A stretch of DNA of 64,000 nucleotides from Bathymodiolus thermophilus thioautotrophic gill symbiont (lineage in GTDB: Bacteria > Pseudomonadota > Gammaproteobacteria > PS1 > Pseudothioglobaceae), in assembly GCF_003711265.1 (NCBI RefSeq), contig NZ_CP024634.1, forward strand, positions 2,108,001 to 2,172,000. Direction: 5' to 3'. The position numbers were made by a program, and so were the translations under genes. Shown here piece by piece: positions 1 through 64,000 of this stretch. The notes under the pieces are model-generated. The model was not told the DNA's origin, did no database searches, and saw only the letters and a program-made list of their open reading frames with translations. Every line of letters starts with the position of its first letter. The first letter of the stretch is position 1.

Positions 1-432
1 AAAATCTCTAAAAGTGCTATCGTGCCTTACTCTTGTAAGAAAATGTATCAGTTGGTTAATCAAATTGATGAATATCCAGCTTTTTTGAAGTGGTGTTCTT
101 CTGCCAATATTTTAAATCAAACTGAAGAGGAAATCATAGCTTCGGTTACGATTAATAAAAGCGCCTTTAATCAGGCCTTTACCACCATTAATCGCTTAAC
201 CGTTGATGCGCGCATTGATATGCAACTCAAAGAAGGGCCTTTTAAACAGTTAAATGGTGCTTGGATTTTTATGCCGCTGGGTGAAAATGCTTGCAAAATT
301 AGTTTAGAATTAGAATTTAGTTTTTCCTCTAAGTTGGTGGATATGACGATTGCCCCTATTTTTACTGCTATTTCTAACGCACAACTGGATGCCTTTGTTG
401 AGCGTGCCAAGCAAGTTTATGCTGTTGTTTAA
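1..432 (+). CDS. ratA: RatA/COQ10-type START-domain protein, 5' end outside window
   Basis: Small SRPBCC/START-fold protein of the RatA (YfjG)/COQ10 family. In this family the fold is a hydrophobic pocket; COQ10 members bind ubiquinone, and E. coli RatA was described as interfering with 70S ribosome assembly. The frame is open from the first base of the window and reads into the family N-terminus (KISKSAIVPYSCKKMYQLV, the equivalent of ISRSALVPYS in relatives), so the true start lies just to the left. The GTG at base 22 is internal. The tyrosine-proline segment DEYPAFLKWC and the C-terminal helix ending FVERAKQVYAVV are as expected for the family. The last 14 bases overlap the next gene, indicating one transcription unit. 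Family assignment is from recalled sequence patterns. Confidence 0.85.
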   Translation, partial: KISKSAIVPYSCKKMYQLVNQIDEYPAFLKWCSSANILNQTEEEIIASVTINKSAFNQAFTTINRLTVDARIDMQLKEGPFKQLNGAWIFMPLGENACKISLELEFSFSSKLVDMTIAPIFTAISNAQLDAFVERAKQVYAVV

Positions 433-940
433 TAAACCATTCGGCATACTTTGCCAGTTTAGTGGCGAAGAAAAAAACCTATCTAATTACATTGATGTAA
501 AAAACTTTTACCCAGCGGGGCGACTGGATAAAGATTCTGAAGGATTGTTGTTGTTGACTGATGATGGCAAATTACAACATCAAATTTCACACCCAAAATT
601 TGACAAAGAAAAAACTTACCTTGTTCAAGTGGAGGGGGAAGTAACAAACCAAGCCATTATTCAATTGTGCCAAGGAATAACACTCAAAGATGGATTGACC
701 AAACCTGCCAAAGCAAAAATCGTCAAACAACCCGACTGGCTATGGGACAGAAACCCACCTATACGCCAACGGAAAAATATTCCCACATCATGGATTGAAC
801 TCAAAATTACTGAGGGTAAAAATCGTCAAGTTCGGCGTATGAGTGCTGCCGTTGGCTTTCCAACACTTAGACTGATTCGCACACAAATAGGCGCTTGGAA
901 ACTGGGTGATATTCAATTAGGGCAATATCAATATGGATAA
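419..940 (+). CDS. rluE: 23S rRNA pseudouridine synthase, RluE-like (RsuA family)
   Basis: Enzyme isomerising a uridine in 23S rRNA to pseudouridine. The catalytic motif GRLDKDSEGLLLLT contains the invariant aspartate, and the C-terminal ITEGKNRQVRRMSAAVGFPTLRLIR block is the signature of the RsuA/RluE group. There is no N-terminal S4 domain, which fits RluE rather than RluB or RsuA. I chose the ATG at 419 because MLLFNKPFGILCQFS is the usual family N-terminus; the 23 codons upstream in the same frame are out-of-frame ratA sequence. It overlaps ratA by 14 bases and the following gene by 8 bases, so translation is probably coupled. The length of 173 residues is short but complete for this family. 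Confidence 0.88.
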   Translation: MLLFNKPFGILCQFSGEEKNLSNYIDVKNFYPAGRLDKDSEGLLLLTDDGKLQHQISHPKFDKEKTYLVQVEGEVTNQAIIQLCQGITLKDGLTKPAKAKIVKQPDWLWDRNPPIRQRKNIPTSWIELKITEGKNRQVRRMSAAVGFPTLRLIRTQIGAWKLGDIQLGQYQYG

Positions 941-1736
941 AATGAATGGATTTGAGCTGGCATATCACGCTTTAATGAATAATACCATTGAAGAAAAAAT
1001 CAAACTCACTCAGCAATTGTATGCGCTAAGTGTCAATCATCAACTGGATTATAGCGACGCTTTTCCTATTCAAAAAACGCCCAATCCTGGCAGGCCACAA
1101 AAACCTGAATTAGTAAGATTTCAATCGGTACCACGAAGAGACAGTTCAGACCTTGGCTTTATTAACACCATTCATGCTATTTGCCATATTGAATTTAATG
1201 CAATTAACTTGGCTTTAGACGCTATTTACCGCTTTCAAGATATGCCCGAACCCTTCTACCAAGATTGGATTCAAGTCGCATTTGAAGAGGCAAAACATTT
1301 TTCTTTGCTGAGTGCATATTTGCTCAAATTAGGTTATCAATACGGTGATTTTGATGCACATGATGGATTGTGGCAAATGACAACAGATACCGATTACGAT
1401 GTGTTGGCACGCATGGCACTTGTGCCTAGAGTATTGGAAGCCAGAGGCTTGGATGCCACACCTAAAATTCAAAAGCGTTTTAAGCATTCAAACTTTAGTC
1501 ACATGGTTGACATCTTGGATATTATTTTTAAAGATGAAATTAACCATGTAAAAATCGGCAATACTTGGTTTCATTACTTATGCCAACAAAGGCAGGTTGA
1601 CCCCTTAACAACCTTTGATAAACTGGTTAAAAAACACATTGGCGCTCAACTGCGTGGCCCATTCAACATTGAGGCTAGAAAACTGGCTAATTTTTCCCAA
1701 CAAGAATTAGACTACTTGTGCCATTTTCAAAAATAA
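933..1736 (+). CDS. DUF455 family ferritin-like protein
   Basis: A 267-residue protein of the DUF455 family, a ferritin-like four-helix fold expected to hold a di-metal centre. Candidate ligands are visible as HAICHIEFNAINLALD, then VAFEEAKHFSLL, then KDEINHVKIGNTWF, which supply the Glu...ExxH...Glu...ExxH pattern. The enzymatic reaction is unknown; relatives have been compared with the tRNA hydroxylase MiaE only by fold. The start at 933 overlaps the end of the pseudouridine synthase by 8 bases; an ATG at 942 is an equally possible start. It is the last gene of the ratA-rluE transcription unit, which ends at the miniature repeat beginning at 1740. No signal peptide, so it is cytoplasmic. 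Confidence 0.82.
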   Translation: MDKMNGFELAYHALMNNTIEEKIKLTQQLYALSVNHQLDYSDAFPIQKTPNPGRPQKPELVRFQSVPRRDSSDLGFINTIHAICHIEFNAINLALDAIYRFQDMPEPFYQDWIQVAFEEAKHFSLLSAYLLKLGYQYGDFDAHDGLWQMTTDTDYDVLARMALVPRVLEARGLDATPKIQKRFKHSNFSHMVDILDIIFKDEINHVKIGNTWFHYLCQQRQVDPLTTFDKLVKKHIGAQLRGPFNIEARKLANFSQQELDYLCHFQK

Positions 1737-1739
1737 ATA

Positions 1740-1900
1740 GAGACCTTTGTTATAAATATGGGTGATTAGCAAAATTCAATTTTTGCCCACTTGGAAATTT
1801 CTTAAACCTTGTTCTAGCAGGGCTAAGGCTGGGTTTAAAAAATTACCAAGTGGGTGAAACGAGGAGTCTTGATGATTATTCATATTTATGCAAAGGTCTC
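1740..1900. repeat. R1 miniature inverted repeat, near-complete copy
   Basis: Begins GAGACCTTTG and ends CAAAGGTCTC, with arms that pair over roughly 70 bases each side of a central loop, so the whole element can fold as one long hairpin. It carries no reading frame. It starts four bases after the DUF455 stop codon and could act as its transcription terminator. No clear target duplication is visible here. Confidence 0.8.
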
Positions 1901-2011
1901 TCAATATGCAAGTATTCCATTGTCAGCATAAGAAACAATAACAAAGTTGCTAAACTGCAATTATTTTTTATAAATTGCACAATCCATTCGGGACTGCATT
2001 AAACATTAATT

Positions 2012-2839
2012 TTATTTCCATACATATGTTGTATATTTTTCTTCCTTGCTGTTTATTTTTACATCAAAATTAAAAGAAAAATTGGTGGTTTCGGCTGCTT
2101 TTCCAGCCTTGTCAACATTGACTGGAATTTCAAGCAACTGAATATTTAGGTGTACTTGTTCGTAAATAAACTTTTTAAAGTCCTTATTGGTAAAATTCCC
2201 GTAATTAAACGCCAAAAATCCTTTTTTTGTTCTTCCAGGTAAAACCTTAAAATCGTGATCAATCAAATGAATAAGCAACAAATCTGAATGCAAATCCGCA
2301 ATATTTACCGCACTATTTATCTTATCATTTGGTGCATTTTTTGCTATAAGAGCCGATCTTAGGGCTTGTTTTACATATTGCCTTGCATCTTTTTTGTTTA
2401 GCGCATCAAATATATTACCAGCACTGTCTTCTAATGCCATAATCGCATTAGAAAGTTTCATCACATGTTTGGTGCTATTGGTTATTGAAACCTCAAAGAT
2501 TGGCAATGGCAACATTGGAAAATTTACAAGATTTCCATTGTGCTTTATGTTTTTCCATACATTTTGTTTGTATTTATGCGACCACCTTTTTTCTTTCTTT
2601 ACAAAATTAAAAGGGATAGAGGTTTTTATAAGTTGAGGGAATTGACTTGTTGCTTTTCCGAAAATTGGCTTCATTGTAATCTTAATACCTTCATTGCGTA
2701 GTGGATTAAAATTCACCTCATTAAACTTTATTTCGGCAGTTTTAACAATTCTAGTTTTAATGACTGGAACTTTTGTTGGCAGGCAACCAGATATAACCAT
2801 TGATCCAATGATTGCAATAGACAGTAATTTTATGTTCAT
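2012..2839 (-). CDS. Hypothetical outer/inner membrane lipoprotein
   Basis: A 275-residue protein that I do not recognise. The ATG at 2839 gives a textbook lipoprotein signal (MNIKLLSIAIIGSMVISGC), with VISGC as the lipobox and Cys19 as the lipidation site; the frame continues upstream but would bury that signal. The mature part is basic and mixed, with a central segment (SITNSTKHVMKLSNAIMALED) that resembles beta-sandwich proteins describing loss of a bound partner, and no catalytic motif. It lies alone between two R1 elements. No function can be assigned beyond anchoring in a membrane facing the periplasm. Confidence 0.6.
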   Translation of the reverse strand: MNIKLLSIAIIGSMVISGCLPTKVPVIKTRIVKTAEIKFNEVNFNPLRNEGIKITMKPIFGKATSQFPQLIKTSIPFNFVKKEKRWSHKYKQNVWKNIKHNGNLVNFPMLPLPIFEVSITNSTKHVMKLSNAIMALEDSAGNIFDALNKKDARQYVKQALRSALIAKNAPNDKINSAVNIADLHSDLLLIHLIDHDFKVLPGRTKKGFLAFNYGNFTNKDFKKFIYEQVHLNIQLLEIPVNVDKAGKAAETTNFSFNFDVKINSKEEKYTTYVWK

Positions 2840-2947
2840 TTTATTCTTTAAAAAATCCTCTAAAAAACAGAAGGGCGTAAAACAACGACCCAACATCAAT
2901 TTATCGTAAAACATCAATGCCCTACTTTGATTATGCTCGTAATGCAC

Positions 2948-3086
2948 GCTTAATAAAGAACCAGCAGGTTTTTTTTAATCGCCTGTGTTATTTGAATACT
3001 AAAAATAGCAAAAAAAACACAAGGTGCACACAAAAAATTAGGTGCTTCTATGTAAGACCTTTGTCAATCTTTTAAAATTTCTTATA
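2948..3086. other. Intergenic sequence before R1 copy
   Basis: AT-rich, no gene. It holds a vestige of the R1 end (AAGACCTTTGTCAATC near 3053) immediately before the intact R1 copy, suggesting an older decayed element. Confidence 0.4.
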
Positions 3087-3247
3087 GAGACCTTTGCATA
3101 AATATGGATGATTAGCAAAATTCAATTTTTGCCCACTTGGTGATTTTCTTAAACCTTGTCCTAGCAGGGCTAAGGCTGGGTTTAAAAAATTACCAAGTGG
3201 GTGAAAAGTGGATTGTTGATGATTATTCATATTTATGCAAAGGTCTC
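3087..3247. repeat. R1 miniature inverted repeat with target duplication
   Basis: Complete copy: GAGACCTTTGCATAAATATG at the left and its mirror CATATTTATGCAAAGGTCTC at the right. It is flanked by TTATA at 3082-3086 and TTATA at 3248-3252, a 5-bp direct repeat typical of a target-site duplication. This supports transposition rather than a static structural element. Confidence 0.85.
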
Positions 3248-3299
3248 TTATAGAGCACTTAGTTTCAAACTTGATTTTATACCCTCTTAATACCCGTCC

Positions 3300-3350
3300 A
3301 TTGGTTTTTTAATCTAAATAAAATGAGTCCTATAATCGTCCAAATATTAG
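3300..3350. repeat. Decayed R2 repeat fragment
   Basis: The stretch from AAATAAAATGAG through ATAATCGTCCAAATATTAG resembles the left half of the long R2 copy at 60125-60264. It sits just after the 3' end of the DUF3530 gene. Similarity was judged by eye only. Confidence 0.4.
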
Positions 3351-3352
3351 AT

Positions 3353-4237
3353 TTACAATGTATTCAACCAGTGAGCAACTTTAGCAGTTAAGCGCTCGGC
3401 TGCATGAGGGGTTTTATAATAATGATCTGCATTTTTCACTGTCATTTGTGTGGATTTAGTATGGTTTGCTGCTTTAATTAATCGCCCTCTATAGTTTGCC
3501 AATTTTCTCACGCCAGAAAAATCTTGCTCGGCATAAATGTCCAAAATAGGGGTTGTCATTTTATACAACGGAAAACCATTCACCAATTTTTGCTTATAAT
3601 CTGTTGCCCCCATCCCAATTCCTACAAATCCATTAATCTTGCCATCGCCATATTTATCCACATAACTCATTGCCATATGTACACCGCAACCATGGGCAAT
3701 CAGCACAATATTGGTAATCCCTTGTTTTTTATAAAAATCAATCGCCGCATTGATACGCGCATGTGAATAAGGGAAAATTGGCACATAGTCATAGTATTTG
3801 GCTTGCTTGCCTAGTACCGGCATTTGCACTGACAATGTATGCCAACCTGTTTTTGCTAATCCTATGCGTAAGGGTTTAATGGTGTCATTCCAATTTGCAT
3901 GTTGCCCCCGATTGTGCAAGATAATCACGCCGCCTTTGGGCTTGTCTGCCTCACTTTCCATAAAGATACTGAACACTTCTTTGCCATTTTTGAGGGGTAA
4001 ATATTCTACATCGCCATCCATTACTGCATCGGCTATTTCATTAACCACTCGTTGTTCTCTGGCAAAATCTGGTTCAACGCCTACAAATTGATTGAATTCA
4101 GCACGCAATTTATTTGGATTAAAATCACCAAACATAGGTAAATGTGGCAAACTTGGCATACTGGGTATTGGGAACATCGCATACGATACTTGTGTAAACA
4201 GTAAACTTAATGCCCATATTGTTTTTTTATTTAACAT
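3353..4237 (-). CDS. DUF3530 family alpha/beta-hydrolase-like exported protein
   Basis: A 294-residue protein with an N-terminal signal peptide (MLNKKTIWALSLLFTQVSYA) and an alpha/beta hydrolase fold of the DUF3530 type. Visible landmarks are the first-strand segment GGVIILHNRGQHANW, the nucleophile-elbow position NIVLIAHGCGVHMAM, an acid-strand motif ILDIYAEQDF and a late histidine in KNADHYY. The elbow reads GHxxG-like with cysteine (HGCG) where classical hydrolases have serine, so it either uses a cysteine nucleophile or is catalytically dead. Substrate unknown. It overlaps the upstream Sel1 gene by 11 bases, so the two are probably co-translated, and the two periplasmic proteins may act together. 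Confidence 0.75.
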   Translation of the reverse strand: MLNKKTIWALSLLFTQVSYAMFPIPSMPSLPHLPMFGDFNPNKLRAEFNQFVGVEPDFAREQRVVNEIADAVMDGDVEYLPLKNGKEVFSIFMESEADKPKGGVIILHNRGQHANWNDTIKPLRIGLAKTGWHTLSVQMPVLGKQAKYYDYVPIFPYSHARINAAIDFYKKQGITNIVLIAHGCGVHMAMSYVDKYGDGKINGFVGIGMGATDYKQKLVNGFPLYKMTTPILDIYAEQDFSGVRKLANYRGRLIKAANHTKSTQMTVKNADHYYKTPHAAERLTAKVAHWLNTL

Positions 4238-4757
4238 ACTTCTTTTCCTTTAATTTCTCTAATGCAACTTGTGCATTCGGGTGTTTATTTTGGTTGGCTT
4301 GTTGAAACCAGTAATACGCTTTTTTTAAATTTTTTTGCTCTAAAAATAACGAAGCCAAATTAAATTGTGCATACTCATCATTCGCATTTGCTGCTATTAG
4401 CCACCATTGTTGCGCTTGTTTAATAGCACCTTGTCGATAATACAACATCGCCAATTCACTTTGTGCATACGGTAACCCCTGTTTTGCTGATTTTTTAAAC
4501 CATTCAAATGCTTTTTTATCATCTTGTTTCACACCCAATCCATATAAGTAACTCAGTCCAATATTATTCTGAGCCGCCATATGTCCCGCCTCAGCTGCAC
4601 GCATCATCCAATGAAATGCATCATCATTGCGCCCTTGCTGAGAATAATCATAACCAGTTTGATACCATTTATCAGCACGAAAATCAGCGCCAATAACTGA
4701 TGTTGTAAACAATCCTAATGCGAAAAAAAAGGGCGCTATTAACGCCCTTTTTTCCAT
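4227..4757 (-). CDS. Sel1-repeat (TPR-like) periplasmic protein
   Basis: A 176-residue protein with a signal peptide (MEKRALIAPFFFALGLF, probably cleaved after VIGA) and about four Sel1-like repeats, seen as QNNIGLSYLYGLGVKQDDKK, AQSELAMLYYRQGAIKQ, AQFNLASLFLEQKNLKK and a final AQVALEKLK. Sel1 repeats are alpha-helical scaffolds for protein-protein contact. I chose the ATG at 4757; an upstream in-frame TTG at 4787 would run through the end of the rhodanese gene. Codons 2-11 coincide with the terminator hairpin of the upstream rhodanese gene, which is unusual. The end overlaps the DUF3530 gene by 11 bases. Confidence 0.75.
   Translation of the reverse strand: MEKRALIAPFFFALGLFTTSVIGADFRADKWYQTGYDYSQQGRNDDAFHWMMRAAEAGHMAAQNNIGLSYLYGLGVKQDDKKAFEWFKKSAKQGLPYAQSELAMLYYRQGAIKQAQQWWLIAANANDEYAQFNLASLFLEQKNLKKAYYWFQQANQNKHPNAQVALEKLKEKKYVK
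4723..4753 (-). terminator. Rho-independent terminator inside the Sel1 gene start
   Basis: On the minus strand the stem GGGCG/CGCCC is extended by A-T pairs with a 7-base loop and is followed by eight T residues. It lies 24 bases after the rhodanese stop codon, where a terminator would be expected. It also encodes residues 2-11 of the Sel1 protein signal peptide. Confidence 0.8.
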
Positions 4758-4776
4758 TAATAAGGTAATCAAAAAA

Positions 4777-5460
4777 TTACTTACCAACAGTACTAAGACC
4801 TAATGAGTGCCATGCATTCATACCCTCACGATAGTACTTAAGCTTGCTCGCTGGATAACCCAAAGTAAGTAAAGATTTGATTGCTGCAGGCGATTGACCA
4901 CACCACAAACCATTACAGAACAAGTACAAGGTCTTGGCTTTACCAAAGTCCAAAACGCCTGAACCGTTATCAACAGCACCAAATCGTTTGGTAAGAATAT
5001 CCGTTACTGCATCTGGGTCTTTAGCAACTGCCTTAGAATTTAACTTCTTAAAGGAAATATTCACCGCACCTTTAATAGTACCACCTTTCTTAGCAGTGGT
5101 CCAAATAGGTGTTCTGGCATCAATTACCATCGCATTAGCCCCATTAGCAATATCACGAAGTGCATAGATAATGTCTAATTCAGTGACTGTATCAACGGGC
5201 GCAGGTGCAAACGGATGCTGTGGTTGAATGCAGAATGGCGGACAAGGACGAGAAGTCTTTGCAAATGCTGGATGAATCGTATTTTTACCATTTTGATTAC
5301 GATAAATACCTGCAATTTCCATCACATCTTTAACAATTCCAACCGGTTTAGAGCTGGTCTTCTTAACCTCTGCAGCACTACTTTTTTTAGTATTTGTAAT
5401 GCCACAAGCAGTTAGGGATAATGCAGTGGCAGCAATCAATAATAATTTTATTTTCATCAT
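4777..5460 (-). CDS. Rhodanese-domain lipoprotein
   Basis: A 227-residue lipoprotein with a lipobox (ALSLTAC, Cys19) and a C-terminal rhodanese domain. The active-site loop reads LFCNGLWCGQSPAAI; the first cysteine is in the expected place for the sulfur-carrying residue, and a second cysteine lies five residues later. A further CPPFC pair sits in the linker at SRPCPPFCIQP. Rhodaneses move sulfane sulfur between thiols and acceptors, which would suit a sulfur-oxidising periplasm. It is a paralogue of the next gene upstream, roughly 80 percent alike in the mature region by eye. A ribosome site AGGA precedes two adjacent ATGs; the second (5457) has the better spacing. A strong terminator follows. 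Confidence 0.85.
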   Translation of the reverse strand: MMKIKLLLIAATALSLTACGITNTKKSSAAEVKKTSSKPVGIVKDVMEIAGIYRNQNGKNTIHPAFAKTSRPCPPFCIQPQHPFAPAPVDTVTELDIIYALRDIANGANAMVIDARTPIWTTAKKGGTIKGAVNISFKKLNSKAVAKDPDAVTDILTKRFGAVDNGSGVLDFGKAKTLYLFCNGLWCGQSPAAIKSLLTLGYPASKLKYYREGMNAWHSLGLSTVGK

Positions 5461-5481
5461 AATTTCCTAAGTTAACAGTGG

Positions 5482-6126
5482 TTATTTACCAACAGTGCTA
5501 AGACCTAATGAATGCCATGCATTCATACCTGAGCGGTAATATTTAAGCTTGCTTTCTGGGTAACCTAAAGCAAGTAATGCTCTAATTGCTGCAGGCGATT
5601 GACCACACCACAAACCATTACAGAATAAATACAAAGTCTTGGCTTTACTAAAGTTTAAAATACCTGAGCCATTGTCAACAACACCAAATTTACCTGTTAA
5701 AATATCTATGACTGCATCTGGATCTTTGGCAACTGCCTTAGCATTTAACTTCTTAAAAGAAATATTCACTGAACCTTTAATAGTGCCGCCTTTCTTTGCA
5801 GACATCCAAACTGGCGTACGCGCATCAATGACCATCTTGGATTTATCACCTTTGGCAATATCACGAAGTGCATGGATAATGTCTAATTCACTAACTGTCT
5901 CAACCGCTGCAGGTGCAAATGGATTGGTTGGTTGAATACAGAATGGTGGGCAAGGACGCGAAGTCTTAGCGAATGCTGGATTGATAGTGGCTTTGTTATC
6001 TTGGTTGCGAGAGATACCTGCAACTTCCATAACGCCTTTAATAATGCCAACTGGCTTAGCGGTTACAGTCGTTGACGCTAACAATGCTACTGATGCAGCG
6101 CTTATTACTAATGTTTTAAGTTTCAT
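5482..6126 (-). CDS. Periplasmic rhodanese-domain protein, paralogue
   Basis: A 214-residue protein with a cleavable Sec signal (MKLKTLVISAASVALLAST, ending VTA) in place of the lipoprotein signal of its neighbour. The mature part keeps every key element: the CPPFC pair, the D-A-R-T-P segment and the active-site loop CNGLWCGQSPAAI. It is separated from the lipoprotein paralogue by 21 bases, so the pair is a tandem duplication in one operon, giving one soluble and one membrane-tethered copy. A good ribosome site (AAGGAAA) precedes the ATG. Role in sulfane-sulfur handling is inferred from the fold; the substrate is not known. Confidence 0.85.
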   Translation of the reverse strand: MKLKTLVISAASVALLASTTVTAKPVGIIKGVMEVAGISRNQDNKATINPAFAKTSRPCPPFCIQPTNPFAPAAVETVSELDIIHALRDIAKGDKSKMVIDARTPVWMSAKKGGTIKGSVNISFKKLNAKAVAKDPDAVIDILTGKFGVVDNGSGILNFSKAKTLYLFCNGLWCGQSPAAIRALLALGYPESKLKYYRSGMNAWHSLGLSTVGK

Positions 6127-6214
6127 TTTATTTTCCTTCTTTGTTATAAAAATAACTCTTTCGAGTTGGTTATTGATAGCCTTCTAATGTAAGCAGTGCT
6201 AAAAATTCTTGTTG

Positions 6215-6445
6215 TTAGTCGCAACTAGGCTCTTCTTCTAAATTGTGTTGTGCAAAATAATCAACCACACAAACCTCACGCTTATCCTCATCATCAATGT
6301 CTTCGCAACGATTTTTAGCACCATCACGCACTGTTTGCATTTGTTTTTCAGTTGCATCATCATTTAAAACGGCAACCCCATCTTTCGCATCAGCAAATAT
6401 ATTAAAACTCAATAATAACCCAAATAATATCGCTAACTTTTTCAT
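6215..6445 (-). CDS. Small secreted acidic protein
   Basis: A 76-residue protein with a clear signal peptide (MKKLAILFGLLLSFNIFADA) and an acidic mature part of about 56 residues containing three cysteines (NRCEDIDDED, EVCVVDYF and the terminal PSCD). A good ribosome site (AGGAAG) sits before the ATG, supporting expression. No family is recognised. It lies upstream of, and on the same strand as, the rhodanese pair and may share their transcript or compartment. Confidence 0.6.
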   Translation of the reverse strand: MKKLAILFGLLLSFNIFADAKDGVAVLNDDATEKQMQTVRDGAKNRCEDIDDEDKREVCVVDYFAQHNLEEEPSCD

Positions 6446-6530
6446 TCTTACTTCCTATGTTTTGACTAATTAAAAACCCCCATTATTCATAAGAAAAAAT
6501 ACTTTGCAAGTCTATCTACATTCAATAATA

Positions 6531-6974
6531 TTATGATAAATTAATATTATCCATTGCTTGATTAGCCAGCAAATCTGCCATATCATTACCTTTGTCGCCA
6601 CTATGACCTTTGACCCAACGCCAATTGACTTGATGTTTTTGATTGAGCTTGTCTAATTGTTGCCAAAGATCTGCGTTTTTAACGGGCTTTTTTGCAGCTG
6701 TTTTCCAATTTTTCTGCTTCCAACCAACAATCCATTGAGTAATGCCGTTCATCACATATTTTGAATCGGTGTATAAATCAATGTCTATATTTGCCGATTT
6801 AATCGCTTCTAACGCCTTAATCGCAGCCATTAATTCCATGCGATTATTGGTGGTGTCTTTTTCCGAGCCGTTGAGTTTTTTCTCACGCTTACCGTAACGC
6901 AACCACACGCCCCAACCGCCAATACCTGGGTTGCCTCGGCAGCCGCCATCTGTGTATATAATTATTTTATCCAT
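6531..6974 (-). CDS. rnhA: Ribonuclease HI
   Basis: Endonuclease cleaving the RNA strand of RNA-DNA hybrids, in the cytoplasm. The active-site set is complete: [12 protein letters not shown] (first Asp), [12 protein letters not shown] (Glu), LYTDSKYV (second Asp) and [11 protein letters not shown] (final Asp), with the basic handle around [16 protein letters not shown] that binds hybrid. The length of 147 residues is standard. I start at the ATG at 6974; the codon before it is TTG. It overlaps the upstream asnB-family gene by 8 bases and is therefore probably translated from that transcript, an arrangement with no obvious functional link. Confidence 0.95.
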
Positions 6975-8727
6975 CAATATTTATTTGTAGCCAATATTCT
7001 AATAATGCCAAATGCCATAGGCGTGAACCATTCAATGCGGTCATATAATCCTCGGGTTTGTTAATCACTTTTTTGATAAATTTTTGCTCAAACACGCCAC
7101 GATTTTTGCACGCACTTGAGGTGAGAATATCACCCATAAAATCCAAAAACTCGCCACGCACATATTTCAATGCTGGCATAGGGAAATAACCTTTTTTGCG
7201 GTCAATGACACTGTCAGGTAATAATCCACGGGAAATATATTTAAGCGGATGTTTACCCTCCTCTGCCATTTTTAAACTTGGTGGCATACTCAGCGCATGC
7301 TCAACCAATTGCGTATCCATAAACGGTACGCGTGCCTCCAAACCCCATGCCATCGTCATATTATCCACGCGTTTAACAGGGTCATCAACAATCAGGCGAG
7401 TAATATCAGTGCGAAAAACCTTGTCCATAAATTCATCTGCATTGGCTTTGGCAAATTCTTTATTAAGCCATTCTTGCGTGTGATTGCCTGTGTGGTATTT
7501 GGCATTCACAGTTTGTAAATATTCCTCATACGGTCTATCAACATAGTGTTTGGCAAAGCGTTCAAATTCATTGCCCGATTCTTTTTGCATGCGTGAATAC
7601 CAAAAATACCCTGCAAATGCCTCATCTGCCCCCTGCCCTGACAACACCACTTTAATGTGCTTTGACACTTGCTCAGACAATAAATAAAACGCCACTGCAT
7701 CTTGTCCCACCATGGGTTCTGCCATATTCGCCACCGCCTCACCCAGTCGGGGCAACACTTGCGAATTGGCAATAACATATTTTTCATGCGTGGTGTTGAA
7801 TTGCTTAACAATTTGGTCTGAATATTCAAACTCCGAGCCTGCTTCATCATCAATATCCTCAAAACCAATCGAAAAAGTGTGAATATTTTGATGCCCTGCT
7901 TCGTGCAACAAGCCCACCAATAACGAAGAATCTAGCCCACCTGACAGCAATACGCCAATCGGAACATCTGCTGCTAACATTCTTTTATCCACTGCCTTGA
8001 TTAACAATTCATGGGTTTTATCGAGATAATCTTGGTTACTCAAATCCGTTCTTTGCGCACTCGGTTGCCAATAAGTTTTTTCGTCAATATTGCCTTGCAT
8101 ATCAATCGTTAGCGTGGTGGCAGGTTTGATTTTATGCACCCCGTTGAGAATTGTATTAGGTGCAGGCACCACGCCATGTAGTGACAATTGCTGTTGCAAT
8201 GCCACTGAATTAATACTGCATTCCGCACCAATCGCCAGCAAAGCTTGGGTGTTGGAAGCAAAACTAAAAGCGTTGTTACTAAGGTTAAAATACAGCGGTT
8301 TAATACCCATTCTATCCCGTGCAACAAACAATTTTTTACCATTCCAAACACAAAAAGCAAACATACCATCTAAATGCGTAACACAATCCTCACCCCAACA
8401 ATGATAAGCCTTGAGTATAACTTCGGTGTCAGAAGTAGAAAAAAACCGATACCCCTGTTTCCTTAAATCCGTGCGTAACCTTTGATAATTGTAAATCGTG
8501 CCATTAAACACCAAAACCAAACCAAGGTTATCATCCACCATAGGTTGGTGTGCATGATTAGACAAATCAATAATACTCAAACGCTGATGCCCGAATCCTA
8601 TGGTTTTGTCCAGCCAAACACCCTTGTCATCAGGGCCTCTGCGTGCAATTTTTTGCATCATCGCTTGCAAGTCGGTTTGCACCACTGCTTGATTGTCAAA
8701 TCTTAATTGTCCACAAAGTCCACACAT
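6967..8727 (-). CDS. asnB: Glutamine-dependent asparagine synthase family, probably N-acetylglutaminylglutamine amidotransferase
   Basis: A 586-residue class II glutamine amidotransferase. Cys2 ([10 protein letters not shown]) is the glutaminase nucleophile, followed by the [10 protein letters not shown] and [11 protein letters not shown] segments of the N-terminal domain; the C-terminal synthase domain has the ATP-binding loop [12 protein letters not shown]. The blocks [20 protein letters not shown] and [19 protein letters not shown] match, from memory, the branch that amidates N-acetylglutaminylglutamine, an osmoprotectant dipeptide, rather than plain AsnB. In that pathway the partner synthetase gene usually sits beside it; here the neighbour is rnhA, so the assignment to the osmolyte branch stays tentative. 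It is divergent from leuC, with only 55 bases between the starts. Confidence 0.85.
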
Positions 8728-8782
8728 ATTAGAGTTACAAAGAATGTAAAATAATCTATTTTATCAAGTATTGCTACCAGTA
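8728..8782. promoter_or_regulatory. Divergent promoter region of asnB and leuC
   Basis: Only 55 AT-rich bases separate the two divergent starts, so both promoters must lie here or within the coding ends. Candidate minus-ten-like AT tracts (such as GTAAAATAATC) are visible, but no clear operator. Confidence 0.4.
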
Positions 8783-10174
8783 ATGACACAAACACTTTAC
8801 GACAAATTGATGAGCGCACACATTGTGCGTGAAGAGGAAACCACAGCACTTATTTATATTGATCGGCAACTCATTCACGAGGTAACTTCGCCACAAGCCT
8901 TTGAAGGCTTAGCCATAGCGGGCAGAAAACCATGGCGCATTCAAGCAAATTTAGCAGTGCCTGATCACAATGTCCCAACGACTGAACGATCAAGTGGCGT
9001 AGACAGCATCACCGACCCAATTTCAAAACTGCAAGTACAAACTTTGGATGAAAACTGCAAGAAATTTGGCATTAATGAAATTCAGATGAATGACATTCGC
9101 CAAGGCATCGTGCATGTAATTGGCCCTGAGCAAGGTGCGACACTGCCTGGCATGAGTATCGTTTGTGGTGATTCACACACCTCCACTCATGGTGCATTAG
9201 GGGCTTTGGCCTTTGGCATTGGTACCAGCGAAGTTGAGCATGTATTAGCCACAGGTTGCTTGTGGCAATCTAAAGCCAAAAATCTCAAAATCGAAGTAAC
9301 CGGCACACTCAACAACACGGTCAGCGCTAAAGATGTGGCACTTTATATCATTGGACAAATCGGCACAGCGGGTGGCACAGGTTACGCCATTGAATTTACA
9401 GGTAGTACCATTCAAAATCTGTCCATAGAGGGTAGAATGACCTTGTGCAATATGGCAATCGAAGCTGGCGCACGCGTCGGCATGGTTGCCGTTGACGACA
9501 AAACTATTGACTATGTCAAAGGCAAGCCACTTGCACCAACTGGCGAGGAATGGGACAAAGCCGTTCAATATTGGCGCACTTTGCATTCTGATAAAGAGGC
9601 AATTTTTGACAAAACACTACATTTTTCAGCCAGCGACATTAAGCCCCAAGTTACTTGGGGTACTTCCCCAGAAATGGTGGTGGCAATTGATGAAAGCGTA
9701 CCAAATCCCAAAAATGCCAAAAACGAAGTACAGAAAACCAGCTGGCAAAACGCACTTGATTACACCCATCTAGCCGCCGACACCAGCATATCAGACATTA
9801 AAATCGACAAAGTTTTTATTGGCTCTTGCACCAACTCACGCATTGAAGATTTACGCATTGCTGCCAGCGTTGCCAAAGGTCAGCACATTGCCGATAATAT
9901 TAAATTAGCACTGGTGGTACCGGGTTCTGGCTTAATCAAAAAACAAGCCGAAGAAGAAGGGTTGGACAAGATTTTTACCGATGCAGGTTTTGAATGGCGT
10001 GAAGCCGGTTGCTCAATGTGCCTAGCCATGAACGCCGATAAACTAGAAGCAGGCGAAAGATGTGCCAGCACCTCAAATCGTAACTTTGAAGGCCGCCAAG
10101 GAAAAGACTCGTTCACACATTTGGTTAGCCCCTATACGGCTGCAAAAAGTGCGATTTGTGGGCATTTTTGCTAA
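8783..10174 (+). CDS. leuC: 3-isopropylmalate dehydratase large subunit
   Basis: With LeuD it isomerises 2-isopropylmalate to 3-isopropylmalate in leucine synthesis. The 463-residue protein is full length, beginning [15 protein letters not shown]. Iron-sulfur ligands are visible in [14 protein letters not shown] and GCSMCLAMN, and [20 protein letters not shown] is the aconitase-family substrate motif. A TTG twelve bases upstream extends the frame but the ATG at 8783 matches the family start. The C-terminus ([11 protein letters not shown] to CGHFC) is intact. The partner leuD does not follow directly: a toxin-antitoxin pair and a DUF262 gene lie between them, and a second, divergent copy of the leuC 3' end occurs at 11032-11142. 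Confidence 0.96.
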
Positions 10175-10180
10175 AGGGTA
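10069..10180 (+). repeat. Direct repeat 1: leuC 3' end (functional copy)
   Basis: The last ~105 coding bases of leuC plus a few bases beyond. It aligns over its length with 11032-11142, roughly four-fifths identical by eye. The pair brackets the vapBC module. Confidence 0.8.
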
Positions 10181-10192
10181 CCTCCACCCCAG

Positions 10193-10330
10193 TGCGATTT
10201 AGGGAAGGTAGAAAATAGTGCATTTTTTAGCCAAAAATGAGGAGAAATAGCCCGCTATTTAATAAATTTTTGGATAAGAAAGATGCTGTTTTATGCTTTC
10301 CATAAATTGTATTGGGATTTCTGGAGATTC
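10193..10330. repeat. Small inverted-repeat-bounded element between leuC and vapC
   Basis: A gene-free stretch of about 138 bases bounded by TTTAGGGAA at the left (near 10199) and TTCCCTAAA at the right (near 10328). This looks like a miniature element of a third family, seen only once here, so its boundaries and mobility are uncertain. Confidence 0.4.
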
Positions 10331-10331
10331 C

Positions 10332-10730
10332 CTAAACCCAATTTTCAACTTTTAAACCGTGAACACGCTTAAATTCTTTTTCATTATTCGTAACCAGAAT
10401 CAAGCCTTCACTTATTGAATGCCCTGCAATATGCAAATCATTAACGCCTATTATGACACCTTTTTTCTCTAAATCCGCTCTAATAATGCCATATTGTTGA
10501 GCGGATTTTTGCGTGTAATCAAGGACATTTAAATGTGAAACAAAATCTTCAAGAATAAGTCGATTATTCTTTTGTTGTTGAGATTTTTCCACCCCATGAA
10601 TAAGTTCAGATAAAGTAATACTAGAAATTGCCATTTGCCCTGCATTTTCATTAAAAATTTCAAGCAAATCAATAGGTTTACGCTTCATTACATAAATACA
10701 AATATTGGTATCCAATAAATATTTATTCAT
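10332..10730 (-). CDS. vapC: VapC-type PIN-domain toxin
   Basis: A 132-residue PIN-domain ribonuclease of the VapC family, which cleaves specific RNAs (often initiator tRNA) when released from its antitoxin. The first acidic residue is in MNKYLLDTNICIYVMK, the conserved Glu lies in SSITLSELIHGVEKS, and further acids in GVNDLHIAGHS and the closing TNNEKEF. I start at the ATG at 10730, which gives the family N-terminus; upstream in-frame codons lie within vapB. It overlaps vapB by 8 bases (shared ATGAATAA), the usual coupled arrangement. The module sits between leuC and leuD, flanked by a duplicated leuC tail, suggesting acquisition. Confidence 0.92.
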   Translation of the reverse strand: MNKYLLDTNICIYVMKRKPIDLLEIFNENAGQMAISSITLSELIHGVEKSQQQKNNRLILEDFVSHLNVLDYTQKSAQQYGIIRADLEKKGVIIGVNDLHIAGHSISEGLILVTNNEKEFKRVHGLKVENWV

Positions 10731-10962
10731 CAAACGATTCCCTTTCACACTCCAACTGCACCGCTCTTGTGACTAAAAAATCATCGCTAACTTGGGCATC
10801 CGAGAGAAAAAAATTGTCCCAAACACTGTCAATTGGCGATATAATCCTGTCTTTATTATTTTTACGAATAAACACTTTTTTAACCGAACTGTCCAAACGC
10901 ATAGCCATTGGCAATCTGACTGCCTGAGTTTTGTTGTTAAGAAATACCGAACTAGTTATCAT
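10723..10962 (-). CDS. vapB: VapB-type antitoxin, AbrB-like DNA-binding
   Basis: A 79-residue antitoxin whose N-terminal swapped-hairpin DNA-binding domain (MITSSVFLNNKTQAVRLP) is typical of the VapB group, and whose C-terminal tail (VTRAVQLECERESFDE) would wrap around the toxin. The ATG at 10962 is preceded by a good ribosome site (AAAGGA); the open frame upstream of it is not family-like. It heads the vapBC operon and probably represses it through the palindromic site at 10981-10999. Confidence 0.9.
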   Translation of the reverse strand: MITSSVFLNNKTQAVRLPMAMRLDSSVKKVFIRKNNKDRIISPIDSVWDNFFLSDAQVSDDFLVTRAVQLECERESFDE

Positions 10963-10980
10963 AATCAATCCTTTATTAAA

Positions 10981-10999
10981 GTATACTTGTAGTATATAC
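10981..10999 (-). promoter_or_regulatory. Candidate vapBC operator overlapping the -10 box
   Basis: The sequence GTATACTTGTAGTATATAC is an imperfect palindrome directly upstream of vapB; on the minus strand it contains TATACT in a suitable place for a -10 box. AbrB-type antitoxins commonly bind such sites for autoregulation. Function is inferred. Confidence 0.5.
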
Positions 11000-11031
11000 C
11001 AATTTAAAAAATATATGCAAAAATCTACCCA

Positions 11032-11142
11032 CACCTTAAATCGTAACTTTAAAACCCACCAAGGAAAAAACTTGTTTACGCATTTAATCAGCCCTTATAC
11101 TGCCCCCAAAAGTGCGACTTGCGGAGTTTTGCTGATGGGTGA
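11032..11142 (+). pseudogene. Direct repeat 2: decayed copy of the leuC 3' end
   Basis: Translating the + strand gives NRNFKTHQGKNLFTHLISPY and then PKSATCG, a diverged version of the LeuC C-terminus ([10 protein letters not shown] and [12 protein letters not shown]). The catalytic body of leuC is absent, and the reading continues without the normal stop. It is a remnant or duplicate created when foreign DNA entered between leuC and leuD. Confidence 0.85.
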
Positions 11143-11220
11143 TTTTATTAAAAAGACAGAAAGCCGCATTTGCATTCTAATTGCAACTATCATTATGAGT
11201 CATTTTTTAGGTATTTAAAT

Positions 11221-12915
11221 ATGTCATTTCTTACTATGGAACCCAGCAATCGAACCTTTAAAGCCTTAATGAGCAATGGGGTTAAGTACTATGTGCCTCG
11301 TTTTCAGAGGGACTATTCATGGGATCAAGAACAATGGGAAGATTTATGGGAGGATATTAAAAATTTAGAGGAAGAAGAACATTATATGGGCTATATCGTT
11401 CTGCAGCGTGATGAGGAAGATAAAAATAAATTCTCAATCATCGATGGGCAACAACGCCTCATTACCTTATCTTTGTTAGTTTTATCAGCAATGAATAAAA
11501 TTCAAAACCTTATTGATAATGATCAAGATGCTGAAAATAATAAAATACGATTAAACGAAATGAGAAGAGGTTTTATTGGCACATTAAGTCCTGCCACACT
11601 TATCCCTTATAACAAGTTAATTTTAAATAGAAATAATGACGCCAAATTTAAAAAATTGACTGAAGATTTACAATCCCTTATCAGTAGGAATTTAACTAAA
11701 ACAAATAAGCTAATGTCAAATTGTTTTAAATTTTTCTGCACAAAAATAACACATGATTCTGGCGTTAATATTGTTAATTTTATTGAACAAATAACAGACA
11801 GCATGTTGTTTACCAATATTATCGTTAATGATAACTTAAATGCTTATAAGGTCTTTGAAACACTTAATGCTAGAGGCGTTCAACTTTCAACGCCTGATTT
11901 ACTTAAAAACTATTTATTTTCTCAAGTTGTTGCTAACAATCAAGCAATTGACAGTAACGAACTAGATGCTATGGATGAAAAATGGAGCGTTATTATTTCT
12001 GAATTGGGTGAAGAAAATTTTACCGATTTTGTGCGTTATTATCACAATGCTCATTACCCTTTGGTTACCAAGAAAAAACTGTTTTCAAGCATCAGGAGTA
12101 ACATTCAACAAACACAAGCGGCACAAAGTTATTTAAAAAGCCTATCACAATATGCCAACATATATGCAGCACTTAACAATCCAGAAGATGAGTTGTGGAA
12201 CAATTCAGAATATTTTAAAGTTAAGCCTTATTTAAAAGCATTTAAGTTATTCAATATCAAGCAACCTTTTTTATTGTTATTAACTGCTTATGATAAATTT
12301 AGTGCGGATGAATTTGTCAAACTTGCTGAATACTTATATGTATTGTCAATTCGTTACAATGTTATTGCCCATTACTCTCCCAATAAATTAGACAAAGTTT
12401 ATAATGCATTGGCAATGAAAATTTCAAGTCAGGCGTTGAAACGGGCAAATCATGTTAAAAATCAACCAGAATTTAAAAACTTATATCCTGATGACAAAGC
12501 ATTTCAAGCGATATTCAAATATCACACCATGCCTAGTCGACAAAGTCATAAAAAAATCCGCTTTTTATTGACCGCAATTGAAAATAAATTAGCAAAGTCC
12601 AATGTAGATTATAGTAATTGGACTTTAGAACACATTACCCCTTACAATATAACTGAAGAATGGGCGGAATACTATGAAGGACAATATCAACAAGATATTG
12701 ACAGAATGGGGAATATAATATTATTAACGCCCTCAGACAACAAGGAGTGTGGAGCCCAACTGTTTGATAAAAAGAAAGTCATTTATCGACAATCCAATGT
12801 CGAACTTGCTAAAAAAATATCTACCTACGATCAATGGAACAGTGAAACACTTGAGCGCCATCAAGATTGGCTAGCACAACAAGCAACAAATACCTGGAGA
12901 ATAAATTATGAATAA
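11221..12915 (+). CDS. DUF262/DUF1524 (GmrSD-like) nuclease, probable anti-phage defence protein
   Basis: A 564-residue protein with an N-terminal DUF262 domain ([20 protein letters not shown], then [15 protein letters not shown]; the DGQQR box is the ParB-like nucleotide-binding/hydrolysing motif) and a C-terminal DUF1524 HNH-like nuclease domain ([12 protein letters not shown] with His and Pro in the expected places, then [14 protein letters not shown]). This architecture is that of fused GmrSD-type modification-dependent restriction enzymes. I chose the ATG at 11221, preceded by TAGG; the frame opens 17 codons earlier. Its last 8 bases overlap leuD, so leuD may be translated from its transcript. 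No methyltransferase is nearby, consistent with a stand-alone type IV system. Confidence 0.85.
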
Positions 12916-13522
12916 ATTTACCACACTAACATCAATCAGTTTGCCGCTTAACCGTGCCAATATTGACACTGATGCGATTATCCCAAAACAGTTTTTAAAA
13001 TCAATTAAGCGCTCAGGTTTCGGGGTTAATTTATTTGATGAATGGCGTTACTTAGACCTTGGTGAAGTGGGAATGGACAATAGCAAGCGCTTGCTTAATG
13101 CAGATTTTGTGTTAAATAAGTCAAAATATCAAGGGGTAAAAATACTTTTGGCACGGGAAAATTTTGGCTGTGGATCGAGTCGCGAGCATGCGCCTTGGGC
13201 GCTGGAAGATTATGGGTTTCGGGTGATTATTGCACCAAGTTTTGCCGATATTTTTTACAATAATTGCTTTAAAAATGGCATTTTACCTATTGTGCAAGAC
13301 GATGAAATAATGGACAAATTATTTGCAATAACGAATGAAATCACCATTGACCTTGGGGCGCAAAATATTTATGCTGATGGTGAAAATTATCCTTTTGAAG
13401 TAGATTTAGAACGAAAAAGACGATTGCTAAATGGTCTTGATGACATTGATTTAACTTTGCAATATAAAGACGATATTAAGGCATTTGAAAAAAACTATTT
13501 TAGTCAATACAGCTGGCTATGA
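12908..13522 (+). CDS. leuD: 3-isopropylmalate dehydratase small subunit
   Basis: Small subunit partner of LeuC, supplying the swivelling domain that completes the substrate pocket. The 204-residue sequence is complete and carries the diagnostic [19 protein letters not shown] loop and [16 protein letters not shown] near the start. It begins within the stop region of the DUF262 gene (shared ATGAATAA) and its own stop overlaps the ruvA start. The separation from leuC by 2.7 kb of accessory DNA is unusual, since the two are normally adjacent. Expression may now depend on a promoter inside or upstream of the DUF262 gene. Confidence 0.95.
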
Positions 13523-14103
13523 TTGGCAAGCTTACCGGTGTTATTTTAGACAAAAACCCACCTGAAATTTTGCTTGATGTTGCTGGCATTGGTTATGAAA
13601 TTCTCTGCCCAATGTCCAGTTTTTACGCCATGGGGGATGAAAAACAACTTTCGTTATATACCCATCTGTCCATCAAAGAAGATGCACACACTCTATACGG
13701 CTTTGTCTCCAAAGATGAAAAAACTTTATTCAGAGAACTCATTAGAGTCAACGGCATTGGCCCTAAAGTAGCACTGGCGATTTTGTCTCATCTTGACATT
13801 GTTTCACTGATGAGTGCCGTTGCCAATGAAGACGATATTTTGCTGGCAAAAACCCCCGGTATTGGCAAGAAAACTGCTCAAAAATTGATTGTTGAACTCA
13901 AAGACCGCCTAGTAAAACTGGAGCTCAGTAATAGCAGTAATCAAGTGATTAAGCCTAGTAACAATCCAAATATCAGCAAAGCGCTGTCTGCATTGCAAGC
14001 ACTTGGCTTTAAGGCGAAAGAGGCGGAAAAAATGCTGAGTGTCATTACCGATTATACTTTGAGCACTGAAGAACTCATCCGTCAAGCATTGAAAAACAAG
14101 TAA
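13519..14103 (+). CDS. ruvA: Holliday junction branch migration complex subunit RuvA
   Basis: RuvA tetramers bind Holliday junctions and load the RuvB motor. The 194-residue protein shows the N-terminal OB fold ([20 protein letters not shown]), two helix-hairpin-helix motifs ([13 protein letters not shown] and [16 protein letters not shown]) and the C-terminal RuvB-contacting domain ([19 protein letters not shown]). It overlaps leuD by four bases (ATGA). Neither ruvB nor ruvC follows, so the usual ruvCAB cluster is broken here. Confidence 0.95.
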
Positions 14104-14219
14104 TCATTTGAGTGCACCCATGTCTGTCTAAAATATAGATTGAGGACTTGGAAAAATGCAATTTTTGCCCTTCTGGAGAAATGCTGTATAGTGCTTTTTG
14201 TTGAACCTTATGCAGAGAA

Positions 14220-14240
14220 GGAACGGTTATAAACCGTTCC
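14220..14240. terminator. Perfect hairpin between convergent ruvA and RND genes
   Basis: GGAACGGTT and AACCGTTCC form a perfect 9-bp stem with a 3-base loop. There is no T-tract next to it, so its role as a terminator for the convergent genes is only probable. The preceding stretch (CAATTTTTGCCCTTCTGG, 14159-14176) resembles an R1 fragment. Confidence 0.45.
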
Positions 14241-14282
14241 CTACGGTTAAGACTTGCCCTTGTCTCAAATTGACAAAAATTT

Positions 14283-17200
14283 TTATTTTTTGCTAAATTT
14301 AGTTATCCAATTCACAAATTGAAAATTCATTAAATAAAGACACGGCAACAAAATAAGCGTCATTACTGTGCCGAATAATAAGCCATAACCCAAAGACAAT
14401 GCCATTGGTTTTAAAATAAAATCTGTGCCACCGATACCGTAAGCCAAAGGAATGATGCCTGCCAAAGTGGTTAAACTGGTGAGTATTACTGCGCGCAAGC
14501 GGTCTTTTGCACCTTGAACAATCCATTCAAGTGCTGGCGTGGTGGCAGATAATTTCTGTTTCAAATAATTTAAATGAGTAACCATCACCAAAGAATCATT
14601 CACAATCACCCCAACCAATGCCAGAGTGCCTAGCAATGCGAAGAAACTCAGTGGCTCGCCGTGTAAAAAGAACGCCCAAATGACACCAATAACTGAGAAA
14701 GGAATAGCACTAAGCACCAATAACGGCTGGGTATAAGAATCAAATAACAAAATTAACAAAAAGAAAATGACGAAAATAGCCATAACAAATGCCTTTAGGA
14801 AACTTTGCATTGATTTTTTTGACTCTTTCGCGCCACCTTCGCTCAAAACTCGAACAGCAGGATATAAATTATCGGCATCAAATGACTTGAGAACCTGCTT
14901 AATAACCACGGGCGTACTGGCAACTTCATCATCAATACTGGCGCTGATTTTTACCGAGCGTTGTCCATCAAAATGGTTAAAATCAGGCTCGCCAACAATA
15001 TGGCGAATATGGGAAAATTGCTTAAGCGGCACAGGCCTAGACTGGCGGTTATTAATTTTAAGTGTGCTGATAACTGCCTCTGATTGTTTCGGCTCACCTA
15101 AATAAATCCTAAAATCAACATCGGTATCGCCATAACGAATATCCGTCACATTAATACCGCCAAAGGTGGCTTTTAAATAGCGATTAACTGTAACAAAATC
15201 CACATTCAGCCTTGCCATTTTTTCAAAATCCAATACCACTTCAATGCGTGATTTACTTGGCTCATCGTCTCTATCAATATTGTCCACACCCTTTATTTGC
15301 TTAAGAATTTCAACCAAAGCATTTGCAGCAGTTTGACGCTGGTCATCATTATCACTCACCAACTGAATTTCAATATCTTCACCTTGTGGTGGACCAGGGC
15401 GACGCACGGAAAAAGTGAGATTTTCCGCTTCAACAACCTCTGTAGCGCGTGCTTTTAAGCGTTGAAGTTGTTCCTTAGCTTGAATTTTTCGCTTACTACT
15501 CGGTACCAAAGCAATGCTAAAATTTGCCACATGAGAAAACGATTGACCGACATTATTAGTTAAAGAATCCAAATCTACGCCAACCACATCCTTAATTAAC
15601 GCCTCAACTTTATGACTCACACTTGCCGTATATTGCAACGAACTGCCCGGTGGCATCTTGAGTTTTGCAGTAATAATATCAGCACCTACTGTTGGAAATA
15701 AAGTAAGGCGCATTTGTGTTGCAGCGAAAAAAATCGATGCCCCCAATAATGCAAGAAATCCTATTACTATTAAATAGCGTATTTTTAAGATCCCCTTAAG
15801 CACTTTTTCAAACCAGTCTTCAATTGCATTAAACCAATTTTTCTTTTGAGGTTTTTCGCTCAAACCAGCAAGATGTGCAGGTAAAGCAATCGTTACTTCT
15901 AAAAAAGACAAAGTTAAGGCAAAAATTACCACCAATGGAATGACATAAATAAACTTGCCCATTGTCCCTTCCATTAAAAACATAGATGAAAATGCCAAAA
16001 CCGTGGTCAATATGGTGGTGATAACTGGCATGATAACCCGTTTAAAACCAGTTACAGCAGAATGATACTTATCCTTGCCTGTTTGCTTGTGATGATGGAT
16101 ACTCTCTGCCACAATAATGGAATCATCCACCACAATGCCCAGCACCAAAATCATTGCTGCCAGTGATATCAAATTAATCGTCTCGCCTGCCACCCCTAAT
16201 AACGCCACCGAACCCAGTAACGACACAGGCAAACTCACTGCCACCCAAAACGCTGTTTTTAGTGACAAAAACACCCCCAATACCACCAATACCAACAACA
16301 ATCCAATTATGCCGTTGTTGGTCACAATCTCCAATCTATTGCGCACATATTTAGACGAATCAGAGGAGTAAAAAATGTGTACTTGCGGATATTTTTTCGC
16401 TTGCAATGCGTGTAGTTTTTCTTTGATTAAATCAACTGTGGTAATAATATCGGCATGTGCTTGCTTACGAATTTTTAAAATAAACCCCTTGGTGGCGTTA
16501 ACGCGTACAATTGATTTTTCCTCAACATTGCCATCACTAATAGTAGCAATGTCTTTTAACCGCACTACTGGGCCGTCAAAACTTGATTTTATGATCACAT
16601 CCCCCACTGCTTGTGCTTGGTCAAATTGTGCCAGCACTACAATGGTTTTCTCATTCTTGATATCATTATTACTACCAACGGTATAACGCTGATTACGCTT
16701 CTGAATTGCACTGATCACTTGTGGCAAAGACAATTTATATTGATACAATTTATCGGTGTCAATGCGTATCTGAATTTCACGGTCTAAATACCCTTCTTTG
16801 ACCACCTCAGAAACCCCATCAACCAACGCTAATTCATCAGCAATTGCATCAATGTTGTTGCGCAATTGGGCAAAAGATAGACTGTTACTGTTGATATTAA
16901 CTTTTAAAATGCTTTGCAATGAACTTTTCATGTCCACCACTTTAGGCAAATCCACCACCTCAGCTGGTAGTGATTTAATTCGGTCAACCGCATTTTGAAT
17001 GTCTTGTTTTAACGCACCAACATCATCCACATCGGGCGACAGCGTTACCAAAATAACAGAAGACCCTTGGCGAGAAATGGAGTTAAATTTTTCAATTCCT
17101 ATTACACTGCTTAATTCATCCTCAATTGGATTGGTGATATTTTGCTCAACATCTTCAGGAGATGCACCTGGATAACCAGTAACAATGGTTACCAATTCAA

Positions 17201-17327
17201 AATCAACCGCTGGAAACTGGTCTCTCTGAATATTGTTAAACGCCAACAAGCCAACCGCAATAATACTTACGGTAAAAACCAGTGCCAGTTTTTTTTGCTT
17301 AACAAAAAAATTAAAAAGATTATCCAT
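14283..17327 (-). CDS. RND-family efflux permease (HAE-1/AcrB-like)
   Basis: A 1014-residue inner-membrane proton-driven exporter. The typical arrangement is visible: first transmembrane helix (LALVFTVSIIAVGLLAF), a large periplasmic loop (FPAVDFELVTIVTGYPGASP), the cluster of helices with the proton-relay region (LAAMILVLGIVVDDSIIVAE), a second periplasmic loop and the final helix block (LGTLALVGVIVNDSLVMV). Family members export drugs, metals or lipids together with a periplasmic adaptor and an outer-membrane channel. No adaptor gene is adjacent, as typA lies upstream and ruvA converges downstream, so its partners must be elsewhere and its substrate is unknown. Confidence 0.88.
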   Translation of the reverse strand: MDNLFNFFVKQKKLALVFTVSIIAVGLLAFNNIQRDQFPAVDFELVTIVTGYPGASPEDVEQNITNPIEDELSSVIGIEKFNSISRQGSSVILVTLSPDVDDVGALKQDIQNAVDRIKSLPAEVVDLPKVVDMKSSLQSILKVNINSNSLSFAQLRNNIDAIADELALVDGVSEVVKEGYLDREIQIRIDTDKLYQYKLSLPQVISAIQKRNQRYTVGSNNDIKNEKTIVVLAQFDQAQAVGDVIIKSSFDGPVVRLKDIATISDGNVEEKSIVRVNATKGFILKIRKQAHADIITTVDLIKEKLHALQAKKYPQVHIFYSSDSSKYVRNRLEIVTNNGIIGLLLVLVVLGVFLSLKTAFWVAVSLPVSLLGSVALLGVAGETINLISLAAMILVLGIVVDDSIIVAESIHHHKQTGKDKYHSAVTGFKRVIMPVITTILTTVLAFSSMFLMEGTMGKFIYVIPLVVIFALTLSFLEVTIALPAHLAGLSEKPQKKNWFNAIEDWFEKVLKGILKIRYLIVIGFLALLGASIFFAATQMRLTLFPTVGADIITAKLKMPPGSSLQYTASVSHKVEALIKDVVGVDLDSLTNNVGQSFSHVANFSIALVPSSKRKIQAKEQLQRLKARATEVVEAENLTFSVRRPGPPQGEDIEIQLVSDNDDQRQTAANALVEILKQIKGVDNIDRDDEPSKSRIEVVLDFEKMARLNVDFVTVNRYLKATFGGINVTDIRYGDTDVDFRIYLGEPKQSEAVISTLKINNRQSRPVPLKQFSHIRHIVGEPDFNHFDGQRSVKISASIDDEVASTPVVIKQVLKSFDADNLYPAVRVLSEGGAKESKKSMQSFLKAFVMAIFVIFFLLILLFDSYTQPLLVLSAIPFSVIGVIWAFFLHGEPLSFFALLGTLALVGVIVNDSLVMVTHLNYLKQKLSATTPALEWIVQGAKDRLRAVILTSLTTLAGIIPLAYGIGGTDFILKPMALSLGYGLLFGTVMTLILLPCLYLMNFQFVNWITKFSKK

Positions 17328-17363
17328 AGAAATATCAGTATACCCAAATAGACGCCAGTTAAT

Positions 17364-19175
17364 TTATTTACCGCGCGCCCTTTTGCGTGCCGTTTCACTC
17401 AATAAACGCTTGCGAATACGGGTGTTATTCGGCGTTACTTCCACCAATTCATCGTCATCAATAAATTCTAACGCTTGCTCAAGATCAAGTTTAATCGCTG
17501 GTGTGAGTGATACCGCTTCATCAGTACCAGAGGCACGAACATTGGTAAGTTGCTTGCCCTTCATGACATTGACAACCAGATCTTTATCTCGTGTATGAAT
17601 ACCAACCACCATACCTTCGTAAATATCAGTATTGTGCTCAACAAAGAATTTACCCGATTTTTGCAAATTAAAAATCGCATACGCTACTGCTTGCCCTTGC
17701 GTCATTGAAATCAGTGAGCCGTTATTGCGTTGACCGATTTCACCGTCTTTTCTAGGCTTGTAAGCATCAAATGAAGAATTCATTAAGCCTGTACCTGTAG
17801 TTGCAGTTAAAAATTCTGTCCTAAAGCCGATTAAACCACGGGCAGGAATGTTAAAGTCTAATTTCACCCTACCATTACCATCAGGCACCATATCACTAAG
17901 TTCACCTTTGCGCTCACCTAACTTCTCCATCACTGTGCCTTGATGCTGAGATTCAACATCAACGCTCAAATTTTCAAACGGCTCACAAATCACCCCGTCA
18001 ATCTCTTTTAAAATTACTTGTGGACGACCTACTGCCAACTCAAATCCTTCACGGCGCATGGTTTCAATCAAGATAGACAAATGCAACTCTCCCCGACCTG
18101 ATACCAAAAATTCAGAAGGATCTTCAGTATTTTCAACACGCAATGCCACATTGTAAATCAGTTCTTTGTCTAGGCGATCACGAATATTTCTTGAAGTAAT
18201 ATACTTGCCATCTTGACCTGCAAATGGCGAATCATTGACACGAAATGCCATTGACACTGTCGGCTCGTCCACACTAAGTGGCGGTAAAGCTTCAACGGTT
18301 TCAACATCGCAAATCGTATCAGAAATAGAAATACCTTCAATACCTGTAACACAAGCAATATTACCCGCTTCAGCACTGTCAGCCTCCACTTTCTCTAAAC
18401 CCATAAAACCCATTAAACCTGCAATTTTAGCCTTGCGTTCAGTGCCATCAGCACTCACCACTATCACTTGTTGGTTTTTCTTAACAGTGCCACGGGTAAT
18501 CCGTCCAATGCCAATTGCCCCAATAAATGAGGAATAATCAAGTGCTGTGATTTGCATTTGCAACGGTGCATTTACATCCACTTCTGGTGCTGCTACTTTG
18601 GCAATAATGGTTTCAAACATAGGGGTCATATCACCCGAACGCACATCGTCTTCTAGCGATGCGTAACCATTAATACTTGAAGCATAAATAATAGGGAAAT
18701 CCAGTTGCTCATCAGTTGCACCTAGTTGGTCAAACAAGTCAAATACTTGGTCAATCACCCAATTAGGACGCGCCGCATCTTTGTCAATTTTGTTAATCAC
18801 CACAATTGGGTTAAGCCCCTGATCAAAGGCTTTTTTAGTTACAAAACGCGTTTGTGGCATTGGCCCTTCTTGTGCATCCACCAACAACAAAACCGAATCC
18901 ACCATCGACAATACCCGCTCTACTTCACCACCAAAGTCGGCGTGTCCGGGGGTATCAACAATATTAATATGATAATCGTTCCATTTAATTGCCGTATTTT
19001 TACTGGAAATAGTGATACCCCGCTCTTTTTCCAAATCGTTAGAATCCATCATTCTATCCGTGGACTCAAAACGGTCATCAAAAGTTTGTGATTGCTCTAA
19101 AAGTTTATCAACCAGCGTGGTTTTTCCGTGGTCAACATGGGCAATAATGGCAATATTTCTAAGTTTGTCGTTCAT
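17364..19175 (-). CDS. typA: Translational GTPase TypA/BipA
   Basis: Ribosome-associated GTPase needed for growth under stress and low temperature and for 50S assembly in E. coli. The 603-residue protein has the G motifs [16 protein letters not shown] (G1), [12 protein letters not shown] (G3) and VINKIDK (G4), then the beta-barrel domain and the TypA-specific C-terminal part ([19 protein letters not shown]). The C-terminus is lysine/arginine-rich ([16 protein letters not shown]). It lies 36 bases upstream of the RND gene on the same strand. Upstream begins the repeat-rich spacer that leads into the large tandem genes. Confidence 0.97.
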
Positions 19176-19328
19176 TAGATGATAATTAGTGTTTTAAAAA
19201 AATCGCTATTATCCCCTAAAGAGTGCCACCATATTAGCATTAAATAATATAAATGGTAACTTTTACATAATTCATAATTTTTCACTCTGATTTTAATGTT
19301 TGTATTTATGAGGTTTTTACACAATATA

Positions 19329-19499
19329 GAAACCTTTGCATAAAGCATAAAAGTATGGATGATTAGCAAAATTCAATTTTTGTCCAATTGGTAATTTTCT
19401 TAAATATTGTCCTAGCAAGGCTAAGGCTGGGTTTAAGAAAATCACCAAGTGGGTGAAACGAGGATTCTTGATGATTATTCATATTTATGCAAAGGTCTC
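19329..19499. repeat. R1 miniature inverted repeat, slightly expanded copy
   Basis: Starts GAAACCTTTGCATAAA and ends TTTATGCAAAGGTCTC. An insertion of about 8 bases (GCATAAAA) near the left end makes it 171 bases long. It is joined directly to an R2 right half at 19500. Confidence 0.8.
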
Positions 19500-19567
19500 G
19501 AATAATATGCTGTCAATACTGGGGATGAGGATAGGTGCTAGGTTGTTTGGTTTATTTTTGAAAATGG
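19500..19567. repeat. R2 repeat, right half
   Basis: GAATAATATGCTGTCAATAC through GTTTATTTTTGAAAATGGCA matches the right half of the R2 consensus, ending in the inverted-repeat sequence TTTATTTTTGAAAATGGC. It directly follows an R1 copy, as it also does at 23882, 29026 and 35637. Confidence 0.65.
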
Positions 19568-19729
19568 CATTAGATATGGATGCTGAATAAAAGTTAGCCT
19601 GTGGTTAATATCCCTGTCTAATGCAATGGCTTCGACTTGAAGGAGGTATTTTTTTTGCCGCCCATCATCCATTTTTATTATCTAAAAACAAATGCTTGAT
19701 TTGCATCATTCAAAAAAATAAAATTAAGG

Positions 19730-19735
19730 TATAAT
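19730..19735 (+). promoter_or_regulatory. Candidate -10 box of the first propeller gene
   Basis: TATAAT within GGTATAATTCAA. The same TATAATTCAA context precedes the second and third paralogues at 23951 and 29097. No convincing -35 box is visible at standard spacing. Confidence 0.45.
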
Positions 19736-19748
19736 TCAATTTTTATTG

Positions 19749-19838
19749 AAGTCTTTGCATAAAGGTGCAAGTGGTTGACAGAATTCAATTTTTGCCTAAT
19801 TATTCTTGATGAATATTCATATTTATGCAGAGATTTCT
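19749..19838. repeat. Decayed, shortened R1 copy
   Basis: Begins AGTCTTTGCATAAAGGTG and ends TTTATGCAGAGATTTC, with the central loop deleted. It lies between the candidate promoter and the first propeller gene, so it would be transcribed as part of the leader. Confidence 0.6.
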
Positions 19839-19917
19839 TATTTACAGGAATTTACCCTGTACTTCAAAAAAATCCAATTAATTTAAGTTAGGTACGAAAA
19901 AACTAGGGGAATAAACC

Positions 19918-22900
19918 ATGCAAATAAAAACACAAAAACAAATCACAATATTACAAAATAAAGCGCAAAAAGTCGCTGACCAACTCAACGAAGAAGTTGT
20001 TGCCATTGCCAAAGGCATTCAGCACATCCAAACCCAAACAGGTGTGGTTTACCAATTAAATGCCGAAAATTTTGACGCTAAAAAGTTAACCCTAATTGCC
20101 AAAAAAATTGGCGATGATTTAGAGGTAACACTAGAGGAAAGTGTTGTTGTCTTTGACAACTATTTTAATGTTTGTGGAACTGATTTATCCTGTTTAGTTT
20201 CTCTACCTACCGAAGATGGCGGGCTTTACCACATTGTTGCTGATGCGTTCTTTACTTTAGAAGATGGCACGCAAGTTGTGTATTTTTATGGCGAGCAATC
20301 TATTGTCACTACAGAGTCTAGTGCAGCAAGCACAAAGGGCAATCAAAGTTTTTTCGATGTTATTAATTCAAATATAAAAATCGTAGCCATAGTTACAGCT
20401 GTAGCGGTTGTGGTTGCTAGTAGTGGTGGCAGTGGTGGTAGTGGTAGTGATGATGGTGATGATAGTGATGATGATAACAAAACTCTGGAACAGCCAATTG
20501 TTCAAGTAGCAGAAGTAAACGCCACAGAAAATGAAGCGAAAGATGAAAATCACATTACGGTAAAGGCAGAACTAGGTAGTAAGGTAACCATCACCTTTTC
20601 TGCAAATGGAAAAACGGTTACCAAGATAATTGAATCTGCCTCAGGTAATCATGACAAAGTTTCTGTTTTAACAGTTGACGAACTTAACGCATTAGGTGAT
20701 GGCTCGATCAGTATTTCAGCCGTTGCCGCTAAAGATGGTGTAATAAGTTCTGCTGGCACTGGTAGTTTTACACTTGATACTGTGGCACCAATATTTGATC
20801 AGCAACCTACTGCAATCAACACTGATATTAACACCCCTATTACAACCACTATTTATGATGCACAAGCAACCGACCAGAATGGCAATGCAGATGAAGGTAT
20901 TACTTATAGTATAAAAGGTACAAATGCCAATAAATTTGAGATTACTGCTAACACTGGAGTGGTAACTTATAAAACAATGCAAACATCAGTGCACATTGAT
21001 GCAATTACCATTGTTGCTACCGATGTCGCAGGTAACGAGAGCTTACAAAATATAACCGTTTCGGTTGTCAACAATCCAACCATTCAAGTGGCAGAAGTAA
21101 ACACCACAGAAAATGAAGCACAAGATGAGAATCAAATTACGATAAAGGCAGAAGCAGGTAGCAAGGTAACCATCACCTTTTCTGCAAATGGAAAAACTGT
21201 TATAAAGGTAATTGAATCTGCCTCAGGTAATCATGACAAAGTTTCTGCTTTAACAGTTGACGAACTTAACACATTAGGTGATGGTTTGATCAGTATTTCA
21301 GCCGTTGCCGTTAAAGATGGTGTAACAAGTTCTGCTGGCACTGGTAGTTTTACACTTGATACTGTGGCACCAATATTTGATCAACAGTCCACTGCAATCA
21401 ATACGAATACTCACGCCCCTATTACCACTATTTATGATGCACAAGCAACTGACCAGAATGGCAATGCAGATGAAGGTATTACTTATAGTATAAAAGGTAC
21501 AAATGCCGATAAATTTGAGATTACTGCTGACACTGGAGTGGTAACCTACAAAACGATACAAACATCAGAGCACGATGACACAATTACCATTGTTGCCGCT
21601 GATATTGCGGGTAATACGGTTGAGAAAGTCGTTACTGTATCAGTAAAAAATTTGATGCACGGCTTTACTATTGATGGTGGAAATGGTGGTTATGCAAGTG
21701 GCTGGTCAACCTCCTCAGCAGGCGATGTTAATGGCGATGGCTTAGATGATTTAATTGTTAGCTCTTATTTGGATGGTACCACGCCTGATGGCTCAAGGAA
21801 TCGTTCAGGTAATTCTTATGTCGTGTTTGGTAAAATTGATGAAACTATTGTTGATTTATCAGCCGTAGTCTCTGGTACGGGTGGCTTTGTTGTTCATGGT
21901 GATGGCACGTATCCAGGTGATTGGAGTGGCTGGTCAGTCTCCTCAGCAGGCGATGTCAACGGTGATGGTTTAGATGATTTGATTATTGGTGTTCGTAATG
22001 CTTGGGGGAGGAGTCCTCCAGGAGAAGACCCTAGGCAGTTTTCAGGTAATTCTTATGTCGTGTTTGGTAAAACTGATGGAACTGCTGTTAATTTATCAGC
22101 CATAGGCACAGATGGTTTTTCTATTGAGGGTGCTTCTAATCTAGAACAGAACGGCTTCTCGGTCTCCTCAGCAGGCGATGTCAATGGCGATGGCTTGGAT
22201 GATTTGATTGTTGCTTCTGCTTATTTTAACACAGCAGAAGGTAGGGTTTATGTCGTATTTGGTAAAACTGATGGAGTTACCGTTGATTTAGCAAACATAG
22301 GCACAAGTGGCTTTGTTATTAAGGGCGAAGAGGTTCAGAATTGGTGGACTGGCCGATCAGTTTCCTCGGCAGGCGATGTCAATGGCGATGGTTTAGATGA
22401 TTTAATTATTAGCGCTTATTATGCAAACCTTGAAGCAGGTAAATCCTATGTCGTGTTTGGTAAAATTGATAAAAATGACATTAATTTACTAGACATAGTG
22501 TCAGGCACAGGTGGTTTTGTTATTAATGGTGAAAATGATGGTGATTTGAGTAGTTGCTCAGTCTCCTCAGCAGGTGATGTCAATGGTGATGGCTTGGATG
22601 ATTTAATCGTTGGTGCTCATAAAGCAACTTCTAATAATAAAGCCGAAACAGGAAAAACTTATGTCGTGTTTGGTAAAACTGACAAAAATGCCGTTAATTT
22701 ATCAACTATAGCTTTAGGCACAGGTGGCTTTGTTATTAATGGTGAAAATGCTGGTGATTGGAGCGGCTGGTCAGTCTCCTCAGCAGGCGATGTTAATGGC
22801 GATGGCTTAGATGATTTGATTATTGGTGCTAAAAAAGCAAATTCTGGCAATGGTAAATCTTATGTCGTGTTTGGTAAAGCTAATGAAGACTCTGTTAATT

Positions 22901-23712
22901 TATCAGCCATAGTCGCTGGCACGGGTGGCTTTGTTATTAATGGTGAGAGTGCTGAGGATGAGAGTGGCCACTCAGTCTCCTCGGCAGGTGATGTCAATGG
23001 CGATGGCTTGGATGATTTGATTGTTGGTGCTTATTTGGTAAATCATAGCCTTCAAGAAGGCAAAGGTAGATCTTATGTTGTGTTTGGCAAAACCGATACA
23101 GCAGCCGTTCATTTAGCAGATGTTAGTGCTGGTCGGGGTATCATTGGGCATGCAATTGATTTTCAAGGAAATCAGAGCGAATATAGTGGCACCTCTGCTG
23201 ATGAATTGTTTGTTGCTGGTGAAGGTGACAATATCTTAATAGGCAATGGTGGTACCGATGTCTTTAATGCAGGTGCGGGCAATGATACTATTATCATTGA
23301 TAGCAACAACCTTACTAAACTCTACAGCAACACATTGAGCAATAATTTACTTGCTCGTGTTGATGGTGGTGGTGACATTGATATTCTAAAATTAAGTGGT
23401 AGCAACCTTAGACTAGACCTTACTCACATAGACAATGGTCGTATTCAAGATATTGAAGTCATAGATTTAACAGGATCAGGTGACAATACTTTGATACTTA
23501 ATCTGAATGACTTGCTAGATATTTCAAGTTCAACTAACATTCTTAAAGTTATTGGTAATTCAGGCGATAAAGTTGATATAGAACTTAATGACAATGCCTT
23601 TGTTCAAAATTCTGCATCAGAAACAAAGGATGGTATTACTTATCATGTTTATAGCAATGCTAACGCCTCCACTGCAGAATTATGGATAGATCAAGGTTTA
23701 GGGGTGATTTAA
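19918..23712 (+). CDS. Giant secreted protein 1: seven FG-GAP repeats on a two-unit stalk, RTX C-terminus
   Basis: A 1264-residue protein, first of four tandem paralogues. Residues 1-130 are a module shared with the type I secreted adhesin at 45612-51788 (conserved Cys86 and Cys92, then VSLP and GGLYHIV, then VVYFYG). A hydrophobic segment (about 153-168) and a Gly/Asp-rich linker follow. Residues about 185-579 are two copies of a ~190-residue stalk unit made of an Ig-like and a cadherin-like part. Residues about 580-1075 hold exactly seven FG-GAP repeats with the calcium-loop motif DVNGDGLDD. An RTX-like repeat (GNGGTDVFNAGAGNDTI, about 1090-1130) and a C-terminal domain of about 130 residues follow. 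Likely exported by the neighbouring type I system and displayed on the surface; the ligand is unknown. Confidence 0.85.
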   Translation: MQIKTQKQITILQNKAQKVADQLNEEVVAIAKGIQHIQTQTGVVYQLNAENFDAKKLTLIAKKIGDDLEVTLEESVVVFDNYFNVCGTDLSCLVSLPTEDGGLYHIVADAFFTLEDGTQVVYFYGEQSIVTTESSAASTKGNQSFFDVINSNIKIVAIVTAVAVVVASSGGSGGSGSDDGDDSDDDNKTLEQPIVQVAEVNATENEAKDENHITVKAELGSKVTITFSANGKTVTKIIESASGNHDKVSVLTVDELNALGDGSISISAVAAKDGVISSAGTGSFTLDTVAPIFDQQPTAINTDINTPITTTIYDAQATDQNGNADEGITYSIKGTNANKFEITANTGVVTYKTMQTSVHIDAITIVATDVAGNESLQNITVSVVNNPTIQVAEVNTTENEAQDENQITIKAEAGSKVTITFSANGKTVIKVIESASGNHDKVSALTVDELNTLGDGLISISAVAVKDGVTSSAGTGSFTLDTVAPIFDQQSTAINTNTHAPITTIYDAQATDQNGNADEGITYSIKGTNADKFEITADTGVVTYKTIQTSEHDDTITIVAADIAGNTVEKVVTVSVKNLMHGFTIDGGNGGYASGWSTSSAGDVNGDGLDDLIVSSYLDGTTPDGSRNRSGNSYVVFGKIDETIVDLSAVVSGTGGFVVHGDGTYPGDWSGWSVSSAGDVNGDGLDDLIIGVRNAWGRSPPGEDPRQFSGNSYVVFGKTDGTAVNLSAIGTDGFSIEGASNLEQNGFSVSSAGDVNGDGLDDLIVASAYFNTAEGRVYVVFGKTDGVTVDLANIGTSGFVIKGEEVQNWWTGRSVSSAGDVNGDGLDDLIISAYYANLEAGKSYVVFGKIDKNDINLLDIVSGTGGFVINGENDGDLSSCSVSSAGDVNGDGLDDLIVGAHKATSNNKAETGKTYVVFGKTDKNAVNLSTIALGTGGFVINGENAGDWSGWSVSSAGDVNGDGLDDLIIGAKKANSGNGKSYVVFGKANEDSVNLSAIVAGTGGFVINGESAEDESGHSVSSAGDVNGDGLDDLIVGAYLVNHSLQEGKGRSYVVFGKTDTAAVHLADVSAGRGIIGHAIDFQGNQSEYSGTSADELFVAGEGDNILIGNGGTDVFNAGAGNDTIIIDSNNLTKLYSNTLSNNLLARVDGGGDIDILKLSGSNLRLDLTHIDNGRIQDIEVIDLTGSGDNTLILNLNDLLDISSSTNILKVIGNSGDKVDIELNDNAFVQNSASETKDGITYHVYSNANASTAELWIDQGLGVI

Positions 23713-23754
23713 CAACTGTTCTCTACCGTTGTTCTGAGCTATCGTTTGCTTCAC

Positions 23755-23771
23755 CCTTTCAATTAAAGGGT
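23755..23771 (+). terminator. Hairpin after the first propeller gene
   Basis: CCCTTT and AAAGGG form a six-pair stem around CAATT, 43 bases past the stop. An equivalent ACCTTTCAATTAAAAGGT follows the second paralogue at about 28697. There is no T-tract, so terminator function is uncertain. Confidence 0.35.
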
Positions 23772-23778
23772 AATGATA

Positions 23779-23881
23779 TTCTTAAACCTTGTCCTAGCAG
23801 GGTTAAGGCTGGGTTTAAAAAATTACCAAATGGGTGAAAAGTGGATTCTTGATGATTATTCATAATTTATGCAAAGGTCTC
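23779..23881. repeat. R1 copy lacking its left third
   Basis: Starts within the element at TTCTTAAACCTTGTCCTAGC and runs to GCAAAGGTCTC. The left arm is missing. It is joined to an R2 right half. Confidence 0.75.
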
Positions 23882-23945
23882 ATAGTGCCAATACTTGGAA
23901 TAAAAATGGACGCTAGACTGTTTAGCTTATTTTTTGAAAATGATA
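23882..23945. repeat. R2 right half before the second propeller gene
   Basis: ATAGTGCCAATACTTGG through TTTTTTGAAAATGATA. Its end abuts the candidate promoter of the second paralogue. Confidence 0.6.
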
Positions 23946-23950
23946 TAGGA

Positions 23951-23956
23951 TATAAT
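23951..23956 (+). promoter_or_regulatory. Candidate -10 box of the second propeller gene
   Basis: TATAAT in the context GGATATAATTCAAC, 68 bases before the start codon and immediately right of an R2 end. The ribosome site AGAGGAATCAAT precedes the ATG at 24024. Confidence 0.5.
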
Positions 23957-24023
23957 TCAACTTCTTTCATTGTAGGAATTTACCTGCATTTCAAAAAAAA
24001 AGTAAACATCAAGAGGAATCAAT

Positions 24024-27000
24024 ATGCAAATAAAAACACAAAAACAAATCACAATATTACAAAATAAAGCGCAAAAAGTCGCTGACCAACTCAACGAAGA
24101 AGTTGTTGCCATTGCCAAAGGCATTCAACACATCCAAACCCAAACAGGTGTGGCATATCAATTAAACACTAAAGATTTTGACACTAAAAAGTTAAACTTA
24201 ATTGCCAAAAAAGTCGGTGATGATTTAGAGGTAGCACTAGAAGAAAGTGTTGTTATTTTTGATAACTATTTTAATGTTTGCACCACTGATTTATCTTGTT
24301 TGGTTTCTTTGCCCACCAAAGACGGTGGACTTTACCATATTGTTGCTGATGCTTTCTTCACTTTAGAAGACGACACCCAAGTGGTGTATTTTTATGGCGA
24401 ACAATCTATTGTTTCCACAGAATCTAGTGCCGCAAGCACAGGTAACAAACAAAGCTTTTTTGATGTTGTTACCTCTAACATAGGGATCGTGGCTGCAGTT
24501 GCGGTTGTAGCCGTTGTAGTTGCCACTAGTGGCAGTGACAAGAATGATAATGATAATGAAGATGAAACATCACTAACATTTACCTTAGCAGACACAGGTG
24601 GTGCTACCAACGATACCACGATTACTGTTAGTGGTATGAAGGAAGGGGCAACTTGGCAGTATTCTATTGATGGTGGCGCTAGTTTTACCGATGGCACAGG
24701 TAGTAGTTTTGTGTTGAGAGAAGGCACTTATGCTGAGAATATCATTCAGATTAAACAAACTGATACAGCTGGTAATACCTTAACCGTCATTAAGAATACT
24801 TCCCCTGTTGTTGTGGACACCACAAATCCTTTATTTACCAGTGCAACGACAGTTGATGTTGAAACAAACACCGAAGCATCGGAAACGATATATGAAGCAA
24901 CAGCAACAGACAATAATGCAGTTACTTACACCTTAGAAGATGGCAATCAAAAAGACAAATTTACGATTAGCAAGGAGGGGGAACTAAAATATAAGCAAAA
25001 ACAAACGACAGCACATAATGACGACAAAGTTACTATTATTGTCACTGATGTTGCAGGCAATAAAACAAAGCAACTTATTACCGTGTCGGTGAAAGATTCT
25101 ATTTTAACCACCTCAGTTGTTTGGAATAATATTGGTGATGATAATAACATCAATATTGAAGAATTGGCAACAGTTACTTTAAGTGGTACAGTTACTTCCA
25201 CTGGTAGCACACCTGCTGACTTAAATATTGCCAGTATTGTTTTCAAACAAAATAATGCCATTGTCCACACGATTAACACCGCTCTTCCCGTTATCAATAA
25301 CAACACTTGGACTTTAGACCACGACAACGCTTGGACTTCAAAACTTGTTAATGGCAATTGCACCGTTATTGTTAATCTTTCTGCTAATAGTAACAGTATC
25401 ACAGGTCAGGGGGAAACGGTAGTAGTAATTGATATAGTTATTCCAGGTGCACCAGTATTGAGTTTTACAGATACAGGTTTATCAAATGATGGTGTTACCA
25501 AAAATGGCACAATGACTGTTAGTGATTTAGAGACAGGTGCAACTTGGCAGTATTCTATTGATGGTGGCACTAACTTTACCAGTGGCACAGGCAGTAGTTT
25601 TATACTGAATGAAGGCACTTATACTCAAAATACCATTCAGATCAAACAAACTGATGCAGCTGGCAATGTTTCAAGCGTGGCTGCAAACACTTCAACTGTT
25701 GTTGTGGATACCACAGATCCTTTGTTTCTTAACACAGACAATACTGTTAGTGTTGAAATAAATTCAACTGTTACAACTACTGTTTACGATGCTCAAGTAG
25801 TCAACCATACTGGTGGCAATGCAGATGAAGGCATTACTTATAGCATAAAAGGAGCGAATGCCAGTAAATTTTCGATTACTACTGACACTGGAATAGTAAC
25901 CTATAAAACAATACAAACGGTAAGGCGCAATGATGCAATTACCATTGTTGCTACCGATGTTGCAGGCAACGAGAGCTTACAAGATGTAACCGTTGTGGTT
26001 GTCAACAAACCAATCGTTCAAGTGGCAGAAGTAAACGCCACAGAAAATGAAGCGAAAGATGAGAATCAAATTACGGTAAAGGCAGAACTAGGTAGCAAGG
26101 TAACCATCACCTTTTCTGCAAATGGAAAAACGGTTATCAAGATAATTGAATCTGCCTCAGGCAATCATGACAAAGTTTCTGCTTTAACAGTTGACGAACT
26201 TAACACATTAGGTGATGGTTTGATCAATATTTCAGCCGTTGCCGTTAAAGATGGTGTAGCAAGTTCTGCTGGCACTGGTAGTTTTACACTCGATACTGTG
26301 GCACCAATATTTGATCAGCAGCCTACTGCAATTAACACTAATATTAACACCCCTATTACAACCACTATTTATGATGCACAAGCAACTGACCAGAATGGCA
26401 ATGCAGATGAAGGCATTACTTATAGCATAAAAGATGCAAATAACAGTAAATTTACGATTACTACTGACACTGGGAAAGTAACCTATAAAGAAATACAAAC
26501 ATCAGTGCATAGTAACGATACAGTTACCATTATTGCTACCGATACTGCGGGTAACGCAACAGAAAAAGTCGTTACTGTTTCAGTGGTACCTCCTGCACAA
26601 GGCTTTGTTATCAATGGCAAGAGTTTTGCAGATAATGCTGGATTCTCAGTCTCCTCAGCAGGTGATGTGAATGGTGATGGACTAGATGATTTGATTGTTG
26701 GTGCCCCTCATAATCTGGTCTACAGCGATCCTACCAAGAAGGCAAGTGAATCTTATGTAATATTTGGCAAGACTAGCGCAACTGCTGTTAATTCATCAGA
26801 CATAGCCTCTGGCACGGGTGGATTTATTATCAATGGCGAGGGGATTGAGGATCTAAGTGGCTGGTCAGTTTCTTCAGCAGGCGATGTGAATGGTGATGGC
26901 TTAGATGATTTGATTGTTAGTGCCACTTGGGCAAACCACTCCGTTGATAAAACAGATGCTGGCAAGTCTTATGTTGTATTTGGCAAGATTGACACAATCG

Positions 27001-28655
27001 CTGTTGATTTATCAAATATGGGTACGGGTGGCTTTGTTATTAATGGCGAGAATAAGGATGATCAGAGTGGCCACTCAGTTTCCTCAGCAGGTGATGTTAA
27101 TGGCGATGGTCTAGATGATCTGATTATTGGCGCCCCTATAACAGGCTTAGAATTTTCAGGTAATTCTTATGTGGTATTTGGCAAGGCTAACACAACTGAC
27201 ATTGATTTGTCAGATGTTGTTACTGGCATGGGTGGCTTTGTTATTAATGGTGGGAATGTTGGTGATTTTAGTGGCTACTCAGTCTCCTCAGCAGGCGATG
27301 TCAATGGTGATGGCTTGGATGATTTGATTATTGGCGCTAGTAGAGCAAAAAAAGAGGCAGGTAAAACTTTCGTCGTATTTGGCAAGCAGGACACAACTAC
27401 TGTTAATTTATCAGATGTAGCCTCTGGTACGGGTGGTTTTGCTATCAATGGTGAGCATATTGAGGAACAAAGTGGCTGGTCAGTTTCCTCAATATATGAT
27501 ATCAATGGTGACAACTTGGATGATTTGGTTATTGGCTCTTCTTTTATAGTCAAGGCATATGAGGATAGGAAAAGTAGAACTTATGTTGTGTTTGGCAAGA
27601 AGGACGACACAGATGTTGTTAATTTATCAGATGTAGCCTCTGGCACAGGTGGCTTTGTTATTATTAGTGAGAAAATTAAAGATCATGGTGGCTACTCAGT
27701 CTCCTCAGCAGGCGATGTCAATGGCGATGGCGTGGATGATTTGATTATTGGTGCCCATTCAGCTGACAACACAGGTAAATCTTATGTGGTATTTGGCAAG
27801 GCCAACACAGATGCTATTGATTTATCAGACATAGCTGCTGGCACAGGTGGTTTTGCTATTAATGGTGAGGCTGAGGATGCTAAGGATGATAGTGGCTTTT
27901 CAGTCTCCTCAGCAGGTGATGTCAATGGTGATGGCTTGGATGATTTGATTATTGGCACCCCCAGAGTAGACCCTAACGGTGACGTTACTATCGCAGGAAA
28001 ATCCCATGTAGTATTTGGAAAAACCGATACAAAGACCGTTTATTTAGCAGATGTTAGCAAAGGTGAAGGTATTGCCGCCCATACAATTGATTTTCAAGGT
28101 GATACCAATACCGATAACAATGACACGCTAACAGGTACCTCTGCTGACGAGTTGTTTGTTGCCGGTTTAGGCAACGATGTCTTAAGGGGTAACGGTGGCA
28201 CGGATGTCTTTAACGCAGGTGCAGGTGATGACACCATTATCATTAATGACGACAATCTTGCCAAACTTTCCAGCAATACACTTAGTAGCGATTTACTCGC
28301 TCGTGTTGATGGTGGTGGCAATACTGATACTCTGAAATTGGAGGGTGGCAATCTTAGTTTAGACCTTACCAATATAAGTAGTAGGCGCATTCAAGATATT
28401 GAAATCATTGATTTAACAGGCTCAGGTAATAATATCTTAAAACTTAATCTTAATGATTTACTGGATATCTCTAGTTCAACCAATGTTCTTAAGGTTATTG
28501 GCAATTCAGGCGATAAAGTTGATATAGAGCTTAATGCCAATGATTTTACTAGGGGTATTGTAAAAACAGAGGCTGGTATAGATTACTATATTTATAGCAA
28601 TATTAACGCCTCTACTGCAAAGTTATGGGTAGATCAAGATTTAGATGTGATTTAA
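24024..28655 (+). CDS. Giant secreted protein 2: seven FG-GAP repeats on the longest stalk, RTX C-terminus
   Basis: A 1543-residue paralogue with the same N-terminal module (1-130), whose DNA is almost identical to that of its upstream neighbour over the first 30 codons. The stalk (about 185-857) is the longest of the four: two copies of a WQYSIDGG-containing Ig-like domain, cadherin-like domains, a unique segment around TSVVWNNIGDDNNINIEE, and one copy of the stalk unit found in proteins 1 and 3. Seven FG-GAP repeats follow (about 858-1345); the fifth is slightly degenerate (SIYDINGDNLDD). The RTX block (GNGGTDVFNAGAGDDTI, near 1385) and C-terminal target-like domain end the protein. It is probably calcium-stabilised, extracellular and type I secreted. 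Stalk length variation among paralogues suggests recombination among repeats. Confidence 0.85.
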   Translation: MQIKTQKQITILQNKAQKVADQLNEEVVAIAKGIQHIQTQTGVAYQLNTKDFDTKKLNLIAKKVGDDLEVALEESVVIFDNYFNVCTTDLSCLVSLPTKDGGLYHIVADAFFTLEDDTQVVYFYGEQSIVSTESSAASTGNKQSFFDVVTSNIGIVAAVAVVAVVVATSGSDKNDNDNEDETSLTFTLADTGGATNDTTITVSGMKEGATWQYSIDGGASFTDGTGSSFVLREGTYAENIIQIKQTDTAGNTLTVIKNTSPVVVDTTNPLFTSATTVDVETNTEASETIYEATATDNNAVTYTLEDGNQKDKFTISKEGELKYKQKQTTAHNDDKVTIIVTDVAGNKTKQLITVSVKDSILTTSVVWNNIGDDNNINIEELATVTLSGTVTSTGSTPADLNIASIVFKQNNAIVHTINTALPVINNNTWTLDHDNAWTSKLVNGNCTVIVNLSANSNSITGQGETVVVIDIVIPGAPVLSFTDTGLSNDGVTKNGTMTVSDLETGATWQYSIDGGTNFTSGTGSSFILNEGTYTQNTIQIKQTDAAGNVSSVAANTSTVVVDTTDPLFLNTDNTVSVEINSTVTTTVYDAQVVNHTGGNADEGITYSIKGANASKFSITTDTGIVTYKTIQTVRRNDAITIVATDVAGNESLQDVTVVVVNKPIVQVAEVNATENEAKDENQITVKAELGSKVTITFSANGKTVIKIIESASGNHDKVSALTVDELNTLGDGLINISAVAVKDGVASSAGTGSFTLDTVAPIFDQQPTAINTNINTPITTTIYDAQATDQNGNADEGITYSIKDANNSKFTITTDTGKVTYKEIQTSVHSNDTVTIIATDTAGNATEKVVTVSVVPPAQGFVINGKSFADNAGFSVSSAGDVNGDGLDDLIVGAPHNLVYSDPTKKASESYVIFGKTSATAVNSSDIASGTGGFIINGEGIEDLSGWSVSSAGDVNGDGLDDLIVSATWANHSVDKTDAGKSYVVFGKIDTIAVDLSNMGTGGFVINGENKDDQSGHSVSSAGDVNGDGLDDLIIGAPITGLEFSGNSYVVFGKANTTDIDLSDVVTGMGGFVINGGNVGDFSGYSVSSAGDVNGDGLDDLIIGASRAKKEAGKTFVVFGKQDTTTVNLSDVASGTGGFAINGEHIEEQSGWSVSSIYDINGDNLDDLVIGSSFIVKAYEDRKSRTYVVFGKKDDTDVVNLSDVASGTGGFVIISEKIKDHGGYSVSSAGDVNGDGVDDLIIGAHSADNTGKSYVVFGKANTDAIDLSDIAAGTGGFAINGEAEDAKDDSGFSVSSAGDVNGDGLDDLIIGTPRVDPNGDVTIAGKSHVVFGKTDTKTVYLADVSKGEGIAAHTIDFQGDTNTDNNDTLTGTSADELFVAGLGNDVLRGNGGTDVFNAGAGDDTIIINDDNLAKLSSNTLSSDLLARVDGGGNTDTLKLEGGNLSLDLTNISSRRIQDIEIIDLTGSGNNILKLNLNDLLDISSSTNVLKVIGNSGDKVDIELNANDFTRGIVKTEAGIDYYIYSNINASTAKLWVDQDLDVI

Positions 28656-28838
28656 CAACTATTCTTTACTGTTGTTCTGAGTTATCGTTTGCCCTACCTT
28701 TCAATTAAAAGGTGGAGTCTGACATAAATTGACCTTGAAAAGTTGGCGTTCAAAATAACCAAAAAACATAATTTTTTGCTCTATTTTTATGTTTTACATA
28801 TTTATGAGTTTGAGAATAAAGGGCAATGATATTCTTAT
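28656..28838. other. Spacer after the second propeller gene
   Basis: Gene-free. It holds the hairpin ACCTTTCAATTAAAAGGT near 28697 and a stretch (TGACCTTGAAAAGTTGGCGT) that recurs after the third paralogue near 32451, showing that the downstream spacer was duplicated with the genes. Confidence 0.5.
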
Positions 28839-28868
28839 ACCATTTTCAAAAATAAAATGAATAATATA
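28839..28868. repeat. R2 left half (interrupted by R1)
   Basis: ACCATTTTCAAAAATAAA followed by ATGAATAATATA is the left part of R2. The right part resumes at 29026 after an inserted R1, so the pair gives an internal picture of the empty and filled site. Confidence 0.8.
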
Positions 28869-29025
28869 GAGACCTTTGCATAAATATGGATGATTAGCAA
28901 AATTCAATTTTTGCCCACTTGGTAATTTCTTAAACCTTGTCCTAGCGGAGCTAAGGCTGGGTTTACAAAATTACCAAGTGGGTGAAAAGTGGATTCTTGA
29001 TGATTCATATTTATGCAAAGGTCTC
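28869..29025. repeat. R1 inserted into R2, with 6-bp duplication
   Basis: Complete R1 copy flanked by AATATA at 28863-28868 and 29026-29031. The uninterrupted R2 at 39792-39880 has AATATA once at the same point, showing that R1 arrived by insertion and duplicated its target. Confidence 0.88.
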
Positions 29026-29096
29026 AATATAGTGCTAATACTTGGAATGAGGATGAGTGCCAAATTGTTTGGCTTATTTTTAAAAACAGTATAAGG
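29026..29096. repeat. R2 right half (after R1)
   Basis: AATATAGTGCTAATACTTGG to the right end TTTATTTTTAAAAACAGTAT. It ends at the candidate promoter of the third propeller gene. Confidence 0.7.
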
Positions 29097-29102
29097 TATA
29101 AT
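29097..29102 (+). promoter_or_regulatory. Candidate -10 box of the third propeller gene
   Basis: TATAAT in AAGGTATAATTCAACTCC, at the same position relative to R2 as for the second gene. A ribosome site GGGAGAAGTCAAT precedes the ATG at 29200. Confidence 0.5.
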
Positions 29103-29199
29103 TCAACTCCTTTTATTATAGGGGTTTACCTGCATTTCAAAAAAAATCCAATTAATTTGAATCAGAAATGCAAAAAAGTAAACATCGGGAGAAGTCAAT

Positions 29200-32100
29200 A
29201 TGCAAATAAAAACACAAAAACAAATTACAATATTACAAAATAAAGCGCAAAAAGTCGCTGACCAACTCAACAAAGAAATTGTTGCTGTTGCCAAAGGTAT
29301 TCAGCATATTCAAGTTCAAGCAGGTATGGCTTACCAATTAAGCGCTAAAGAGTTTGATGTTAAAAAGTTAAATCTAATTGCCAAAAAAAATGGCAATGAT
29401 TTAGAAGTGGCACTAGAGGAAAATGTTATTATTTTTGACAACTATTTTGCTGTTTGTGAGACTGGTTTGTCTTGCTTAGTTTCTTTGCCCACCGAAGACG
29501 GCGGGCTTTATCATATTGTTGCTAATACATTCTTCACTTTAGAAGATGGTACGCAAGTTGTGTATTTTTATGGTGAACAATCTATTGTTACCACAGAGTC
29601 TAGTGCAGTAAGTGCAAATAACAATCAAAGTTTTAAAGATATTATCACTTCAAATATAGAAATTGTAGTCGCGGTTGTAGCCGTTGCGATTATTGCTAGC
29701 AATGGTAACGATGGCAACAAAACTTTGGAACAACCAATCATTCAAGTGACAGAAGTAAACGCCACAAAAAATGAAGCACAAGATGAGAATCAAATTACGG
29801 TAAAGGCAGAACCAGGTAGCAAGATAACCATCACCTTTTCTGCAAATGAAAAAACCGTTACCAAGATAATTGAATCTGCCTCAGGTAATTATGACAAAGT
29901 TTCTGTTTTAACAGTTGACGAGCTTAACACATTAGGTGATGGTTCGATCAGTATTTCAGCCGTTGCCGTTAAAGATGGGGTAATAAGTTCTACTGGCACT
30001 GGTAGTTTTACACTTGATACTGTGGCGCCAATATTTGATCAGCAGCCTACTACAATCAACACTAATATTAGCACCCCTATTACAACCACTATTTATGATG
30101 CACAAGCAACCGACCAGAATGGCAATGCAGATGAAGGTATTACTTATAGTATAAAAGGTACAAATGCCAATAAATTTGAGATTACTGCTGACACTGGGAA
30201 AGTAACCTATAAAGAAATACAAACATCAGTGCATAGTAACGACACAGTTACCATTATTGCTACCGATACTGCGGGTAACACAACAGAACAAATCGTTACT
30301 GTTTCAGTGGTACCCCCACAAGGCTTTGTTATCAATGGTGAGAATGCCGAAGATGTTAGTGGACACTCGGTCTCCTCAGTAGGCGATGTCAATGGCGATG
30401 GCTTGGATGATTTGATTATTGGCGCCCCTCATCATCTAGACCTCAGTACACCTAACGCTAAATATACAAGTAAATCTTATGTGGTATTTGGTAAGACTAA
30501 CGCAACTGCTGTTAATTTATCAGACATAGCCTCTGGCATAGGTGGCTTTGTTATCAATGGCAAGGATGCTGGGGATTATAGTGGTTTCTCGACCTCCTCA
30601 GCAGGCGATGTTAATGGCGATGGCTTAGATGATTTGATTGTTGGTGCCAATTATTCAACAAACTCTGCTGGTAAAAACCAAGCAGGCAGGTCTTTCGTCG
30701 TGTTTGGCAAAATTAACACAACTGCCGTTGATTTATCAAACATGGGTATGGGTGGCTTTGTTATCAATGGTGAAAATGCTGGAGATCGAAGTGGGGCGTC
30801 AGTTTCCTCAGCAGGTGATGTCAATGGTGATGGTCTAGATGATCTGATTATTGGTGCCCCTGCAGCAAGCACAGATTCTGTCAATTTTTTAGGCAATTCT
30901 TATGTGGTATTTGGCAAGGCTAACGCAACTGCCATTGATTTATCAAACATAGCCACTGGTACAGGTGGCTTTATTATCAGGGGCATAAATACTTGGGAGT
31001 TTAGTGGCACTTCAGTCTCTTCAGCAGGCGATGTCAATGGTGATGGCTTAGATGATTTGATTGTTGGTTCTCATGGAGCATTAACTTCGGCAGGCAGGTC
31101 TTTCGTTGTGTTTGGCAAAAAGGATGACACAAATACCGTTAATTTATCAGATATAATCTCTGGCACAGGTGGCTTTGTTATTAATGGTGAGAATGCTAAG
31201 AGTCAAAGTGGTTGGTCAGTTTCCTCAATAGATGATATCAATGGCGATGGCTTAGATGATTTGATTGTTGGTGCTTATTTGGCCGATTCTAATGATGATG
31301 ATAACATAGGTAAGTCTTATGTTGTGTTTGGCAAGAAAAATGACACCACTGCTGTTAATTTATCAGATGTAGCCTCTGGCACGGGTGGTTTTGTTATCAA
31401 TGGTGAAAATACCGAGGATCGGAGTGGCTTCTCAGTCTCTTCAGCAGGTGATGTCAATGGCGATGGCTTGGATGATTTGATTATTGGTGCCCATTCGGCT
31501 AACAACACAGGTAAATCTTATGTGGTATTTGGCAAGGCCAACACAGATGCTATTGATTTATCAGACATAGCTGCTGGCACGGGTGGTTTTGTTATCAATG
31601 GTGAGGGTGCTGAGGATGATAGTGGCTTCTCAGTCTCCTCAGCAGGTGATGTCAATGGTGATGGACTAGATGATTTGATTGTTGGTGCCCCTAAGGCAGA
31701 CCCCACTGGTGGCACTAACGCAGGAAAATCCTATGTAATATTTGGAAAAACCAGCACAAAGTCTGTTTATTTAACAGATATCAGTAAAGGCGAAGGGGTC
31801 GCTATTCATGTAATTGATTTTCAAGGTGATGCCAATGCCGATAAAAATGACACACTAACAGGTACCTCTGCTGACGAGTTGTTTGTTGCCGGTTTAGGTA
31901 ACGATGTCTTAAGGGGTAACGGTGGTACTGATGTCTTTAATGCAGGTGCAGGTGATGATATTATTATCATTAATAATGACAATCTTGCCAAACTTTCCAA
32001 CAACACACTTGGTAGCCATTTACTCGCTCGTGTTGATGGTGGTGGTGGCACTGATACTCTGAAGTTAGAGGGTGGTAATCTTAACTTAGACCTTAGCAAT

Positions 32101-32385
32101 ATAAACAATGGCCGCATTCAAGATATTGAAATCATTGATTTGACAGGCTCAGGTAACAATACTTTGAAACTTAATCTTAATGATTTACTGGATTTCTCTA
32201 GTTCAACCAATGTTCTTAAAGTTATTGGTAACTCAGGTGATAAAATTGATATAGAATTGAACGATAACGCCTTTGTTCAAAATTCTGCATCAAAAACAGA
32301 AAATGGTATCAACTATCATATTTATAGCAATGCTAACGCTTCTACTGCAGAATTATGGATAGATCAAACTTTAGAGGTGATTTAG
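29200..32385 (+). CDS. Giant secreted protein 3: seven FG-GAP repeats on a one-unit stalk, RTX C-terminus
   Basis: A 1061-residue paralogue. N-terminal module 1-130 with the paired cysteines (VCETGLSCLVSLP), a hydrophobic segment (IVVAVVAVAIIAS), then a single Ig-like plus cadherin-like stalk unit (about 180-372). Seven FG-GAP repeats occupy about 373-865; the fifth differs (SIDDINGDGLDD), exactly the repeat that is degenerate in protein 2, which points to shared descent of that blade. The RTX block (GNGGTDVFNAGAGDDII) is near residue 905 and the C-terminal domain follows. Same predicted route and location as the other paralogues. Spacing to the previous gene is 544 bases, filled by repeats. 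Confidence 0.85.
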   Translation: MQIKTQKQITILQNKAQKVADQLNKEIVAVAKGIQHIQVQAGMAYQLSAKEFDVKKLNLIAKKNGNDLEVALEENVIIFDNYFAVCETGLSCLVSLPTEDGGLYHIVANTFFTLEDGTQVVYFYGEQSIVTTESSAVSANNNQSFKDIITSNIEIVVAVVAVAIIASNGNDGNKTLEQPIIQVTEVNATKNEAQDENQITVKAEPGSKITITFSANEKTVTKIIESASGNYDKVSVLTVDELNTLGDGSISISAVAVKDGVISSTGTGSFTLDTVAPIFDQQPTTINTNISTPITTTIYDAQATDQNGNADEGITYSIKGTNANKFEITADTGKVTYKEIQTSVHSNDTVTIIATDTAGNTTEQIVTVSVVPPQGFVINGENAEDVSGHSVSSVGDVNGDGLDDLIIGAPHHLDLSTPNAKYTSKSYVVFGKTNATAVNLSDIASGIGGFVINGKDAGDYSGFSTSSAGDVNGDGLDDLIVGANYSTNSAGKNQAGRSFVVFGKINTTAVDLSNMGMGGFVINGENAGDRSGASVSSAGDVNGDGLDDLIIGAPAASTDSVNFLGNSYVVFGKANATAIDLSNIATGTGGFIIRGINTWEFSGTSVSSAGDVNGDGLDDLIVGSHGALTSAGRSFVVFGKKDDTNTVNLSDIISGTGGFVINGENAKSQSGWSVSSIDDINGDGLDDLIVGAYLADSNDDDNIGKSYVVFGKKNDTTAVNLSDVASGTGGFVINGENTEDRSGFSVSSAGDVNGDGLDDLIIGAHSANNTGKSYVVFGKANTDAIDLSDIAAGTGGFVINGEGAEDDSGFSVSSAGDVNGDGLDDLIVGAPKADPTGGTNAGKSYVIFGKTSTKSVYLTDISKGEGVAIHVIDFQGDANADKNDTLTGTSADELFVAGLGNDVLRGNGGTDVFNAGAGDDIIIINNDNLAKLSNNTLGSHLLARVDGGGGTDTLKLEGGNLNLDLSNINNGRIQDIEIIDLTGSGNNTLKLNLNDLLDFSSSTNVLKVIGNSGDKIDIELNDNAFVQNSASKTENGINYHIYSNANASTAELWIDQTLEVI

Positions 32386-32544
32386 CAACTATTCCCTGTT
32401 ACCCTGAGTATTCTTGCTAACCAAAAAAAAGGTAAAGCTTGGTGTAGATTGACTTTGAAAAATTGGCGTCCAAAATAACCAGAAAGCATAACTTTTGCTT
32501 TGTTTCCAAGCTTTCTTAGGTGTGTAAGTTTTGGAATGACTTAA
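32386..32544. other. Spacer after the third propeller gene
   Basis: Gene-free. It shares GTGTAGATTGACTTTGAAAA and following sequence with the spacer after the second gene, so it is a duplicated 3' flank. No strong terminator is visible. Confidence 0.45.
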
Positions 32545-32625
32545 TGCTATTTTCAAGGATAAAATGAATAATATGTGTTCGTACTTGAAATGAGGAGATT
32601 GTTTGGTTTATTTTTGAAAAATGGC
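32545..32625. repeat. R2 repeat, internally shortened but with both ends
   Basis: Left end GCTATTTTCAAGGATAAA, right end TTTATTTTTGAAAAATGGC, about 81 bases, without an R1 insertion. Confidence 0.7.
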
Positions 32626-32631
32626 ATAAGT

Positions 32632-32780
32632 ATCAATGATTAGCAGAATTCAATTTTTGCCCTCCTGAAGCATTGCCATGTGGTACCAAGCCCAATTGAA
32701 ATTTCTTTAAATCTTGTTTTAGCAGAAGTTTCTAAGTAAAAAGACTCGATAACTATTCATATTAAGACCTTTGCATAAAG
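32632..32780. repeat. Strongly decayed R1 copy
   Basis: Contains recognisable pieces such as GATTAGCAGAATTCAATTTT and AAGACCTTTGCATAAAG, but the loop and arms are diverged. Boundaries are approximate. Confidence 0.45.
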
Positions 32781-32795
32781 ATTTTAATTGGGCAG

Positions 32796-32801
32796 TATAA
32801 A
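32796..32801 (+). promoter_or_regulatory. Possible -10 box of the fourth propeller gene
   Basis: TATAAA 41 bases before the ATG; the TATAATTCAA context of the other three genes is absent. A ribosome site AGAGGAGAC precedes the start. Confidence 0.3.
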
Positions 32802-32841
32802 AATAGCGAAACAATAAGTTAAAACATTAGAGGAGACAAGT

Positions 32842-35430
32842 ATGCAAATTAAAACACAAAAACAAATCATAGCATTACAAAATAAAGCGCAAAAAATCGC
32901 CAGTAAACTTAACGAAGAAATTGCTGTTGTTGCCAAAGGTGTTCAGCATATTCAGGTTCAAACAGGTGTGGCTTACCAATTAAGTACTAAAGATTTTGAT
33001 GCTAAAAAGACAGGTCTAATTGCCAAAAAGGTCGGTGATGATTTAGAAGTAGCATTAGCAGAAGATGTTATTATTTTTGACAACTATTTTACTATTTGTG
33101 GCACTGGTTTATCCTGCTTAGTTTCTCTACCCACCGAAGATGGCGGACTTTACCACATTGTTGCGGATGCGTTCTTCACTTTAGAAGATAGTGCGCAAGT
33201 TGTGTATTTTTATGGCGAACAATCTATTATTACTACAGAATCTAGTGCAGTAAGTTCAGGCAGTCAAAGTTTCTTCGAGGTTATCACTTCAAATATAGGA
33301 ATCATAGCCGCAGTTGTGGTTGTAGCTGTTGTGGTTGCCAATAATAGCAATGATGATGGCAGTGACAATGATACAACATCTCTAGCACAAGGCTTTGCCA
33401 TCAATGGTGAGAATGCTGAAGAGGTTAGCGGATACTCAGTCTCCTCAGCAGGCGATGTCAATGGCGATGGCTTAGATGATTTGATTATTGGCGCCCCTCA
33501 TTATCAAAACTCCAGCTCACCTGATGGCAAATATGTAGGTAAATCTTATGTGGTATTTGGCAAGACTAACGCAACTACTGTTAATTTATCAACCATAGCC
33601 TCTGGCATAGGTGGCTTTGTTATCAATGGCGAGAATAATGGGGATCAAAGTGGCTACTCAGTCTCTTCAGCAGGTGATATTAATAGCGATGGCTTAAATG
33701 ACTTGATTGTTGGTGCATTCGCTGGCAGCACTAGTGCAAGTGAAACTAATGCAGGTAAATCTTTCGTCGTGTTTGGTAAAAAGGATGACTTGAATGCTAT
33801 TAATTTATCAGATGTAGCCTCTGGCACAGGTGGCTTTGTTATCAATGGTGAAAATGCTGAAGATCAGAGTGGACGGTCAGTTTCCTCAGCAGGTGATGTC
33901 AATGGTGATGGCATAGGTGATCTGATTATTGGCGCTCCTACAGTGAGCACAGATTCTGTCAATTTTTTAGGTAACTCTTATGTGGTATTTGGTAAAACTA
34001 ACGAGACTACTGTTAATTTATCAGACATAGCCTCTGGCACAGGTGGCTTTATTATTAAAGGCATAGGTAATCAAGATCTTAGTGGAAACTCAGTCTCCTC
34101 AGCAGGTGATGTCAATGGTGATGGCTTAGATGACTTAATTGTTAGCGCTCACGGAGCAGAGTCTAGGGCAGGTAAATCTTTCGTCGTGTTTGGCAAGAAT
34201 AATACAGAAGCTATTAAGTTATCAGATATAGCCTCTGGCACAGATGGCTTTGTTATCAACGGTGAGAATGCTGGAGATCTGAGTGGCCAGTCAGTTTCCT
34301 CAGCAGGCGATGTCAATGGCGATGGTTTGGATGATTTAATCATTGGTGCTTATGGGGCAAACTCAAATGCAGGCAAATCTTATGTGGTATTCGGCAAGAA
34401 CAACGCAGAAGCTATCAACTTATCAACCATAACCTCTGGTACGGGTGGTTTTGCTATCAATGGTGAGAGCGCTTTGAATTATAGCGGATACTCGGTTTCT
34501 TCAGCAGGTGATGTCAATGGTGATGGCTTGGATGATTTGATTGTTGGCGCTTATTTGGTCAACCATTGGGCAGGAAGATCTTATGTGGTATTTGGCAAGG
34601 CTAATACAGATGCTATTGATTTATCGAACATAGCTGCTGGCATAGGTGGCTTTGTTATCAATGGTAAGGATGCTGGGGATTGGAGTGGATTCTCAGTCTC
34701 TTCAGCAGGCGATGTCAATGGCGATGGATTGGATGATTTGATTGTTGGCGCCCCCAAGGCAAACCTTATTGATAACGCTAACATGGGTAAATCTTTCGTT
34801 GTATTTGGTAAAACCAATACAAAATCCGTTCATTTAGCAGATATTGACACTGGCAAGGGTGTTGCTGCTCATGCCATTGATTTTCAAGGAGATCAGAACG
34901 AATATAACGGTACCTCTGCTGATGAATTGTTTGTTGCTGGCGCAGGTAACAACATCTTAATAGGTAATGGTGGCACCGATGTCTTTAATGCGGGTGCAGG
35001 CAATGATGCCATTGTCATTAATGGTGACAACCTTGCTAAACTCTCCAGCAACACATTGAGTAGTAATTTACTTACTCGTGTTGATGGTGGCAATGGTATT
35101 GATACCCTGTCTTTAAGTGGTAGTAATCTTACCTTAGACCTCACTAATATAGATGATGGTCGCATTCAAGACATTGAAATCATTAAAATATCAGGTTCAG
35201 GCAACAATACTTTGAAACTTAATCTTAATGACTTGCTGGACATTTCTAGTGAAACCAATGTGCTTAAAATCGTTGGCAATTCAACTGGTAAAGTTGATAT
35301 AGAACTTGGTTATAATGATTTTATTAGAGGTGCTAAAATAATAGAAAATAGTATAATTTATTATATTTATAACAATACTAACGCCCCTACTGCAGAATTA
35401 TGGTTAGATCAGGTTTTAGAAGTGCTTTAA
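32842..35430 (+). CDS. Giant secreted protein 4: stalkless seven-FG-GAP propeller, RTX C-terminus
   Basis: An 862-residue paralogue and the minimal form of the series. After the N-terminal module (1-130, Cys pair in ICGTGLSCLVSLP) and the hydrophobic segment (IGIIAAVVVVAVVVA), a short acidic linker leads straight into the propeller at about residue 183; no Ig-like or cadherin-like domain is present. Seven FG-GAP repeats run to about residue 670; the second and third have altered calcium loops (DINSDGLND, DVNGDGIGD). The RTX repeat (GNGGTDVFNAGAGNDAI) and C-terminal domain close the protein. It is the most diverged of the four in both promoter region and sequence, so it may be the oldest copy or a deletion product. 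Confidence 0.85.
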   Translation: MQIKTQKQIIALQNKAQKIASKLNEEIAVVAKGVQHIQVQTGVAYQLSTKDFDAKKTGLIAKKVGDDLEVALAEDVIIFDNYFTICGTGLSCLVSLPTEDGGLYHIVADAFFTLEDSAQVVYFYGEQSIITTESSAVSSGSQSFFEVITSNIGIIAAVVVVAVVVANNSNDDGSDNDTTSLAQGFAINGENAEEVSGYSVSSAGDVNGDGLDDLIIGAPHYQNSSSPDGKYVGKSYVVFGKTNATTVNLSTIASGIGGFVINGENNGDQSGYSVSSAGDINSDGLNDLIVGAFAGSTSASETNAGKSFVVFGKKDDLNAINLSDVASGTGGFVINGENAEDQSGRSVSSAGDVNGDGIGDLIIGAPTVSTDSVNFLGNSYVVFGKTNETTVNLSDIASGTGGFIIKGIGNQDLSGNSVSSAGDVNGDGLDDLIVSAHGAESRAGKSFVVFGKNNTEAIKLSDIASGTDGFVINGENAGDLSGQSVSSAGDVNGDGLDDLIIGAYGANSNAGKSYVVFGKNNAEAINLSTITSGTGGFAINGESALNYSGYSVSSAGDVNGDGLDDLIVGAYLVNHWAGRSYVVFGKANTDAIDLSNIAAGIGGFVINGKDAGDWSGFSVSSAGDVNGDGLDDLIVGAPKANLIDNANMGKSFVVFGKTNTKSVHLADIDTGKGVAAHAIDFQGDQNEYNGTSADELFVAGAGNNILIGNGGTDVFNAGAGNDAIVINGDNLAKLSSNTLSSNLLTRVDGGNGIDTLSLSGSNLTLDLTNIDDGRIQDIEIIKISGSGNNTLKLNLNDLLDISSETNVLKIVGNSTGKVDIELGYNDFIRGAKIIENSIIYYIYNNTNAPTAELWLDQVLEVL

Positions 35431-35481
35431 CTATTCTGTGTTATTATCCGCTCCACTCTTTTTAAAAATTTTCATTTCATT

Positions 35482-35636
35482 GAGACCTTTGCATAAATAT
35501 GGATGATTAGCAAAATTCAATTTTTTCCCACTTGGTAATTTTCTTAAGCCTTGTCCCAATAGGGATAAAGCTGGGTTTAAAAAATTACCAAGTGGGTGAA
35601 AAGTGGATTCTTGATGATTATTTATACAAAGGTCTC
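35482..35636. repeat. R1 miniature inverted repeat after the fourth propeller gene
   Basis: GAGACCTTTGCATAAATATG to the truncated right end TTTATACAAAGGTCTC. Near-complete, about 155 bases. Confidence 0.82.
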
Positions 35637-35726
35637 ATAGTACTTATACGCCCAAGTATTTTTACTGCTAATACTTGGGATAAGGATGGGCGCTAGATTG
35701 TTTAGTTTATTTTTAAAAATGGTGCT
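35637..35726. repeat. R2 right part with an internal palindrome
   Basis: Includes a perfect 10-bp stem (CCCAAGTATT at 35651-35660 with AATACTTGGG at 35670-35679) and the right end TTTATTTTTAAAAATGGTGC. The long R2 copy at 60125 has the same internal stem in extended form. Confidence 0.65.
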
Positions 35727-35806
35727 ATATAGAGAACTCATTGTGTCTAATTTTTTATAGATAGCGCTTTTGTGCTAAAATTTGGTGCTATTAAATATAT
35801 AAAACC

Positions 35807-36136
35807 ATGAAAAAACTGAATTTAATTATCCCCTTCATTGTGATTTCTATCTATAGCACGACACACGCATCGACTTCTGCTGCTGTTTGCAAGACAGGAA
35901 AAGACCAAAAAACTTCAAAATCAATCTATTTTTCTTGTTGTTATAATCGGCACACATCTGACTATGGCCACTGGCTTCCATCATTGGCAAACAACAAAGT
36001 TTGTGAAGTTTATGGTGGATATAAGGCAGGAAATTGTGAGCTAACAGGCAATGTTCCTTTGGTAAATAGAAAAACACTAGCGAGTTTAGAGGAACAGTGC
36101 AAAAAGATTGGATATCCGTATATTTCCACCCCTTAA
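35807..36136 (+). CDS. Small cysteine-rich exported protein
   Basis: A 109-residue protein with a signal peptide (MKKLNLIIPFIVISIYSTTH, cleaved near HAS) and six cysteines in the mature part (AAVCKTG, FSCCYNR, KVCEVYG, GNCELTG, EQCKKIG), which suggests three disulfides in the periplasm or outside the cell. No family is recognised. It stands 12 bases upstream of rlmE on the same strand, but no ribosome-site-sharing or functional link is apparent. Confidence 0.55.
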   Translation: MKKLNLIIPFIVISIYSTTHASTSAAVCKTGKDQKTSKSIYFSCCYNRHTSDYGHWLPSLANNKVCEVYGGYKAGNCELTGNVPLVNRKTLASLEEQCKKIGYPYISTP

Positions 36137-36148
36137 AATAATAATTCT

Positions 36149-36766
36149 ATGACAAAAAAAGGCTCTTCTGGTCGCTGGATGAATGAACACCTAAATGATG
36201 AGTATGTCAAACGCTCACAAAAAGAAGGGTATCGGTCGCGTGCAGTGTATAAACTCACAGAAATTGTTGAAAAATATCGGTTTATCAAGCGTGGCGACAC
36301 GGTGCTGGATCTTGGTGCAGCGCCCGGCGGCTGGAGTCAGGTGGCAATTAAAATGGTTGGAAAATCAGGGCAAGTGATTGCCAGTGATATTCTGGATATT
36401 GAGCCGATTGAAAATGTGGATTTTCTGTGTGGTGACTTTACCGAATTAGAAGTTTATGAAGCATTATTAGCGCTCACGCAAGGTAAAAAAGTAGATGTGG
36501 TTTTGAGCGATATGGCGCCAAATATGAGCGGGCAACTCTCAGTTGACATTCCAAAATCCCTATATTTATGCGAATTGGCACTGGATATGGCAATCAAAAC
36601 CCTTACGCCAAACGGTTATTTCTTTATCAAAGTATTCCAAGGTGCAGGTTTTGATGCGTATGTTAAAGCCTGTCGAATGGCTTTTTCCAAAGTAGTAATT
36701 CGCAAACCTAAAGCGTCTCGTGCACGCTCTAAAGAAGTATATTTATTAGCCAGTAGTTTAAAATAG
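36149..36766 (+). CDS. rlmE: 23S rRNA 2'-O-methyltransferase RlmE
   Basis: FtsJ/RrmJ enzyme that methylates the 2'-OH of U2552 (E. coli numbering) in the peptidyl-transferase A loop, using S-adenosylmethionine. The 205-residue protein has the N-terminal [20 protein letters not shown] with YRSRAVYKL (first catalytic Lys), the SAM loop [15 protein letters not shown], the [12 protein letters not shown] motif and FFIKVFQG (catalytic Lys). Complete and of standard length. It is followed after six bases by the polyprenyl synthase, with no ftsH downstream as in E. coli. Confidence 0.96.
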
Positions 36767-36772
36767 CAAACT

Positions 36773-37744
36773 ATGGAATCATTTGCAGATATTCAAAATT
36801 TAATTAAAGCTGATGTTGAGAAAACAAATCAAGTGCTGATTCAACACTTGAGTTCAGATGTGGCACTTATCAATCAAATGAGTGGGTACATTATTAACGC
36901 TGGCGGTAAGCGCTTACGCCCCTTGTTGTTACTATTGTGCGCACGCGCTAGTAATTATCAGGGCAATCACCATTATTTAATGGCTGTGGTCATTGAGCTA
37001 ATTCACACAGCCACCCTATTACACGATGATATTGTCGATGAATCACATAGTCGCCGTGGCAAGGAGACTGCTAACGAAGTTTGGGGTAATGCTGCCAGTG
37101 TTTTAGTGGGAGATTTCTTGTATTCTCGCGCTTTTGAAATGATGGTTGAGCCCGATTCAATGCAGATAATGAGAATCCTCTCTAAAGCCACTAATGAGAT
37201 TGCACAGGGTGAAGTTTTACAATTGTTAAACTGCCAAAACGCCGCACTTACCGAAGCCGAATATTATCAAGTAATTGAACGCAAAACAGCCGTACTATTT
37301 CAGGCAGCCACACAAATTGGCGGTATTTTATCAGAGGTAGACGCCGCACAAGAGCAAGCACTAAGAGCGTATGGTTTACACTTGGGCAATGCCTTTCAAA
37401 TTATTGACGATGTGTTAGATTACCAGTCAGATGCTGACACTATGGGTAAAGAAGTTGGTGATGATTTGAGCGAAGGAAAAGCCACTTTACCAATGATTTA
37501 CGCACTCAAAAACGCCTCACCCAAAGACAGGCAACTACTTGAAGAGGCAATCAACAATGCAGACAATAGCAAAATTGAACAGGTGATTAATATTTTACAA
37601 TCGGTAAATGCTTTTGATTACACTCACAAACAAGCGCAAAAATCAGCCGATCTTGCAAAACAATCCTTAGACTCACTGCAAGATTCTAAATACAAAGAAG
37701 CACTCATTCTGCTCTGCGACTTGTCGTTACAAAGAAAGTCTTAG
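36773..37744 (+). CDS. ispB: Octaprenyl/polyprenyl diphosphate synthase
   Basis: Trans-prenyltransferase that builds the long isoprenoid tail of ubiquinone from farnesyl and isopentenyl diphosphates. The 323-residue protein carries both aspartate-rich motifs, LLHDDIVDESHSRRG (first) and FQIIDDVLDYQSDADTMGK (second), plus GGKRLRPLLLLL for diphosphate binding. Small residues before the first motif (ELIHTATLLHDD) allow a long product, as in IspB rather than IspA. Chain length cannot be fixed from sequence alone. It lies 3 bases before the helicase gene in an apparent three-gene unit. Confidence 0.92.
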   Translation: MESFADIQNLIKADVEKTNQVLIQHLSSDVALINQMSGYIINAGGKRLRPLLLLLCARASNYQGNHHYLMAVVIELIHTATLLHDDIVDESHSRRGKETANEVWGNAASVLVGDFLYSRAFEMMVEPDSMQIMRILSKATNEIAQGEVLQLLNCQNAALTEAEYYQVIERKTAVLFQAATQIGGILSEVDAAQEQALRAYGLHLGNAFQIIDDVLDYQSDADTMGKEVGDDLSEGKATLPMIYALKNASPKDRQLLEEAINNADNSKIEQVINILQSVNAFDYTHKQAQKSADLAKQSLDSLQDSKYKEALILLCDLSLQRKS

Positions 37745-37747
37745 TAT

Positions 37748-39790
37748 ATGCTCTCAGATGAATTAAAAACCCAAATTCGTAACTCATTCATTGCGTTAAA
37801 ATCGGATATGGACGGCTTTCAAGCGCGTGGATCACAAAACAAAATGATGGCAGAAATCTCCAAAACTTTAACAGGAGAATATGAAAAGAGCAACAGAATC
37901 CTATGTGTAGAAGCACCCACTGGCACTGGCAAAACTTTTGCCTATTTACTCAGTAGCATCCCCATCGCTAAGGCCAATAAAAAAAAACTGATTGTCTCCA
38001 GCGCCAATGTTGCCCTACAAGAGCAATTGCTACTTAAAGACCTGCCCGAAGCGCAAAAATATTGCGCCGTAGATTTTGAATACACACTGGTTAAAGGGCG
38101 TTCTCGCTATGTGTGCATTCGCAATTTAATCAATTTAACCGAAGACAACGCTAGCAATAACAGCGATTTACTGTTTAATGAACCACCACAAGCCTACCAA
38201 CTAAAACAAATGAGCGAATTGCTGGAAGATTATTCCGCCAAACAATGGAATGGCGAGATTGATGATTTAGCACGCATGCCTGATTCTACACTGTGGCAAA
38301 AAATTGCTTGCAATCGTTTCACTTGCACAGCGAGAAACTGTGAATTTTATGCCGAATGTGCTTTTTTTAAATCTCGCAAAAAAATCTCTCACGCCGATGT
38401 TATTGTCGCTAATCACGATTTGGTGCTGGCAGATTTGTCAACTGGCAATACAGTTTTACCCGATGTGGCCGATTCTATTCTCATCTTCGATGAAGCGCAC
38501 CATCTCAATACCAAGGCACTATCACACTTTTCACTCAGCACCAACACTGAGTTTATCAAAAATAGCATTCGCCAAGCTCAAGGCACCAGTGAGCAAATCG
38601 CCAAACTCATGGAACAAGAGCCTATTGAAATTGATATTAAGCAAGTGGATGACTACCTGCAAGACTTGATTGAACTGCTAAAAATGCTGTCTTTTGAAGA
38701 GGATGTGTTTTTGTTTAACCAAGGGCAAATAGATGACAGTATTGCCAAAGTTAGCGCACAAATCAGCACACTCATCACTCAAATATTATCCAGATTTGCC
38801 ATCTTGAAAGACACATGGACAGATTATCTACGGATTCAACCCGTTGAAAAAAGCATTGCCGACCCACTTAACAATGCCATTGGCGAATGTGAGCAGCACT
38901 TAATTGGTATTATTGAATTATTTTCATCTTTTTTGCAAACCGACGATGCCAGCAAAAGTCCGCATTCTCGTTGGATTAGCAAAAATATCGCCAATAAAAA
39001 AACCAATTACAGTTTACACAGTGCGCAAACAGACATTTCCACTAACCTTGATAACCTGATTTGGTCTAAAGCAGCAGGCTGCATTTTGACCTCTGCCACC
39101 CTCTCGTCACTCGGTAGTTTTGATAGACTCAACCAGCAACTGGGTTTAATCAAAAGTGATAACCAATATTTACGCTTACCATCGCCCTTTGCTTTTGATC
39201 AAGTAGATTTTGTGATTGCCAAGTTCGATGCCGCCCCTCAACAAGTTTATGAACATACACAAGAGGTAGCAAGGCAACTATTACAGCGCATCAATGCTAA
39301 TGAAGGTTCACTGGTTTTATTCGCCTCAAACAAGCAAATGCAACTGGTAGCAGACTTGGTTGAAAACAAATTAGAGCCACATTTGTTGGTACAAGGTGAA
39401 TTTTCCAAAAAACTCATTTTAGAAAAACACATCAACCTGCGCAAAAAAAACCAAGGTAGTGTGATTTTTGGCCTAGACAGTTTTGCCGAAGGCGTGGATT
39501 TAAAAGGGGACAACCTCACCCATGTGGTTATCGTTAAATTGCGCTTTAGCGTCCCCACTTCGCCGATTGACAAAACTTTAGCAGGTTATTTAGAATCACA
39601 AAAACGCAATCCATTTATGGAAATCTCCTTACCCGATGCATCACTCAAACTCATTCAAGCCTGTGGCAGACTCATTCGCACCGAAACTGATACCGGTAAA
39701 ATCACCATTTTTGACAATCGCCTGGTAACCAAATTCTACGGCAAACAACTGCTTGCCGCCCTACCAAACTACAATATAGTTACTGAATAA
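37748..39790 (+). CDS. DinG-family ATP-dependent DNA helicase
   Basis: XPD/DinG-type superfamily 2 helicase, 5'-3' polarity in the family. The 680-residue protein has Walker A (VEAPTGTGKTFAYLL), the DEAH box (LIFDEAHHLN), VANHDLVLADL, and motif VI (LIQACGRLIRTETDTG). Between Walker A and DEAH four cysteines (RYVCIRN, then CNRFTCTARNCEFYAECAFF) supply an iron-sulfur cluster. The arrangement is that of DinG/YoaA rather than RecQ. It acts on R-loops and stalled forks in E. coli. The stop codon lies two bases before the R2 repeat that separates it from the convergent DUF2927 gene. Confidence 0.9.
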   Translation: MLSDELKTQIRNSFIALKSDMDGFQARGSQNKMMAEISKTLTGEYEKSNRILCVEAPTGTGKTFAYLLSSIPIAKANKKKLIVSSANVALQEQLLLKDLPEAQKYCAVDFEYTLVKGRSRYVCIRNLINLTEDNASNNSDLLFNEPPQAYQLKQMSELLEDYSAKQWNGEIDDLARMPDSTLWQKIACNRFTCTARNCEFYAECAFFKSRKKISHADVIVANHDLVLADLSTGNTVLPDVADSILIFDEAHHLNTKALSHFSLSTNTEFIKNSIRQAQGTSEQIAKLMEQEPIEIDIKQVDDYLQDLIELLKMLSFEEDVFLFNQGQIDDSIAKVSAQISTLITQILSRFAILKDTWTDYLRIQPVEKSIADPLNNAIGECEQHLIGIIELFSSFLQTDDASKSPHSRWISKNIANKKTNYSLHSAQTDISTNLDNLIWSKAAGCILTSATLSSLGSFDRLNQQLGLIKSDNQYLRLPSPFAFDQVDFVIAKFDAAPQQVYEHTQEVARQLLQRINANEGSLVLFASNKQMQLVADLVENKLEPHLLVQGEFSKKLILEKHINLRKKNQGSVIFGLDSFAEGVDLKGDNLTHVVIVKLRFSVPTSPIDKTLAGYLESQKRNPFMEISLPDASLKLIQACGRLIRTETDTGKITIFDNRLVTKFYGKQLLAALPNYNIVTE

Positions 39791-39791
39791 C

Positions 39792-39880
39792 GCTATTTTT
39801 GAAAATAAAATGAATAATATAGTGTCAATACTTGAGATAAGGATAGGCACTAGATTGTTTGGTTGATTTTTGAAAATGGC
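39792..39880. repeat. Intact short R2 repeat between convergent genes
   Basis: Fills essentially the whole spacer: the left end (GCTATTTTTGAAAATAAA) is two bases from the helicase stop and the right end (TTTTTGAAAATGGC) one base from the DUF2927 stop. The inverted ends could fold as a shared terminator. It is the uninterrupted form used to show the R1 insertion elsewhere. Confidence 0.8.
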
Positions 39881-39881
39881 A

Positions 39882-40676
39882 TTATTCCAATTGCCGACTA
39901 AGCCTCAGTTCTCGTGCTTTTGCTATCGCATTCTTAATTAAACCTTGTTGCTCAAAATCAAGTAATATTTTATCAACAATAGGGATGCTTTGCTTGACGC
40001 TCATACCAATTCTAAGGCGCTGGTCATATAATATCTTCAACATTAAATAATCTAGCCCTGACAATAAATCCAATACACTTTTGTCATTTGCCACCGAAGG
40101 GTTAACCCAATCAGAATCATTTGGTAAACCCATGGCTTGAGCAAGCTCCTCTACGATACAAGCAGGCAACAAACCATAACGCATAGCGTGATCAACAGGA
40201 ATAATAACGGTAGCATCGACCAATTCATAATGCCTGTGTTTAATAAACAACAAGCAATTAGATTTAGTGTCAATATTTTTTATTGTAGTGCTGGTGTATT
40301 TCTCAATGGCTTCTTTGTAATATGAACGCTTGGTGAGAATAATTTTAAAGTTGGCATAATAATCACTTTTGACAATCGGCAAGGCAGTAATATCAGACAA
40401 GTCTTTAAAATGCTCATCAATCAAATTTTCAGCCATTTCAAAATCTGCTGGAAGTTCAAAATACTCAACTTTATATTGAATACGATTTTTCCAGCGCCTT
40501 AGATTACTTGCTCCTTTACGGTATTCATTTTTGTAGGCGATTTCAAAAAAGGCTTTTTTTATATAGTCTTTAGATTGCCACGATGCACCTTGCCAATTAC
40601 TGGCATAAGTTATTGATAAAAAAACAACCGATAAAAACCCTAACCCAATTTTAAATAGAGCGGATTTAATAACCAC
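39882..40676 (-). CDS. DUF2927 family exported protein linked to type I secretion
   Basis: A 264-residue protein with an N-terminal signal/anchor (MVIKSALFKIGLGFLSVVFL) and the DUF2927 domain, recognised by the block CIVEELAQAMGLPNDSDWVN and the tail LMLKILYDQRLRIGMS. The EELxQxxGLxxD arrangement looks like an altered zinc-peptidase helix, but a HExxH is not present, so protease activity is only a speculation. It is the last gene of the secretion operon, starting one base after the HlyD-like gene ends, and is expected in the periplasm. No LapG/LapD pair is seen in the window, so it is a candidate accessory or processing factor for the adhesins. Confidence 0.75.
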   Translation of the reverse strand: MVIKSALFKIGLGFLSVVFLSITYASNWQGASWQSKDYIKKAFFEIAYKNEYRKGASNLRRWKNRIQYKVEYFELPADFEMAENLIDEHFKDLSDITALPIVKSDYYANFKIILTKRSYYKEAIEKYTSTTIKNIDTKSNCLLFIKHRHYELVDATVIIPVDHAMRYGLLPACIVEELAQAMGLPNDSDWVNPSVANDKSVLDLLSGLDYLMLKILYDQRLRIGMSVKQSIPIVDKILLDFEQQGLIKNAIAKARELRLSRQLE

Positions 40677-41846
40677 TTACTTTTCGTTAAGCGCGCCGCC
40701 AAATCCACGAGAGATAGGCTTGATAAGGTAGGTAAACAAAGAGCGCGTACCAACTTTAACATCAACCGTACCTGACATACCAAGCTTCGGCTTAATTAAC
40801 TTAGATTTTTCGTTTTCATCATGCTCTGGACCTTCAATTTTAATGTTAACTTGATAAAAAGCCGTTTCTCTGCCCGAGGGGTCTTTATCTAACAAAGTAT
40901 CCGAACTAATATAAGTCACTGTGCCCTTTAAGCCACCAAAAATCGTATAATCAAAAGCATCAAGTTTAATCGTTGCTAACATACCAGGAATTAATCGACC
41001 AATATCTACAGGGGCAATTTTTGCCTCTAAAATCACACCACCTTGTGAGGGAGATATTTCCATCAACTGCTCACCCGAACGCAACACGCCACCTACGGTT
41101 GTTACCTTTAAATCTTTAACAATACCATTCACAGGAGAATGAACACTGGTGTATTCCAAAACACTTTGTTGTTTTTTTAACTTATGCAAAACACCTGCCA
41201 ACTCGCCTTCTATTTTTTTAACTTCGGTACTGGCTTTTTCATAATACTTGTTTTCAGTATCGGCCAATCTACGCCTAAAGTCTAGCATTTTTTGCTTAAC
41301 TCTTAACACTTCTAATTGCCCCACATCACCATTTTTTTCTAAGGTTTCATTGATTCTCCACTCTTCAATGCTAATATCAAGACTCTCTTTTAGAATGGAT
41401 ACTTCTTGTTCTAGGGAATGTTTTTGTTGTTTATACAAAGCAGTTTGAGCCTTTATAAAATCAGGATATTTTTTTGTTAGTTTGTCAAATACCAGTGGTG
41501 CTCTTAGCAAAATAGCTTGCGATCTTGCCAACTCTGACTTTAAATGTGCTACTTGAGATTCAATTTCGTAATAACCCGCTTGTGCACGGTCATTCTCTAG
41601 CGTTGCCAATAATTGACCTTGGATAACCTTCTCACCCTCTTTCACCAAAAGCTTAGACAAAACACCGCCATCTGCCACTTGAATAATTTGATTACTGCCA
41701 TTTGCCACTACTTTACCTTGGGAGCGCACAGTTTCATCAATATCAAAGATGGTTGCCCACAAGATAAAAGCAAACAAGGCGCTCAACAATACATAAGGTA
41801 CCGAAAACGAATGCTCAATTTTTAATAAAATTTTCTCTAGACTCAT
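40677..41846 (-). CDS. HlyD-family membrane fusion protein of a type I secretion system
   Basis: Periplasmic adaptor joining the ABC transporter to the outer-membrane channel. The 389-residue protein has one N-terminal transmembrane helix (VPYVLLSALFAFILWATIF), the biotinyl-lipoyl halves (VADGGVLSKLLVKEGEKVIQ and YTSVHSPVNGIVKDLKV), a long coiled coil between them (about residues 95-230) and the HlyD beta-barrel (GMLATIKLDAFDYTIFGGLK). It overlaps the ABC gene by four bases (ATGA) and the DUF2927 gene abuts it. It resembles LapC-type adaptors of large adhesin exporters. Confidence 0.92.
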   Translation of the reverse strand: MSLEKILLKIEHSFSVPYVLLSALFAFILWATIFDIDETVRSQGKVVANGSNQIIQVADGGVLSKLLVKEGEKVIQGQLLATLENDRAQAGYYEIESQVAHLKSELARSQAILLRAPLVFDKLTKKYPDFIKAQTALYKQQKHSLEQEVSILKESLDISIEEWRINETLEKNGDVGQLEVLRVKQKMLDFRRRLADTENKYYEKASTEVKKIEGELAGVLHKLKKQQSVLEYTSVHSPVNGIVKDLKVTTVGGVLRSGEQLMEISPSQGGVILEAKIAPVDIGRLIPGMLATIKLDAFDYTIFGGLKGTVTYISSDTLLDKDPSGRETAFYQVNIKIEGPEHDENEKSKLIKPKLGMSGTVDVKVGTRSLFTYLIKPISRGFGGALNEK

Positions 41847-44008
41847 GATTTTTCCTCTTTTGGTTGCGCTTGCGTTACTTGTGCTTGTTGAGCTTGCTGC
41901 TGTGGCTGCCCTTGTTGTGACGCGCCCCCTTGTGACTTACCAGAGAGTGCTGCAATCACTTCTGCTTTTGGACCATCCATAATAATTTGATTTTTATTAA
42001 CCACAATCAAGCGATCAACCAATTCTATCATTTCCATCTTATGAGTAACCAAAACCAGCGTATCTTCTGGTCTAATGGTTTTCTTAAACATAGCAATTAA
42101 CAAAGCCTCTAGATTTCTATCAACCGATGCTGTTGGCTCATCTAACAACCATATTCTTGGCTCTCTCAATACCACACGAGTAAGATTTAATAACTGCTTT
42201 TGACCGCCAGACAACCCCAATCCGCCTTCAGAAATTTCATGCTCCAACCCTTTTTCACTGGCAGAAATAACGCTATCTAGTAATCCCGTTATTTTTGATA
42301 CCGCTAAAATCTTTTCATCACCGGGATCAACCAGCCCAAGGATTAGATTTTCTCTCACAGTACCTTTAAACAAACGACCTTCTTGCTGTAAAAAACCAAT
42401 ATTTTCAGATAATACAGGTTTTGAGATGTGTGCCAAATCAATGTCATTCATTAAAATCCTGCCTGCATTGGGCTTATACATACCACTCAGCAAACGAAGT
42501 AATGAGGTTTTTCCCGAGCCAATTGGCCCTAAAACACCAATCTTCTCACCTGATTTAATAGTCATTTCTGGTAATGCCAATGCCACCTTATTGCCATAAT
42601 TAAACTGTGTTTTTTCCTCAATAAAGAAATCAGTTTTTAAATTATCGGGCACAATAGGTTGTTCAATGCCATCATGGTCGCACTTTAATTCCCAAATCAC
42701 ATCTAGAGATTTAATCGCCGACTTGGTGTTTGCCCACTGCACTAACTGTGCTGGAATTTGCGCAACAGGTGCTAAAATTCTACCTGATAGAATCGAACAA
42801 GCAATCAATCCACCCATGGTTAAACCGCCACCACCAATCATCATTGCACCAAATGCCACCATAATCACAAATGAGGACTGCTGAAACAATGCCACCATAT
42901 ATTGAGATTGGTCGGTCATACGCTTCATTTCTAAGTCGTAGCCACGCCCTTCATCAGTCACATTCATCCAATTTGAAAGCATACGCCAACCGCCTTGCCC
43001 TGATTTAATGGTTTCTGCCCCTTCAACTGACTCCACCAACATACCCACTCTAAGGTTAACTGATTCGTTAATATTGTCTGCTAATTTTTCAATCTTTGCA
43101 TGAAAATATAAGCCTGTTGCAGTGGCAACAAAGAAAAATGCAACCGGCACAAATGCCAATTTACCTGCAATAACAACAATCAATAAAACATAAAATAAAA
43201 CAAATGGCACATCCACAACTAAATAAGTGGTAATAGAAGACAAGAAAGAGCGTACCGATTCATAGCCACGCATTTGCGATGCTAAACTACCCACACTTTT
43301 TGGCAATTGATCCATACGCAATGCTAAAAAGCGTTTATACACATCTCTGGACAGTCGTCTATCAATGTTTTCAATCAGTTTTTCATACAAACCTGCACGC
43401 GTTAATTTAGCAATAAAATCTAATAGCGTCAACACCAGCACACCAATGGTTAATACCATTAAAGTTTGGGCAGCACCTGTCGGCACAACTCGGTCATATA
43501 CTTGCATTGAATAAAAAGCACTGGCTACCGCAACAATATTAATAAATACGCCTGCCACAGAAGCGTTAATCAGCCATTTTTTATGAATAATAATTTCATT
43601 CTTAACCATCTGAAAAATTCGACTTTTGCCAACATCAAGTTTTTTCTTCATATTGAGGGCAAATAATTCGTACTCCTCTAAATCCTCAATGACCAACTCT
43701 AACCAAGTGTGTTGATCCGCAGAAAACCACTCGCCAATCCACTCGCCCTTGGCATTATGACTTTTAAGCACACCCCAGCCCTGATCTTTATCAAAAATCA
43801 ACATGGGTAATATTGATGGATCGTTAATAGTTTTTATTTTTTTAGGCGTTCGCAGGAGTAATTCTGAGCAAATGCCTTTTAACATTGCCAACTTGGCAAC
43901 CGACTCATTAAATTCATCCTCAACGACTTGTTGAAGTTCCACCCTATCAAAACGGGAGCGCTGGAGTTGTGCTAAACGCTGAAGGCTAGTAAGTAAACTG
44001 TTTCTCAT
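41843..44008 (-). CDS. Type I secretion ABC transporter (LapB-like)
   Basis: A 721-residue inner-membrane ATPase-permease. The N-terminal ~125 residues look like a C39-like domain without a catalytic cysteine (contains VVEDEFNESVAKLAML), as in exporters of RTX proteins and adhesins, so no leader peptidase activity is expected. Six membrane helices follow, then the nucleotide-binding domain with Walker A (VLGPIGSGKTSLLRL), signature (LGLSGGQKQLLNLTRVVL) and Walker B (IWLLDEPTASVDR). The C-terminus is a Gln-rich tail (SQQGQPQQQAQQAQV) that is not part of the family core. Gene order with adhesin, TolC-like and HlyD-like genes confirms the role. Confidence 0.93.
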   Translation of the reverse strand: MRNSLLTSLQRLAQLQRSRFDRVELQQVVEDEFNESVAKLAMLKGICSELLLRTPKKIKTINDPSILPMLIFDKDQGWGVLKSHNAKGEWIGEWFSADQHTWLELVIEDLEEYELFALNMKKKLDVGKSRIFQMVKNEIIIHKKWLINASVAGVFINIVAVASAFYSMQVYDRVVPTGAAQTLMVLTIGVLVLTLLDFIAKLTRAGLYEKLIENIDRRLSRDVYKRFLALRMDQLPKSVGSLASQMRGYESVRSFLSSITTYLVVDVPFVLFYVLLIVVIAGKLAFVPVAFFFVATATGLYFHAKIEKLADNINESVNLRVGMLVESVEGAETIKSGQGGWRMLSNWMNVTDEGRGYDLEMKRMTDQSQYMVALFQQSSFVIMVAFGAMMIGGGGLTMGGLIACSILSGRILAPVAQIPAQLVQWANTKSAIKSLDVIWELKCDHDGIEQPIVPDNLKTDFFIEEKTQFNYGNKVALALPEMTIKSGEKIGVLGPIGSGKTSLLRLLSGMYKPNAGRILMNDIDLAHISKPVLSENIGFLQQEGRLFKGTVRENLILGLVDPGDEKILAVSKITGLLDSVISASEKGLEHEISEGGLGLSGGQKQLLNLTRVVLREPRIWLLDEPTASVDRNLEALLIAMFKKTIRPEDTLVLVTHKMEMIELVDRLIVVNKNQIIMDGPKAEVIAALSGKSQGGASQQGQPQQQAQQAQVTQAQPKEEKS

Positions 44009-44043
44009 TGAATGTCCTTAATTATATTAATATTTGTCATTAT

Positions 44044-45615
44044 TTATTTTTCACCTTTTGGCGAGAATTGAATAGACTTGTCAGATGTTTTTTTACTTGG
44101 TGACCAGTTGTCCATTTTTTTGATAAAATTACTAAAACCATTGTCTTTTACTGTTTTGATAATGTTTTGATGTGTTTCAACATCAGCAGACCAAACAATT
44201 TTATCCACTTCATCTTCATCTTTAGTAAAGATGAGATCCAATACTTTATCAGAAATACCTGCCTGAGGCACATTCTCTACCCCCGGTCGCCACAATGTTT
44301 TACTTGAATTAAGCGTCCTTTTAGGTTTGGTGTTAGAAAATGGCTTAAGAATGTTATTCATACGCTTCACATAAATAAAAATCCGCCAATTAACAGTTGC
44401 CGTTTCAGCGTAAACATTCGCTAATTGCGCTTCTAATTGCGATACCTCGCGAATGGAAGTCATCACATCGTTCCATTGCTTTCTACCTGCTAAAAACTGC
44501 CGATACCAAGACTTCTGCACTTCTTTTATATTTTCTAATGAGATCAACAACAATTCTTGTTGTTGCTTGTAAGATTTGGAAGATGCCCAATCTAATTCAA
44601 TTTGCTGTGCAATTTTATTTTTTGCGTCTTGAATTTTTGACTGTGCAGATTTGTAACGATGTTTGATTTGTTTAACCTGTGACAAACTAGACAAACCAGC
44701 GCCAAAACTACTGTTTAACTCAAGGAATATACGATCCTGTGGACTGCTTTCAGCCCGCGTAAAATCACCCCATTGGCGTTCAACTCTTAGATTAATACCA
44801 GGATAAAGGCTGGCTTTGGCTTGTTTTAATTCAGACTTTAATGCCCGACTTTCAGCTTGATTTTTTTTAATTTGAGGGCTAAGTAATAAGGCTCTACTTT
44901 TAAGTTTTTCCAAGTTATTGCCAAACTCAATAATATAAAAATCTCTAATTAGCGCTTCTGGATCAAGTTTTAGGCCTAACAATTCCTCTAAATTACGCAA
45001 AGCATTTTCATGCTGAATAATCGCAGAATTTAAATTTGTACCCGATTGAGTGGTGCGTGAAGTCGCCAACTTCAGATCACTTATCGAAGACAAACCTTGT
45101 TCAATACGACGCTTTAGACGCACATTAAGCATATCATGCTCTTTTTTGCTTTTGCCATAAGCCTCTTTCTTTAAAAAACTGTCATACCAACGACTGTAGG
45201 CTTTAATTACTTTTAATGCCAAGTCACGCTCCGCAATTCTCGTTGACTCATGTGCGACAGAGAATTTTTCTCTAGAATTTTCTAATCTCGCATCAATTGC
45301 GCCACCTGCCCATAAAGGCTGAGAAAAACTAAGCAGCGCAATGCGCTCATCACCACCATAATTAATATCTGTACTAGAGGCTTTAACTTGTTTAACTGAG
45401 AAACTAGGTGTGGGAAAATAACGCCACTTAGCACCAGTTATCTCATCCTTGGCAGAATTCTCTAAAAAAACGCTACTTTTAATACTGGGATGATAAGCAA
45501 TCGCTTTGTTGATTAAATTTGGCAAACTAAACGCACCATTAGTTCGCGCATTGGCATTCATCACTAAAGCGCAAAGCAAAAGTGCAGTAATTGTTATTTT
45601 ATTATTTAAAATCAT
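44044..45615 (-). CDS. TolC-family outer membrane channel of the type I secretion system
   Basis: A 523-residue outer-membrane efflux protein. Signal peptide (MILNNKITITALLLCALVMN, cleaved near NAR), then two TolC-type helical halves (for example AIDARLENSREKFSVAHEST and AQSKIQDAKNKIAQQIEL). The start overlaps the adhesin stop by four bases, so it is translationally coupled to its cargo. An extra C-terminal region of roughly 110 residues (from about LWRPGVENVPQAG) with charged segments goes beyond the TolC core; similar extensions occur in LapE-type channels. Expected to provide the exit duct for the adhesin and probably for the propeller proteins. Confidence 0.9.
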   Translation of the reverse strand: MILNNKITITALLLCALVMNANARTNGAFSLPNLINKAIAYHPSIKSSVFLENSAKDEITGAKWRYFPTPSFSVKQVKASSTDINYGGDERIALLSFSQPLWAGGAIDARLENSREKFSVAHESTRIAERDLALKVIKAYSRWYDSFLKKEAYGKSKKEHDMLNVRLKRRIEQGLSSISDLKLATSRTTQSGTNLNSAIIQHENALRNLEELLGLKLDPEALIRDFYIIEFGNNLEKLKSRALLLSPQIKKNQAESRALKSELKQAKASLYPGINLRVERQWGDFTRAESSPQDRIFLELNSSFGAGLSSLSQVKQIKHRYKSAQSKIQDAKNKIAQQIELDWASSKSYKQQQELLLISLENIKEVQKSWYRQFLAGRKQWNDVMTSIREVSQLEAQLANVYAETATVNWRIFIYVKRMNNILKPFSNTKPKRTLNSSKTLWRPGVENVPQAGISDKVLDLIFTKDEDEVDKIVWSADVETHQNIIKTVKDNGFSNFIKKMDNWSPSKKTSDKSIQFSPKGEK

Positions 45616-48600
45616 AAAACGATTAAATCACCATTATTTATCATAGTGGTTAAATCAATACCTGTAACGCCAGTTAAAGTAATCTCAATATCAGCCACAA
45701 ATGAGCCGTCATTACCTATAGCACCATTAGCATCAACTTTTACCACTGTTTTTCCACCACTATCCTCGCTCCTGATAAAACTATCCAAAGTAGAATTTGA
45801 ATCATAGCCATCCAATAAATCTTTAAAATCCAACTTATCACTACCATTGGTAAAGTTATCAATGGTATCGTTACCATCAGTTGTGGCGTTATAATCAAAG
45901 GTATCAATACCAGTGCCACCACTCAAAGTATCATTACCGCCATTGCCAATAATTGTATTGTTAACACCCGCCTTAGCTGTCAAATTATCAGCACTTGAGT
46001 CACCCACCTTGAAATCATCAACCAAATTACCTGCTTTGTCTTGCAAACTATATTTTTGATCAGTGGTACTCCCATCAGCAATTTCAGACTGTTGATACTC
46101 AATTGTTATTGTATCGTTATCTTTAAAATTTGAGCTCAGGGTAAGTATTGCATTTTTACCATTATATGCCACTTTGACAACAGTAGTTGTGATGTCATTA
46201 ATCTTAACCACAAAAGCGCTTGTTACATCTGAGTCACTCGTTCCTGATGTGCTGTAAACATATAAATCTTCACTAAAACCTAATGCAATTTGTTTGCTAT
46301 TTGCCAATCTTGTTTGTGACTGGTATTCAGGACTTATGTTGTCAGTTGTAATTTCTTGGGAAAAATGAGAGATAGCAGTATGATCAGAATCACCATTTGT
46401 ATTACCTGTGCGATCTGTTTGTCGAACTTGAATATCTTGACTGTCATAAGTTTTATTTTGCTCCAAATCAAAAGAAAACTCATCGGTTAATGAGTGACTG
46501 GTTTTACCCCCATTACCCTCTTTCCAATTATCGCCACCATCAACAGAATATTGCCAAGTTGCGTCTTTTTCGATATTGCTTACTTCAATCTCAGCACTAC
46601 TGGTTATTCTATCTGAAAAATTAACACCTGTATCAAATTTAAGATTGATAGTTGCCTGAGCAACTTGAGCATCAACAGTAAATTCTTTTAATTCAGACAT
46701 GTTACTCATATTACCTGATTTATCACGAATTCTAACGCCTAATTTATAAGTTTCTCCTTCTGCTGAAGTGTCAAAATTCAATGTGAGTGATGCAATTTTG
46801 TTGTCAACATCTTGAGCAGTAAGTTCGTAGATCGTTTCTAAATTCTTCCCATCATTGTAAAAAAATAAAATATCACCTGCAACAGCATTGACCTGACTAT
46901 CCTTTTCAAGAGAAACTTGAATCTGCAAAGAACTGTCATCTGTTATTTGTCCAACACCCACTTCGCCAGTAGTTGTTCCTCGATCGTCTATAATGCTGAC
47001 AATACTTGGCTGTAGAGGATTTACCTTGTCAATGCTGTAACTTTTCTCTACTATGGGGGCAATACTATTGCCTGCTATATCTTGTAAATTTTCCTTAATG
47101 TCGGCTTGAACCTCATAGGCTATACTGATTTCATTTGTTGCTGATGATGACATTATGTCACCTGAGAAATAAATAGATACTTTTTTATCAATAACTTCAA
47201 CTCTATCTATTGCTTGCATTGATTCACTATCACCAACTTTGATAGCGAAAGACTCCTTTCTAAAAGTAGCGGGCTTTATAATGTTCTCATCAAATGTCAA
47301 TGTAATCTTAGTCTCTTTCACCGTACTCTGATCATCTTCAAAAATTCTAACAAAATCTAATTCACTGTCTAACTCATAAATGGCCTTTGTGTTATCTATT
47401 TGCCAATCATTCAAATTCCTTACATTGCTTACATTGCCAGCTTCATCAGTCTGTTTCGCCCTAATAGAGCCACGGCTATAATTACCATTTTCTTCTAAAT
47501 TAATCGTGAATTTACTTGCGTTACTTGCGTTATTGATCGTTATCCAATCTCTATTGTTCAAAGTATATTCCACCACCGCATCTTCTTCAATATTATCAAT
47601 TACTATCGTTTTACTATTAGTGATACCGTCATCATCTCTAAACCCTGTATCATTCAAGCGCAACTCTAACCCAGTAACTTTAGTATCGTAAGTAATTAAA
47701 AACTTCTCTGACAATATCCCTAGGTTACCCACTTGATCAATAACTCTCGCTTCGAAAATATAGGTTTTATCATCTTGGTTATCGCCAGAACTTAATGATG
47801 GTAAGTTAATATTTTTATATTTATTACTAATATCATTTTCACTCAGTGTTACATACATAGAGTGAGAACCATCTTGTAATATCTGAATTTTATCGTCTGA
47901 TTTTGCATCAGTGCCTTCTAAATTAACACGAATTATTATTAAACTGTTGTTGGTTGTGTCTCCATTAGCAATATTATTTTTGTCATTAGAGGTTGCTTTT
48001 TCAATCGTTACCTTTGCTGGTTTTGTATTATCTAGCGCATAGGAACTTGCTTCAATATTGGCAATAGAATTGCCTGCTTTATCTTGCAAAAAAACTATAT
48101 TATTGGCTCTTGAAGAGGACAGTTTAATGTTGTTTTCACTTATATCACCTGACACATAAATCATAACTTTTTTATCGTTTATCTCAACCCTATTGATTAC
48201 TTGATCTGTAAGAGAGTCTTCGCTGTCAAAACTCTGAACAATAAAGGAATTGTTACTAAAATCAGTGGGCTTGATAATCTCTTCATCAAATTTTAGCGTA
48301 ATGCGAACTTCTTTCACTTTAGTGCTATCGTTACTATTATCATCTCCTAAAATTCTGACAAAATCCAATGTATCGTCTTTTTCATAGGTGGGTGCTGTAT
48401 TGTCTATTTGCCATGCTTTTGTATTGTTAACACTACTCACATTGCCAGCTTTATCAGTCTGCCTCACCTGAACACTACGACTTTCGTAACTACTGTTCTC
48501 TCCCAAACTAAACGAAAAACCATTGTTATTATTAAGTGTTATCCAATCAGTATTATTTAAACTATATTCTACTGTGGCTCCATTTTCGACATTGTTAATT

Positions 48601-51600
48601 TCTACTATCCTATTATTGCTAATGCCGTCACTATCATCAACTCCTGTATCATTCAAGTGCAATGTCAATGCATCAACATGACTGTCATAAGTAATTAAAA
48701 ACTCAGATGACAAGGTGCCTATATTACCCGATTGATCAATAACTCTTGCTGTAAAAATATAGGTTTCATCACTATTACCGCCACCTGTATTGAATTCTAA
48801 CAACTCTACAACTTTGTATTTATTGTTAATATCAACTCTATCTAAGGTTACATATTGAGAATGAAAGCCATCTTCTAGTATCTGAATTTTATCACCTGAT
48901 TTTGCTCTCGCATTTTCTGGCAAATTATCGGTGTTTAAATCAATACGAATACTTACTGAACGGTCATTGGTTGTTTTTCCACTACTAAGGGAATTATTGT
49001 TATTAGCGATTGCTTCTTGAATTGTTATCTTTCCTGGTTCGTCCTGATCTAATGAATAAATACTTTGGGCAATCGTAGCAATGGCATTGCCTGCTTTATC
49101 TTGCAAAGGCTGTGCGTCAACGATTAACTTATACAATAAAGTAATATTCTTTTCAGTTACATCACCTGAAATATAAATGACAACTTTTTTGCTGTCTGTG
49201 TCATCTATTTCAACCTTGCTAATTGTTTTAGATGTTTCTACTCCGTTATTAAAACCAGAGATTTCAAAAGAATCCTTATTAAAATTATCGGGAATTTCAA
49301 TGTCTTCATCAAATTTTAGTGTGATGCGAACTTCTTTCACTATAGAACTATCATCATTTCCAAAAATTCTGACAAAATCCAGTTTATCGTCTTTTTCATA
49401 TTTGGCCGCTGTCTTGTCAATTACCCAATTCTCCGCATTTTTTGCAATGTCATTACTCGTATTGGTATTACCTGCACCATCTGTTTGTCTGACTTTAACG
49501 CTGCCCATTTTATAAATGGCATCTTGTGCCAAATCAATCTGCGCTATGCCTTTATCATCAGCATAATTAATCTTATTACTTGCAAGTGTTTGCCATTCGT
49601 CACCACCATCTAAAATATATTCAACTTTAGCGCCTTCTTCAATATTGCCAATTATTATTGTTTTATTGCTGGTAATTTCATCCGTAGTGCTTACACCTGT
49701 GTCTTCTTTTAATGCCAGCGTTAAAGCCTCAACCTTACCATCATAGATAATTGAATACTCGTCTGCTAATTCATTCTTATTGCCTGCTTGGTCAATTATA
49801 TATGCTTTAAATTTATATTCCTTATTGTCATTATCTTCACTTGAATTCAAGGGGTTTAACTCAATTTCTTTCCAGCCTTTCTCAATATCATTCTCACTCA
49901 GTGTTACATATTTAGAGTGGGTGTAGCCCGTTCCGTCATCTACTTTTATCTGAATTCTATCGTCTTTTTCTGCAATAGTATTGTTACCATTCTTTAAGGA
50001 AATGCGAATAATTGGCGTTTCATCGTTAGTTGTTTCGCCACTAGCAAGATTAATATTGTCTTCGGTAATCACTTTTTCAATCGTCACCTTTTCTGGTGCT
50101 GTGGTATCTAATGTATAAGATTGTAAAGCAATTTCGCCTTTAACATGATAATTTACCGTTTCTTTTGTTGCTGTATCTGCAGTAATTGCAAATTGAATAA
50201 TGTATTCACCCTCTTGCAAATCTACATTCCATGAAATATCACGATCACTAATTTCATTATTTTTATTAATATTTTTCCAAGTTGCACCGCTGTCTACACT
50301 ACCCCAAAGCTCTTCATCGCCTGACAATGCCACCTTAAGGGTTGCAGTGATAGTCTGCTGTTCGGTGTTCGTAAGAAAATCATTGTCATTCTCACCTAAT
50401 GCGTCCTTATCGTTGCTAATTTTTATTCCAGCGTAGGTAATAATGCTCTTAAATTGTTCACTATAACTGCTGGGTACATCATCTTCACCTGGGTTTGTCT
50501 CTTTATCTGCTTGATTTAAACCTGCTAAAAAATCTGCTTTTACAATTTCTTTTAGCACGCCATTATCATCAATTGCCTCAACTATTGTTTTTAAAACTTC
50601 AGCAGTGTCTTTTTCGCTGTCTAATTTACCCTTGCGGTCATAGGTTTCCATGCCAGAAATACCTGATAATATATACCCCAATGCCTTGGCGTTAGTGCTG
50701 GCAGAACTGTCATAACTATCAGCATTAATTATCGCAGGTTGAGTACTACTAATGTCTACATTGTCCATTTGGAATGCTTTGTTGACCGCAGTATTGGCAG
50801 TGGCAAGACTAGCCTCTACATCATCCACATCCTTTAACTCCCCTTGACCATTGGACGCTCCATCTACTTCGCTAAATATTTTACGCACCACAATCTCAGT
50901 TAGCGGATTTACCATGACGGTAATATCTTTTGTGCCTTCTGCTTTAATAATTGCTCTAAATGAAGTGGATAAACTTTTTTCTTCATTAGTGCCTTCATCG
51001 AGATAGTCTTTTTTTCCACCACTACTGGTAACTTTGACGATTAAATACCCTGTATATTCCTTTGTAATATTGATAGAAAACGAGCCATTGTCTTCAATAG
51101 TTGCTTTATCAGAATCTACCTCTTCGTCATATTTATCATAAACTCTTAATGTTAAATCGTGCCCTTCAACCACTTGTCCAGCACTAATATTGCCTGAAAC
51201 AGTAAATTTAGTTGAGCCATCGTCATCATCAGAATTATTACTTGCTACAAATGCAATGACAGCCAATGCACCTAAACCTAATGTCGTATATGAATAAAGA
51301 GAAGAACTCTCTTCTTTATACTGCTCAACAAAATCTGCTAGAGTACCGTTATCAGGAGAGTCCGCAAGAATACCTTTTAAGGCACTAGGGTCGCCGTAAA
51401 AATAAACCAATTCGGTGCCATCATCAAGCACCTTAAATTGCGCATCAGAAACATGATACAAGCCACCTTCAGAAGGTAAAGACACCACACAACCTAAAGC
51501 GCCATCTAAGCAAACTGTAAAATAATCATCGAAGATAACTGTGGTTTGATCATCCAATAGCAGCACCAAATCACTGCCTTGTTTTTTTGCCAAGACATTA

Positions 51601-51788
51601 AAATCTATTTCTAGCGAAGTGTCGTGCTTTTGTAAAATTACTTGATAAGCATTGCCCGATTCAACTTTAATGTGTTTGGATTGTGTCTGTTCTATAACAA
51701 TGTTTTGCTGTTGAAGCGATTCTAATTTAACAGTTTTAACCGCTCTAATTACTTGCTCTTTAACTTCCACTTGTTGCTTAACTTCCAT
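45612..51788 (-). CDS. Giant RTX adhesin (2058 residues), BapA/LapA-like, type I secretion substrate
   Basis: Leads the secretion operon. Residues 1-130 are the same N-terminal module as in the four propeller proteins (Cys93 and Cys100, CVVSLPSEGGLYHVSD, ELVYFYG), resembling the BapA prefix domain; a hydrophobic stretch (GLGALAVIAFVAS) and Asp-rich linker follow. A region of about 330 residues precedes four units of about 310 residues, each with three Ig-like parts (markers TIEKV/TIQEA, DTGV/DTGF, DFVRI), the last unit ending in an SwmB-like domain. The C-terminus has an RTX repeat (GNGGNDTLSGGTGIDTF) and the type I target domain ending NNGDLIVL. It is highly acidic and calcium-binding by prediction. 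Role: adhesion or biofilm formation; ligand unknown. Confidence 0.9.
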   Translation of the reverse strand: MEVKQQVEVKEQVIRAVKTVKLESLQQQNIVIEQTQSKHIKVESGNAYQVILQKHDTSLEIDFNVLAKKQGSDLVLLLDDQTTVIFDDYFTVCLDGALGCVVSLPSEGGLYHVSDAQFKVLDDGTELVYFYGDPSALKGILADSPDNGTLADFVEQYKEESSSLYSYTTLGLGALAVIAFVASNNSDDDDGSTKFTVSGNISAGQVVEGHDLTLRVYDKYDEEVDSDKATIEDNGSFSINITKEYTGYLIVKVTSSGGKKDYLDEGTNEEKSLSTSFRAIIKAEGTKDITVMVNPLTEIVVRKIFSEVDGASNGQGELKDVDDVEASLATANTAVNKAFQMDNVDISSTQPAIINADSYDSSASTNAKALGYILSGISGMETYDRKGKLDSEKDTAEVLKTIVEAIDDNGVLKEIVKADFLAGLNQADKETNPGEDDVPSSYSEQFKSIITYAGIKISNDKDALGENDNDFLTNTEQQTITATLKVALSGDEELWGSVDSGATWKNINKNNEISDRDISWNVDLQEGEYIIQFAITADTATKETVNYHVKGEIALQSYTLDTTAPEKVTIEKVITEDNINLASGETTNDETPIIRISLKNGNNTIAEKDDRIQIKVDDGTGYTHSKYVTLSENDIEKGWKEIELNPLNSSEDNDNKEYKFKAYIIDQAGNKNELADEYSIIYDGKVEALTLALKEDTGVSTTDEITSNKTIIIGNIEEGAKVEYILDGGDEWQTLASNKINYADDKGIAQIDLAQDAIYKMGSVKVRQTDGAGNTNTSNDIAKNAENWVIDKTAAKYEKDDKLDFVRIFGNDDSSIVKEVRITLKFDEDIEIPDNFNKDSFEISGFNNGVETSKTISKVEIDDTDSKKVVIYISGDVTEKNITLLYKLIVDAQPLQDKAGNAIATIAQSIYSLDQDEPGKITIQEAIANNNNSLSSGKTTNDRSVSIRIDLNTDNLPENARAKSGDKIQILEDGFHSQYVTLDRVDINNKYKVVELLEFNTGGGNSDETYIFTARVIDQSGNIGTLSSEFLITYDSHVDALTLHLNDTGVDDSDGISNNRIVEINNVENGATVEYSLNNTDWITLNNNNGFSFSLGENSSYESRSVQVRQTDKAGNVSSVNNTKAWQIDNTAPTYEKDDTLDFVRILGDDNSNDSTKVKEVRITLKFDEEIIKPTDFSNNSFIVQSFDSEDSLTDQVINRVEINDKKVMIYVSGDISENNIKLSSSRANNIVFLQDKAGNSIANIEASSYALDNTKPAKVTIEKATSNDKNNIANGDTTNNSLIIIRVNLEGTDAKSDDKIQILQDGSHSMYVTLSENDISNKYKNINLPSLSSGDNQDDKTYIFEARVIDQVGNLGILSEKFLITYDTKVTGLELRLNDTGFRDDDGITNSKTIVIDNIEEDAVVEYTLNNRDWITINNASNASKFTINLEENGNYSRGSIRAKQTDEAGNVSNVRNLNDWQIDNTKAIYELDSELDFVRIFEDDQSTVKETKITLTFDENIIKPATFRKESFAIKVGDSESMQAIDRVEVIDKKVSIYFSGDIMSSSATNEISIAYEVQADIKENLQDIAGNSIAPIVEKSYSIDKVNPLQPSIVSIIDDRGTTTGEVGVGQITDDSSLQIQVSLEKDSQVNAVAGDILFFYNDGKNLETIYELTAQDVDNKIASLTLNFDTSAEGETYKLGVRIRDKSGNMSNMSELKEFTVDAQVAQATINLKFDTGVNFSDRITSSAEIEVSNIEKDATWQYSVDGGDNWKEGNGGKTSHSLTDEFSFDLEQNKTYDSQDIQVRQTDRTGNTNGDSDHTAISHFSQEITTDNISPEYQSQTRLANSKQIALGFSEDLYVYSTSGTSDSDVTSAFVVKINDITTTVVKVAYNGKNAILTLSSNFKDNDTITIEYQQSEIADGSTTDQKYSLQDKAGNLVDDFKVGDSSADNLTAKAGVNNTIIGNGGNDTLSGGTGIDTFDYNATTDGNDTIDNFTNGSDKLDFKDLLDGYDSNSTLDSFIRSEDSGGKTVVKVDANGAIGNDGSFVADIEITLTGVTGIDLTTMINNGDLIVL

Positions 51789-51957
51789 AAAATAATCCTA
51801 AATAATCCTAAATAATATCGCCCATGCTCAATAAAATAACAAGTATGCAAACACTTCACCCTAACTTAAATTTATAAAAAAAATAAGCATTAAAGAAATA
51901 ATAAAAATCAATCATTATACAGTCAATCAATTCATTATTTAAAACATCTTAAAAAAA
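51789..51957. promoter_or_regulatory. Upstream region of the secretion operon
   Basis: 169 AT-rich bases between the adhesin start and the trkH end. Contains a tandem AATAATCCTA repeat directly before the adhesin (51790-51810). No clear promoter hexamers can be picked with confidence; all operon control should lie here. Confidence 0.35.
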
Positions 51958-53406
51958 TTAAAAACGCCAAAAAGCCCTGTGTAAAAGCGCCATCAAGGTT
52001 AAAATTTCCAAACGCCCAAGAAGCATAGAAAAACTCAAAATCCATTTGGCACTATCACTAATACTACTGTAATTGGCAGCCACTTTGCCCAATCCTGGAC
52101 CCAGATTATTGATACTGGCAGCAGTAGCTGAAAAACTACTAACTTGATCAAGCCCTGAAAGCATTAGTGCGACCATAATAAAAACAAAGGCGATAATATA
52201 CAGAGAAAAGAAGCCCCAGACCGATACTAGCGTGTTTTCAGCAACACTACGCTTATTCAGTTTGATGTTAATTTGGGCATTAGGATGGATGAATTTTTTG
52301 ATTTCTTTGGCGGCAAGTTTAAACATTAGCAATATTCTAACGACTTTAATACCGCCGCCTGTTGAACCAGCGCAAGCACCCACAAAACTAGAAAAAATTA
52401 ACAATACTGGCAACATAAATGCCCATGCTGAAAAATTGGCAGAAGCAAAACCCGTGGTGGTTGCCATAGAGACGCTTTGAAAGATACTGTATCTTAGTGC
52501 TTCAAAGGGGCTTTGATATTGCCCTGTGTTGATTAAGTAAAGGGATATTACCACAATCAAAAGACTTAAAAACACCACATAAGCTCTAAATTCTGAATCG
52601 TGATAATAATGATTAATATGATTGGAACGCCAAACAAAAAAATGCAGTGAAAAATTGATACCTGCTAAGAACATAAACACCACTGCAACCGACTCTACGG
52701 CAACGGAATCAAAATACCCAATAGAAGCATCATGGGTAGAAAAACCCCCTATTGCAACGGTGGCAAAACTGTGTCCAACGGCATCAAAAACATTCATTCC
52801 TGCCAAATAATACCCCAATGCACAAGCAATGGTAAAACCGATATAAATCAACCATAAAACTTTGGCAGTTTGAGCAAGTTTTGGCGTTAATCTGTCTTTG
52901 GAAATGCCACTAGATTCAGCATGGTAAAGCTCTACCCCGCTAACCCCTAACATCGGCAAAATTGCCAATGCCAAGACAATAATACCCATGCCACCGAGCC
53001 ATTGAAGTTGTTGACGATAATATAGGATTGCTTTAGGCAATTCATCCAGCCCAACAATCACAGTGGCGCCCGTAGTGGTAAGCCCTGACATTGATTCAAA
53101 GAATGCATCGCTAAAGGACATTTGCAAGGCATCTGAGAGTAAAAATGGAATGGTGGCAAAGAGTGACAATACAAACCAAAAACTTACTACCACTAAAATA
53201 CCTTCACGAATCCTAAACTTTTCTTTGGTATTTTTAAATTTTAACCACAACAACAACCCGCTGCCTAATGTGAGTAATAATGCGATTAAAAAAACAGCAT
53301 ATTGTTGCTCGGCATAAATCAAATCCACCAATATCGGCGGCAATTGCGTTAAACTAAAAATCATTAGTAACAGGCCGATGGTTTTGAATACGATATTAAG
53401 TTGCAT
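51958..53406 (-). CDS. trkH: Trk potassium uptake protein TrkH
   Basis: Potassium-translocating membrane subunit with four pore repeats. The 482-residue protein is hydrophobic throughout with the selectivity-loop glycines visible as SMSGLTTTGATVIVGLDELP, FATVAIGGFSTHDAS, SMATTTGFASANFSAW and AASINNLGPGLG, one per repeat. TrkH works with the NAD/ATP-sensing TrkA ring, whose gene ends 19 bases upstream, so both subunits come from one transcript. Full length. Confidence 0.95.
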   Translation of the reverse strand: MQLNIVFKTIGLLLMIFSLTQLPPILVDLIYAEQQYAVFLIALLLTLGSGLLLWLKFKNTKEKFRIREGILVVVSFWFVLSLFATIPFLLSDALQMSFSDAFFESMSGLTTTGATVIVGLDELPKAILYYRQQLQWLGGMGIIVLALAILPMLGVSGVELYHAESSGISKDRLTPKLAQTAKVLWLIYIGFTIACALGYYLAGMNVFDAVGHSFATVAIGGFSTHDASIGYFDSVAVESVAVVFMFLAGINFSLHFFVWRSNHINHYYHDSEFRAYVVFLSLLIVVISLYLINTGQYQSPFEALRYSIFQSVSMATTTGFASANFSAWAFMLPVLLIFSSFVGACAGSTGGGIKVVRILLMFKLAAKEIKKFIHPNAQINIKLNKRSVAENTLVSVWGFFSLYIIAFVFIMVALMLSGLDQVSSFSATAASINNLGPGLGKVAANYSSISDSAKWILSFSMLLGRLEILTLMALLHRAFWRF

Positions 53407-53425
53407 AAGAATTAAAAATTAATGG

Positions 53426-54799
53426 TTAATCAAAGTACCCCTCGAACAATTCTTCTATTTGGTGAATCTTGTTAACATCACTTAACACCAAAAGTACATG
53501 GTCGTTTTCTTGAATGACCAGTGTTCTTGATGCCATTATAACTTCATCGCCACGAACAACAGAGGCAAATACAGCACCTTCGGGTAATTTAATTTCTTCA
53601 ATTGATTTACCAATCACATCAGAATGGCTTTTATCGCCATGAACAATAACTTCAATGGCTTCTGCTTTCCCTTGTCGTAGAGAATGCACCATCATGGTAT
53701 CGCCTTTACGAATATGTGACAAAATACCGCTGGTGGTAATTTGGTCGGGAGATATAACCATATCTACGCCATCACTTTGAGTGGCCAAATCTTTATATAC
53801 ATTGCGTTTAACCAAGGCGACTGTTTTATGCGCACCAAGGCGCTTTGCCAAAATTGAAACAATAACATTAATTTCATCCGAATCGGTAAGTGCCAAGAAC
53901 AAATCGGTACTTTCGATCCCTTCTTCTGTTAATAGATCTTGATCAGATGCATTGCCATGCAGAACAATGGTATCTTCTAACTCATCAGCAATTTCTTTAA
54001 CCCGCTGCTTGTTGAGTTCAATAATGCGAACCCGATGGTTTTTTTCTAAAAATTTGGCTAAATTCAACCCAATCAAACCACCACCAGCGATGATGATATT
54101 CTTATAAGGTCTGTCTAAACGCCTAAACTCTTTCAACACTTCAGCAACGCTGCCTTTTTTGGTAACAAAATACACTCTATCGCCGTCTTTAATAACGGTA
54201 TCTCCATACGCTGGAATGGCTTCACCATTGCGATAAATAGCAACAATACGCACGCGCGTTTTGGGTAAATGTTCGTGCAATTCTTTAATAGGTCGCCCAA
54301 CAATAGGCGTGCCTTTGTAGGCTTTGGTTTCTACCAATTGTATTAATCCATTGTCAAATTCAAAGATTTGTTCAGCACCCGGCTGTTCAACCATGCGTTT
54401 GATAAAATTTGTTACCAAAACTTCTGGCGTGATAACAAAATCAATGGGAATGGCGTAATCAGAAAATAATTTATCATGATATAAGTATTCAGCAGTACGA
54501 ATGCGGGCGATTTTTTTACCTACATTGTAAAGCGTGTGTGCCATTTGACAAGCCAACATATTGCCTTCATCAGATTTGGTAACCGCAATCAGCATATCCA
54601 TACTTCTGATTTCTGCTTGTTCTAAAATATTAGGATATGAGCCATGCCCACAAATGGTTTTAACATCTAAATGACGCGCGATATCTGATAAATTTACCTC
54701 ATCTTTGTCAACAATAGTAATATCATTTTCGGTGTCTCTGCTTAAATATCGTGCAAGTGATGCGCCAACCTGTCCTGCACCTAAAATTAGAATTTTCAT
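53426..54799 (-). CDS. trkA: Trk system potassium uptake regulator TrkA
   Basis: Cytoplasmic gating ring of the Trk transporter. The 457-residue protein has two tandem halves, each with a Rossmann RCK-N domain (MKILILGAGQVGASLARYLS and NIIIAGGGLIGLNLAKFLE) and a TrkA-C domain (VGRPIKELHEHLPKTRVRIV and IGKSIEEIKLPEGAVFASVV). The glycine motifs for NAD(H) binding are intact in both. The start overlaps the end of the response regulator gene by four bases (ATGA), tying potassium uptake to the two-component genes. Confidence 0.95.
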   Translation of the reverse strand: MKILILGAGQVGASLARYLSRDTENDITIVDKDEVNLSDIARHLDVKTICGHGSYPNILEQAEIRSMDMLIAVTKSDEGNMLACQMAHTLYNVGKKIARIRTAEYLYHDKLFSDYAIPIDFVITPEVLVTNFIKRMVEQPGAEQIFEFDNGLIQLVETKAYKGTPIVGRPIKELHEHLPKTRVRIVAIYRNGEAIPAYGDTVIKDGDRVYFVTKKGSVAEVLKEFRRLDRPYKNIIIAGGGLIGLNLAKFLEKNHRVRIIELNKQRVKEIADELEDTIVLHGNASDQDLLTEEGIESTDLFLALTDSDEINVIVSILAKRLGAHKTVALVKRNVYKDLATQSDGVDMVISPDQITTSGILSHIRKGDTMMVHSLRQGKAEAIEVIVHGDKSHSDVIGKSIEEIKLPEGAVFASVVRGDEVIMASRTLVIQENDHVLLVLSDVNKIHQIEELFEGYFD

Positions 54800-55359
54800 T
54801 TTTTATCAATCCCTAAATCTTTTAATTTACGATAGAGCGTGGTTCGTTCTAATCCAGCTAATTCTGCCACCTTGGCAATGTTGTGGTTATTTTGCGCCAA
54901 ATGGTAGTTAAAATATTGTGCCTCAAAAATATTTCTGACGGTTTTAAGGGGCAAATCAAAATTAATGCCGCTAATTTTCTGCTCGTCATTGCGATTGATT
55001 TTTTCAGACAAAAATTTACGCACTAACGGCAAAATATCATGCAACGGTTTTTTCAAAAAATCAACCGCACCGAGCTTAATCGCCTTCACCACATCTTGAT
55101 GTTCTGCATGACCTGACATCATTACCACTGGCATGGAAAAATCTGCCTGCATCCATTCTTCTAACAATGACATACCATCCTGTCCTGGCATCCACACATC
55201 CATCATAATCAAATCAAAAGTTTGCTCTTTAACGATAAGTTTCGCTTGTGCAGCATTGCTCGCCAAAACAACCTTGTAATTCACATCTTCTAAAGTATCT
55301 TTTATTGTTTCAGAATTAATACTTTCATCATCAATAATAAGAATATTACCAATCACCAT
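54796..55359 (-). CDS. NtrX-like response regulator lacking the AAA+ domain
   Basis: A 187-residue regulator with a receiver domain (acidic pocket IIDDE, phospho-acceptor Asp54 in LIMMDVWMPG, Thr/Ser switch VVMMSGHAE, Lys in DFLKKPL) and a C-terminal Fis-type helix-turn-helix (HNIAKVAELAGLERTTLYRKL). NtrX normally has a sigma-54-activating AAA+ domain of about 240 residues between these two parts; here the join is a linker of about 25 residues, so it cannot activate sigma-54 RNA polymerase. A ribosome site GGAGAG precedes the ATG. It follows ntrY by 18 bases and overlaps trkA. Confidence 0.88.
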   Translation of the reverse strand: MVIGNILIIDDESINSETIKDTLEDVNYKVVLASNAAQAKLIVKEQTFDLIMMDVWMPGQDGMSLLEEWMQADFSMPVVMMSGHAEHQDVVKAIKLGAVDFLKKPLHDILPLVRKFLSEKINRNDEQKISGINFDLPLKTVRNIFEAQYFNYHLAQNNHNIAKVAELAGLERTTLYRKLKDLGIDKK

Positions 55360-55377
55360 TTATACTCTCCTATATTT

Positions 55378-57543
55378 TTAAGACGAACCAATTTTAAACT
55401 CAATAGTAACAATAGCCCCGTGTGGGCTTACATTACCAGCAAAAATTTGCCCATCATGTTGTTCAATAATATTTTGCACAATTGCCATTCCCAATCCACT
55501 ACCCTTCTCTTTGGTAGTAACATAAGGCTCAAAAACAGACTCAAGCACCGACCCATCAAAACCATTGCCATTGTCTTTAATGCTCAAGCGGACTATACGC
55601 TCATCTGGTAAATATTGAGTGGCAATGGTAACAATCAAATCATGTGCTTCTTTGTCTGCTTCCACTGCATTTTTAACCAGGTTAATCAACACCCGAGAAA
55701 TACTGTTAAAATCCAGCAATAATTCTGGCACATCGCCCGATAAATCAAACTCAATACTCACATTTTTTTGCGCATCATACAAGGCAATTGTTTGGTTAAT
55801 CAAGGTATTTAAATCTATTAATTTTCGCTCAATTTGCGGGGTATTGGCATAATCAGCAAACGCACTCACCATGGCATCTATAGACTTCACTTGGTCGATA
55901 ATAACACTGGTGGTTTTGTCAACAATTTCTAAATCCTTGCCATTAAGTTTTTCTAAAAACTTATTTCTTAGGCGTTGAGCTGATAATAAAATTGGCGTTA
56001 ACGGGTTTTTAATTTCGTGCGCCATACGCACTGCCACGCCACCCCAAGCGGCTTTTTTCTGTGCACGATGAAGTTTAGAAATGTCTTGAATAATAATCAC
56101 ATAGCCCAAAGTTTTATCACTCACATCTAACACCGCCCCTTGGCAAGATAGAATAACAGACCTGTCCGGCAATGCCAATTCAATCTCTACACTCCACTCA
56201 TTTTCGCCTTGATCAAAGCGGTCTTGAATGATGAAAAATAAAGGCTCAAGATAAGTATTTTTTGCAGTAATACCCTCACACAGCCCACCCACGAATTGTT
56301 GCTCATTCTTAACCCCTAATATTTTGCCAATAACAGAGTTGATGAATTGAATATCCTTGTTTCGATTGAGTCCAATCACACCAAAAGAGTATTTTAAAAT
56401 CGTCTCTAAATATAAATTATGCGTACTCAATCCTTGTCGTGATTGTTGGACTTGTACTGACATTTCATTAAATTGTTCAATTAAGCGATAAATGTCTTTA
56501 TTTTCTTTTTCGCCATGGGACACAAAGCCATAGTTGCCTTTGGCAATTTCTTTGGTAGCAAGTGAGAGGTTGTGCATGGGGCGCATCAGTTGGTCAATCA
56601 TTCTAAATACAATCAACAGCACACTGAGAATCGTTAATAAAATAGTGGACGAAAAATCCAATAAAAAGCGTTTTTGCGTGAGGGAAGTATTAACATCAAA
56701 AGTAAGGGTACTGGCAAAAGTATAAAAATCTTTTACCTTGGCTAAAAAACGCAATAAATGCGGGTCTGTCGCATATACTGCGGTTAGATTCAGCACTTTC
56801 TTATTGAGTTTTTCGTCTAAGTAATGACTTGACATTTGCACTTGAAACAACTTCGGCTCTTCCCCGTTAAAAGCAATAAAATCTTGCTTATTCGAAAGCG
56901 ATTGATTGTCCTCTACCGCACAAGTATTGCTTTGATTGAACTCCGCAATCACTTCCTCTTTTTCATTCTTCAATATCAATAAACACGCATATTTCTTCTC
57001 AATCAAACTTTGAATGAAGATTTGCATCTTATCTTTATAATCATCCGGATTTTGTTGAAACCTAGAATAACCCTCGATCTGCTGTAACAACACCTTCGTA
57101 AAATCAATATAACGGTCATCTCTAACAACCTGCAAGCCTTGATACAAAGTATTCACTTGGTCAAGAAAAATCTTATTAAAGTTATTGTAAGTATCTTCAG
57201 AACGCTCAACATTGTCCTGCACGGTTTGAAAAGAAAACATATAAAAAGAAAAAACCGGTGCAATCGTCAACAACGGAATAATTTTAATAAACGACCAAGT
57301 GAAACGCGCACCAACAACCCCATCTTTGTTGTCTTGTTGTAATTTAACAACCGCAACAAACACATAGTAACTGGCAACAATAATGGCAACAACATTATAA
57401 GACACCAGCACCCACCACCAATCTTTAATCAGATGCGGATTGAGTCCTATATACGATAAACCACTGAGCGAAATTAGAAAAACAATCGCCCAAATCCATT
57501 TATTAGCCACTCTTCTATTGGGAAAATCTTGCTTAAAAATCAT
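55378..57543 (-). CDS. ntrY: NtrY-like sensor histidine kinase
   Basis: A 721-residue membrane kinase. N-terminal transmembrane helices (IWAIVFLISLSGLSYIGL, VLVSYNVVAIIVASYYVFV, FIKIIPLLTIAPVFSFYMF), a periplasmic domain of about 180 residues, a fourth helix (TILLTILSVLLIVF), HAMP (MRPMHNLSLATKEIAKGNY), PAS, the phospho-acceptor helix with His in RMAHEIKNPLTPILLSAQRL and the ATP-binding domain (DNGNGFDGS, EKGSGLGMAIVQNI). The signal sensed is unknown; NtrY-NtrX pairs govern nitrogen, redox or envelope responses in different bacteria. It heads an apparent ntrY-regulator-trkA-trkH transcription unit. Confidence 0.92.
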   Translation of the reverse strand: MIFKQDFPNRRVANKWIWAIVFLISLSGLSYIGLNPHLIKDWWWVLVSYNVVAIIVASYYVFVAVVKLQQDNKDGVVGARFTWSFIKIIPLLTIAPVFSFYMFSFQTVQDNVERSEDTYNNFNKIFLDQVNTLYQGLQVVRDDRYIDFTKVLLQQIEGYSRFQQNPDDYKDKMQIFIQSLIEKKYACLLILKNEKEEVIAEFNQSNTCAVEDNQSLSNKQDFIAFNGEEPKLFQVQMSSHYLDEKLNKKVLNLTAVYATDPHLLRFLAKVKDFYTFASTLTFDVNTSLTQKRFLLDFSSTILLTILSVLLIVFRMIDQLMRPMHNLSLATKEIAKGNYGFVSHGEKENKDIYRLIEQFNEMSVQVQQSRQGLSTHNLYLETILKYSFGVIGLNRNKDIQFINSVIGKILGVKNEQQFVGGLCEGITAKNTYLEPLFFIIQDRFDQGENEWSVEIELALPDRSVILSCQGAVLDVSDKTLGYVIIIQDISKLHRAQKKAAWGGVAVRMAHEIKNPLTPILLSAQRLRNKFLEKLNGKDLEIVDKTTSVIIDQVKSIDAMVSAFADYANTPQIERKLIDLNTLINQTIALYDAQKNVSIEFDLSGDVPELLLDFNSISRVLINLVKNAVEADKEAHDLIVTIATQYLPDERIVRLSIKDNGNGFDGSVLESVFEPYVTTKEKGSGLGMAIVQNIIEQHDGQIFAGNVSPHGAIVTIEFKIGSS

Positions 57544-57699
57544 TTGCTGATTATCTCATAAAAAAACCTTAATTGTTGCCAAAATACAACAAGAGGCCTT
57601 TGTATAAATATGCGGTAACGCACATTTTTCAAAACCATAGAAGTGGGTTTTTTTTGGTAGCATATCTTTTTAAAAGGGGCTTTCTTGGTTGCCATATAA
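57544..57699. other. Spacer with an R1 vestige
   Basis: Gene-free. A decayed R1 left end (AGAGGCCTTTGTATAAATAT) lies at about 57590-57609; nothing else is recognised. Confidence 0.4.
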
Positions 57700-57729
57700 C
57701 AAAAAAACCCAAGTAAAAAACTTGGGTTG
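57700..57729 (-). terminator. Rho-independent terminator of the lectin gene
   Basis: On the minus strand a 9-bp stem AACCCAAGT/ACTTGGGTT with a 5-base loop is followed by a run of seven T residues. It lies 55 bases past the stop codon of the 57783-59888 gene. Confidence 0.85.
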
Positions 57730-57782
57730 TTGCTGAAATTAAAAAAATCACTCACTCACTTAAAAAAATGAGTTAATGAATA

Positions 57783-59888
57783 TCAATCAGTAGGTGCATT
57801 TGAACCCCCTCGATTTGAATCACCCCAAGCCGTGATTGAACCGTCGGACTTAAGGGCGGCAAAAGCACTATTGGTTGAATAAATCTTGATATAACCATTG
57901 TCAGTAGGTGCATCTGAGCCACCATAAGTTGAATTTTTCCAAGCTGTGATCGAACCATCGGACTTAAGGGCGGCAAAAGCACGAAGCGTTGAATAAATCT
58001 TAATATAACCACCGTCAACAGGTGCATCTGAGCCTCCATAAGTTGAGTCACCCCAAGCTGTAATTGAACCATTGGCCTTAAGGGCAGCAAAAGCACGATC
58101 AGTTGAATAAATCTTGATATAACCATTATCAACAGGTGCCCCTGAACCTCCAGAACCTGAGCCACCCCAAACTGTAATTGAGCCATTAGCCTTCAGAGCG
58201 GCAAAAGCAAAACCAGTTGAATAAATCCTGATATAGCCACTGTCAATAGGCGCACCAGAGCCTCCAGAATCTGAACTACCCCAAGCTGTAATTGAGCCAT
58301 TAGCCTTAAGGGCGGCAAAAGCACGATCAGTTGAATAAATCTTGATATAACCATTGTCAAGGGGTGCACTTGAGTCTCCAGAACTTGAGTAACCCCAAGT
58401 TGTGATTGAGCCATCGGATTTAAGAGCGGCAAAGGTATGAATCGTTGAATAAATCTTAGTATAGCCGTTGCCAATAGGCGCACTTGAACCTCCATAAGCT
58501 GAACTACCCCAAGCTGCGATTGAACCATTGGCCTTAAGAGCGGCAAAAGCACGCTCAGTTGAATAAATTTTAATATAACCATTGTCAACGGGTGCGCCCG
58601 ACCCCCCATAACTTGATTCCCCCCAAACGGTAATTGAACCATCAGCCTTCAGAGCAGCAAAAGCACGCTCAGTTGAATAAATCTTGACATAACCACTGCC
58701 AGTAGGGGCATCTGAGCCCCCAAAATCTGAATGACCCCAAGCCTTGATTGAGCCATCAGCTTTAAGGGCAGCAAAAGCATAAGTGGTTGAATAAATCTTG
58801 GTATAACCACTGCCGGTAGGTGGGTTTGCACCTCCATAAGTTGAATCACCCCAAACTGCAATTGAACCATCAGCTTTAAGAGTGGCAAAGGCCTTACCAT
58901 TAGAAAAATTTGGCGCATTATAAAATCCACCGAAATTATTATGAACACTAGAAACATCTATTTCAGAAAAACGCCAACGCCCTACTGGCACACTGCCAAT
59001 ATTCTGCCAAATATGTGCATTACAAAACTCAAGTAAATTGCTAATGGTGTTATAACGAATTGCACCTATATTGTTGACATCACACTGGCTGTTACTATTA
59101 CCAACTTTAATATTTCCAGTTACCGCTAAGTCACTTGCCCCTTGAAGGCTAACTTCATCACCTATTTGAGCAAAGAACGAATCGCCATCTGCTCCATCTG
59201 CTCCATTTTCACCCTTATCTCCTTTAGGGCCCACACTGCCTGTTAATCCTCGAGGGCCATCCATACCTTGATGCCCTCTAGGGCCTTCAAACCCTCTACG
59301 GCCTTGTTCGCCTTGTTCTCCTTGTTCGCCTTGTTCGCCTTGCTCTCCCTCGGTAAGCGGACCCATAACCTCTACTTCTGCTAGAGATAAGTAGTTATTA
59401 CCCAATAGGTAAATTGAAACATATTGACCTCGTATACCTTCGCCTAGATCAACAACATTTACAGGATTAGGGGCAGAAGCAAAGTTTTTGGCATAAGTGG
59501 TATACACAGCTCTGGGGGGTACTGTTCTAGGAAATGTTCGTGCAGAAATAACAACTCGATAGTTACTCAGTCTCTCTTTACAACAATCAACACGGTTATA
59601 AACAATGATTTTTTTAATGAGTCTGAGAGAGCCTAAGTCAACCTGCCACCAAGCACCTTCCTCTTTCTTCGTATGAGTAGTACTCGCATTTAAGAAGTAA
59701 CCATTAATATTGCCATCTACTGCTTTGTCAGAACTAGGGTTAACAGAATGTACATGTGTGCTAGATTGCGAAGTAAATCTATGATAGGCTAAATTGACAT
59801 CATAGGCATAAACGGTCGCTGGTAAAACAATGAGAATTGTTAGTATTAAAGTACGGCAAAACTTCTTTCTAGTGTTAATTGAATTCAT
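57783..59888 (-). CDS. Secreted F-type lectin / collagen-like / RCC1-like repeat protein
   Basis: A 701-residue exported protein with a mosaic, animal-like layout. Signal peptide 1-28 (ending PATVYA). Residues about 30-176 form an F5/8-type domain of the F-type lectin (fucolectin) class: His72, Arg99, Asp101 and Arg106 reproduce the fucose-binding pattern H-X26-R-X-D-X4-R, and Cys102-Cys103 match the vicinal disulfide that contacts the sugar. Residues 181-237 are 19 Gly-X-Y triplets (GEQ repeats then varied), a collagen-like rod. Residues about 238-332 are a small linker domain. Residues about 333-701 are nine full and one partial 38-residue RCC1-like repeats (AxKxDGSIxxWGxS). A strong terminator follows. 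Likely surface-exposed or released and sugar-binding; the biological target is not known. Confidence 0.85.
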   Translation of the reverse strand: MNSINTRKKFCRTLILTILIVLPATVYAYDVNLAYHRFTSQSSTHVHSVNPSSDKAVDGNINGYFLNASTTHTKKEEGAWWQVDLGSLRLIKKIIVYNRVDCCKERLSNYRVVISARTFPRTVPPRAVYTTYAKNFASAPNPVNVVDLGEGIRGQYVSIYLLGNNYLSLAEVEVMGPLTEGEQGEQGEQGEQGEQGRRGFEGPRGHQGMDGPRGLTGSVGPKGDKGENGADGADGDSFFAQIGDEVSLQGASDLAVTGNIKVGNSNSQCDVNNIGAIRYNTISNLLEFCNAHIWQNIGSVPVGRWRFSEIDVSSVHNNFGGFYNAPNFSNGKAFATLKADGSIAVWGDSTYGGANPPTGSGYTKIYSTTYAFAALKADGSIKAWGHSDFGGSDAPTGSGYVKIYSTERAFAALKADGSITVWGESSYGGSGAPVDNGYIKIYSTERAFAALKANGSIAAWGSSAYGGSSAPIGNGYTKIYSTIHTFAALKSDGSITTWGYSSSGDSSAPLDNGYIKIYSTDRAFAALKANGSITAWGSSDSGGSGAPIDSGYIRIYSTGFAFAALKANGSITVWGGSGSGGSGAPVDNGYIKIYSTDRAFAALKANGSITAWGDSTYGGSDAPVDGGYIKIYSTLRAFAALKSDGSITAWKNSTYGGSDAPTDNGYIKIYSTNSAFAALKSDGSITAWGDSNRGGSNAPTD
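57786..58892 (-). repeat. 114-bp tandem repeat encoding RCC1-like blades
   Basis: Nine complete and one partial in-frame units of 114 bases, each encoding 38 residues around ALKADGSI and GGSxAPxxxGYIKIYST. The regular, highly similar units could expand or contract by slippage without breaking the frame. Confidence 0.88.
59178..59348 (-). repeat. Collagen-like Gly-X-Y coding repeat
   Basis: Nineteen codon triplets beginning with glycine; the first five are identical (Gly-Glu-Gln) and therefore form a 9-bp tandem repeat prone to length change. It probably trimerises the protein. Confidence 0.85.
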
Positions 59889-59932
59889 TACAAGCTCTCC
59901 TGTTTAAAAAAAATATTTATTAAGTGATTTTT

Positions 59933-60087
59933 GAGACCTTTGCATAAATATGGATGATGAGCAAAATTCAATTTCTGTCCAATTGGTAATTTTCTTAAAT
60001 CTTGTTCCAGCAGGGCTAAGACTGGATTCAAAAAATTACTAAGTGGGTGAGAAGTGGATTCTTGATGATTGTTTATGCAAAGGTCTT
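59933..60087. repeat. R1 miniature inverted repeat upstream of the lectin gene
   Basis: GAGACCTTTGCATAAATATG at the left, TTTATGCAAAGGTCT at the right, about 155 bases with several changes in the right arm. It lies 44 bases upstream of the lectin start codon, in the promoter position. Confidence 0.8.
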
Positions 60088-60124
60088 TTTTTTATTCTAG
60101 TACGAAGCTGTTAATCAGTTTAAC

Positions 60125-60264
60125 GCCATTTTTCAAAAAACAAAATGAACAATATAATACTTATAATCACCCAAATATTAGCAGTAAAAAACTGTACTAA
60201 CTTACTGCCAATACTTGGGATAAGAATGGGTGCTAAATTGCTTAGTTTATTCTTGAAAATGGTA
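60125..60264. repeat. Long R2 repeat with extended internal stem
   Basis: Left end GCCATTTTTCAAAAAACAAA, right end TTTATTCTTGAAAATGG. Inside it, CCCAAATATTAGCAGTAA pairs with TTACTGCCAATACTTGGG. This appears to be the fullest R2 form; the others have lost the central part. Confidence 0.7.
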
Positions 60265-60499
60265 TAAGATTCACTAAAGAAATAAAAATTATTCATCATA
60301 CCTTAGCAATTGTGTTTTTTACGCTTATTTCAATCCAAATCTCTGGATAGGCTTCAATCAATGTTTTAAAATCACGGTTCTTTTTAAAATAAGACCTTTG
60401 TCTCAATCAACATCCACTTTACTCTTATCCATCGCATTTTTTCAGTCAAAAAATCCAACTATAACGCAAAATACTCTTTTCCAATAAAACCAAGCAAAG
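60265..60499. other. Spacer before the cadherin-like gene
   Basis: Gene-free. Contains an R1 end vestige (AAGACCTTTGTCTCAATC near 60392) and AT-rich sequence; no other feature is recognised. Confidence 0.35.
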
Positions 60500-60708
60500 C
60501 CCGCCCAAAACAAATAACAAAAAAACCCTTAAATCCGCCACCCTAAAACTAAAATTCACCCAACCAAGCAGGTCAATTCTGCCACATCACCGACCGCTAC
60601 AGCATTAACAAGGCACAGTTGGCACTTACAACACACCACTTTATTTCGCCATTACTTAACAATAACACAGTAAAATGGTCATTAATTATCAGTCTTAAAA
60701 ACTTTATT
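60500..60708 (+). repeat. Duplicated leader, copy 1
   Basis: About 205 bases before the first cadherin-like gene that reappear at 63238-63454 before its paralogue. Both contain the shared run CCGCCACCCTAAAACT and AACACAGTAAAATAGTTATT-like sequence just before the ATG, so gene and control region were duplicated together. Confidence 0.75.
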
Positions 60709-63018
60709 ATGAACACATTTAATCGCTTTATTATTACCGCTTTATTGACTTTATTTGCTTCGCAAGCGTTTGCCGTTGAGCCAATGGTTATAGAAATTGA
60801 AAGAACAGACGAAACTACACTTGCCATTACGCATGACCAGCCTATTAAGCAAATACATGATGGAGGGTATTACAATATACTCATAGAGATTAATAAGAAA
60901 GTGTATGTGGGTATTAGGGACAGCCATGGTAATCTTGTAGCAGATAACAGTAAAACAATAACCGCTGTTGCCCCAGATAGCGATGGCTTTGCTGTTATTT
61001 GGAAAATGACTGTACCAGAATTTATTGATATGGATCGTGACAATCTAACGACTATTGACGACATATTCATCGCTGGCCTTGGTTGGGCTAATAATTCTAA
61101 TGAATATGTGTCAAGTTATTCGATTACTAACTTTTCTCTTTGTTACCAAAATTGTAGCCTCACCATCACTTCCACCAGCGCATTCTCCACCAATGAAAAA
61201 GTAAAAAGCACCACCCACACCCTCACCGCCAGCGACCCCGCCGCCACTTTCAGCATTATTGAAAACACCAGCCACTTATTCAAACTCAGTGGCACCAACA
61301 ACAAAATCTTAACCTTCGATGGCACCAATACCGACTATGAAGGCAAAAGATTCTACACCGTCAAAGTCAAAGCCAGCACAGGAGATGGAGACGATAAAAA
61401 CACCGAACAAACCATCACCGTTACCATTGACAATGTCCTTGAAAAAACCATCACTATCAACAACCAACAACTATCCGTTAACGAAAATTCACCCATAAAT
61501 ACCGATGTTGGCACCGTCAATGCCTCAGGCGAAATAACAAATTACACCATTACGGATGGCAATAACGCTGGCTTCTTTAAAATCAACGCCACCACAGGGC
61601 AAATCCAAGTGGCAGCAACAGGCTTAAATCACGAAACCATGCCAAGTTACACCCTCACTATCAAAATCACTGGCACTGATGCCGAAGATGCAAGCGCCCA
61701 AATCACCATTAACATCAACAATGTGGACGACACCGTCCAAAAGGCCATCACCCTAACAAAACACAGTATTGCACTTGGTAGAAATGCTCACACAGTCATA
61801 GGTGTCTTGTCCACATCCAATACAGAGAGTGCCAATTTAACTTACAGCGTCAATGACACTGAGAATTTTGAAATTACAGGCAATAGCCTAAAAATCAAAA
61901 CAGTTACCCAAGCAACAGGCACACACCCAATCACCATTACTGTCAGTAACGGCACTCAGAATATTGCCACACAAAACTTCACTATTACCATAACCGCTGC
62001 CCTTGCTATGCCAATAGTTGAGCAGTTCACTGTTATTCAAAATGGAAACAAAGGTCGTTTAATTAGTAAAAATGGTGGCACTGTTACTGTCAGTGTCACA
62101 ACAAGTGCAGAGTCTTATGTTTGGCGTTCTGAACTTGCTAATATGGAGAGTAACAGTGGCACAACTTTTGTTTTTGATCCCAGTTCTTTGGATATTGGCA
62201 CTAAAACAATTAAGTTAAAAGTTACCGCTGGCGATCTGTCATCAACAAGAGTTTTGCAACTTCAATTAGTTGCCAGTTATCCTAACGATCGAGTAGATGC
62301 AAACAGTAATGGTATTGCTGATGACAAAGAAGCAAGATATAGCGGCCATGAATTTGAATTACTCGCAGGAACGAATAAAAAAATCACCAGTTTAGCAAAC
62401 ACCAGAATATTGCTAGGTGCCATGGGTAAAGATTCTGGACTCTTGACCCTTGAGCAAATGAAAGAATATATCCAAAATAACGAGGCGTTGACTGATAAGT
62501 CTATGGATACATTAACCACTGGTGATATTTACGACTATGTCGTTGAAGACTTAAGCGCCGCTGGCGCTTCTGCTGAAGTGATTATTGAACTCACCACCGC
62601 AACCTCTAAAAATGCAAAGTTACGCAAATATTCGCTAGTCAATGGTTGGTCTGATTTTGTGGTTGATAATAACAATACAATTCAATCCAAAACAAGCACA
62701 ACTTGCACTGATAGAAACTGGCAAACTGGGTTAATCACAGGCGCAACTTGCCTTAAGTTAACCATCAAAGACGGTGGTGAAAATGACACCGATGGTGAAC
62801 AGACCAGCAACACTGGTAATGCCAATGGCGTGGTTGAAAGCACCATTTCAATAGCAACACCTATTTCTATTGATGACGATGGTAATAATAGCAGTGGCAG
62901 TGGTGGTGGTTGTGTTTATAACCCTAATGCACCTGCTAGATTTGATATGGGCTTTATTTTATTAATGACATTGAGTGCTTATTATTTAATCAGAAGAAAG
63001 CGTCGTTTTATTCGTTAA
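60709..63018 (+). CDS. Cadherin-like surface protein with choice-of-anchor U domain and C-terminal sorting signal
   Basis: A 769-residue exported protein. Signal peptide MNTFNRFIITALLTLFASQA (cleaved after AFA); the ATG at 60709 is chosen because of it, although the frame opens earlier. An N-terminal domain of about 140 residues precedes several cadherin-like domains (markers SVNENSPINTDVGTV, NATTGQIQVAATGLNHETMP, ITININNVDD), a PKD-like part and a calcium-type DANSNGIADDKE segment. The region with GLITGATCLKLTIKDGGEND is a choice-of-anchor U domain. The tail (GSGGGCVYNPNAP, a hydrophobic helix, then RRKRRFIR) is a Cys-containing three-part sorting signal of JDVT/GlyGly-CTERM type, so the protein should be processed and anchored at the surface. 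A terminator follows. Confidence 0.82.
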   Translation: MNTFNRFIITALLTLFASQAFAVEPMVIEIERTDETTLAITHDQPIKQIHDGGYYNILIEINKKVYVGIRDSHGNLVADNSKTITAVAPDSDGFAVIWKMTVPEFIDMDRDNLTTIDDIFIAGLGWANNSNEYVSSYSITNFSLCYQNCSLTITSTSAFSTNEKVKSTTHTLTASDPAATFSIIENTSHLFKLSGTNNKILTFDGTNTDYEGKRFYTVKVKASTGDGDDKNTEQTITVTIDNVLEKTITINNQQLSVNENSPINTDVGTVNASGEITNYTITDGNNAGFFKINATTGQIQVAATGLNHETMPSYTLTIKITGTDAEDASAQITININNVDDTVQKAITLTKHSIALGRNAHTVIGVLSTSNTESANLTYSVNDTENFEITGNSLKIKTVTQATGTHPITITVSNGTQNIATQNFTITITAALAMPIVEQFTVIQNGNKGRLISKNGGTVTVSVTTSAESYVWRSELANMESNSGTTFVFDPSSLDIGTKTIKLKVTAGDLSSTRVLQLQLVASYPNDRVDANSNGIADDKEARYSGHEFELLAGTNKKITSLANTRILLGAMGKDSGLLTLEQMKEYIQNNEALTDKSMDTLTTGDIYDYVVEDLSAAGASAEVIIELTTATSKNAKLRKYSLVNGWSDFVVDNNNTIQSKTSTTCTDRNWQTGLITGATCLKLTIKDGGENDTDGEQTSNTGNANGVVESTISIATPISIDDDGNNSSGSGGGCVYNPNAPARFDMGFILLMTLSAYYLIRRKRRFIR

Positions 63019-63030
63019 GTTATTAGCCAA

Positions 63031-63060
63031 AAAAAAAGCCGCTATTTAGTGGCTTTTTTG
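63031..63060 (+). terminator. Rho-independent terminator of the cadherin-like gene
   Basis: AAGCC pairs with GGCTT around an inner stem (CTA/TAG), followed by TTTTTTG and preceded by a run of A. Located 13 bases past the stop codon; the A-run also makes it usable in the opposite direction. Confidence 0.8.
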
Positions 63061-63133
63061 TTTAGGCTTTGGATTATTTAAAGGTTAAAAACTTGAATTA
63101 TTGCTAAAATACGACGAATGAGGATGATATCGA

Positions 63134-63200
63134 AAGACCTTTGCATAAATTATGGATGATTGGCAAAATTCAATTTTTGCCAAATTGGTAATTTTATATA
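63134..63200. repeat. R1 left arm only
   Basis: AAAGACCTTTGCATAAATTA to CCAAATTGGTAATTTTA. The right arm and loop are absent. Confidence 0.65.
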
Positions 63201-63237
63201 ACTTTCAAAAAAATGGTATTTAAGCACAATTATCTCA

Positions 63238-63454
63238 AGCAAAATCCGTCCAAAACAAATAACAAAAAAACCTAAAATCCGCCACCCTAAAACTCAAATT
63301 CACCCTCAACCAAGCAGGCCAATTCTACCACATCATCGCCTGCTACGGCATTAACAACAGCACAGTTGGCACTTACCAGCACACCAATTTCTTTTGCCAT
63401 TAATTATCAATAACACAGTAAAATAGTTATTAATTATCAGTCTAGGAATTTATT
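63238..63454 (+). repeat. Duplicated leader, copy 2
   Basis: Counterpart of 60500-60708. In this copy an uninterrupted reading from 63293 to 63403 gives FTLNQAGQFYHII and then GINNSTVGTYQHTNFF; copy 1 has a two-base loss in the same place, so this is probably a decayed coding remnant carried along. Confidence 0.65.
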
Positions 63455-64000
63455 ATGAACATATTTAATCGCTTTATTGTTACCACTTTATTGGTTTTGT
63501 TTGCTTCGCAGGCATTTGCCTATAGACCAGAGATTGCAAAAGTTGAAAGAATAGACAGCAAGACAATTCTTATTACCTTTGACCAACCCGTTGAGCCACT
63601 TCCGTTTTTTGACGCAACAGTGGGGGTAAAACTATATTCTGACACTACATACTACTTAGGCACTAGCAATTCTGGTCGCACTTATCCTTCAGAATTCATA
63701 AATCCTGTTAATAATTACAGTCAACAGATGAAAATCACACTTGAAGACGATAGCTTTAGATTAGCTGATGCTAGCGGTAAAACTTCAGTAACCGCATACC
63801 TAATTGACATTTACGTTAAAAATGCAATAGATCAATCCAATACAGATATCCACATTAAAGATCTTGTTCTTGCTTTTAATCATAGCTTCACCATAACTTC
63901 CACCAACACATTCTCCATCAATGAAAAAGTAAAAAGCGCCACCCACACCCTCACCGCCAGCAACCCCATTGCCACTTTCAGCATTATTGAAAACACCAGC
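63455..64000 (+). CDS. Cadherin-like surface protein paralogue, cut by the right edge
   Basis: The first 182 residues of a second copy of the 60709 gene. The signal peptide is nearly identical (MNIFNRFIVTTLLVLFASQA), the next ~130 residues are diverged (for example RPEIAKVERIDSKTILITFD against EPMVIEIERTDETTLAITHD), and similarity rises again in the first cadherin-like domain (FSINEKVKSATHTLTASN). The frame stays open to base 64000. Tandem duplication with a diversified N-terminal domain suggests this domain faces the variable partner. It should continue outside the window with cadherin repeats and an anchor. Confidence 0.85.
   Translation, partial: MNIFNRFIVTTLLVLFASQAFAYRPEIAKVERIDSKTILITFDQPVEPLPFFDATVGVKLYSDTTYYLGTSNSGRTYPSEFINPVNNYSQQMKITLEDDSFRLADASGKTSVTAYLIDIYVKNAIDQSNTDIHIKDLVLAFNHSFTITSTNTFSINEKVKSATHTLTASNPIATFSIIENTS

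Follow-up and report, generated by a model that had tools for sequence, protein, structure and literature searches.

A predicted fucose-binding F-type lectin with a collagen-like rod and an RCC1/BLIP-II-type repeat tail in the thioautotrophic gill symbiont of Bathymodiolus thermophilus

The deep-sea vent mussel Bathymodiolus thermophilus houses a sulfur-oxidising (thioautotrophic) bacterial symbiont within its gill cells. Bathymodiolus symbionts are horizontally acquired, and how the right host recognises them, and how they attach to it, is an open question. A gene in the 64,000-nucleotide stretch of DNA analysed here (the window) bears on it. An earlier inspection of the letters (the sequence-only reading) had noticed in its product a complete fucose-binding F-type lectin motif, and had proposed that the protein could bind host fucosylated glycans or mimic host lectins. 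Whether this is a true fucose lectin, whether it came from an animal and what it may do for the symbiont are the questions taken up here.

The gene is on the minus strand, with a reading frame open across 701 codons, and shows the following features.

57783..59888, minus strand: whole gene, 701 aa, comprising a signal peptide, F-type lectin, collagen-like rod, linker and RCC1/BLIP-II-type repeat tail.
59805..59888, minus strand: Sec signal peptide, residues 1-28, with VYA as the predicted cleavage site (by eye: basic start, hydrophobic stretch, A-X-A type site).
59358..59804, minus strand: F-type lectin domain, residues 29-177 (PDB matches by phmmer and hmmsearch, AlphaFold pLDDT 94, fold matches).
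59709..59723, minus strand: calcium-binding motif AVDGN, residues 56-60 (fits h2DGx of PMC5712786; alignment columns conserved).
59571..59675, minus strand: fucose-site motif H72-X26-R99-X-D101-C102-C103-X2-R106 (read in the translation and the domain alignment).
59178..59348, minus strand: collagen-like Gly-X-Y rod, residues 181-237, 19 triplets (Pfam Collagen, E 5e-10).
58914..59177, minus strand: linker, residues 238-325, with two cysteines; its whole form was found once in the genome, and its first 66 residues have low model confidence.
57786..58913, minus strand: about ten RCC1/BLIP-II-type repeats with a period of exactly 38 residues, reaching the stop codon (Pfam RCC1_2).
57706..57728: terminator-like hairpin and T run directly after the gene, on the minus strand (consensus match only).

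The Pfam matches in the product (Collagen, 5e-10; RCC1_2, 4e-26) bear out each part of the fusion that had been read from the letters, namely a lectin joined to a collagen-like rod and RCC1-type repeats. The interval first assigned to it, 59178-59888, does hold the signal peptide, the lectin and the collagen, but the RCC1-type tail continues to 57783. No outer-membrane anchor was recognisable in the protein sequence, and Rfam gave no match in the 64-kb window.

We observed residues H72, R99, D101, C102, C103 and R106 in the translation exactly as the sequence-only reading had given them. The spacing H-X26-R-X-D-X4-R is identical to that of eel agglutinin (AAA), at a constant offset of +20 from its triad His52, Arg79 and Arg86 (PMC5712786); this source writes the motif as HX24RXDX4(R/K), yet its own residue numbers give X26. 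The calcium motif of the F-type family, h2DGx (PMC5712786), is present as AVDGN at residues 56-60. When the domain was compared with PDB sequences by phmmer, the best match was FBP32 (E 1.9e-25), followed by fucolectin-related proteins of S. pneumoniae (about 1e-16), lectinolysin (about 5e-14) and eel agglutinin (8e-13), so that the closest solved proteins by sequence were F-type lectins without exception. This homology to solved fucose lectins excludes a chance origin of the motif. The structure prediction that had been proposed as a check gave an AlphaFold model of the domain with a mean pLDDT of 94, whose top ten entries in the fold comparison were all F-type lectins (Z 22-24); chitosan-binding and CBM32 modules came next (Z ≤ 18.4). 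Site motif, sequence matches and fold matches agree and settle membership of the F-type family with a complete predicted fucose site, and an ordinary F5/8 domain lacking the sugar site is ruled out by the PDB matches, the site residues and the fold Z scores. The symbiont domain shares the fold and the calcium motif with the solved F-type lectins (AAA, 1k12; FBP32, 3cqo; S. pneumoniae, 2j1r/2j22; lectinolysin, 3le0), and its vicinal cysteines are as in AAA and FBP32 domain 1. It differs from them in an identity of just 28-40%, approximately, and in its position as an N-terminal lectin fused to a collagen-like rod and an RCC1/BLIP-II-type tail. Judging from the site residues and the model, the lectin head probably binds fucose.

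The motif and the cysteine pair had also been taken as an animal pattern, and this did not hold. All six residues are carried by 73 of the 133 domains sampled, and each cysteine by about 124, in a sample biased toward these motifs because the scan patterns favoured NRT-D/A-CC. The Cys-Cys pair is present in most sampled bacterial F-type domains, which rules it out as an animal-specific hallmark.

The rod consists of 19 uninterrupted Gly-X-Y triplets (Pfam score 39.4 bits against a cut-off of 27.2) and gives the genome its sole collagen match. The tail was modelled with confidence, the linker excepted. A search of the tail against the PDB by sequence gave no match at E 0.01, while Foldseek placed BLIP-II first (E 3e-12) and then RCC1-type propellers. 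With VIA-align the match to BLIP-II had a Z of 15.9 and an rmsd of 6.3 Å over 232 residues, from an 11-sequence alignment and models of unequal quality. RCC1/BLIP-II proteins are a known group of highly repetitive propellers (PMC9218822). The tail has the RCC1_2 repeat family in common with BLIP-II (1jtd, 3qi0) and the RCC1-type propellers, BLIP-II being the best fold match; it differs in having about ten 38-residue repeats, in an rmsd above 6 Å that leaves closure of a seven-bladed ring unsure, and in showing no sign of beta-lactamase inhibition. The combination of an F-type lectin, a collagen rod and RCC1/BLIP-II-type repeats is a new architecture of a known lectin family.

This layout had been likened to that of soluble animal defence lectins. 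In collectins and ficolins an N-terminal collagen stalk is followed by a C-type lectin or fibrinogen-like head. The symbiont protein does resemble them in combining a lectin head with a collagen-like stalk, and both are presumably multivalent, but its lectin is N-terminal and F-type, so that the order lectin-collagen-propeller is the reverse of theirs; the different lectin fold, the extra propeller-like tail and the short rod also set it apart, and the likeness is one of analogy only.

F-type domains were present in five of the 12 genomes of the genus, and none was found in the other seven. The symbiont of Bathymodiolus sp. 5 South had 23 F-type matches, those of B. brooksi and B. azoricus three each, and that of B. 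heckerae two partial ones, whereas 13 other genomes of the family yielded just two copies of one fragment. The sequence matches indicate that the F-type domain is expanded within Bathymodiolus symbionts; it is a known lectin family with a lineage-specific expansion in an animal endosymbiont. Among the sampled genomes, only this one and that of the B. brooksi symbiont showed the association of lectin, collagen and RCC1 tail, and repeats of the tail type were found in the lectin-bearing genomes, with a weak match in one more. The two fragments outside the genus (genome G012, from another genus of the family; L028, 1483-1863, and L033, 1438-1818) are identical, run into a collagen-like start, and each adjoin a frame that by eye resembles an IS3-type transposase, which suggests that the lectin-collagen module has been spread by IS elements. 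A lectin-RCC1 gene of the B. heckerae symbiont (L034, 1390-3039) remains in frame despite lacking the second lectin half and the rod. No relative was found in viral contigs, and phage records gave only an RCC1-type match to the tail (28% identity), so a viral origin was rejected.

A search of the genome sequence revealed 16 F-type domains on 13 proteins. Four of these are short and have an RCC1-type tail (two of them in tandem), two carry an Lcl_C domain, one has 302 residues, and six are large (1854-2509 residues) with one or two C-terminal F-type domains, four of the six with Ig-like and Fib_succ_major domains. The full site is kept in nine of the 16 domains, a tally in which three near-identical copies of 2507-2509 residues were counted separately; the other seven have lost one residue (V or S at the histidine, or A at the aspartate), which indicates that fucose binding is not uniformly maintained. 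The three near-identical proteins (L019, 777-8303; genome positions 218190, 232385 and 2031977) have Big_2, He_PIG and Fib_succ_major domains and two C-terminal F-type domains each. We also considered the giant sister proteins as toxins and rejected this, as Pfam gave Ig, Fib_succ_major and F5/8-type domains and no toxin domain. The two Lcl_C proteins (L017, 2669-4282; L018, 2207-3862) have the site aspartate replaced by alanine (RTACC) and are nearly identical from the middle of the lectin on.

The analysis established what the domain is, that its site residues are complete, how it is predicted to fold, that it has expanded into paralogs and how the protein is built. The most likely function is that of a multivalent lectin, secreted or at the surface, directed at fucosylated glycans, and the fuller reading, of a secreted multivalent fucose-binding lectin used together with its 15 sister domains at the mussel interface, is in our opinion probable, if by no wide measure. 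The signal peptide, the collagen rod and the presence of other F-type domains on large surface-type proteins with Ig and Fib_succ_major domains support this role. Against it stand the lost site residues of seven sister domains, an outer-membrane anchor that was looked for and not recognised, and the silence on F-type lectins of the main texts consulted on these symbionts. The protein would be secreted via the Sec pathway, and its F-type head would bind terminal alpha-L-fucose through the triad H72/R99/R106. D101 would hold R99, the vicinal cysteines C102 and C103 would pack on the sugar, and Ca2+ would stabilise the fold. The collagen-like rod may form a trimeric stalk, so that three heads would act together. 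The RCC1/BLIP-II-type tail, a putative protein-binding platform, could tether the lectin to the symbiont surface, to its matrix or to another protein. The 16-domain set with its differing sites may then serve at the mussel interface in attachment, in recognition or in forming a sticky matrix in the vacuole, with host glycans as the presumed target.

A different origin, compatible with this role, is that the lectin domain was acquired from an animal, the mollusc host, and mimics its soluble lectins. In its favour, F-type lectins are numerous in bivalves (PMC5712786). The phylogeny that had been suggested for deciding this was carried out on bacterial lectins and, from animals, three vertebrate lectins only. 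In a tree of 133 domains, all 35 domains from Bathymodiolus symbionts formed one clade (SH-aLRT 98), which a smaller and more careful tree recovered with a support of 86/95. In the smaller tree the clade's closest neighbour was a domain from the Sulfurimonas that lives as an endosymbiont in a vent snail, Alviniconcha boucheti (93/83), with Acidobacteria next (88/55), and the three vertebrate lectins were placed away from the symbiont clade. The nearest sampled relatives are thus bacterial, but a tree holding the vertebrate lectins with the symbiont clade was not rejected by the AU test (p 0.15); with the larger set and the same constraint p was 0.74, and the constrained tree actually outperformed the quick one. 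With 150 alignment columns, the deep backbone of the tree is without resolution. The bacterial neighbours argue against an animal donor, as do the identities (about 31% to vertebrate lectins against 35-46% to Streptococcus and, beyond the symbiont clade, to the best of the other bacteria), the domain order, which is unlike that of animal collectins, and the generality of the motif and Cys-Cys pair within the F-type family. We regard acquisition from the mollusc as improbable, although the AU tests did not decide the matter. Exchange of F-type domains between symbionts of vent molluscs is possible. In the Alviniconcha boucheti endosymbiont the F-type domain (L067, 4001-4435) adjoins a ricin-type lectin domain.

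The ligand may also lie elsewhere than on the host. The lectin could bind fucosylated bacterial polysaccharides, such as those of its own capsule or biofilm matrix, of competitors or of phage-exposed surfaces, and so serve a protective matrix or antimicrobial defence. This agrees with the frequency of F-type domains in bacteria not known from animals, including soil Acidobacteria and marine Bacteroidota, and with the matrix or phage-protection role that the authors of PMC6976577 proposed for symbiont attachment proteins. We consider it unlikely, while giving it real weight, since the domains are limited to some symbiont genomes of the genus and most of the family's other genomes lack them, which indirectly favours a host-linked role. 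It is less plausible still that the F-type fold has another ligand or has drifted, as a fast-evolving IS-shuffled module with no strong current role in sugar binding. Sister domains do vary at the site (V, S, Y or G at the histidine, A at the aspartate), the B. heckerae symbiont and others have truncated copies, and the domain of the window has a long branch and a 7-residue insertion; however, in this copy the site and calcium residues are all intact, the 701-codon frame is open and the model is confident.

The preferred reading, of a secreted multivalent lectin at the mussel interface, agrees with what has been reported on attachment in these symbionts: in gill tissue, 129 attachment-related proteins make up 23.9% of the proteome of the B. 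thermophilus symbiont (PMC6976577). The attachment-related proteins of Bathymodiolus thiotrophic symbionts (PMC6976577, PMC5581435) come from the same organism group and are likewise multidomain proteins that carry binding domains and are predicted to be secreted or at the surface; the difference is that F-type lectins are named in neither main text (the former names C-type lectins only). A literature search on fucosylated glycans of Bathymodiolus gills found no paper. The F-type family, with its predicted intact and altered sugar sites, shows expansion in certain symbiont species, is missing from others, and provides named proteins with a predicted ligand class for the question of host-symbiont recognition; the lectin itself is a candidate for the mutual recognition of symbiont and host. 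Its lectin-collagen-RCC1/BLIP-II architecture is confined to these symbionts within this sample. A more far-reaching proposal, which we hold to be doubtful, is that a rapidly diversifying, IS-shuffled repertoire of F-type heads with differing sites, mounted on collagen-propeller and giant surface scaffolds, matches host-glycan variation and sets host-symbiont specificity, a situation we liken to the combinatorial F-type bindins of oysters.

Regarding the locus itself, the corresponding position in the B. brooksi symbiont, on contig C520, is occupied by an RCC1-tail gene that likewise adjoins the kinase gene (93% identical) and that loses its head where the contig ends. L053 of this symbiont, the nearest full-length relative (identity 59% in the lectin, 67% in the tail), is located elsewhere, and we rejected it as the positional ortholog because the kinase neighbour on C520 is a different RCC1-tail gene. 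The symbionts of B. azoricus and sp. 5 South showed no such tail within the flank adjoining the kinase. A MITE-like short element with perfect 15-base inverted ends (AGACCTTTGCATAAA) occupies 59934-60086, upstream of the lectin gene and about 46 bases from its start codon; the genome has at least 40 copies of it, mostly at 85-90% identity (40 scored of 363 first-look candidates). Neighbouring genes at 60619-63018 and 63455-64000, on the plus strand, encode secreted proteins that are related to each other, and the first of them has a cadherin domain. Farther away, at 41843-51788, genes for an ABC transporter, an outer-membrane efflux protein and a protein of 2058 residues that carries a bacterial Ig-like domain stand in a row, an arrangement that resembles a type I secretion locus for a large adhesin.
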